NCBI GenBank assembly: GCA_023248635.1
Contig: JAHFED010000065.1
Coordinates: 1 to 33,423 of the forward strand
Length of the DNA: 33,423 nucleotides
From: Myxococcales bacterium
GTDB taxonomy: Bacteria > Myxococcota > UBA727 > VGSZ01
Direction: 5' to 3'
Shown: positions 1 through 33,423 of the stretch, piece by piece
Numbering within the stretch: position 1 is the first letter of the stretch
How the letters are laid out: every line of letters begins with the position of its first letter
Translations under genes and position numbers: made by a program
The notes under the pieces: generated by a model
What the model was told of the DNA's origin: nothing
Databases searched by the model: none
What the model saw: only the letters and a program-made list of their open reading frames with translations

Positions 1-1
1 C

Positions 2-103
2 GCCATTCAAGGAACGAAGGCCCGCTACCGCGGGGCGCGTAAGAACGAGCTGGACCTCAACCGCGCGGCAGCCGTCGCCAACCTGATGGCGGCTTCCCGT
101 TAG
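2..103 (+). CDS. Transposase C-terminus (partial, cut by left edge)
   Basis: Only the last 33 codons and the TAG stop are inside the window. The peptide contains KARYRGARKNELDLNRAAAV followed by ANL. The RYRG...K...AA..NL pattern is typical of the C-terminal end of DDE transposases of the IS5/IS1182 type, where it follows the last catalytic region. The catalytic residues are outside the window, so activity cannot be judged. Twelve bases after the stop lies a MITE-like inverted-repeat element (116-279) whose ends look IS5-like, so the two may belong to one transposition history, but the MITE is not simply the end of this gene's element. It could also be an unrelated basic protein. Confidence 0.55.
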   Translation, partial: AIQGTKARYRGARKNELDLNRAAAVANLMAASR

Positions 104-115
104 CGGTTCGGCTCT

Positions 116-279
116 CTAGGGCCTGTCTTCAAACCCCTCCGCGTCGTCGAGCTCGCCCCAGACACCCGATGGCTGCGTTGCTCCTCACTCACATGGCCCG
201 CCATGCTCGCTCGTCGCGCCTTGCCCTCGGGTGCCTGGATGCGGCTCGCCTCGGTCCGGGGTTTGAAGACAGGCCCTAG
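116..279. mobile_element. MITE-like element 1, IS5-type inverted repeats, CTAG flanks
   Basis: An 18-bp perfect terminal inverted repeat, GGCCTGTCTTCAAACCCC, at 120-137 and inverted at 258-275, encloses 156 bp with no gene of its own. CTAG lies directly outside each arm (116-119 and 276-279) and may be the target duplication; CTAG is itself a palindrome, so it also extends the inverted repeat to 23 bp (115-137/258-280). The interior has a central hairpin, CATGGC-CC-GCCATG, followed by the block GCGCCTTGCCCTCG. The same layout recurs in the element at 22278-22440. Terminal sequence, size and target fit non-autonomous derivatives of IS5/IS427-like elements. The right flank supplies the TAG stop of the small gene on the minus strand. 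Confidence 0.75.
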
Positions 280-437
280 AACGACCCCGCGTCGGCGTGG
301 GGCTGCGTCGGTTGGACCGCCTTCGTCGCCGTCGTCCGCTTCAGCGTCGTCGGCTGTGGCTGCACCGCCAACCAGAGGGCGACGACGACGGTAACCAACG
401 CGATCCACAGCAGGCCGACCTTCGTCGCCCGGGTCAT
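276..437 (-). CDS. 53-residue single-pass membrane peptide, overlaps HD-GYP gene
   Basis: This short frame encodes 53 residues beginning MTRATKVGLLWIALVTVVVA. It has a basic N-terminus, one hydrophobic segment at about residues 8-26 and a polar Thr/Gln/Lys-rich tail. Its ATG overlaps the TGA stop of the upstream GAF/HD-GYP gene as ATGA (434-437), the classic arrangement for translational coupling. The TAG stop is formed by the CTAG at the edge of the adjacent MITE-like element, so the coding region probably ends at its original stop. I do not recognise a family. A role as a membrane partner of the HD-GYP protein is only inferred from the overlap. Chance is possible at this length, but the overlap and the clear TM segment argue for a real gene. 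Confidence 0.55.
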   Translation of the reverse strand: MTRATKVGLLWIALVTVVVALWLAVQPQPTTLKRTTATKAVQPTQPHADAGSF

Positions 438-2122
438 CGCGCCAGCTTCTGGTACTGCGGCAAAAACCCCTCCTTGCGCACCAGGCGCTCAGCCTCCGGC
501 GGCAAGGTGTGGGGCTTGGGCTGCATGGCCAGCAAGGCGGCTTCGTCGACGACGTCGATGAGCTCGGGTGGCAGATACTGTTCGGCGTATTTTCGATACA
601 CACCAGAGGTAATGAAGAAATCGAACAACACCGGATCCAGGTGGTTGTCTTTCTTCATGAACGCCATGATTTTCATCGTCTCGCTGAGGGTCTTGGCCTT
701 CTTGTAGGGTCGATCCTGCGCGGTCAGCGCTTCGAAGACGTCCGCGACGGCCATCATCCGCGCCACGATTGACATGTCTCCGCCCCAAATGCCCTTGGGA
801 TATCCCGTGCCATCCATCTTCTCATGGTGTCCGCCGGCGTATTCGGGCACCCGTCTTAGATTTCGCGGGAAAGGCAGGGCTTCTAACATCACAATGGTCT
901 GCACCATGTGACCGTTGATGATCAGCCGCTCCTCTTCGCTCAAGGTGCCGCGGGAGATGCACAGGTGCTCGGTTTCTTCGGGCGAGAGCAGGGGCTGCAC
1001 AAGTCCGCCGATGACGATCTGACGTCGACCGATGTCGCGAATGCGCGCCTGCTTGTCCGGCGGCAAAAACTCACCGCCGATGTTGGCCACCTCGAGGAAC
1101 TTCAAGTCGGCGTCGAGCTGAGCAAGCTCGTTGGTCAGGTTGGTGTGCTGGGCATCTGAGCCGGGCGCCAGCTTGAGCCGCGCGATCTCGATGTCCCGGC
1201 GGGCGATCTCGAAGCGGGCGCGCACATCGTGGATGCGATCGTGAATGACCTCGAGCTTGGTGGCCTTGTCCATCACATGGATCGGCGTCACCACCTTGCC
1301 GCAGTCGTGCAACCAGGCGGCGATGCGCAGCTCGTACCAGCCGTCGTCATCGAGCTTGAAATCCGACAAGGGGCCGTCGCCGGCGTCGCAGGCAGCCTTG
1401 GCCAGCATCTCGGTGATGATGGGAACGCGGGTGCAGTGGCCGCCGGTGTAGGGAGACTTGGCGTCGATGGCGTTGGCGATGAGCTTGATGAAGCTCTCGA
1501 GCAGCTCTTTTTGCGACGCCAACAACTGCTGGTTGTCGAGGGCCACCGCGGCCTGTGAAGCGAGGGCCTCGACGATCTCCTGCTGGACGGCATCGAATTC
1601 GACGACGCAGCCGCCTTCGTCGCGGGCGTTGATCAGCTGCAGCACGCCGATGACCCGGTGCTCGTTGTTGAGCATGGGAATCGTGAGGAAGGAGTGGCTG
1701 CGGTAGCCGGTGCGCTCGTCGAAGGCCTTGGTGCCCGAGAAGTCGAAGCCGGGCTCGTGGTAGGCGTCGGCGACGTTGACGGGCATCTTGGTGGTCGCGC
1801 AATACGAGGCCACGTTCTTGTGGTTGGCCTCGCCCGCGGCGTTGAACAGGGGCACGGGTTCGAGGTCGATGGGCTCCTTGGTGGTGCCGCCCTTGGCAAT
1901 CTTCAGCGTGTCGTTGCGCAAGATGGCGAAGCGCAGGTGGGTGGCCTCATGGCCGCGTCCGTCGTCGACAGCGAGGTAGAGGGTGCCGCCGTCGGCCCGG
2001 CACAAGTCCTTGGCTTCCAGCAGAATCATCTCGACGAGTCGGTCTTTGTTCTGCTCCACGGAAAGGGCAACGCCCACCGTGTAGAGGCGCTCCAACTCTC
2101 GAGCCCGTCGTTGCCAGTCCAT
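434..2122 (-). CDS. GAF domain / HD-GYP cyclic-di-GMP phosphodiesterase
   Basis: A 562-residue cytosolic regulator. Residues about 10-198 form a GAF sensor domain (GYRSHSFLTIPML and VIGVLQLINA are typical GAF strands). The HD-GYP domain follows, with HDCGK (His272-Asp273), HHEKMDGTGYP at about 432-442 and RPYKKAKT after it, so the metal ligands and the GYP signature are present. HD-GYP domains hydrolyse cyclic di-GMP. Between the HDxGK motif and the HHE motif is an extra charged, helical insert of about 80-90 residues, which makes this a long subfamily member. I chose the ATG at 2122, preceded by a GGGGGGAG stretch, over an upstream ATG at 2188 that would run into the divergent lipoprotein gene. 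A small membrane peptide gene overlaps its stop. Confidence 0.9.
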   Translation of the reverse strand: MDWQRRARELERLYTVGVALSVEQNKDRLVEMILLEAKDLCRADGGTLYLAVDDGRGHEATHLRFAILRNDTLKIAKGGTTKEPIDLEPVPLFNAAGEANHKNVASYCATTKMPVNVADAYHEPGFDFSGTKAFDERTGYRSHSFLTIPMLNNEHRVIGVLQLINARDEGGCVVEFDAVQQEIVEALASQAAVALDNQQLLASQKELLESFIKLIANAIDAKSPYTGGHCTRVPIITEMLAKAACDAGDGPLSDFKLDDDGWYELRIAAWLHDCGKVVTPIHVMDKATKLEVIHDRIHDVRARFEIARRDIEIARLKLAPGSDAQHTNLTNELAQLDADLKFLEVANIGGEFLPPDKQARIRDIGRRQIVIGGLVQPLLSPEETEHLCISRGTLSEEERLIINGHMVQTIVMLEALPFPRNLRRVPEYAGGHHEKMDGTGYPKGIWGGDMSIVARMMAVADVFEALTAQDRPYKKAKTLSETMKIMAFMKKDNHLDPVLFDFFITSGVYRKYAEQYLPPELIDVVDEAALLAMQPKPHTLPPEAERLVRKEGFLPQYQKLAR

Positions 2123-2177
2123 GCAAACCACCCGCTCCCCCCTGGCTCCGCAGGAAAGGGCACTGGTCTTTGCTAGC

Positions 2178-2585
2178 ATGAACATCATGCGCTTCCCCGT
2201 CGTTGCCTCGCTCGTCTTGTGTGGGTTGGTTTTGGCCGGCTGCGGCGGCTCCCCCCGCGACTCCTACGTGCAATGGGTGGCCCGCGACGCCTGGGATCCC
2301 ACCTGCGCCGAAGCCGCCATCGTCGAGCGCTTCACCGCCACCAACGGCCGCTGGAAAATCAAAGAAGAAGTGTGGGCCGTCGACGTCGACGCCACCTTCA
2401 AGCTCGTCAACAAGTGCAGCTCGGGGCTGCCCCTGCTGGGCAAGGAATACAAGCAGTTCGAGCCCGTCGTCTTCAAGCAGACCGTCGAGATGTCGAAGTG
2501 CAAGAAGGGCAACGACAGCGGCTGGGCCCTGCCTGGCAAAGAGTCTTCGCGCTGCTGGACCGGACCGACCCTGCTCGCGAAATAG
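2178..2585 (+). CDS. Small lipoprotein, unknown function
   Basis: A 135-residue protein starting MNIMRFPVVASLVLCGLVLA and followed by GC. LAGC (Cys22) is a textbook lipobox, so it should be lipidated by signal peptidase II processing and held at a membrane. The mature part has no domain I recognise; it has four further cysteines (including KC and RC pairs near residues 90-125) that could form disulfides outside the cytoplasm. The start could be the ATG at 2178 or the one at 2187; neither has a strong ribosome site, though GGAAAGGG lies upstream. It diverges from the HD-GYP gene 55 bp away and ends two bases before the convergent exported protein gene. Confidence 0.75.
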   Translation: MNIMRFPVVASLVLCGLVLAGCGGSPRDSYVQWVARDAWDPTCAEAAIVERFTATNGRWKIKEEVWAVDVDATFKLVNKCSSGLPLLGKEYKQFEPVVFKQTVEMSKCKKGNDSGWALPGKESSRCWTGPTLLAK

Positions 2586-2587
2586 GT

Positions 2588-3466
2588 TCAGCGGGTTGGT
2601 GGCTTGGGTGCCTCGAGCTCGAAGTGGTCGATGAGGCGAGCAGCGAGCCGGTCCCCGTGTTCCTCGGCGACGGTGCGCGCATGAGGCCGTGCCTGCGCTG
2701 CGCTCAGCTGCTGCAAGGCGTTGTCGATGTTGATCCCCAGCCCCCTGACCTCGAAGGCCTCGTCGGCGACCCGGACACTGCCGTCAAACAGCTTGATGTG
2801 GACGTTGACGGGGAACGATCGCAGTGAGCTGCCGCTGAGCACGCTCCCTGCCCCGCCTCCCTGCCCCGGTTTCGCGACGACGTCGGCGGTGAGCAACACC
2901 ACCTTGAGCGTCGTGACTTCGTCCGCCTTCTCGTTGGCGAAGACGTGGTCGACGATGCTGAGCCCGTATTTCTGCAACCGGTTCAGTACGAGGTTGAGGG
3001 CCGCCCGCTCCGCACCGGGAAAGGCCAGGTGGCTGTCGACGACGACGACGACCTTCTTGAATGCCGTTGCCGTCTTACGATCAGCTGCTTGCCGCTGCGG
3101 CAGGGTTGCCCGCCAGCCAATCACCGTGTCGCGCGCCTCCAGAATCATGGCCTTCACTTGCTCGGGCGGTCCGGTGACGGACTTCTTGAAGACGGGATTG
3201 CCCCAGTTCGCGTCGATCAGGGTCACGTGTGCGAGCCAAACACTCGCCGCGGGGTTGATCGACACAGCACCGATGACGTCGTCGTCGGGGCCGGCGCTCG
3301 TTGTCCGTGCGGGCCCGAAGCAGCTGACCCAGTCGGGCGACTCCGGCGTGCCGACCGACTGGACGACGCTGACGTGATCGAGGGCGATGTCGCAGACGGG
3401 TGGCAAAGGTGGCTGAGCAGGCGGCTGCGGAGGCGGTGCTGCGGCGAGCAAGAGCGCGATGAGCAT
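2588..3466 (-). CDS. Exported hypothetical protein
   Basis: About 292 residues starting MLIALLLAAAPPPQPPAQPP, a hydrophobic signal-like segment followed by a Pro-rich stretch, so the protein is probably exported or anchored near its N-terminus. The rest is a mixed alpha/beta sequence with FKKVVVVVDSHLAF near the middle and a FPVNVHIKLFDGSV strand later. I recognise no catalytic motif or family. A GTG at 3481 would add five residues and is an equally possible start; an AGGGG sequence lies close to it. It converges with the small lipoprotein gene with only two bases between their stops. Confidence 0.65.
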   Translation of the reverse strand: MLIALLLAAAPPPQPPAQPPLPPVCDIALDHVSVVQSVGTPESPDWVSCFGPARTTSAGPDDDVIGAVSINPAASVWLAHVTLIDANWGNPVFKKSVTGPPEQVKAMILEARDTVIGWRATLPQRQAADRKTATAFKKVVVVVDSHLAFPGAERAALNLVLNRLQKYGLSIVDHVFANEKADEVTTLKVVLLTADVVAKPGQGGGAGSVLSGSSLRSFPVNVHIKLFDGSVRVADEAFEVRGLGINIDNALQQLSAAQARPHARTVAEEHGDRLAARLIDHFELEAPKPPTR

Positions 3467-3526
3467 CGTATACAATGCCACACCCCTAGTGCCCGCATGG
3501 CGGCTGCGCCGTCGGACCTTCGGCCG

Positions 3527-3561
3527 AAGAAAAAGCGCCGCGGTCCCTCGACGGCGGCGCT
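3527..3561 (-). terminator. Rho-independent terminator after icd
   Basis: Read on the minus strand just after the icd stop, GCGCCGCC and GGCGGCGC-type arms (GCGCCG at 3535-3540 pairing with CGGCGC near 3555-3560) form a GC-rich hairpin followed at once by TTTTTCTT. Position and shape fit intrinsic termination of icd. Confidence 0.75.
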
Positions 3562-3584
3562 CGGACCTGCAGCTGACGTCGGCC

Positions 3585-4994
3585 TCAGAAGTTGCTGACG
3601 ATGTCCTCGGCGAACTCCGAACACTTGCGCAGGGTCGCGCCCTCCATCATGCGGTGGAAGTCGTAGGTCACGGTCTTCTTGCCGATGGCCCCATCCATGC
3701 CCTTGATGATGAGGTCGGCGGCCTCGGTCCAGCCCATGTAACGCAGCATCATTTCGCCGGAGAGGATCACGGAGCCGGGGTTCACCTTGTCGAGGTTGGC
3801 GTACTTCGGCGCGGTTCCATGCGTGGCCTCGAAGATGGCGTGCCCGGTGACGTAGTTGACGTTGCCACCGGGGGCGATGCCGATGCCGCCGACCTGGGCC
3901 GCCAAGGCGTCGCTGAGGTAGTCGCCGTTGAGGTTCAAGGTCGCGATCACCGAGAATTCCTTCGGACGCGTGAGCACCTGCTGGAGAGTGATGTCGGCGA
4001 TGCTGTCCTTGATGAGCAGCTTCTCTTTCCACTTTCCCTTGCCATGAGAGGCGTAAATCTTCTGCAAAACGTCGGCGACTTCGGCGACGATTTTCTTTTG
4101 CTGATCCGCCGTCATCAGCTCATAGCCGGGATCGATGGCCTTGGCGTTGTCGACGTCGTTGAGGTCTGCGTTCTTGTCCTTGTTGTCGATGATCCAGCTC
4201 TCGCGCTCGGTGACCACTTTGTCGCGGAAGGATTGAATCGCGAGGGCATATCCCCAATCACGGAACGCGCCCTCCGTGAACTTCATGATGTTACCCTTGT
4301 GCACGATGGTCACCGACGGCCGCTTCACGCTGAGCGCAAACTCGATGGCGGCCTTCACCAAGCGCTCGGTGCCGTCTTTGCTGACGGGCTTGATGCCGAA
4401 GCCGGAGGTCTCGGGGAAGCGGACGTTCTTGCCGGCCTTCAGATCCTCGCTGAGAAACTTGAAGAACTTCTTGGCTTCGTCGGTGCCGGCCTTGAATTCG
4501 ATGCCGGCGTAGATGTCCTCACAGTTCTCGCGGAAGATCACCATGTCGACGTCGGCGGGCCTCTTGACCGGCGAGGGCACGCCCTTGAACCAGCGCACCG
4601 GGCGCAGGCACACATAGAGGTCGAGCATCTGGCGCAGGGCCACATTGAGAGAGCGGATGCCGCCGCCGATCGGCGTGGTGAGGGGGCCCTTGATGCCGAC
4701 GAGGTAGTGGCGGAAGGCCGTCAGCGTGTCCTCGGGCAACCAATCGCCAGAGGCGCGGAAGCTCTTTTCGCCGGCGCCGACCTCGAGCCAGGTGATCTTT
4801 CTCTTGCCGCCGTAGGCCCGCTCCACCGCCTTGTCGAAGACGTGCTGCGAGGCCTTCCAGATGTCAGGGCCGGTGCCATCGCCTTCGATGAAGGGGATCA
4901 CGGGCGTGTTGGGCACGGCGATCTTGCCGTCCTTCATCGTGATGGCTTCGCCGGTGGTCGGGGCCTTGAGGGAGTTGAAAGTGGGGTGGGTCAT
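3585..4994 (-). CDS. icd: NADP-dependent isocitrate dehydrogenase
   Basis: Converts isocitrate to 2-oxoglutarate and CO2 with reduction of NADP+, a TCA-cycle step in the cytosol. The 469-residue protein carries the bacterial ICDH signatures: [33 protein letters not shown] with Ser115 equivalent to the regulatory serine of E. coli [56 protein letters not shown] and [10 protein letters not shown]. It is longer than the 416-residue E. coli enzyme because of an insert at roughly residues 255-327; comparable long forms are known in other bacteria such as cyanobacteria. The ATG at 4994 was chosen because GGAG lies 7 bases upstream and residue 1 onward aligns with the family; longer starts read through the leader palindrome. 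A terminator follows the stop. Confidence 0.97.
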
Positions 4995-5022
4995 CGTGTG
5001 CTCCGTGCGCTCTCGCGCTCTC

Positions 5023-5044
5023 TTCAAGACGCGCGCGTCTTGAA
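5023..5044. promoter_or_regulatory. 22-bp perfect palindrome in icd leader
   Basis: A perfect palindrome with half-site TTCAAGACGCG lies 29-50 bases upstream of the icd start and within the 193-bp gap shared with the divergent gene at 5188. The TTCAAG-N10-CTTGAA form suggests a dimeric repressor operator. As RNA it would also form a hairpin in the icd leader. A related imperfect palindrome sits before lipA (10112-10133). No regulator is identifiable from the sequence. Confidence 0.5.
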
Positions 5045-5187
5045 CATCAAAACTGTGTGCACTCGGGCCGGCCGGTCCGTGGCCGAGCGGGGCTAGCACC
5101 GGCGCGTCGTCGTGGGAACCGTGCCCACGGGGCGCTCCTGGCGTCCCTGGGCTGTGCCCCGCCCCCGCTTGTCGCTAACCTGACCCG

Positions 5188-6168
5188 GTGTCCGACTCGT
5201 TCACCCAACGTCTGCCGCGCGAGGGTGTGCTCTTCGACGACGAACCTGTCGACGACGCCGCCCACAGCTCCGCCCTTGCTGTCGTCGACCCAATGGCCCC
5301 GGTCGTGCCCTACCGGCCCCCCACACCGGGCCGCTCGCTGCGCACCGTCGGACGCTTCGTCGTCCTCGTCGGCGGCAGCGCCGTCATCGGCGTCGGCGTC
5401 GCCACCGGGCTCTTCACCCTGCCGGCCGCCGCCTTCTTCGCCGTCGGCCTGGCCACGGGACAAGTGCTCGCCCAGACTTGGAGGCAGAACAAGCTCGGCC
5501 AATCCGTCGTCGGCGGTATCTCCCTGGGCGACCTCGACGCAGCCCAGCGTGCGGCCGAAAAAGCGCTCACCGAGAGTCCTGCGGGCGTCATGCGCACCCT
5601 GGCGGCCTCGAATCTGGCGAGCGTCTTGATCCAGCAGGATCTCGTCGACGACGCCGCCCGGGTGCTCGATCAATACCCGCCGGGCTTCTTCCACATGCCG
5701 CTGACCACGGTGTTGTGGCTGAACAACCGCGCCTTCGCCCACCTGGCCCGCAGCAACGAAGGCGACGACGAAGGCGCTGCGGCGGCGGCGCTGCTCGACG
5801 AGGCTGAAAAGCGCCTCTTGAAGGCCTCGCTGCGTGAGCTCGGGGGACAAGGAAATGCCCGCAAGCTGACAGCGGCGTTGTCGGGGACGAGGGCCATCGA
5901 ACGCGCCCTCGCCCGCGACGGGCGCAGCGCCCTCAACGCCCTCAAGCGCGCCACCGAAAACGACGACGGCCCCGCCACCGCTTTCCGCACCATCGAGCGC
6001 GAGCTGTGCCGCACCGAGGCGCTGCGCCTGCTGGGCCGCAGCGACGAGGCCACGATCACCCTCGAGAGCCTGACCGATCAGTCGATGACGGCGCGCCAGC
6101 ACCAGCGACGTCGCGCCCTGCAAGAAAAGCTGGGGCTCACTCTTGGCGACGACGCCTTGTCTCTCTAG
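5188..6168 (+). CDS. Membrane protein with TPR-like helical repeats
   Basis: A 326-residue protein. A polar N-terminus of about 48 residues is followed by two adjoining hydrophobic segments (about 54-75 and 78-95: VVLVGGSAVIGVGVATGLF and LPAAAFFAVGLATGQV), likely a membrane hairpin. The remaining 230 residues are Ala/Leu-rich helices in pairs, like degenerate TPRs (DLDAAQRAAEKALTESP, RTLAASNLASVLIQQDLVDDA). This architecture suggests a scaffold at the inner membrane; no enzymatic motif is seen. The start is a GTG at 5188 without a clear ribosome site. A TAACCT box about 10 bases before it would be compatible with a leaderless transcript, but that is a guess. The gene diverges from icd, and tRNA-Leu begins 16 bases after its stop. 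Confidence 0.75.
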   Translation: MSDSFTQRLPREGVLFDDEPVDDAAHSSALAVVDPMAPVVPYRPPTPGRSLRTVGRFVVLVGGSAVIGVGVATGLFTLPAAAFFAVGLATGQVLAQTWRQNKLGQSVVGGISLGDLDAAQRAAEKALTESPAGVMRTLAASNLASVLIQQDLVDDAARVLDQYPPGFFHMPLTTVLWLNNRAFAHLARSNEGDDEGAAAAALLDEAEKRLLKASLRELGGQGNARKLTAALSGTRAIERALARDGRSALNALKRATENDDGPATAFRTIERELCRTEALRLLGRSDEATITLESLTDQSMTARQHQRRRALQEKLGLTLGDDALSL

Positions 6169-6184
6169 CCTGGGCCCTGACGAT

Positions 6185-6266
6185 GCGAGCGTGGCGGAAT
6201 TGGTAGACGCACTGGATTTAGATTCCAGCGGGGTGACCTGTGGGGGTTCGAGTCCCCCCGCTCGCA
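6185..6266 (+). tRNA. tRNA-Leu (anticodon UAG)
   Basis: The acceptor arm GCGAGCG pairs with CGCTCGC at 6259-6265, with A as discriminator. The D arm, an anticodon stem CTGGA/TCCAG with loop TTTAGAT (anticodon TAG), a long variable arm and the T arm GGGGG-TTCGAGT-CCCCC are all present. The long variable arm and anticodon make it Leu, reading CUA and CUG-type codons. The 3' CCA is not encoded. The 323-bp gap after it (6267-6590) holds a 67-bp hairpin repeat at 6465-6531; the rest shows no gene I can support. Confidence 0.97.
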
Positions 6267-6464
6267 GTCTCTTGCGCCCTTGCATCCTCTTGAGATGCTG
6301 GGCCCGGGCCTTCCCGCGGCCGCTCTTCGTAAGCGCTGAGCCTCGATCTCGAGCAGCCTTTGCCGCTGGTCGGCCGAGGGGTCCATTGGACCGCCCCTCC
6401 TTCGATCTCTCGGCGTGGCTGCGGTCTCTTGCCGCGTTCGGAAGCGCAGTTTCTTCAGGCCACC

Positions 6465-6531
6465 AATTCATCGCCGCCAGGCGATGAACCTGTAGACAAT
6501 TCACCGACACGCGAAGCGCTGTCGGTGAATT
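6465..6531 (+). repeat. 67-bp double-hairpin repeat, copy 1
   Basis: The element is bounded by AATT at both ends. The first hairpin (6467-6488) is TTCATCGCC-GCCA-GGCGATGAA. A linker CCTGTAGAC leads to a second hairpin (6498-6531) with arms AATTCACCGACA and TGTCGGTGAATT around CGC-GAA-GCG. It is identical over 67 bases to the inverted copy at 27581-27647 and related to copies at 9366 and 17262. It lies 60 bases before the start of the 5'-nucleotidase gene. Confidence 0.9.
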
Positions 6532-6590
6532 CCGTGTAGGATAATGTGAGGCGTGGTGTTACCCAGGTCACCTTCCCTTGGAGTAACGCC

Positions 6591-9362
6591 ATGTCTCGTG
6601 CCTTCGCTCCCGCGCTCTTTTTGTTCTTGATGACGCTGCCGGCCTGCAACTGCAGCGAGGCCCCTGTGGAGGGCGAAGGCGACGAGGGCGAAGGAGAGGG
6701 AGGCGAAGGAGAGGGCGGCGAAGGAGAGGGCGAAGGCGGAGAGGGCGAAGGCGAAGGAGGCGAAGGCGAAGGCGAAGGCGGGGAAGGTGAGGGCGACGAA
6801 GGCGAAGGCGAAGGCGAAGGCGGGGAAGGTGAGGGCGAAGGCGAAGGCGACGTCGACGACGTGGTCACGCTGCAGCTGCTGACGATCTCTGACTGGCACG
6901 GTCAGGTCGATCCCCTGATCGTGCGAAATCCCGCCACCGGCGTCGACGACCTCATCGGCGGCGCTCCCGCTCTGGGGGCCTATTTCGACGCCCACCGCGC
7001 GGCGAATCCCAACACGCTCGTTGTGGCCGGCGGCGACTCCTTCGGCGGATCGCTGCCCCTCGTCTCGTTCAACAACGAAGAGCCTGCGGTGCTGGCGCTC
7101 AACCTCATGGGCCTCGACTACGACACCTTCGGCAACCACAACTTCGATCGCGGCCTCGCGCACCTGCAAGCGATGATCGACCTCGCGGACTACACCTTCG
7201 TCTCATCGAACCTCGGCAACCTGGCGGCCAACCTCAACGGCGTCGTCAGCCCCTTCGACATCGTCGAGATCGACGGGCTGAACGTGGCCATCATCGCGGT
7301 CACCAACGACGACGCCCCGGATCTCGTCTTCCCGGGGCGCCTGGGCACCATCACCGTCCTCGCCTCCGCCGCCGCGGCCCAGACGGCCCGTGACGCCGCC
7401 GACACCGCAGGCGCCGATGTCTTCGTCGCCATTGCCCACCTGGGTGCAACCGGACGCGATGCGACCGGCGCGCCCACCGGCCCCCTGCTCGACTTCGCCG
7501 CTGCCCTCAACGGCTTTCAGGCCGTCATCGGCGATCACACCGACTTCGAAGTCAACACCGTCGTCAACGACGCTGTGGTGGTCGAAAACCGCAGCAAAGG
7601 CCGCACCTACGCAAAGATTGAGCTCACGTTCACGCGCGCGACCCAGGACTTCGAGTCGGCCGACGTCGAGATCATCTCGCCCCTCGTCGCCAACGTCACG
7701 CCCCGCGCCGACATCGTCACCTTGCTCGACGGCTTCCGCGCTGATCTCGCCGGGGTTCTCGATCGCAAGATCGCTTCGACGTCGGCCCTCTTTGATCGCG
7801 GCAACAACGTCGAGCGCCTCTCCGAGATGCCGATCGGTGACCTGGTAGCCGACGCGTTCCGTGTCCACTACGACGTCGACATCGCGCTGACCAACGGCGG
7901 CGGCATCCGCGACAAGATCCCCTCAGCCTATGTCCCAGTGGCGGTCCGCGATCGCGCCCTGCCTGACGCTGACGTCGTCGTCGGCGACGCCTTCGCCGTC
8001 CTGCCCTTTGGCAACTTCGTCGTCACCCGTACGGTCACTGGTGCCCAGCTCCGCGCGGCCCTGGAGCACGGTCTCGACGCTCTGCCAGCCGCCAATGGGC
8101 ACTTCCCGCAGGTCTCGGGCATCAAGGTCGAGTACGACGCCAGCCTCCCCGTCGGCGGCCGCATCACCTTGCTCACCCAAAGCGACGACACCCCGATCGA
8201 CGATCTGACGGAGTACACATTTGCCACCACCGACTTCATCAACCTCGGCGGCGACGGCTACAACATGTTCAACGACGGCGAGGGAACGACCCGCGAGGTC
8301 GCCGCCGATGTTCTGGCCGCAGAAATCGAAGTCTTGGCCAACCTGGTGCCCGCGACCGATGGGCGCCTGACCGACCGCACCCCCGCCGGTGAAGGTGAAG
8401 GCGAAGGCGAAGGTGAAGGGGAAGGCGAAGGGGAAGGGGAAGGCGAAGGCGAAGGCGAAGGCGAAGGCGAAGGCGAAGGCGAAGGGGAAGGCGAAGGCGA
8501 AGGCGACGCCGGCAACTTCTTTAATCCCGCGTTGGTCAGCCTGGACTTCGCCGCCGACCTCGACATCAGCGACGCCGACGACGTCGATTGCTACGAGTTC
8601 ACGGTCCCGGCCGACGGCACTCTTTCGATCGCGGTCGATGACGGCGCCGGTGGTTGTCCCGCCCTCGCCGATCCCGAGCTCGATCTGCTCGACGCCGACG
8701 CGCTGGTCATTGACAACGACGACGACGGCGGCGCGGACTTCTGCTCCAGCCTCGTTGGCGTGCCGGTCTTCAGCGGCGAAGTGCTCACCGCCTGCGTGCG
8801 CTCCACCGATGTCTTTGGTTTCGAAACGGCGTCTTTTGGGCTGGTGATCGACGCTCGCTTCGAAGGCGAGAGCCCCGGCCTGCTGATCAGCGAGGTCGCC
8901 GACCATCCCAATGGCCTGGTGAAGTTCGTCGAGATCTTCAATGCCACCGCGGCGTCCATCGATCTCGCTGCCACCACCGTCGACGTTCGGACCTTCTCCA
9001 ACGGCAACACCTCGCCCAGCGCGACCATCGCCCTCACCGGCACCGTGGCCGCGGGCGCGACCTTCGTGCTTGCGAACAAAGCGACCGAGTTTGCGGCGGC
9101 CTTCCCGGGTCGCTCGGCGAGCCAGGAGCGGGGCAACCTGAGCGGCAACGGCGATGATGCCTACCAACTGCGCTCTGGCGGCGTCGTCCTGGATGTCTAC
9201 GGCGACATCGGCGTCGACGGCACCGGCGAGGATTGGGAGTACACAAACGGCGGGGCCAAACGCAACGCCGGCATCACGAGCGGCGGCCGTGGGTTCTTCT
9301 TCGCCGAGCAGTGGACCATCGCCACCGAGAGCGCTGAGGGCTTCACACCCGGCGTGCGCTGA
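6591..9362 (+). CDS. 5'-nucleotidase-family lipoprotein with Glu-Gly linkers, PPC-like and lamin-tail domains
   Basis: A 923-residue surface or periplasmic protein. It starts [19 protein letters not shown], with LPAC (Cys19) as lipobox. Residues about 27-86 are a Glu-Gly linker. Next is a calcineurin-like metallophosphatase domain: SDWHGQ (Asp101, His103), [11 protein letters not shown] (Asp149), GNHNFDRG (Asn182-His183), IAHLG and GDHTDFEV. The 5'-nucleotidase C-terminal domain follows ([35 protein letters not shown]). A second Glu-Gly linker of about 40 residues comes next, then a PPC-like beta domain and a C-terminal lamin-tail domain ([20 protein letters not shown]). The family removes phosphate from extracellular nucleotides. 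ATG 6591 has GGAG 9 bases upstream. A repeat element begins right after the stop. Confidence 0.92.
6669..6849 (+). repeat. Hexanucleotide coding repeat, first Glu-Gly linker
   Basis: Imperfect repeats of GAGGGC, GAAGGC and GAAGGA in frame encode an acidic (Glu-Gly)n linker just after the lipid-anchor cysteine. Codon variants are mixed, so this tract is older or less homogeneous than the second one at 8389. Length changes in units of 6 would keep the frame. Confidence 0.85.
8389..8505 (+). repeat. Hexanucleotide coding repeat, second Glu-Gly linker
   Basis: Almost pure tandem GAAGGC with a few GAAGGT and GAAGGG variants, about 19 units, encoding a Glu-Gly linker between the nucleotidase domains and the PPC-like domain. 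It is more uniform than the first tract, which suggests recent expansion by slippage. Confidence 0.9.
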
Positions 9363-9365
9363 GAA

Positions 9366-9410
9366 TGCATCGCCGCCAGGCGATGAACCTGAAGACAATT
9401 TCGGCCGAAA
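9366..9410 (+). repeat. Double-hairpin repeat, copy 2 (diverged)
   Basis: It begins 4 bases after the nucleotidase stop. The first hairpin CATCGCC-GCCA-GGCGATG and linker AACCTGAAGACAATT match the 67-bp element, but the second hairpin is replaced by a different short palindrome, TTTCGGCCGAAA (9399-9410). At this position the hairpins could help end or stabilise the nucleotidase transcript. Confidence 0.75.
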
Positions 9411-9463
9411 AGTTGGAGGCACATGGGGCCGGCTGTACCTCTTTTGAACCAAGGGGAGCCTCC

Positions 9464-10102
9464 ATGCGCCACAACTGCGAGCACTGCGCCACCGCCTACG
9501 AGATCGCCGACGCCAAGGTCGCCGGTCGCTTCGTCAAGGTCCGCTGCACGTGTTGCCGCGGCACCATGCACGTCGTCGGCTTGAAGATCGCGCGCGCCGC
9601 GGCGGAGCGCTGGTGGTGCGCCATCGGCAACCAGGCGCGCGGTCCTTTCACCCGCGACGAGATCCTGCTCTTTGTCGACCTCGGCGACGTCTCGGCTCGG
9701 ACCCGCTTGTGGAAGCCCGGCATGGCCCGCTGGGAGCGCGTGTGCGAGTCGCCGCCCTTGGCCTGGGTCTACGCCCGCGTCGTCGAGCGCTTGTCCGCCG
9801 ACGAGCTCCTGGTCGCGCGCGAGCCCACCCAGACGTGGTGCCCCTTCGAAAACGCGGCCTTGGTCAGCGACGGCAATGGCTGGTTCCCCGATCCCACAAT
9901 GAAGTCGGGGATTTTCATGCTCGATGACCAGGCCCAGGCCCAGCTGCAAAAGCTCGCCGACGATCTGGGTCGGCCGGGGGGCCTGAGCGCGCCCTCACCC
10001 GGCCCGCAGGCTCGCGTGCTGCCCGCGCTAATCGCAGCATCAGCCGGAGCAGCCATGGCCGTCGGCGGCTTCGTCTGGATGCTCGCTGAGAACCTCCTGT
10101 AG
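9464..10102 (+). CDS. Zinc-ribbon / GYF-like domain protein with C-terminal TM
   Basis: A 212-residue protein. The N-terminus has a zinc-ribbon of the MJ0042 type: CEHC (Cys5, Cys8) and CTCC (Cys28, Cys31), with the usual AYEIADAKV and VKVRC spacing. Residues about 53-95 (WWCAIGNQARGPFTRDEI, then RLWKPGMARWERV) resemble the GYF_2 domain, a likely protein-interaction module. A hydrophobic segment near the end (VLPALIAASAGAAMAVGGF) should anchor it in the membrane. This zinc-ribbon/GYF/TM layout is common in Myxococcota, where the function is largely unknown. ATG 9464 was chosen because AAGGGGAG lies 6-13 bases upstream; a longer start would run into the repeat. lipA follows 72 bases later on the same strand. 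Confidence 0.85.
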   Translation: MRHNCEHCATAYEIADAKVAGRFVKVRCTCCRGTMHVVGLKIARAAAERWWCAIGNQARGPFTRDEILLFVDLGDVSARTRLWKPGMARWERVCESPPLAWVYARVVERLSADELLVAREPTQTWCPFENAALVSDGNGWFPDPTMKSGIFMLDDQAQAQLQKLADDLGRPGGLSAPSPGPQARVLPALIAASAGAAMAVGGFVWMLAENLL

Positions 10103-10111
10103 TGCTCCTTG

Positions 10112-10133
10112 CTTCACGCGCGCGCGCGCTTGA
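10112..10133. promoter_or_regulatory. Near-palindrome upstream of lipA
   Basis: CTTCACGC and GCTTGAAG arms flank an alternating GC core, 42 bases before the lipA start. One base pair is imperfect. The outer halves resemble those of the icd leader palindrome (TTCAAG/CTTGAA), but the inner spacing is 8 rather than 10. It could be an operator or a leader hairpin. Confidence 0.3.
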
Positions 10134-10174
10134 AGTGACATTGACGACGACAGGGACCAGCGGCAGGGTGCGAC

Positions 10175-11086
10175 ATGCCCGCCACCGCCAACGCCCCGCT
10201 GCGCCTCCCCGAGCACCTGCGCAAGCGCCTCGGCACCACGGCGGATCGTGCGCGCGTGCACGCTCTGGTGCGTGCGGGTGGGTTGTCGACGGTGTGCGAA
10301 GAGGCCCGCTGTCCCAACATCGGCGAGTGCTTCAGCAGCGGCACCGCGACCTTCATGATCCTGGGCGACCGCTGCACGCGGCGTTGCCACTTCTGCAACG
10401 TCACCACCGGCAGGCCTCGCGCCATCGACCCCGAAGAGCCCGACAAACTGGCCGCAGCGTCGTCGTCGTTGGGGCTTGCGCACGTCGTCATCACCTCGGT
10501 GGACCGCGACGAGCTCAAAGACAAGGGTGCACACCATTGGGCCGCGTGCGTCCGCGCCGTGAAGGCGACCGGCGCATCCGTCGAAATCCTCACCCCCGAT
10601 TTCGGCGGCGACCTGGGGCTGATCGACGTCGTCCTCGAGGCCGGGCCCGCGGTCTTCAACCACAACCTGGAAACCGTCGAGCGCCTGTACCACGCCGTGC
10701 GCCCCCAATCCTCTTGGTCGATGACGACGTCGCTCCTGGGCCATGTCGCGTCGCGGGGCCACCCGGCGGTGAAGAGCGGCATCATGGTGGGCCTCGGCGA
10801 AGACGACGACGAAGTGCTGCGCACTCTTGAGACCATGCGCAGCCTCGGGGTCCACATCGCCACCATTGGGCAGTACCTGCGCCCCAGCCTCAAGCACTGG
10901 CCCGTGGCTCGCTACGTCGACGATGCCTCCTGGGATCGCTTCCGTGCTCACGGTGAGAGTCTCGGCTTCACCCACGTCTTCGCGGGGCCTTTCGTGCGCT
11001 CCAGCTACCACGCCCAAGAGGCGCACCAGCATCACCAGCGCAGCGGGCCGTCGGCCGCGCCCTCGTCGCTGCGGGTGCTGCCATGA
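10175..11086 (+). CDS. lipA: Lipoyl synthase
   Basis: A radical-SAM enzyme that inserts two sulfurs into protein-bound octanoate to make lipoate for 2-oxo acid dehydrogenases and the glycine cleavage system. The 303-residue protein carries both cluster motifs: CEEARCPNIGEC (CX4CX5C; Cys41, Cys46, Cys52) for the auxiliary cluster and CTRRCHFC (CX3CX2C; Cys67, Cys71, Cys74) for the SAM cluster. The C-terminal VRSSYHA contains the serine known in the family as a ligand of the auxiliary cluster. AGGG lies 6 bases before the ATG. The stop overlaps the start of the next gene by 4 bases (ATGA). No lipB is seen nearby. Confidence 0.97.
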   Translation: MPATANAPLRLPEHLRKRLGTTADRARVHALVRAGGLSTVCEEARCPNIGECFSSGTATFMILGDRCTRRCHFCNVTTGRPRAIDPEEPDKLAAASSSLGLAHVVITSVDRDELKDKGAHHWAACVRAVKATGASVEILTPDFGGDLGLIDVVLEAGPAVFNHNLETVERLYHAVRPQSSWSMTTSLLGHVASRGHPAVKSGIMVGLGEDDDEVLRTLETMRSLGVHIATIGQYLRPSLKHWPVARYVDDASWDRFRAHGESLGFTHVFAGPFVRSSYHAQEAHQHHQRSGPSAAPSSLRVLP

Positions 11087-11526
11087 AGGCCGCCACCCTC
11101 GTCGTCGTCGTCGCGGCGGGGGCCTGCATGACCCTGATCAACCCAGTCAAGATCCAGCGCGCCCCGGGGGCCCCCGTGCTCGAAGCCCGCGACGACGGCT
11201 GCTCGGTCGAGATCGTCGACGACGGCACCCCGTTCACCAAACCGCACCAGGAGCTGGGCACCATCGTGCTGGAGTGGTCCGCGACGCAGATGAAGGACCA
11301 GGGCCCCGAGGCGGCGTTGAAAACACTGCGCGCGGCGGCGTGCGAGGCGGGGGCCCACGTCGTCCTACAGATGAGGGCGCTGCCGCGCGGCCCCAACGAG
11401 GGTATGGTGTTCGACGGCACGCTGGCGGTGCTGCTCGACGACAAAGGCCAGCCCCTGGTGGGCAAGGCGACCGGAACGGCGCTCTCCCACGGAGGCACCC
11501 AGCCCGCTGCCGGCAGCGCGCCGTGA
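11083..11526 (+). CDS. Small exported or lipo-protein, coupled to lipA
   Basis: A 147-residue protein starting MKAATLVVVVAAGACMTLIN. The N-terminus is a short signal peptide, and AGAC (Cys15) could be a weak lipobox, although the usual Leu at -3 is absent. The mature part has a CSVEIVDDGTPF segment and a FDGTLAVLLD strand, reminiscent of small secreted proteins with an RcsF-like or DUF4156-like fold, where a conserved GTI...W...ALKTLRAAACEAGAHVV helix occurs; that comparison is tentative. The ATG overlaps the lipA stop (ATGA) and its own stop overlaps the next start (GTGA), so the three genes are probably co-translated. Confidence 0.75.
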   Translation: MKAATLVVVVAAGACMTLINPVKIQRAPGAPVLEARDDGCSVEIVDDGTPFTKPHQELGTIVLEWSATQMKDQGPEAALKTLRAAACEAGAHVVLQMRALPRGPNEGMVFDGTLAVLLDDKGQPLVGKATGTALSHGGTQPAAGSAP

Positions 11527-12407
11527 CCATCACGCTGCTGCACATCTCTGACCTGCACTTCGGCACGGTCATCGATGCCGCGCTGCAGGGCGTGCTGCAG
11601 GTCCTGGCCCACAGAGATCCCGACGTCGTCATCGTCACCGGCGATGTCACCCAGCGCGGTCGAGCCTCCGAGTTGCGCGGGTTCACAGACTTGCTCGAGC
11701 TGCTGTGCAGGCCGAGGCCCGGGGCCCCAGGCATCCCGCGTCTGGTACAGGTCGTGCCCGGCAACCACGACGTCGACTGGTGGCCTCCCTGGCGTCGCAT
11801 CTTTGCTCCCCTCGCACGCTTTGAAGCCGCCGTACCCGCTGACAACCGCCGGGCCGCCGTCGTCGTCGACGACGTCGTGCTCTTGGCCCTGGGCTCGGTC
11901 AATCCGCGCCGTCAGGTGGCGGGCACCCTGAGCCCGGCCGCCTTAGACGACCTGAGGACCATCGCCACCGGGAGCCCGGCGGCGGTGCGCGTGGCCTTCA
12001 CCCACCACCCCCTGGCTCTCGATCGGCCCGCCCGGCGCACCCACGTCGTCACGAACGCGGCTGTCGCGGCGGCTTCGCTGGCCGAGGCAGGCATCGACGT
12101 GCTGCTGAGCGGGCACCTCCACTTGCCCTTCGCAACCACGACGGCGACGGCCTTTCCCACTCTGTCTCGGGCGTTCGTCCTGGCAGGCGCGGGCACGGCG
12201 ACGTCGTCACGCACGCGCCGCGATCAACCGCGCGCCTTGCAGTTGGTGACCGTGGCCTCCGCGCACATCGACATCGAGCGCTGCGAAATGGCAGCCGGGG
12301 CTTCCTCCTTCGACGTCGTCGGCCACAGCCATTTTGCCCGAGACCCACCCGATGGGTCTTTGTCTTCAGGGCGGGTGGCCGGTTGGCGCAGCGTCCCAGG
12401 CGTTTGA
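11523..12407 (+). CDS. Calcineurin-like metallophosphoesterase
   Basis: A 294-residue cytosolic phosphoesterase with the full set of metal and catalytic motifs of the calcineurin-like superfamily: ISDLHFG (Asp10, His12), VTGDVTQRG (Asp41), VPGNHDVDW (Asn81, His82), FTHHPL (His161-His162) and SGHLHLPF (His198, His200). The arrangement is closest to the class III cyclic-nucleotide phosphodiesterase/CpdA-like group, but the substrate cannot be read from the sequence. The start is a GTG that overlaps the stop of the preceding gene as GTGA. The kinase gene begins 33 bases after its stop. Confidence 0.9.
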   Translation: MTITLLHISDLHFGTVIDAALQGVLQVLAHRDPDVVIVTGDVTQRGRASELRGFTDLLELLCRPRPGAPGIPRLVQVVPGNHDVDWWPPWRRIFAPLARFEAAVPADNRRAAVVVDDVVLLALGSVNPRRQVAGTLSPAALDDLRTIATGSPAAVRVAFTHHPLALDRPARRTHVVTNAAVAAASLAEAGIDVLLSGHLHLPFATTTATAFPTLSRAFVLAGAGTATSSRTRRDQPRALQLVTVASAHIDIERCEMAAGASSFDVVGHSHFARDPPDGSLSSGRVAGWRSVPGV

Positions 12408-12440
12408 CGGCGGCGACGTCGACGACGCATTGTTCGTCCC

Positions 12441-15400
12441 GTGCAGGTCGGCGACATCGTTGATGGTCGGTACCGCTTGCTCGACGTGCTCGGCGAGGGT
12501 GCGGCGGGCAAGGTGTTTCGCTGTGAAGACATCGGCCGCGGCAACATGTTCGTCGCCCTCAAGATGCTCCACGCCAAAGACCCGCGCTGGGAGAACTTCT
12601 TTCGCAAGGAGTTCGAAATCCTGAGCCGCTTGCACCATCCCAACCTGGTGCGCGTCTTCGACTTCGGCCCCGCCCCCGACGACGGCAGCTGGTACTTCAC
12701 CCAAGAGCTCGTCGTCGGCAAACCCCTGCTCGATTCCTTGGCCGGGAAAAAGATCGACGAGGTCTTGGCCCTCTTCGTCGAGATCTGTCGCGCGCTGGAG
12801 TTCATCCACGGGCACGGCGTGCTCCACCGCGATCTCAAGCCCGCCAACATCCTGGTGCAGAGTCACGCCGATCCCGGCGAACGCGTGCGCGTGCTCGACT
12901 TCGGCCTGTGGCGCGAGCTCGATCCGACGCCGCAGCGCGGGGCACGGTGGGCTGGCACGCCGCCCTATCTCGCCAGCGAGGTGCTGCGCGGTTTTGGACA
13001 CTCGGTCTGCGCCGACCTCTACGCCGTCGGCATCACCCTCTTTCAGGTCGTCACCCGCAAGCTGCCCCACGGCCGTGGCACCCCGCAGGAGCTCTTGGCG
13101 GCGCGCAAGACGCCGGCGCCGTCGTTGCATGCCCTGGGTTACGGCAGCCGCGCGCTCTCCGATCTGCTCGTCCGTTTGCTCGATGAAGAACCCAACCGCC
13201 GACCCCAGTCCGCCGCCGAAGTCGCTGCGGCCTTGTCCCAGCTGATTCCAAACCAAGCCATCGCGATGCCCATCGCCCTGGGACGCGCCCGGCTGGTGGG
13301 TCGCGACGCCGAGCAGGCGCAAGTCACCGAGCTCGTCGACAAGGTGAAGGACCGCAAGCCCGACGCCCCCCGGCTCGTCGTCGTCGAAGGCAAAGACGGC
13401 GTCGGCAAATCCCGCTTCGTCGCCGAGCTCAAAGCCGTCTCTCAGCTCGGTGGCGGCCGCGCGGCCATCGGCACCTGCCTCGAAGATGGACGTTGGGCCT
13501 ACCGCCCCATCGCCGAGCTGGTGCGATCCCTGGCTCCCTTGGCGCGCCGGGCGCAGCTCTCCGAAGGGGAGCGACTCGTGATCGATCGCCTCTGTCCGGA
13601 GCTCGCCGAGCAGCGCACCGACGACGAACGCTCCCAACGCTCCCCCGCCGAGCGCCAACGCTTCCAGCTGAGCGCCGCCCAACTGTTCCTGGGCATGTCG
13701 ACGGCGGGACAAGCGGTGGTGCTCATCGTCGAAGACGTCGGCTTTTGCGACGCCGCCTCGGCTGCGGTGCTCGCGCAGATCATCAAGGCTGCCAAAGCCG
13801 CCGGCGTCGTCGTCGTTGCCACCTGGGACGAGGCCTTGGGACCGCTGCCCAAAGACATGCTCGACGCCGCGGGCACAGACGTCGTGCGCCTGCCCCTTGC
13901 GGGTCTGAAGCGCGACGACGTCCGCAAGCTGGTGGCCGCACTCTTGGGCATTCCGGCGGCTGAGACCGTGCCCGAGCCTTTCGCCGACCTCTTGCTCTCT
14001 CACTCGGGCGGCAATCCCCTGCTGCTCGAGGAGGTCTTGGCCTTGATGATCCAACGCGGGGATCTCAAGCGCGGCGAGATGGGATGGTTGCTCGATGAAT
14101 ACCGCTCCGCCGTCGTCAACACGCCCACCGCTCTCGTGGTCGAGCAGCGCATCGCTCGTCTGGGCGATCCCGAAAAACGCACCCTGCGCGCGCTGGCCGT
14201 GTTCAACCGACCGGCAGGACCAAAGCTCCTGTCAGCGGTAGCCCGCGTCGACGTCGACCAAGTGCGCCGCGCTCTGGCCACGGTCGAAGCGCAGGGACTC
14301 ATTCGCGTGGTCGACACCGAAGACGGGCGCCCGCGCGTGGTCTTTCGCCACCCCAACATCCGCGAGGCCCTGATCAAGTCCCTCAAGGAAGACGGCGCCC
14401 TGGCCAGCTGGCACGAGGTCTGCGCCGCCGTCCTCGAAGAGCGCGCCAAGGGCAATCTCGCCCCCGTGGCCGAGACCCTGGCCGTACACCTTGAGCGCGC
14501 CGGCGACGTCGTCCGCGCCGTGCGCTTCTTCGTCATGGCCGTCGATCACGCGCTGGCCCAATTCGCCTTCGAAGACGCGCTGGTCACGGCGCGTCGCGCC
14601 GCTCGTTTGGTGAGCGCGGGGCGGGGCCTCGACAAAGACGACGTCGTCCGCGTCGACCTCGCCGTCGCCAAGACGCTTTTTCTGTGCGGGCAGATCCCCG
14701 AGTGTCGTGCCTTCCTCGAAAGCGCCCTGGAGCGAGAGGGCGTGTCGTCGACGACGTCTTTCGCCGAGCTGCACCTGTGGATGGCCCGCGCTTGCTTGAA
14801 GTTGGGGGCCAACGACAGCGGCCTCGCCCACGTCGAACGCGCCCTTGCCACCGTCGGGTCCGAGGCAAAGTCGGGGTTGTCGGCGGCGCGCTTGCTCGTG
14901 GCCCGCGCCGAGCTGTTGCAGGTGGTGCAGCCCCGCATGGCCGAACGCGACGCCGACAAAGCCCTGTCGATGTTCGGAAAACGCGCCACCCTCGACGACG
15001 AATTGTCCGCGCTCTCCGCCAAGGGCGCTGCCACCTTCGGCCTCGGCCGTTTCAAAGAAGCCGCCGTCGTCGCCCAGCGCCGTTACGACCTGTGCCAAAG
15101 AGCAGGCCGCCGCCTCGACGAAATCCCGGCCTTGCGTGCTCTCGCCGAAGCCATCGCCGCCGACGGCGACCGCTTGGGAGCGCGGGAGCACCTCAACCAG
15201 GCCCTGAAGCTCGCGCGCCAAGCAGGACACCGCGTCGAAGAAGCCCTCTTGCTCAAAGCCCTGGGCGATCAGCTCTTCATCTCGGGCGCCCACTCCGAGG
15301 CCATCTCCCGCTTCCAAAGTGCAGCGACCTTGGCAGCAGAAACCGGGCAAACCCTGGCCCGCGCCGAAGCCCTCAAGAACATCGGCCGCAGCTACCTGGC

Positions 15401-15896
15401 CAAAGGCGACTACGACCGCGCCGTCGACCACCTCAAAGCCGCCGTCGACGCCTTCGACCGCGCCGGCTCCGACGACGACGCCGTCTGCGCCCGCGCTCTG
15501 CTCGTGCTGGCGCTGCTGACCAAGAACGCCTTGCCCGAGGCCGACGAAACGCTGCAGGCCGCGCGCGCGCGCTTGAAGACAGCCGCACGGCCACGGGCCA
15601 TCGGTGAGCTCGCGCAGGCTGAAGGCGCCTACTTCATGCAACACGGCGACTTCAATGAATCCCGCGCTGCCTTCACCCGCGCTGTCGTCGCCTTCCGCTC
15701 GGCGGGTGATCGCTTCGCTCAGGCCGACGCCCTCGTCGGACTGGCGCAGCTGCTCCTGCGGTCTCAAGCTCCCAAGCGGGCGCTCCGCCTCGTCCGCCAC
15801 GCTGAGTGGATCTTCACCGACCTCGACGCCCGGGGTCAGCTCAAGCGCATCCAGCCCCTGCTCAACGCCACCCAGGGTTTGTCGTCGCGCTGCTGA
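12441..15896 (+). CDS. Ser/Thr protein kinase - AAA ATPase - TPR signalling protein
   Basis: A 1151-residue cytosolic protein. Residues about 10-270 form a Hanks-type kinase with GEGAAGKV (P-loop), VALKML (Lys41), HRDLKPAN (129-136) and DFGLW (153-157), so it appears catalytically complete. Residues about 283-560 form an ATPase of the AAA_16/orc-like type with Walker A GKDGVGKS (317-324) and a Walker B-like VVLIVEDV. The remaining half is a long array of TPR-like helices. This kinase-ATPase-TPR design is widespread in Myxococcota and is thought to couple partner binding to kinase output. The GTG start has no strong ribosome site, so its expression may depend on the upstream genes, 33 bases away. 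It converges with the AgmX-like gene. Confidence 0.93.
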   Translation: MQVGDIVDGRYRLLDVLGEGAAGKVFRCEDIGRGNMFVALKMLHAKDPRWENFFRKEFEILSRLHHPNLVRVFDFGPAPDDGSWYFTQELVVGKPLLDSLAGKKIDEVLALFVEICRALEFIHGHGVLHRDLKPANILVQSHADPGERVRVLDFGLWRELDPTPQRGARWAGTPPYLASEVLRGFGHSVCADLYAVGITLFQVVTRKLPHGRGTPQELLAARKTPAPSLHALGYGSRALSDLLVRLLDEEPNRRPQSAAEVAAALSQLIPNQAIAMPIALGRARLVGRDAEQAQVTELVDKVKDRKPDAPRLVVVEGKDGVGKSRFVAELKAVSQLGGGRAAIGTCLEDGRWAYRPIAELVRSLAPLARRAQLSEGERLVIDRLCPELAEQRTDDERSQRSPAERQRFQLSAAQLFLGMSTAGQAVVLIVEDVGFCDAASAAVLAQIIKAAKAAGVVVVATWDEALGPLPKDMLDAAGTDVVRLPLAGLKRDDVRKLVAALLGIPAAETVPEPFADLLLSHSGGNPLLLEEVLALMIQRGDLKRGEMGWLLDEYRSAVVNTPTALVVEQRIARLGDPEKRTLRALAVFNRPAGPKLLSAVARVDVDQVRRALATVEAQGLIRVVDTEDGRPRVVFRHPNIREALIKSLKEDGALASWHEVCAAVLEERAKGNLAPVAETLAVHLERAGDVVRAVRFFVMAVDHALAQFAFEDALVTARRAARLVSAGRGLDKDDVVRVDLAVAKTLFLCGQIPECRAFLESALEREGVSSTTSFAELHLWMARACLKLGANDSGLAHVERALATVGSEAKSGLSAARLLVARAELLQVVQPRMAERDADKALSMFGKRATLDDELSALSAKGAATFGLGRFKEAAVVAQRRYDLCQRAGRRLDEIPALRALAEAIAADGDRLGAREHLNQALKLARQAGHRVEEALLLKALGDQLFISGAHSEAISRFQSAATLAAETGQTLARAEALKNIGRSYLAKGDYDRAVDHLKAAVDAFDRAGSDDDAVCARALLVLALLTKNALPEADETLQAARARLKTAARPRAIGELAQAEGAYFMQHGDFNESRAAFTRAVVAFRSAGDRFAQADALVGLAQLLLRSQAPKRALRLVRHAEWIFTDLDARGQLKRIQPLLNATQGLSSRC

Positions 15897-15922
15897 TCCC
15901 TTCGCGCGGGAGCGGGCACTGC

Positions 15923-17140
15923 TCAGCCCCGAGGTTGGAGCACGAAGGGAAAGGCCAATCGCGTGGGCTCGTCGACCAGGCCGTCGCCGAGGTACCACTC
16001 CGAGGCCGCCCGGACGACGCAATCGCCCACCATGCGCAGCTCCGACGTCGAAGTCGATGCATGCAGGTCTTCGACGTGGCCATCGGGTCTCAAGGTCAGC
16101 TGGAGCACCAGCCGTCCGGCGCGGTGGGCATCCGCCGACAAGCCCCACGACTCGTAACAAGCGCGAATGACGTTGTGGCGGCTGCGAATCATGCGGCTCA
16201 AATGGTCGCGCACCACCGGATCGAGCTCGGGATCGGCGGCCAGGCGCGAGATGTCGATGGCGGCGTCGGGCACCTCGGTCATCGTGACGGGGAAGACCGG
16301 CCGGGCGGGGGCTCGCTGCACGCGGAGCTTCTCCTCGACCTGCTCCGCACGGCGGCGCAGCAGGTCATCGAGGGCCACCGTGGTGCCAGCGCCGACGACG
16401 CCGCTGCCGGGTCCGTTGTCGATGGGATCGCGAGGCGAGAGGCCGCCGGTGCCGTTGCCGAGGACAGGAGCCCGCGCGAACGCTTTCGAGAGTTCCCCGA
16501 GGCTCTCGCGCAGGTCGCCGTCGTCGCCGGGGTGCAGCGCGCGCTTCATCGCTTCGAGGGTCTGGTCGAGGGAGGGTCCTTTGCCCGGGCGCTGGGGCAG
16601 AGGAGCCCCCTTTTTCTGCGCCGGCGCGCTGCGTTCGGCTTCGTCAGGCTTGCGACCGTTGGCGGAGAAGACCGCGCGTCCGACCGAACGGGCGGTGCCG
16701 CCAGGGAGGCTCAGCCAGCGTCGTGCATCGCTGGTCACCCCTGCGCCGAAGTCGGCAGGGCCATCGAGAGGCGCGAGCCAGAGGGAGCTGAAGACACACA
16801 CCTGCAGCGCCACGCCGATCATGGTCGAATGCAGCAGGGTGCTGTCGACGCTGAAGGGGGCGGGGGCGCGCGAGGCCGCGACGTCGACGTCGACATGCAG
16901 CACGTGTCCGGCGGGCAGGGTGCAAAATTGGCCGGGTTCGAGGATGACGAGCAGGCGGTCGCCCACAATCTCCAGGCGCGGAGGTCCCTCCTGCTCCGCA
17001 GCGTCGAGCAGCCGAACCTTGAGCTGTTCTCCGGTGCGGAGGTCGAGAGTGCCTCGCTGCCCTTGGAGTGAGACGGTGTCGAGAACTGCCCCCCGCCAGA
17101 GCAGGGAGAGTCGCCAAACGGAGTGGCTGCGGGACGCCAT
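15923..17140 (-). CDS. AgmX/PglI C-terminal domain protein
   Basis: A 405-residue protein with a cytosolic beta-rich N-terminus (about 1-95), one membrane segment (about 101-123), a Pro/Lys-rich middle, and a C-terminal domain at about 310-395. The last has the AgmX/PglI (TonB-like) pattern: NVIRACYESWG, GRLVLQLTLRPDGHVEDL and GDCVVRAASEWYL, including the two conserved cysteines. In myxobacteria such proteins occur in gliding-motility and envelope complexes; the exact role here is not clear. The ATG at 17140 gives a sensible N-terminus but has no strong ribosome site. The frame stays open far upstream because it runs antisense to the cyclase gene; that extension is not coding. Confidence 0.82.
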   Translation of the reverse strand: MASRSHSVWRLSLLWRGAVLDTVSLQGQRGTLDLRTGEQLKVRLLDAAEQEGPPRLEIVGDRLLVILEPGQFCTLPAGHVLHVDVDVAASRAPAPFSVDSTLLHSTMIGVALQVCVFSSLWLAPLDGPADFGAGVTSDARRWLSLPGGTARSVGRAVFSANGRKPDEAERSAPAQKKGAPLPQRPGKGPSLDQTLEAMKRALHPGDDGDLRESLGELSKAFARAPVLGNGTGGLSPRDPIDNGPGSGVVGAGTTVALDDLLRRRAEQVEEKLRVQRAPARPVFPVTMTEVPDAAIDISRLAADPELDPVVRDHLSRMIRSRHNVIRACYESWGLSADAHRAGRLVLQLTLRPDGHVEDLHASTSTSELRMVGDCVVRAASEWYLGDGLVDEPTRLAFPFVLQPRG

Positions 17141-17261
17141 CGGTAAGCGATCATGACACGCAGGACCAAGCGAAGGTTCCACGGATCTGGTGAACGCGGC
17201 GTCGACGCCGCGGGTCTGTGCCCATGCGCACAAGCCGACGTTCGCAGACCGGGGCGGAGAA

Positions 17262-17326
17262 TCATCGCCGCCAGGCGATGAACCTGCAGCAAATTCACCG
17301 ACGCGCGAAGCGCTGTCGGTGAATTT
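17262..17326 (+). repeat. Double-hairpin repeat, copy 3
   Basis: The first hairpin TCATCGCC-GCCA-GGCGATGA (17262-17281), the linker ACCTGCAGC, and the second hairpin (17291-17326) match the 67-bp element with a few changes; for example CGACA is CGACG and the linker is altered. It lies in the 432-bp gap 17141-17572 between divergent genes and runs straight into the hairpin trio. Confidence 0.85.
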
Positions 17327-17432
17327 GAGCCGTGCCAACGGCTCAAACCATCGACACTTTGCGCCATGCCAACGGCGCAAAGCAGGAAGTACTTTGAGCC
17401 GTGCCAACGGCTCAAACCGTCGGCACTTCCAG
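17324..17432 (+). repeat. Tandem trio of hairpins with GCCA loops
   Basis: Three hairpins at 17324-17347, 17357-17382 and 17393-17416 are spaced by about 34-35 bases. The first and third are TTTGAGCCGT-GCCA-ACGGCTCAAA; the middle one has arms CTTTGCGCCAT and ACGGCGCAAAG. Different stem sequences pair with the same GCCA loop. Spacers CCATCGACA and CCGTCGGCACTTCCAG are related to each other. The loop is shared with the first hairpin of the 67-bp element. Confidence 0.85.
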
Positions 17433-17470
17433 TGGCGCTCCGGCCTTCGACCCCGAGCTGCATCCTCTGC

Positions 17471-17534
17471 CTGCGCGGCGTTTCTCTGCCCTCGACGGGG
17501 GTGCCCCCGTGCGCTGCCAGCGAGCGCCGCGCAG
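17471..17534 (+). other. Nested inverted repeats in the leader of the cyclase gene
   Basis: CTGCGCGGCG (17471-17480) is perfectly inverted as CGCCGCGCAG (17525-17534), and between them ACGGGGG and CCCCCGT form an inner hairpin. The structure ends 38 bases before the start of the FHA-cyclase gene, so it may be a structured leader. No known riboswitch class is recognised. Confidence 0.4.
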
Positions 17535-17572
17535 CGAGAAGAAGGACAATCTGCTAGCAAGGCCAGCGAGCG

Positions 17573-19612
17573 ATGACGACGAAGAAGCCCGGTCCCCCGC
17601 CTCCGCCGCGGCCGCCCCCTCCGGCCGGCGCGCCGCGTCTTGCAGAGCAAGTCCCAGGACTTGACGCCCTCTTCATCGACAACGATCGCGCGGCAGCTCC
17701 ACCTCGGCCAGCAGGGCTGCGCGAGCAGGCTGAGCCGACCGACGACCTTGCCTCTGCGGCCTTGGCGGTGCGCTCGCTGACGGGGGAATCTGCCGGCTTT
17801 CAGGACATGCGGCCGTCGCCCACCCCCGCGCGCCAGACACCCGCAAGGGTCGAGTACCAAACCGCTGGTGGCGCGCCGCAGAGCAAGGTGTTGCTCGACG
17901 AGACGACCGTGGGCCGCCACACCGAAAACTACATTCAGCTGCTCGATCCCGAAGTCAGCAAAGCCCACCTGGTCATCCGGCGCAGCAAAGAGGGCTTTGT
18001 CCTCGAGGACCTGGGATCGGCCAACGGCACTTTGGTCAACGGCACGCGCGAGGACCGCCGCATCGTCCTGCGCGACGGGGACCTCATCGCCGTCGGCAAC
18101 TCCACGCTGTGCTTTCGCCACGAGCGGGCCGGCGCTCCCGTGGTGCGTCCGCCGATGCGTGCAGGGCCCGCCGACGAGCTGCTCACGGGCTCCGCGAATC
18201 CAGCACCGCTGAGCTCCTTCGCCGACATGAGGCGCAGCGATCCCATCTTCGATCCCGCACCCGAAAAGCCCGCGTCGTCGTCGGAGCACACCAGCGTCAC
18301 TCTTGTTCCTGAGAATCTGTGGTCCGAGCCCAACGGCGACAGCGTCTTCGCCGAGCAACCCGCTGAGATCAATTTCGAGCAGGCCGCCGAGGCTCTCGAT
18401 GAGCGGGCGCTGCGGCGGGACTACGAGCGCCTGCGCGTCGCCTTCGATCTCTTCGCCAACGTCGGCCTCGAGACCGATCTCGAAGCGCTCGGACAGACCA
18501 TCCTGAACAAGATTCGCGGCTTGCTGCCCGCAGACACCGCCGTCGTCATGTTGCGCGATCCCGGCATCAGCGACGACCTCGTGACTTTGGCGTCGTATTC
18601 CGAGCGCAACACTGCGGTGCACATCCCCCGCGCCATCGTCGAACGGGTGCTGCTCACCAAGGGCGGGTTGCTGACCAGCGACGCCCAGGTCGATCAACAG
18701 CTGCGGCGCAGCGAAACCATCGTCGGCGCCCGCATCCGGTCGGCGCTGTGCGTGCCGCTGGTGGTGCGCGGCGAGGTGCTTGGGGTGATCCACCTGAGCT
18801 CGACCTCGCTGGCGGGCGCCTACGAAGAAAAAGACCTCTCGCTCCTGCGGGCCATCGCCCAGCCCGCCGCTCTCGCCGTCGCCAACGCGCGCTTGCGCCG
18901 CAAGATCGAAGAAGAAGCGGCCATGCGCGCCGAGCTCTCGCGCTTTTTGTCGCCGGCGTTGGTCGAGAAGGCGCTGCGCAACGAGCTCGACTTCGGCAAA
19001 GCCGGCGACAAGGTGCAGTGCACGGTGTTGTTCAGCGACATCCGCGGGTTCACCACCCTGAGCGACGGCGCAGCCCCCGAACAGGTGGTGTCGATGCTGA
19101 ACGAGTACTTCGACGCCATGGTCGAAGTGGTCTTTGAGCACGGCGGCACGCTCGACAAATTCATCGGCGACGGTTTGATGGCCGTGTGGGGCACCCCAGT
19201 GCAGGCCGACGACGACGCTGTCCGCTGCGTTCAGGCGGCGCTGCGCATGCGTCAGGCGTTGCAGGAGATCGTCAACTCAGCGCGCACGTCGAGGGGCGAG
19301 GCCTCGCTCGAGGTCGGCTACGGCATCTCCACGGGGCGCGTGATCGCCGGTGCGATGGGAGCGCGCCGTCGTCTCGACTTCACGGTCATCGGCGACACCG
19401 TCAATCTGGCCTCGCGCTTGTGCGGACAGGCCCGGCCCGGCCAGGTGCTCGTCGACGAGAACACCGAACGGATCATCAAGAAGGCGGGTGTGTCGACGTT
19501 GGCGCTGGAGGCCCGCGTGGTGAAGGGTTTCGCGCGTCCCGTCGCCGTCTTCGATGTTGCCCCGGACCCCGATCGCTTCCTCGACAAGACGCCGACGGGC
19601 AGCGTGCTGTGA
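17573..19612 (+). CDS. FHA - GAF - class III adenylate cyclase
   Basis: A 679-residue cytosolic signalling protein. After a Pro-rich N-terminus, an FHA domain (about 105-185) has VGRH, VSKAHLVI and SANGTLVNG, so it should bind phosphothreonine peptides. A GAF domain (about 290-440) and a short linker helix precede the cyclase domain (about 480-650). There VLFSDIRGFT (Asp489) and DKFIGDG (Asp533) give both metal ligands, Lys529 and Thr604 give the adenine-selecting pair, and GDTVNLASR gives Asn611 and Arg615. All key residues for an active adenylate cyclase are present. FHA plus cyclase suggests control by Ser/Thr kinases, and a kinase gene lies 1.7 kb away. The ATG at 17573 is preceded by a weak AAGG. 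Confidence 0.93.
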   Translation: MTTKKPGPPPPPRPPPPAGAPRLAEQVPGLDALFIDNDRAAAPPRPAGLREQAEPTDDLASAALAVRSLTGESAGFQDMRPSPTPARQTPARVEYQTAGGAPQSKVLLDETTVGRHTENYIQLLDPEVSKAHLVIRRSKEGFVLEDLGSANGTLVNGTREDRRIVLRDGDLIAVGNSTLCFRHERAGAPVVRPPMRAGPADELLTGSANPAPLSSFADMRRSDPIFDPAPEKPASSSEHTSVTLVPENLWSEPNGDSVFAEQPAEINFEQAAEALDERALRRDYERLRVAFDLFANVGLETDLEALGQTILNKIRGLLPADTAVVMLRDPGISDDLVTLASYSERNTAVHIPRAIVERVLLTKGGLLTSDAQVDQQLRRSETIVGARIRSALCVPLVVRGEVLGVIHLSSTSLAGAYEEKDLSLLRAIAQPAALAVANARLRRKIEEEAAMRAELSRFLSPALVEKALRNELDFGKAGDKVQCTVLFSDIRGFTTLSDGAAPEQVVSMLNEYFDAMVEVVFEHGGTLDKFIGDGLMAVWGTPVQADDDAVRCVQAALRMRQALQEIVNSARTSRGEASLEVGYGISTGRVIAGAMGARRRLDFTVIGDTVNLASRLCGQARPGQVLVDENTERIIKKAGVSTLALEARVVKGFARPVAVFDVAPDPDRFLDKTPTGSVL

Positions 19613-19655
19613 GCGAGCGGCACGCCCGTTCGTAGACGCGGCGCAGCGGATTCGA

Positions 19656-19674
19656 CTTCGCGCCTCGGTGAATT
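19656..19674 (-). repeat. Degenerate half of the repeat's second hairpin
   Basis: On the minus strand AATTCACCGAGGCGCGAAG matches copy 3's AATTCACCGACGCGCGAAG at 18 of 19 bases. The second arm of the hairpin is absent. It lies in the short gap after the cyclase gene and looks like a decayed copy. Confidence 0.4.
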
Positions 19675-19729
19675 CGCCTTGATCATCCCCTCGATTCCGT
19701 AGCCAAAACGCCGCAGCACGTGGTAGGAC

Positions 19730-21316
19730 ATGTACGTCCGGGGGCGACTCCTCGGCACAGATCGACGTCGATGGCTGGGCGACCAGTACCGGAATGTGTC
19801 GATCAAAAGGTTCGGAGACTTGGCCCGCCCAGAACCGTTTCGTGGACTGCTGGAGGAGGCGTGTTTGGCCGCCCCTGAAGCAGATCAGCCCGACGTCTTT
19901 TCGGACGCAGCGTCTGCATCACAATTCTCTGCCTTCAGGCCGGGTGCCCAATTGCAGCTGGCGCGGGAAAAGGCGCTCCAGTCGGATCCGCCCTTCCTTG
20001 TGGTGGCGCCCACCATCAGCCCACCGCCGGCCCTCGACGATGAGCACCAACAAACAACGCTCGAGCGTCGTCTCGACGCCGCCATCCTCGCGGCCGGGGC
20101 CACCCCTCCGCGGGGCATCCGCTCGGCGCCCGAGCTGCTGAGCGCCCGGCGCGGCGCCTTCGATCGCTTTGGTCCGCACGACCGCCTGGGTCACCTCGAG
20201 CGAGCCGATCGCAGCGCCACACGCTTGGATGCCGACCATCGCTCGCGTTCGGGGGATCTCGTGCCGCTGCGGCTCGATCCGCCGCAGCCCGGTGAACACA
20301 GCTCCCCTCGTCTCTCCGTCGACGTCAGCACCAAGCCTGCCCCACGGGTTCTGCAGCTGACCAAGGATGCGCAACGCAGCGCCGACGCCGTCGACGCGAG
20401 ACCCACCGAGCGCAGTCGGTCTTTTGCCGCGCGGGTCCACACCAACGTGTTTCGCTTTCGCGGCGACGACCCGCCCCCCCGACCGCTGCCTGCTCTGGCC
20501 GCCCTCGAAGAAGAGATCGCTCCTCGACCCCGCGCCGACAAAGTGGCGACTTTGAACACTGCTGCGCGCCTGGGCATCGCGGTGCGCTCCTTTTCGTCTG
20601 AGGATTTGGGCGACGACGAGAGCCCGCCGGCGGTGGTCGAGGTCACGACTCCCACCAAGACCAGGGCCGCGGCCGCCGTCGCGTTGCGCGGTCTGTCCGA
20701 CGAAGGCGTCGGCGAGCTCGGCACCGTCGACGACGTTGTCGCCTTTGGTTCGGCGGCTGACCTCGATGAACTCGCGCACCAGCTGGGCATTCGTGGAAGC
20801 GCTGTGCCGCGCTCGGATCGCGGCGAGGAACAGTTAGACGAGATCTCGGCCGACGACATCGAGCTGGTGGCCGCACCTGCCGATCGCGCCAGCGTCCTGC
20901 GGGGCCGACGACCAGACGACGACGACGACGACGCCTTCGACGACGAGCTTGAGATCACGGCACCCCGCGCGGTGATCGCCGCGGCCTTGCCCGCCTCCCT
21001 CTTTCGGGATGTCGCCGGAGCATCGGCCTTCGACGACGAAACGCCTGCGCGTGCCCGGCCTGCGCTCCAAGCACCCCGGGCGGTGCGCTTCATCGTGAGT
21101 GCGGCCCCCGCGCGGCCACGACACGAGTCTCTGTCGGCGGAAGATCAGGCCCGCAACCGTCTGCGCGCCCACGACCTCTATCTCGTTGCCATGGACGATC
21201 TCGGCGGCCGCGATCCCGAGGGTGCGATCGTCCACCTCGAATTGGCCGTCGCCTACGACGAGGAAACCACGCTCTATGCTGACCTCCTCGACCAGTTGAA
21301 AAAGGCCAGGGCTTGA
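19730..21316 (+). CDS. Hypothetical acidic protein with TPR-like C-terminus
   Basis: About 528 residues, no recognised enzyme domain. The middle is low-complexity, rich in Ala, Arg, Pro and Asp (with a run of six Asp near residue 400), and likely disordered. The last 60 residues (DQARNRLRAHDLYLVAMDDL then GAIVHLELAVAYD) look like a TPR-type helix pair. Such Asp/Pro-rich proteins with a terminal TPR segment are common in Myxococcota. The first 60-70 residues have weaker codon bias than the rest, so the true start may be later; GTG at 19796 is one alternative. The ATG at 19730 has an AGGA that is too close. tRNA-His follows 42 bases after the stop. Confidence 0.65.
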   Translation: MYVRGRLLGTDRRRWLGDQYRNVSIKRFGDLARPEPFRGLLEEACLAAPEADQPDVFSDAASASQFSAFRPGAQLQLAREKALQSDPPFLVVAPTISPPPALDDEHQQTTLERRLDAAILAAGATPPRGIRSAPELLSARRGAFDRFGPHDRLGHLERADRSATRLDADHRSRSGDLVPLRLDPPQPGEHSSPRLSVDVSTKPAPRVLQLTKDAQRSADAVDARPTERSRSFAARVHTNVFRFRGDDPPPRPLPALAALEEEIAPRPRADKVATLNTAARLGIAVRSFSSEDLGDDESPPAVVEVTTPTKTRAAAAVALRGLSDEGVGELGTVDDVVAFGSAADLDELAHQLGIRGSAVPRSDRGEEQLDEISADDIELVAAPADRASVLRGRRPDDDDDDAFDDELEITAPRAVIAAALPASLFRDVAGASAFDDETPARARPALQAPRAVRFIVSAAPARPRHESLSAEDQARNRLRAHDLYLVAMDDLGGRDPEGAIVHLELAVAYDEETTLYADLLDQLKKARA

Positions 21317-21341
21317 CGACGTCGTCGGCAACGGACACAAG
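21313..21341 (+). promoter_or_regulatory. Possible promoter of tRNA-His
   Basis: TTGACG (21313-21318) is followed after 17 bases by CACAAG (21336-21341), which would start transcription some 10 bases before the tRNA. The -35 is good, the -10 poor, and the -35 overlaps the preceding stop codon. Confidence 0.25.
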
Positions 21342-21358
21342 GTTCCCGGTCAGGTCAT

Positions 21359-21435
21359 GGCGGTCGTAGCTCAGTTGGTAGAGCACTGGATTGTGAATCC
21401 GGGTGTCGCGGGTTCGAGCCCCGTCGATCGCCCCA
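21359..21435 (+). tRNA. tRNA-His (anticodon GUG), CCA encoded
   Basis: The anticodon stem CTGGA/TCCGG encloses TTGTGAA (anticodon GTG). The acceptor GCGGTCG pairs with CGATCGC, and an extra G at 21359 faces C73 at 21432, the hallmark of tRNA-His. CCA is encoded at 21433-21435. D and T arms are regular. Confidence 0.97.
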
Positions 21436-21441
21436 ACGAGA

Positions 21442-21469
21442 AATCCAGGCTTTGCCTGGATTTTTTTTT
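21442..21469 (+). terminator. Rho-independent terminator after tRNA-His
   Basis: AATCCAGGC-TTT-GCCTGGATT forms a perfect 9-bp stem and is followed by a run of T, seven bases after the tRNA. It is the clearest intrinsic terminator in the window. Confidence 0.93.
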
Positions 21470-21557
21470 CGGCCAGACGTTCTTGCTCTCTGCCCGAAGA
21501 CGACGGCAAGAGCACCAACCTGGGGTACGGTCCGCCCGCAACTGGAGGCGCTCTCAT

Positions 21558-22277
21558 ATGGACGACAAGCTTCGCGAAGCACTGGCCACGGGCCGAGAGC
21601 TCTACAAGCAGCGCGAGTTCGTCCGCGCGGAGCCGCATCTCGTACAAGTCACCGCGGCCCAGCTCCCCTACGCCGACGTCTACAACATGCTCGGCGTCAT
21701 TTACCACGACGTCGGACAATTCTCGAAGGCCCAGGCCGCCTTCGAACAGGCCCTGCGCATCAACCCGGCCTACACAGAAGCATCGCTGAATCTCGCGGTG
21801 ACCTACAATGACATGGGTCGCTACGCAGAGGCGCGAGATTTGTACCTGGGTGCGCTGACGACGTCGACGAAGCCGGGGGGGAAGCTCGACTCGTTTGTGA
21901 TGGGAAAACTGGCCAACATGTACGCCGAAATCGCCGAAGTCTTTGCCTCCGCAGGCTCCTTCGACGAAGCGATCGCCGAATATCGCCGCGCTCTCGCTCT
22001 GCGCCCCACCTTCGTCGATTTGCGCCTGCGTCTCGCCCAGGCTTTTCGCGATGCCGGCAAGGCCGAGGACTCGTTGCGCGAGCTCAAGGCGATCCTCGTG
22101 CAGAACGCAGATTATTTGCCGGCGCGCCTGCACCTCGGGCTCTCGCTCTTTTCGACGGGTGATCACGCGGCGGCGATACAGGAGCTCGAGGGGATCTTAG
22201 AGGCCCACCCTGAGCATGCACGCGCCAAGCTCTACCGCGACATGATCGTCGAGCACCAAAGCCGCAAGCGACCCTAG
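21558..22277 (+). CDS. TPR protein
   Basis: A 239-residue protein made almost wholly of tetratricopeptide repeats. Clear units include ADVYNMLGVIYHDVGQFSKA, YTEASLNLAVTYNDMGRYAE, AEVFASAGSFDEAIAEYRRA, and two more towards the C-terminus. No signal peptide or membrane segment is present, so it is a cytosolic scaffold; the partner is unknown. ATG 21558 has TGGAGG about 9 bases upstream, which makes it far better than the upstream in-frame starts that would read through tRNA-His. The stop TAG is directly abutted by MITE-like element 2. Confidence 0.88.
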   Translation: MDDKLREALATGRELYKQREFVRAEPHLVQVTAAQLPYADVYNMLGVIYHDVGQFSKAQAAFEQALRINPAYTEASLNLAVTYNDMGRYAEARDLYLGALTTSTKPGGKLDSFVMGKLANMYAEIAEVFASAGSFDEAIAEYRRALALRPTFVDLRLRLAQAFRDAGKAEDSLRELKAILVQNADYLPARLHLGLSLFSTGDHAAAIQELEGILEAHPEHARAKLYRDMIVEHQSRKRP

Positions 22278-22440
22278 TGCCCCTGGAACCGAGGCGCTTT
22301 GATGAAATCGCGCCGCGGGTTTTCGTCGAGGGCAAGGCGCGGCGGAGGGAGGGCTGGCCCTCGTGGCCAGACCGAGCAGGCAACGATGCCATCGGCGAAC
22401 AGACCAAGCGAGCTCGCATAGAAACCTCGGTTCCAGGGCA
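22274..22440. mobile_element. MITE-like element 2, abutting a TAG stop
   Basis: TGCCCCTGGAACCGAGG (22278-22294) is inverted at 22425-22440 with one base missing. The 163-bp interior has no gene. Read on the minus strand it has CGATGGCATCGTTGC, a central hairpin CTGGCC-ACGAG-GGCCAG, and the block GCGCCTTGCCCTCG shared with element 1 (116-279). On the left it abuts CTAG, which contains the stop of the TPR gene; on the right the flank is CGCA, so no target duplication can be shown. It fills most of the 174-bp gap between the TPR gene and the convergent pseudo-receiver gene. Confidence 0.65.
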
Positions 22441-22451
22441 CGCAGTAGAGT

Positions 22452-23630
22452 TCAGAGCTCGTCGACGCGGGCCTGGAGCTGCGCGAGCAGGCGGGCGACC
22501 AACCTCACCGTGCGCGCGTGCGTTTCTGCACCGGCCTGATCCTGCGCGTGCAGGTCTTCGAGGTAGCGAGCGCAGTCGTCGAGGCCCCAGAGAAAGGGCG
22601 CCACAGCCCGCAGCACCTCCCGGATTTCGCCGCGGGGCGTTATCGCGTCCTGCACGTCGGCGGCCGGCTTGCCCGGCGTGGTTTCGACGGTCTCGTCCCC
22701 TTCGCGCGTCTGCGGGATGTTGACACGCGCGACGTTCAACGTGGCCAAGTCATCGTTGGGCGACGTCGAAGGCCTGCGCACGATGCCCGGGGGTCTCGCG
22801 GCGGAGCCGCTGAGGTCGAGGCGCGGTTTCAACACCGTCTTGGTGGCGTCAGGCGGAGGCGACGACGGGGGCGCCGGCGTCGGCAGCGGGGTCAGGAACT
22901 CCGCAGGCAAGGTCGGTGGCCGCGCCGGGGTGACGTCGGTGCGCACGCGCCCCTCGGCGGAGGGGCGCGAGAGCAGCATCGAGCCTTCGGCGGATCCGTC
23001 GGCGGAGTAGAGCGCGGGCTGCTCCAGGGACGAGGGAAGGGGAGGCAACGCGGCCGAGGGCGCAATCAGGACGGTTCGGGCCGCGAGGCCAGAAGGCTGG
23101 ATGCGCAGAGGCGCACCGCTGACGTCGTCGGACTGGGATCGCGGGACGGCAGCAAAGATCTCCGACTCCTGGGGCAAAGGCCAGCTCCACACCGCCTGGG
23201 CCCCCTCGTAGCGGGCGGCGTCGACGACGGCGTCGTCCACCTTCTGCAGCACCAACACGATGGCGACGGTGGGAAAGCGCAAGCGCAAGGCACCGGTCAG
23301 CACCCGTCGACGCTCCACATCCCCCGGGCCCACGATGACGGCGTTCGGGGGGCGGTCGGCGACCAAGGACAAGGTTTCGACGGCGGTCTGGGTGCGCCGA
23401 ACGAGAAAGCCGAGTCGTGCAAGGGCGTCGGCGAGGCCGAGCGATCGCTCCTCGAGCACGATCAGGTTGGGCCGGGCGACGGTCGGCAGGGTGGCTTCGA
23501 GGCTGGCGCTGTCGACGGCGATGCTCACGTCCAGGGACGCGGCTTCGACCAGCATGCCCGGCACACGCTGGGTGCGGGCACTGGAAGGGTCGTCGGCGCC
23601 GTCGCGCCCTGGGTTTCGCCGGATGGCCAT
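22452..23630 (-). CDS. Pseudo-receiver domain protein, Pro-rich C-terminus
   Basis: A 392-residue cytosolic protein. Residues about 54-163 have the strand-helix rhythm of a response-regulator receiver (PNLIVLEERSLGLADALARL, GFLVRRTQTAVETL, then VAIVLVLQKVDD). The acidic pair is Glu60-Glu61, but the phosphoacceptor position reads VIVGPGD (Gly instead of Asp) and the Lys-Pro near the end is Trp-Pro. It should therefore not be phosphorylated and is a pseudo-receiver. The middle is Pro/Ser-rich and the last 80 residues are helical. The ATG at 23630 follows a GAGGGGG ribosome site. It diverges from the J-protein gene and converges with the TPR gene across MITE-like element 2. Confidence 0.75.
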   Translation of the reverse strand: MAIRRNPGRDGADDPSSARTQRVPGMLVEAASLDVSIAVDSASLEATLPTVARPNLIVLEERSLGLADALARLGFLVRRTQTAVETLSLVADRPPNAVIVGPGDVERRRVLTGALRLRFPTVAIVLVLQKVDDAVVDAARYEGAQAVWSWPLPQESEIFAAVPRSQSDDVSGAPLRIQPSGLAARTVLIAPSAALPPLPSSLEQPALYSADGSAEGSMLLSRPSAEGRVRTDVTPARPPTLPAEFLTPLPTPAPPSSPPPDATKTVLKPRLDLSGSAARPPGIVRRPSTSPNDDLATLNVARVNIPQTREGDETVETTPGKPAADVQDAITPRGEIREVLRAVAPFLWGLDDCARYLEDLHAQDQAGAETHARTVRLVARLLAQLQARVDEL

Positions 23631-23669
23631 GCGCCCCCTCGTCTCCATTTGCGCCCTGCCCCCGGCTCC

Positions 23670-23702
23670 AAGCATCAGCACTCAAAGCATCGGCACTTGC
23701 AG
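23670..23702 (+). repeat. Direct repeat related to the hairpin-trio spacers
   Basis: AAGCATCAGCACT and AAGCATCGGCACT are repeated with a 15-base period. The 22 bases from 23681 differ at only three positions from those beginning at 17411, just after the third hairpin of the trio. Here the hairpins themselves are missing. It lies in the gap between divergent genes. Confidence 0.5.
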
Positions 23703-23761
23703 GTGGGGCCCCGGGGGCCCAGTCGCCCTTTGTTGGGCCGCGCGATGCTAGCTTCGCAGAG

Positions 23762-24583
23762 GTGGCCCGCGACTACTACCGCATCCTCGGCGTGGAAAAG
23801 GGAGCGAGCGAGGGCGAGCTCAAGCGCGCCTACCGCAAGCTCGCGCGTGAGCTGCACCCCGACGTCACCGGCGATGACGGCCGCGCCACCGAGCGCTTCA
23901 AGCAGGTGACCGAGGCCTACGAGATCCTGAGCGACCCCCAACGGCGTCGATCCTACGATTTGTTCGGGACCCGCGATCAGCCGCCGCCTGCCGGGCCGGG
24001 ATTTCCCACCCTCGACATGGATGGGCTCCTCGACAAGCTCTTTCCCAAGCGCAAGAAAAAGCCCCGAGCCGAAGCCGGCGTCGACGTCGAAAACACCTTG
24101 CACGTCTCTTTTCGGGAAGCCTTCTCGGGCTGCGACAAGAGCGTCGGCGACCTCAAAGTCGTGGTTCCCCCCGGCGTCGACGACGGGACGCGGCTGCGGC
24201 TGCGAGGCCAAGGCGCCAAGGGGGCCGCTGGTGGACCCGACGGCGACCGCTACGTCCTCGTCGTCGTCGATGAAGATCCGCTCTTTCGCCGCGATGGTCT
24301 CGATGTGTGCGTCGATGTCGTCGTCCCTCTTTCGGCCGTGTTGTTGGGCGGCACCGTCGACATTCCTGTGCCCGATGTCGTCAGCACCCAGGTGCGCATG
24401 ACGGTGCCCGCCGGGACCCAGGGAGGCCAGGTGTTTCGCTTGCGGGGCCGCGGTTTCGCCAAGCTCCAGGGCCCTGCGCGGGGAGATCTGCTGGCCACAC
24501 TGCAGGTCAGAATCCCGGCGGTGCCAGTGACCGACCGAAGCGCCGTCCAGGACGTGCTGAAGCGCCTGGCGGGGGATCGATAG
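23762..24583 (+). CDS. Class B J-protein (DnaJ/CbpA-like co-chaperone)
   Basis: A 273-residue co-chaperone. The J domain (about 4-65) has DYYRILGVEKGASEGELKRA, the HPD motif (32-34) that stimulates Hsp70 ATPase, and YEILSDPQRRRSYD. Two C-terminal beta domains follow (VDVENTLHVSFREAFSGC, VVVPPGVDDGTRLRLRG, VPAGTQGGQVFRLRGRG). There is no CXXCXGXG zinc domain and only a short linker, so it is a class B protein like CbpA rather than DnaJ proper. The start is GTG 23762, the only start in frame near the J domain; the preceding bases show no proper ribosome site. The gene at 24668 follows 84 bases later. Confidence 0.92.
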   Translation: MARDYYRILGVEKGASEGELKRAYRKLARELHPDVTGDDGRATERFKQVTEAYEILSDPQRRRSYDLFGTRDQPPPAGPGFPTLDMDGLLDKLFPKRKKKPRAEAGVDVENTLHVSFREAFSGCDKSVGDLKVVVPPGVDDGTRLRLRGQGAKGAAGGPDGDRYVLVVVDEDPLFRRDGLDVCVDVVVPLSAVLLGGTVDIPVPDVVSTQVRMTVPAGTQGGQVFRLRGRGFAKLQGPARGDLLATLQVRIPAVPVTDRSAVQDVLKRLAGDR

Positions 24584-24667
24584 TCAGCACGATCGTGCGA
24601 AAAACGCCTGACAACAACCTTCGCTGCCGACCGAAAAGCCTTTGTCCCCTTCACCGCAGGAGTCCCC

Positions 24668-25225
24668 GTGAGCGCCATTCAAACCCTCTCGTCGTACACC
24701 GGGCTCAGCGAAGTCGAGCTGCAGAAGCGCGCCCAGGAGCTCTCGTCGACGGGCAAGCTCAAGAGCCTCTCCGCCCTCGACGCCGCGCTGCTGGCCGCGA
24801 GCTCCGGCACCAACCAGAACACCGTCAACGCCTTCGACGCCATGTCGGCCGGCAACCAAGAGCCCCACGCCCTCGAAGAACCCGCCCAGGTGATGGCCCG
24901 CGCGACCACCAGCAGCGTAGGCTTCGCGCCGGCGACGACGGTGTCGACCCCTTCGCTGGCCGCTGCCAACTCCCCCGCCAATCTCGACAAAGCAGCAACG
25001 GCGGGCCTGACCCGGATCAAGGGCTTCGTCGGCGAGCAGCAGTCCCTGACCCCAGCCGATCTCGGCGGCGCCAAATCGCAGGTCGACTCGAGCAGCCGCG
25101 ACATCCAGTTCGAGCAGCTGAAAAACGAAATGCAGAAGATGAGTCAGATTCAGACGCTGATGACCAACGTACTCAGCTCCATCCACGAAAACGCCAAGAC
25201 CGCGATCAACAACATTCGCGGGTAG
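24668..25225 (+). CDS. Small helical hypothetical protein
   Basis: A 185-residue protein without signal peptide or cysteine. Residues 1-60 are helical, the middle is Ala/Ser/Thr-rich and likely flexible, and the last 38 residues form a long amphipathic helix containing LKNEMQKMSQIQTLMTNVLS and ending NNIRG. That tail resembles in pattern the C-terminal helix of type III secretion needle proteins (which end with a long helix and NFR), but the length is about twice that of a needle protein and no other part matches. A helical export substrate or filament protein is one possibility; function is unknown. GTG start with AGGAG 5 bases upstream. It converges with the LcrH/SycD-like gene 9 bases away. 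Confidence 0.72.
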   Translation: MSAIQTLSSYTGLSEVELQKRAQELSSTGKLKSLSALDAALLAASSGTNQNTVNAFDAMSAGNQEPHALEEPAQVMARATTSSVGFAPATTVSTPSLAAANSPANLDKAATAGLTRIKGFVGEQQSLTPADLGGAKSQVDSSSRDIQFEQLKNEMQKMSQIQTLMTNVLSSIHENAKTAINNIRG

Positions 25226-25234
25226 CTCGAACCC

Positions 25235-25855
25235 TCAGCGTCGCGTTGCCGGCGGCTTGGCCGCCGGTTTCGTTTTGGCCCGACCAATGAGCTCCCGCAG
25301 CGCTGCCGACGTCACCCGGGCCAAGCGCCAGGCCCGCTTTCCCAACACGGTCTTGGCCTGTGGATCGATCTTCGTGGCCTGCACCAGATCTTCGAGGGCT
25401 TGATCGAGGAAGCCCGTCTTGAGGCGCAGCTCGGCGCGGTTCACGCGCGCGGAGAGGTTTTGCGGCTCGAGCTTGATCGCCATGGAGTAGCAGCGCTCGG
25501 CTTCGACCTCGTCGCCCATGCGCCCGGCCATGGCCCCCAGCAGCGCGTGGAAAGACCCGACCTGCGGGTTGGCGACGACGAGGCCCTCCATCACCTGGCG
25601 CGCCTTGTCGCGCTGGCCGTGCTCGAAGAACCGGTATGCACTCTGGGCGATGCCGAAGGCCTCGGCCTGGGTCATGCCCATCGCTTCGGCCCACGTGATC
25701 TCCTTGGCCAAGACGGCGGCGAGCTTTTCGGCGGGGGTCTTCTTCGGCGACGACGGCGGCGGCGCTGCTGCTTTGGGCGGGGGCACGAACTTGGTGGCGG
25801 GCAGTGGCTGGGCGCCCAATCTCGTTTTGGGGGGAGTCGGCGGCCGCTCGGTCAT
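25235..25855 (-). CDS. LcrH/SycD-like TPR protein
   Basis: A 206-residue protein with a Pro/Lys-rich N-terminus (about 1-43) and three TPR-like units at about 66-165. The sequence AYRFFEHGQRDKARQVMEGL, LLGAMAGRMG and a later AE.RLKTG unit match the spacing of the type III secretion chaperones LcrH/SycD (the A.....G....A..VF..L, LGA..MG, AE.LL..G pattern). Such chaperones bind translocator proteins. A generic TPR protein is the main alternative. ATG 25855 has AAGGAA 6 bases upstream and was chosen over ATG 25924, which would leave 3 bases after the PilZ gene. The PilZ gene lies upstream on the same strand, and a helical protein gene converges from the other side. Confidence 0.75.
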   Translation of the reverse strand: MTERPPTPPKTRLGAQPLPATKFVPPPKAAAPPPSSPKKTPAEKLAAVLAKEITWAEAMGMTQAEAFGIAQSAYRFFEHGQRDKARQVMEGLVVANPQVGSFHALLGAMAGRMGDEVEAERCYSMAIKLEPQNLSARVNRAELRLKTGFLDQALEDLVQATKIDPQAKTVLGKRAWRLARVTSAALRELIGRAKTKPAAKPPATRR

Positions 25856-25927
25856 GACCGGTTCCTTGGACGTGTGGAGTGTGCGCCTGGACGTTTCCTG
25901 TCGTGGCGTCGACGACGTCATCATGCC

Positions 25928-27424
25928 TCAGCGGCGCGCGCGAGCGGCGATCTTTTTCACCCGTTTGGCCAGCTCGTCGTCGCCCGGACGTTGGCGCAGC
26001 AGGCGCTCTCCCACACCCGCGGCGTCGGCGTAGCGCTCGGCTCGCTCGTAGAGCAGCACCAGGGCCTGCAGCGCCAAGGGATCCCGCGAATCGAGCTCGA
26101 GCAGCTCTTCGGCCAGCAGGGTGGCGTCGAGGAGCTCCCCGCCCTTGGCCAGCACGCGCAAAGCCCGCAGTCGAACGTCGCGGCGGGCCGTCAGGCGGGC
26201 TGCTTCGCGGGCGAGGCGAACGCCCTCCTCCTTCATGCCCACGCCCTGCACGAAGCCCTCGGCGTTGGCCATGAGCTCGATGGCCCGGCACAGGTCGATG
26301 GCGCTCGCGATGGCAGCAAGGCGCTTGAGCACACGCTGGTCGTCGGGGGCGAGGAGCAGCGCTCGTTGCAGCACCGCCGCCGCCGCCGCCCGTTGGCCCG
26401 ACTTCTCGAAGTGAAAGGCCTCGGCCAGGAGATCACGGACGCCGTCGTCGTCGACGCGCACCACTTGGGGAACGAGCTCTCCCTCTTTGCGCAGGGCGGC
26501 GGCTCGCTGCAGGACCTCGGGCGCCAGCCGCGCCAGGGCCCTCTGGGCGGCCTCGAGCCGGGCAAGCTGCGGCGGCGTGGCGTCGGCGGGAGCCATCTGA
26601 AAGACCCGCTCGAGCAGCTGCGCGCGTCCGCTGATTTCCTCCGCCGTCGCCGTCGCCGTCAGACCGAGGGCCGCGAAGCCGTCGTTGGCCTCGATGCCCT
26701 GAAAGAGCCGGCGCACAGCGCCCAGCAGCTTGCCGAGCGGTGGCCCCGCCGCCTTGACCTCTTGGTAGGCGAGCACGCTGTCGACGCCGTCGACAAAGCG
26801 CTGCAGCGCTTCGCGTTTGCCGCCGTCGAGATTCGTGAGCTGCACCCCGGCGCCGTGACCAAGGACGAGGTGGACGACTTCGCCGACCAGGGAAAGGGGT
26901 CCGATTCTCACGCTCAGCAGCGATCCCAACGGAGGGGTCTCCCCTTCGGCAAAGAGGCCGCCGACGCTGAGGCTCTGCTCCCACAGCTGTCGCACCACGC
27001 TGCGGGTCGCGTTCACCTCGATGGACGCAGGGCCGACGAAGCGCACGGGCGGGCGTTCTTCGGCGGGCTCGGCCTGGGCTGCCAAGCCATCGACGAAACG
27101 CCGGAGCAAAGTCTCGGTCTGCGGCGACAGGGGATCGAATTGGACGCCCATCCCTGGTGGGTGGGACTTCCGCGCGCCGACGGCTTCGTCGATCACGTGC
27201 ACCACGCGCCCCATCAGGCCGATGGTGGCGGCTCCTGGTCCAGCGCTGCGCAGGCGCAAACGAACGGGACTGCCCCGCGGAGCTGGGCTCGTCGTCTTCA
27301 GAAACACCCCGCCCAGGGAGATGTTCTCGGCATCGAGCTGGTGGAGCTCTGCAGCCGAAGTGACGACGTCGACGGCGTCGCTCAATCGGTAGCGGGGGTG
27401 CTTTTGGACGGCGGTGAAGGGCAT
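25928..27424 (-). CDS. Double PilZ domain - TPR protein
   Basis: A 498-residue cytosolic protein. The first PilZ-like domain (about 7-125) has KHPRYRL and NISLGGVFL; the second (about 135-250) has ATRSVVRQLWEQSLSVGGLF and GVQLTNLD. The [DN]xSxxG motif is present in the first and partly in the second, but the first Arg of the RxxxR cyclic-di-GMP motif is not clearly conserved, so nucleotide binding is uncertain. A segment near 285-345 (GFAALGLTATATAEEI) looks like a degenerate J-like helix bundle. The C-terminal half is a TPR array. ATG 27424 was preferred to 27529 because KHPRYR then lies at the normal distance from the start; the ribosome site is weak. Confidence 0.82.
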   Translation of the reverse strand: MPFTAVQKHPRYRLSDAVDVVTSAAELHQLDAENISLGGVFLKTTSPAPRGSPVRLRLRSAGPGAATIGLMGRVVHVIDEAVGARKSHPPGMGVQFDPLSPQTETLLRRFVDGLAAQAEPAEERPPVRFVGPASIEVNATRSVVRQLWEQSLSVGGLFAEGETPPLGSLLSVRIGPLSLVGEVVHLVLGHGAGVQLTNLDGGKREALQRFVDGVDSVLAYQEVKAAGPPLGKLLGAVRRLFQGIEANDGFAALGLTATATAEEISGRAQLLERVFQMAPADATPPQLARLEAAQRALARLAPEVLQRAAALRKEGELVPQVVRVDDDGVRDLLAEAFHFEKSGQRAAAAAVLQRALLLAPDDQRVLKRLAAIASAIDLCRAIELMANAEGFVQGVGMKEEGVRLAREAARLTARRDVRLRALRVLAKGGELLDATLLAEELLELDSRDPLALQALVLLYERAERYADAAGVGERLLRQRPGDDELAKRVKKIAARARR

Positions 27425-27580
27425 GGGCCGATGCTGCCGTCCGTCACAAATCCCGCGCGCACCTGTCTCCAATTCGACGGTTGGCGACGGCTGCTTGCGT
27501 TTCAACGCCGCTGCTGGCAGGAGCCCCACCGATCAGTCGCGGGGTCCCTTCGATGTGACCGCCGCTTCCGCGTCACCAAG

Positions 27581-27647
27581 AATTCACCGACAGCGCTTCG
27601 CGTGTCGGTGAATTGTCTACAGGTTCATCGCCTGGCGGCGATGAATT
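27581..27647 (-). repeat. 67-bp double-hairpin repeat, copy 4 (identical to copy 1, inverted)
   Basis: Read on the minus strand it is base-for-base identical to 6465-6531, including the AATT at each end, the linker CCTGTAGAC, both stems and the GCCA and GAA loops. Hairpin 2 is at 27581-27614 and hairpin 1 at 27624-27645. It lies in the 275-bp gap 27425-27699 between two minus-strand genes. Confidence 0.93.
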
Positions 27648-27699
27648 GCCGTCCATCATCGGCCACCGGTCTTGCCGACGACGACGACGACTGCCAGCG

Positions 27700-27975
27700 T
27701 CACTTCACCAGCGTCATCGGGACGTCGTTGCCGTCGACAGTGACGGTGCACTTGCCGTTGATCCCGCCCCACTCGATCTTGACCAAGACGTCGGCGTGAC
27801 GGTCGCCGATCTCCGCCGTCGCGTGGAGCTCGCCGAGACCGATCCAGGTCCATCGACGGCGCGCGATCTCGTTGCCATCCCAGTCGATCCGGAAGCCCCT
27901 TCCCACCTCGTTGCGCTCTACGGCGATCGCGTGGCTGTCGTGGCTTCCTTCCCATCGCGTCTTGAGCAGTCCCAT
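27700..27975 (-). CDS. 91-residue hypothetical protein
   Basis: A 91-residue protein starting MGLLKTRWEGSHDSHAIAVE. It is rich in Trp, Gly and charged residues and predicted beta strands (GFRIDWDGNEIARRRWTW, then KCTVTVDGNDV). It has no signal peptide, membrane segment or known motif. A small single-domain beta protein is likely. No good ribosome site precedes the ATG, and the gene stands alone between a repeat element and tRNA-Ser. Composition of the frame is consistent with coding, but the family is not recognised. The 231 bp between it and tRNA-Ser show no further gene I can support. Confidence 0.6.
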   Translation of the reverse strand: MGLLKTRWEGSHDSHAIAVERNEVGRGFRIDWDGNEIARRRWTWIGLGELHATAEIGDRHADVLVKIEWGGINGKCTVTVDGNDVPMTLVK

Positions 27976-28206
27976 GGAGGAAGCCTACCCGGAACCGCAT
28001 GTCCAACGAGGGGATTCCTCCGCTCCGACGAGTTTTGCACGCCAAGTTAATTCCCCGCACCGACTTCGTCGAAACCGACTTTCGGCGTTCCCTCTGTTGC
28101 GGAAGATCGCCGCTGCCATCTGCGTACGAGGCCGCCGTCGACGTCATGGGGCCCGTCGAGAAGGGGTCGGACGGTCTGTCCGCGCTCGGGCCCCGAGGGC
28201 CAAGGG

Positions 28207-28296
28207 TGGCGGAGCGGGAGGGATTCGAACCCTCGATACCCTTGCAGGTACGCCAGATTTCAAGTCTGGTGCCTTCAGCCACTCGGCCACCGCTCC
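28207..28296 (-). tRNA. tRNA-Ser (anticodon UGA), CCA encoded
   Basis: On the minus strand GGAGCGG pairs with CCGCTCC, with G73 and an encoded CCA (28207-28209). The anticodon stem CCAGA/TCTGG holds CTTGAAA (anticodon TGA). The long variable arm and the T arm with GGTTCGAATCC are typical of tRNA-Ser. Confidence 0.97.
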
Positions 28297-28342
28297 GCCG
28301 ACGCTTGTAGCCGACGGCGACGACCTCGTCACCCTGGCATCG

Positions 28343-30388
28343 TCAGCCGTCGACGACGGAGTAGACGAAGCTGGCCTTGGGGGCTCGCAGCCACCGCTCG
28401 GCGATGACACCGCGGAGCTTGGCCCAGGGGGTGCCGTCTTTGACGTAGGTGTCGCGGGTCTTCTCGGCGAGGCTCCGGTCGCCGCGGGCCTTGATGCCGA
28501 GCACGAGCTTGCTGAGGTCGTCGACGGCGACCCACTGCTTGAGGTCGACGTCGAAGCAGCCGACGTCGCTGCCGTTGGCGGCTTTGGTCTCGGGTCTCCA
28601 CGCCAAGGCGCCCTTCTCGTTGAGGAAGCCCATCTGCACCGAGGCCAGCTGCGAGTAGGGCTTGGGCTTGCCCTCGGCGTTCACCATGCCTTGGGCGATG
28701 TGGCCAAAGGCCCAAGTGACGTCATGGAGGTGGGCATTTTCGGCGACGGCGGCCTCGAGCTGCCCCTTGCTCACCAGCCAACCTGAGAGCCAGAGGGCGG
28801 CGGTTTGGGCTTTCAATTCTTCCAGCATCGAGGCCAAGGCACCGCCGAAGACTTGATCATCGGTCTTGCCGCCGACCTTGTATTCATGAGCTGGTCCAAG
28901 GTTGTGGGCAGCTTCATGCAACACCGTCGACAAATTCGCGTTCTTGGGATCGTCGGTGATCTTGGCCATGGTTTCGCTGCACAGCAAAGAGGAGGCTTGC
29001 TCGGTGAAGGCCGCCTTGCTGTCGTCGTCGGTGTAGAGGTTGACCATGGCCACCGTCTTGCCTCCGCTCTCGGCGACGGGGCCCCAATTGGGCAGGGATT
29101 GTCCGATGGTCGCGCCGATCGCCGACCGGGCGTCGCCGGCGTTCAAGACGATGTCGATGAAGTCGGGAAGCTGGAAGCCGACGTCGCGGGCTGCGTAGGG
29201 TTTACCGGCCAGTGCCGCCAGCTGAATTTCCATATCTTTTTTGAGGGGATCGAGCTTTTTTTGCCACTGCAGGGAATCCTGGTTGATGCGCGCGAAGGAG
29301 ACATGGAATCCGGCCTTATGGGAACAGGGTTCAAAGTAGACTTCGTCGGGACCGATGCGCAGGTACCATTTGCTGTTCGTCGCAGTCATGGCCTTCCAGG
29401 CGACGTCGGCTTTGAACCACTGGTTGTCGCCGAAGGCGGTGGCCGTGGCCTCGAGGTAGGCCTTGAACGCAGCTTCGCCCGGATCGCTGATCGACGACGC
29501 AGCCGCCTTCAGCTCGGTGGCGACCTCGCCCATCTCTTTGGCGTAGGCCTCGGTGTAGGGCACAGCGATGAGGTCGTCGGTGGCGGCGTTGCCCTCGGCT
29601 TTGCCTCCCTCTTTGTGGCGGACGACGACGAAGGGGGAGAGCAGCTGCTCGCTGTCTTTGCGCTTCTCGAGCACTTCACAGAATTTGGGATCGGCCTGGA
29701 TCGACGCCGGATAGATGCCCGAGATCTTCTTCGGCCTCAACGCCAGCGCGTTGCACTCCCGGTCCTTCTCGGTCTTCGGCGCCTCGCACCACGGCCCCTG
29801 GTTGCGAAAGAACAAGGTCTGCGAGGCCAGGTCGGCTGCGGGGATGTGCTCCAACATGCCGTCGACGCCGTTTTGTTTGGCGTAGAGCTCCTCGATGAGG
29901 CGCGCGGCCTTTTCGACGTGGGCGACGACGGCTTGGTCTTCAGCGTTGGTCAGGGTCGTCAACACCAGGGTCGGTCGGCCTTGGGCGAGCTCGGCCAGTA
30001 CGGCCTCGTGGCGCGCCTTCTCGGCGGGCTCAGCGGAGGCGAGCTCGGGCTTCTGCATGTCGTCGTAGGCGCGCCGAAACGCCGGGTTGAAGGCGCCGGC
30101 GTCGTCGACGAAGTCCTTGCGGGATTGTCCGGTTCGGTCCCACAGCACCGCGAACTCGGCGGGTTCGAGAGTGCCGTTGGCGTTGTCGTCGCGGATCCAA
30201 AAGAAAGGCAGCCGGCGCTCGGCGGCTTTGCGGTTGAACTCCATGCGCGGGATGGCGTTGAAGGACTTCGTCGCCATTGTCGTCGTCGTCGTCGGCGGCG
30301 TCGTCTTTGGAGCCGGCTCGTCTGGCGCAGAGCAGCCCGCACAGGCCAGCAGGGCGAACACGATGGAAAGGGGGAGCACTCGCTGCAT
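28343..30388 (-). CDS. Zinc metallopeptidase-like lipoprotein with EF-hand loop (M49-like)
   Basis: A 681-residue exported protein. The N-terminus MQRVLPLSIVFALLACAGCS is a signal peptide with a lipobox-like cysteine. Residues 67-78 form an EF-hand calcium loop (Asp67, Asn69, Asn71, Gly72, Leu74, Glu78). The catalytic motif HEAAH (491-495) is followed by NLGP and, about 28 residues later, Glu523/Glu524 in a helix EELKAQT. That layout fits a gluzincin, and the HEXXH-NLGP plus later glutamate resembles bacterial relatives of family M49 (dipeptidyl-peptidase III), although the classical M49 motif is HEXXGH. GGAGG lies 5 bases before the ATG. The cyclase-TPR gene ends 50 bases upstream on the same strand. 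Confidence 0.85.
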   Translation of the reverse strand: MQRVLPLSIVFALLACAGCSAPDEPAPKTTPPTTTTTMATKSFNAIPRMEFNRKAAERRLPFFWIRDDNANGTLEPAEFAVLWDRTGQSRKDFVDDAGAFNPAFRRAYDDMQKPELASAEPAEKARHEAVLAELAQGRPTLVLTTLTNAEDQAVVAHVEKAARLIEELYAKQNGVDGMLEHIPAADLASQTLFFRNQGPWCEAPKTEKDRECNALALRPKKISGIYPASIQADPKFCEVLEKRKDSEQLLSPFVVVRHKEGGKAEGNAATDDLIAVPYTEAYAKEMGEVATELKAAASSISDPGEAAFKAYLEATATAFGDNQWFKADVAWKAMTATNSKWYLRIGPDEVYFEPCSHKAGFHVSFARINQDSLQWQKKLDPLKKDMEIQLAALAGKPYAARDVGFQLPDFIDIVLNAGDARSAIGATIGQSLPNWGPVAESGGKTVAMVNLYTDDDSKAAFTEQASSLLCSETMAKITDDPKNANLSTVLHEAAHNLGPAHEYKVGGKTDDQVFGGALASMLEELKAQTAALWLSGWLVSKGQLEAAVAENAHLHDVTWAFGHIAQGMVNAEGKPKPYSQLASVQMGFLNEKGALAWRPETKAANGSDVGCFDVDLKQWVAVDDLSKLVLGIKARGDRSLAEKTRDTYVKDGTPWAKLRGVIAERWLRAPKASFVYSVVDG

Positions 30389-30438
30389 GAAAACCTCCGC
30401 CGCAGCGCTAATGCCCTTGCGCAGAAGTGCTAGGGGGA

Positions 30439-32637
30439 TCAGGGCGGCGGCGGCGACGAGGGCAGGGCAGCGAGCCCGGCGTGGGCCGCCTCGAGGGTGA
30501 CGCTGTGATCGGGGGTGGAGCCCCAGCGGTCGACGACGCCTTGATAAGCGGCGCGGGCCCCGTCGACGTCGCCCTTCTTCCGTCGGGCTTCGCCGAGCGC
30601 AAGCAGGGCTCGCGTCGATCGGTAGGGCTCGATCAAGCCCAAGCACGAGTTGCCGGCGTGTTCGAGAAATCCCAGAGCAGTGTCGACGTCGCCGGTGTGC
30701 AGGTGCGCCTGCCCCAGCGCCAACGCGAGCCCCGGCTCCAGCCGCGCCGTGGTCGGAATGATCAGGCCCTTGGTCTTCATGCGGTGAAGGGCCTGCATTG
30801 CCAATGCGGCCTGGGCGGGATCGCGGGCCCATTCGCCCCATGCGTCGCGCCAGAGGTCGACGAGGCGATCGGGGCGCGGGTCCTTCTGCCATTGCTCCTC
30901 GACCCAGGCGACGCGCCTCTTCTCGAGGTCCTGAGACGACATCTTGCCGGCAAGCAGCAGCACGTTTTCAAAGAACATCGACCAGTCGTCGCCGAAGGCA
31001 TCTTTTTGAAAGGCCGGCGCACGGCGCAAGAAGTCGGCGGCGGCGTCGGCGGCTTCGGCGTTGCGCCCTTGTTCGAGGCGTGCGCCGACGACGTAGGTCG
31101 CGGGGATCACGTGCATCCAGATGTCGGGATGAAGAGCGACCCGCTGTTGCCATTCGAGGGCTGATTGTTCTGCTTCGGCGAACGCGCCGGCGAAGGCGTA
31201 GACGCGGGTCTTGTGCACGGCATCGCTGGTGGGTTGGGCGCCGGGCGAGACCTTGCGCTGCGCGCGCTGCAGCACCTCGACGACGGAGACGATGGGCACG
31301 TCTTCGGCTGCGAGGGCGTAGGCCAACATCCGCTCGGCATCGGGGTCGTCGGCGGCCCGGGTGACCAGCTCGCGCGCCGCCTGCTCCATGTCGGCACAGC
31401 GCCCCGCGCGTAGGTGCAGGTGGATGAGCTCGTTCAAGCACTTGGTCGACGACGCCGACGACGCCACGCAGCGGTCGAGGATCTTGCGGCCTTCTTCTTC
31501 GCCGCCGTCGGTGCCCAGGGCCGCGATGGCGTCGAGCCAAGCCAGCGGCAGAAAGGTCGGCGACCCCTTGCCCACGATGGCGCGCGCGCCTTGGTGATCC
31601 CCGGCCAGCTCGTGGGCATAGGCCTGCCAGAAGAGGACTTCGTCGTCGTCGTCGAAGCGATCCGCGAGCCGATCCATGCTGGCCTGAAAGCCGGGAAGGT
31701 CGACGGTGGCGGCGAAGTAGGGACCAAAGGCGTTGAAGAGTCCCTGATCTTTGTCGTCGAGGCGATCCCGTCCCCGGGCGGCGGCGCGGTAGGACTCGCG
31801 GGCCACCAGTGCGTCCTGCTCGAACATCAAAGCCGCCAAGCGCAGATGACCCGCGGCAAGGTTCGGATCCTTGGCGACGGCGTCTTGCAGGCGGCCGATG
31901 GCTCCGTTTGGTTGTCCGTCGCGCTGCAGGGTCAGAGCTTCGGTGTAGAGCGCGAGGGCCGCCGGATCCGTCGAGATGGCGCGGGGTGCGCGGGTCGCAA
32001 CCAAGGCGCCCACGACGACGACGACGACGACGGCGGCTGCGCCCAAGGCTGCGGGCAGCAGCGCGTTGCCGCCCTTCTTGGCCACCTTGTTGTTGGGGCG
32101 CGGAGCTCCTTCGACGTGCACGGCGTAGAGCGCTGGTGGACGCGCGATGTTTTTGAGCGCGCGCTCCCCGAGGGCGACGAAGCCGAAGGTGACCTTGCCC
32201 TTCACATGCGCCAGCACCGGCTCGGTGATGCAGATGCCGCCGACTTCGGCCTGCGGCTCGACCCGGGCGGCGAGGTTGACGCCGTCGCCGTAGATTTGGC
32301 CGTCTTTGAAGACGATGTCGTCGAGGTGGATGCCGATGCGAATTAGCACCTGCTCGTTGTCGGGCCGGTCCGCGTTGCGCTCGCGCAGGCGCTTTTGGAT
32401 CTCGACGGCGCAAGAGACCGCGTTGAGGGCCGAATCGAAGAGCACGACGAAGGCGTCGCCGATGGTCTGGTGTTCGCGTCCGCCGTAGTGGGGCAGGGCG
32501 GCGCGCACGATGACCCGGTGCTCCTCGACGAGACGAATGCAGCGTTCTTCGTCTTCGCCCATCATGCGGCTGAAGCCGAACATGTCGGTGAACATGATCG
32601 CCTGGAGGCGGCGGGTCTCGGTGCCGGATTCACTCAT
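30439..32637 (-). CDS. Class III cyclase (CHD) domain - TM - TPR protein, substituted active site
   Basis: A 731-residue protein. The N-terminal cyclase homology domain (about 10-175) has IMFTDMFGFSR (Asp18), TIGDAFVVLF (Asp61) and IYGDGVNLAAR (Asn121, Arg125), so both metal-binding Asp and the transition-state pair are intact. The residues that choose the base differ: position 57 (normally Lys) and position 114 (normally Asp or Thr) are both Gln. One membrane segment follows at about 193-214 (a run of Val), then more than 500 residues of TPR-like helices on the far side. Many rhizobial and myxobacterial cyclases share this layout. ATG 32637 is used; its ribosome site is weak. It diverges from the XdhC-type gene 60 bases away. 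Confidence 0.9.
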   Translation of the reverse strand: MSESGTETRRLQAIMFTDMFGFSRMMGEDEERCIRLVEEHRVIVRAALPHYGGREHQTIGDAFVVLFDSALNAVSCAVEIQKRLRERNADRPDNEQVLIRIGIHLDDIVFKDGQIYGDGVNLAARVEPQAEVGGICITEPVLAHVKGKVTFGFVALGERALKNIARPPALYAVHVEGAPRPNNKVAKKGGNALLPAALGAAAVVVVVVVGALVATRAPRAISTDPAALALYTEALTLQRDGQPNGAIGRLQDAVAKDPNLAAGHLRLAALMFEQDALVARESYRAAARGRDRLDDKDQGLFNAFGPYFAATVDLPGFQASMDRLADRFDDDDEVLFWQAYAHELAGDHQGARAIVGKGSPTFLPLAWLDAIAALGTDGGEEEGRKILDRCVASSASSTKCLNELIHLHLRAGRCADMEQAARELVTRAADDPDAERMLAYALAAEDVPIVSVVEVLQRAQRKVSPGAQPTSDAVHKTRVYAFAGAFAEAEQSALEWQQRVALHPDIWMHVIPATYVVGARLEQGRNAEAADAAADFLRRAPAFQKDAFGDDWSMFFENVLLLAGKMSSQDLEKRRVAWVEEQWQKDPRPDRLVDLWRDAWGEWARDPAQAALAMQALHRMKTKGLIIPTTARLEPGLALALGQAHLHTGDVDTALGFLEHAGNSCLGLIEPYRSTRALLALGEARRKKGDVDGARAAYQGVVDRWGSTPDHSVTLEAAHAGLAALPSSPPPP

Positions 32638-32697
32638 CGCCCGCAGGGTACGACGACGTCGGCTCTCTGGCTCGATCAATCAGAGTACAGTGCCCCG

Positions 32698-33423
32698 GTG
32701 TTAGACCCCCGCCGCCTCGCAGCCGTCGTCGACAGCGGAGCCCCCGCTGCCCTTTGCACCGTCGTTGCCACCAGCGGATCGACCCCCCGCAAGGCCGGGG
32801 CCTCCATGCTCGTGGTCGACGACGGCAGCGACTTCGGCGCCATCGAGGGCACCGTCGGCGGCGGCGCCATCGAGCACGAGATCCGGCGCCAGGCCCTCGA
32901 GGTCATCGCCGCCCTGCAACCCAGGCTCGTGGAGATTCCGCTCACCACGGTCCTTGGCATGTGCTGCGGCGGCAGCGTCAGCGTGTTCATCCAGAGCCTG
33001 CGCACCCGGCCGCCGTGCATTCTTTTTGGTGCGGGTCATACCGGCGTCGCCCTGTGCACCCTGGCCACCAACGTGGGCTTCGACGTCACCATCGTCGATC
33101 CCAGAGATGAGCTGCGCGAGCGCTGCACCGAGGCCGTCGCCCACAAAGACAGCTACGACCACGACGACGACTTCGCCGCCTTGCCCTGGGCCCGCGACTG
33201 CTTCGTCGTCGTCGCCACCCATGATCACAGCAGCGATCAGCGCATCGTCGAAAGGGTGCTTGCGCGCCCTTGCGCTTTCGTCGCTTTGATCGGCAGCCAA
33301 CGCAAGGCCCTGCTCACGCGCGCGCGTCTGGCCAACAAGGGCTTCGACGACGACGTCATCGCTTTGCTGCGTTGCCCCGCGGGCCTGGACATCGGCGCCG
33401 AAACCCCGGAGGAAATCGCGGTC
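32698..33423 (+). CDS. XdhC/CoxI family protein (3' end outside window)
   Basis: The first 242 codons are present and the frame is open at the right edge. The N-terminal domain has TVVATSGSTPRKAGASMLVV, GTVGGGAIEHEI and LGMCCGGSV, and a Rossmann domain follows (ILFGAGHTGVALCTLA, VTIVDPRDELRERC, ALIGSQRKALLTRARL). CPAGLDIGAETPEEIAV near the edge is the family's conserved C-terminal block. XdhC-type proteins bind and sulfurate molybdenum cofactor for xanthine-dehydrogenase-type enzymes. The GTG start matches the family N-terminus; the nearest ATG is inside the conserved block. There is no clear ribosome site. No molybdoenzyme gene is in the window; it may lie to the right. Confidence 0.93.
   Translation, partial: MLDPRRLAAVVDSGAPAALCTVVATSGSTPRKAGASMLVVDDGSDFGAIEGTVGGGAIEHEIRRQALEVIAALQPRLVEIPLTTVLGMCCGGSVSVFIQSLRTRPPCILFGAGHTGVALCTLATNVGFDVTIVDPRDELRERCTEAVAHKDSYDHDDDFAALPWARDCFVVVATHDHSSDQRIVERVLARPCAFVALIGSQRKALLTRARLANKGFDDDVIALLRCPAGLDIGAETPEEIAV

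Follow-up and report, generated by a model that had tools for sequence, protein, structure and literature searches.

The 67-bp repeat that occurs twice in the window (the whole 33,423-bp stretch of DNA analysed, which is the entire contig C119) belongs to a family of short palindromic modules dispersed over hundreds of sites in a myxobacterial genome, and is probably a non-autonomous REP/RPE-like mobile element whose two modules, A and B, would insert at or next to AATT-type sites through an HUH/Y1-like movement. The host is an uncultured Myxococcales-type genome (G000) of 6.53 Mb in 135 contigs, 96.7% complete. A preliminary description of the window had suggested a REP-like element, and this character was borne out by the number of largely intergenic copies, by their recent spread and by insertions at sites that are empty elsewhere.

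The two 67-mers are exact reverse complements over 67/67 bp, start and end in AATT and each form a GCCA-loop stem and a CGC-GAA-GCG stem, all as first described. Folded as DNA, hairpin 1 has a 9-bp stem with the loop GCCA and hairpin 2 a 12+3-bp stem with an apical CGC-GAA-GCG and one bulged C; the complete fold reaches -25.4 kcal/mol (z = -7.5) and was equalled by 0 shuffles. By chance, the A pattern is expected ~0.01 times and the B pattern 0.00 times within the window. Two further window copies had been reported as diverged: one indeed keeps both hairpins with substitutions, and the other retains the first hairpin only (Table 1). Two of the three tRNA genes of the window sit ~0.2-0.6 kb from the two identical AB units. 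These tRNAs were the sole Rfam hits in the window, the repeats matching no Rfam family. Additionally, the segment at 8388-8506, which lies in a long ORF, has numerous matches in the related genomes G001 and G002 (83-95% identity) and resembles a low-complexity coding repeat, of Glu/Gly type, from surface proteins.

Table 1. Coordinates of the repeat modules and associated genes (window positions unless a contig or locus is named)
Feature	Position	Strand	Structure and context	Evidence
AB unit	6465..6531	+	A AATTCATCGCC-GCCA-GGCGATGAACCTGTAGAC (33 bp) + B AATTCACCGACACGCGAAGCGCTGTCGGTG (30 bp) + closing AATT	sequence, genome-wide identical copies, fold
Identical AB unit	27581..27647	-		sequence match
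Solo module A	9364..9400	+	left AATT degraded (AATG), right AATT intact; directly 3' of the stop of the preceding ORF	
Diverged AB unit	17260..17325	+	closing TT fused to F3 hairpin array	
Three tandem F3 modules	17324..17416	+	TTTGAGCCGT / TTTGCGCC.., GCCA loop; directly after AB unit, mosaic array	
F5 module	19925..19949	-	AATT-GGCCGCCCGGCCTGAGGGCAGAG-AATT type	match, <=5 mismatches
tRNA gene	6185..6266			
tRNA gene	21360..21432			
tRNA gene	28210..28296			
tsaB	L138:11100-11987 = C11:31100-31987			
Example of a predicted insert peptide (AroA or TsaB)			VGELSTGSSPGGDEF	
RAYT-like gene	L034:1539-2492 = C9:359453-360406 region	-		profile search

The 67-mer is not the smallest unit of the family, being composed of two separable modules that are also found alone. 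Module A (33 bp) has the layout AATT-hairpin-CCTGTAGAC and module B (30 bp) the layout AATT-hairpin; the AATT is common to each joint, hence the period of 63 bp in (AB)n and of 33 bp in A(n) arrays. The in-register forms comprise solo A, AA, AAAAABB, inverted B, ABbA, BB, (AB)n, A(n)B and A-only 33-bp arrays. Inverted pairs of B are rare, and A and B are different hairpins joined head to tail in a fixed direct order. Other hairpin modules join the A/B arrays in register to give mosaics, such as the one at 17260-17416 of the window, namely F2 (TTCAAGACGC-GCCA-GCGTCTTGAA plus a linker of ~9 nt), F3 (TTTGCGCCGT or TTTGAGCCGT, with a GCCA loop) and F5. In the 1.6 Mb surveyed, the loop was GCCA in 191 of 304 perfect hairpins with an 8-bp stem and a 4-nt loop, on stems including TCATCGCC, CAAGACGC, TGCGCCGT and TGAGCCGT and falling into three unrelated types; no GCCA-loop enrichment was seen in the sequence sampled from G002 (242 kb) or G003 (119 kb). 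The two stem forms of F3 differ by a compensatory pair, and one copy of A in G001 shows a compensatory stem change from C-G to G-C (GGC/GCC), both with GCCA retained, which indicates that the structure and the loop are conserved rather than the stem sequence. The motif GTAG lies 5' of B, within the linker between A and B, and recurs in the G001 copies; its conservation is no better than that of neighbouring bases.

Throughout the host genome we counted at least 24 identical full 67-mers, together with 254 sites for hairpin A (TTCATCGCC-GCCA-GGCGATGAA) and 174 for hairpin B (TTCACCGACACGCGAAGCGCTGTCGGTGAA) at up to 3 mismatches, the reversed or scrambled control patterns giving 0 sites. A/B arrays lie at or next to the ends of several contigs (C4, C21, C48, C80, C101 and C132), so that copies are possibly missing from these counts and array lengths are uncertain. 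AB arrays were intergenic in 40 of 52 cases, intergenic bases representing 10%, a bias that is expected if insertions within genes are usually purged. Copies in the hundreds, largely between genes, had been anticipated for a mobile repeat. The converse situation, a few copies at positions occupied in all relatives, does not apply: among the 38 relatives searched for A and B, only G001, a congener of the host, gave a match, with three diverged copies, and the other 37 carried none. In other genomes, the A hairpin was present only on two contigs of one Myxococcales MAG, CAJBHN01, which is apparently the same as G001. No match to the repeats was obtained in phage and plasmid collections or in exact scans of IMG/VR, and none to F2 or F3 in G001-G003, a search that had no positive control.

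The AB family is young and of recent shared origin. Of 83 AB units, 26 equal the consensus, and the mean number of differences is 3.1 per 63 positions between arrays and 1.9 within them, to be compared with a difference of ~28% between aligned genes of the host and its nearest relatives. The perfect identity of the window pair, previously ascribed to recent movement or gene conversion, does reflect recent spread but is not peculiar to the pair, given the other identical 67-mers; a special gene conversion between the two copies is unneeded. Furthermore, units of long arrays have private variants in common, indicating that these arrays grew locally by tandem amplification.

Mobility of the repeat is well supported by comparison of occupied and empty sites. 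One F2 unit (33 bp) lies within one copy of F4 and is missing from the other aligned F4 copies, its flanks carrying the target-derived sequence ACATCAAG on both sides. F2 is also inserted as 33 bp at AACTTCAA in two copies of the dispersed repeat F6 (C11:9835 and C18:55251), five other copies being empty, and F5 occupies an AAT site whose counterpart in paralogous DNA near position 22281 of the window is empty. For A/B we found no empty site that aligns cleanly on both flanks at the DNA level, and the flanks of the window copies could be aligned with G001 or G002 on one side only, at 72% identity. At the protein level, AB units do occupy sites that are empty in orthologues. F4 itself is a 222-bp dispersed repeat of several nested hairpins (CTCATCCCGCGTCC...), found for example at C18:71130-71380 and in dozens of other places; its core was counted ~39 times in 1.6 Mb.

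The protein-level evidence comes from in-frame insertions in conserved genes. In aroA, an AB unit is inserted in frame and adds ~22 residues; in tsaB, a 225-bp array of seven modules (BBAAAAA) adds 75. The insert peptide is absent from the AroA orthologues of G001, G002, G003 and G005 and from the TsaB orthologues of these four genomes and G006. Both genes are apparently single-copy in the host, and both halves of each protein match the orthologues in one frame, which makes assembly chimerism unlikely. Other in-frame A/B cases concern LipB, TcdA (C-terminal), Ser/Thr kinases, an SLT transglycosylase, the C-terminus of a histidine kinase, an alpha/beta hydrolase and others. Three frames are free of stops, and 13 of 15 in-frame cases use the same one, giving FTDSASRVGELSTGSSPGGDE (P about 1e-4). 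The insert peptide is hydrophilic and predicted to be disordered: in AlphaFold models built from shallow alignments, the AroA and TsaB inserts had pLDDT < 50, most of the core scoring well above. Palindromic elements extend conserved enzymes by ~21 to 75 residues in a myxobacterium.

The flanks of 73 A-bearing arrays, from 1.6 Mb plus extra loci on large or repeat-bearing contigs, carried AATT on the left in 49/73 and on the right in 60/73, a marginal difference (P = 0.056). AATT had been considered a possible target-site duplication. It is indeed usually found on both sides, but of 24 deviant left flanks (ATTT, GGTT etc.) just 1 was mirrored on the right, and a 4-bp duplication is therefore not demonstrated. 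For A/B, this pattern disfavours a simple duplication of 4 bp and is consistent with the element bringing its own right end, mutation of old flanks being an alternative explanation for the unmirrored cases. The F2 target TTCAA is complementary to the foot of the F2 hairpin (TTGAA), an arrangement that would permit guide-like pairing; the flanks of F2 in F4 look more like a target duplication than like IS200/IS605 joining.

The preliminary description had also considered that a RAYT-type transposase mobilises the repeat and that a Y1/RAYT gene might be flanked by it, neither of which is supported by the gene content of the host. Searching the host genome with PF01797 gave nothing at E 0.01; a relaxed search and NF047646 yielded one RAYT-like homologue of 317 aa with a DnaA_C tail (NF047646 E = 1.5e-10). 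In this protein EVR replaces HUH and His replaces the catalytic Tyr, and the host genome yielded no catalytically competent transposase of the Y1 (PF01797, NF047646) or Y2 (PF04986) type. An IS91-like Y2 transposase, considered as a separate candidate, had no match in the host, in a search where control genomes gave only a weak signal. The RAYT-like gene is vertically inherited and conserved across the family with or without repeats: its orthologues in G001, G002 and G003 have identical active-site losses, and G002 and G003 carry no A/B copies. A single hairpin A lies on one side of the host gene, 17 bp past its stop codon; given ~100 or more arrays, a hairpin this close would by our estimate arise by chance at the per-cent level, and neither the G001 nor the G003 orthologue has an A beside it. 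Similar proteins with a DnaA_C tail are known in subclass 2.1 of the HUH superfamily (PMC6006769), and the host protein is probably a domesticated DNA-binding protein. That it still mobilises A/B with a partner nuclease, as the sole RAYT relative found in the genome and with a hairpin at its 3' end, is hard to reconcile with these losses and with their occurrence in repeat-free relatives, and we regard it as highly improbable. Metagenome assemblies often lose multicopy transposons. Since several contigs also end inside arrays, the missing enzyme counts for little as evidence, and a multicopy transposase could be missing from the host assembly.

Three explanations that dispense with an HUH/Y1-like enzyme were weighed against these data. 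A DDE transposase that moves MITE-type elements as double-stranded DNA and duplicates AATT (or TTCAA/AAT) at insertion would account for the AATT bracketing most arrays, for the deviant target on both sides of F2 in F4, for the AAT on both sides of the F5 insertion and for one AABB array with ATTT on both sides. We nevertheless find this unlikely, considering not only the scarcity of mirrored deviant flanks but also that the 30-33-bp units are almost all hairpin, with scant room for terminal repeats and internal sequence, that different families have the loop in common and not the ends, and that no full-length autonomous copy was seen, a k-mer survey revealing no long repeat besides the 222-bp F4. 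Spread by recombination only (slippage, unequal exchange or template switching at TTCAA or GAATTC), requiring no dedicated enzyme, draws on the local amplification seen in long arrays, which is real, on the likeness between the end of F2 and the exact site into which it inserted (AACTTCAA) and on the variant base of the F4 target kept on both sides. It appears quite unlikely as the sole process in view of the hundreds of dispersed loci with unrelated flanks and exact unit boundaries; these features, together with a loop conserved across unrelated stems, imply a factor that reads structure. Finally, the repeats might be functional elements that do not move, serving as transcription terminators, mRNA stabilisers or protein-binding sites, and owe their number to selection and gene conversion. 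Their hairpins are strong, they prefer intergenic regions, and they are somewhat over-represented between convergent genes (11 of 38 AB arrays vs 85 of 645 intergenic regions). We consider this reading very unlikely, however, because AB arrays occur in every gene configuration, in both orientations and in frame within coding sequences, because sister modules are precise insertions into other repeats, and because the elements match no Rfam family and are missing from most relatives.

For the preferred reading, a non-autonomous palindromic element, the following scheme can be put forward. A single-strand, hairpin-reading (HUH/Y1-like) transposase would recognise the loop, and the unit would be joined 3' of a short target pairing with the hairpin foot, TTCAA/TTGAA in F2 and TTC/GAA in A. 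The putative enzyme might be missing from the assembly, located on another replicon, or extinct. Arrays may then grow through unequal recombination or slippage, and insertions in genes would survive only if in frame and forming disordered loops. It is conceivable, albeit doubtful, that one loop-reading enzyme mobilises cassettes with different stems (A, F2 and F3) and the same GCCA loop, inserting each at the exposed end of an earlier one and so producing in-register mixed arrays, genes included.

REPs and RPEs are common repeats, but their mode of movement and the number of them that a single enzyme can serve are unsettled, particularly for the classes that have no transposase. To this question the present genome brings 30-33-bp units with exact boundaries, empty sites for sister modules, a loop common to unrelated stems and very recent activity. 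We conclude that the A/B family is a new family of REP/RPE-like palindromic elements with unusual modularity. Like REPs, REPINs and BIMEs, A and B are dispersed palindromes of 20-40 nt with hundreds of mostly intergenic copies, mosaic or tandem clusters and some occurrences in ORFs, and loop-dependent recognition is known for group 3 TnpAREP (PMC3733652, PMC3116915, PMC8266576). In contrast to the RAYT-linked GTAG class, no competent RAYT accompanies A/B, and GTAG is confined to the A-B linker, being absent from those of F2 and F3. REPINs are mainly inverted pairs, the doublet being the mobile unit, whereas A/B units are joined head to tail in register via a common AATT. IS200/IS605 ends also place a hairpin beside a short target, which is selected when it base-pairs with a guide close to the foot of the hairpin (PMC8266576); F2 could mimic such pairing (TTCAA/TTGAA), but here no TnpA or full-length element was found and one case, F2 in F4, is duplication-like.

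With RPEs and the CGTC class, which has 8-9-bp stems and 4-5-nt loops, the A/B family shares palindromic repeats lying in frame within protein-coding genes (here aroA, tsaB, lipB, kinases and others) and the lack of a known mobiliser (PMC3733652, PMC10969869). It differs from them in having no terminal unpaired CGTC (the A/B consensus contains no CGTC), a conserved GCCA loop, separable 30-/33-bp modules, AATT joints, a myxobacterial host and a seven-module array of 75 codons within tsaB. PARCELs are likewise dyad-symmetric DNA arranged in tandem within ORFs (PMC2996958), but they are 25-residue protein repeats of ORFs, whereas A/B are mostly intergenic and their peptide is hydrophilic and of predicted disorder. 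REPs within ORFs encoding 20-30 residues, in clusters up to 43-82, have already been described (PMC3733652), so that in-frame insertion of A/B has precedents. The distinctive trait seems to be the combination of very short modules, a common GCCA loop and in-register assembly through AATT/TT joints.
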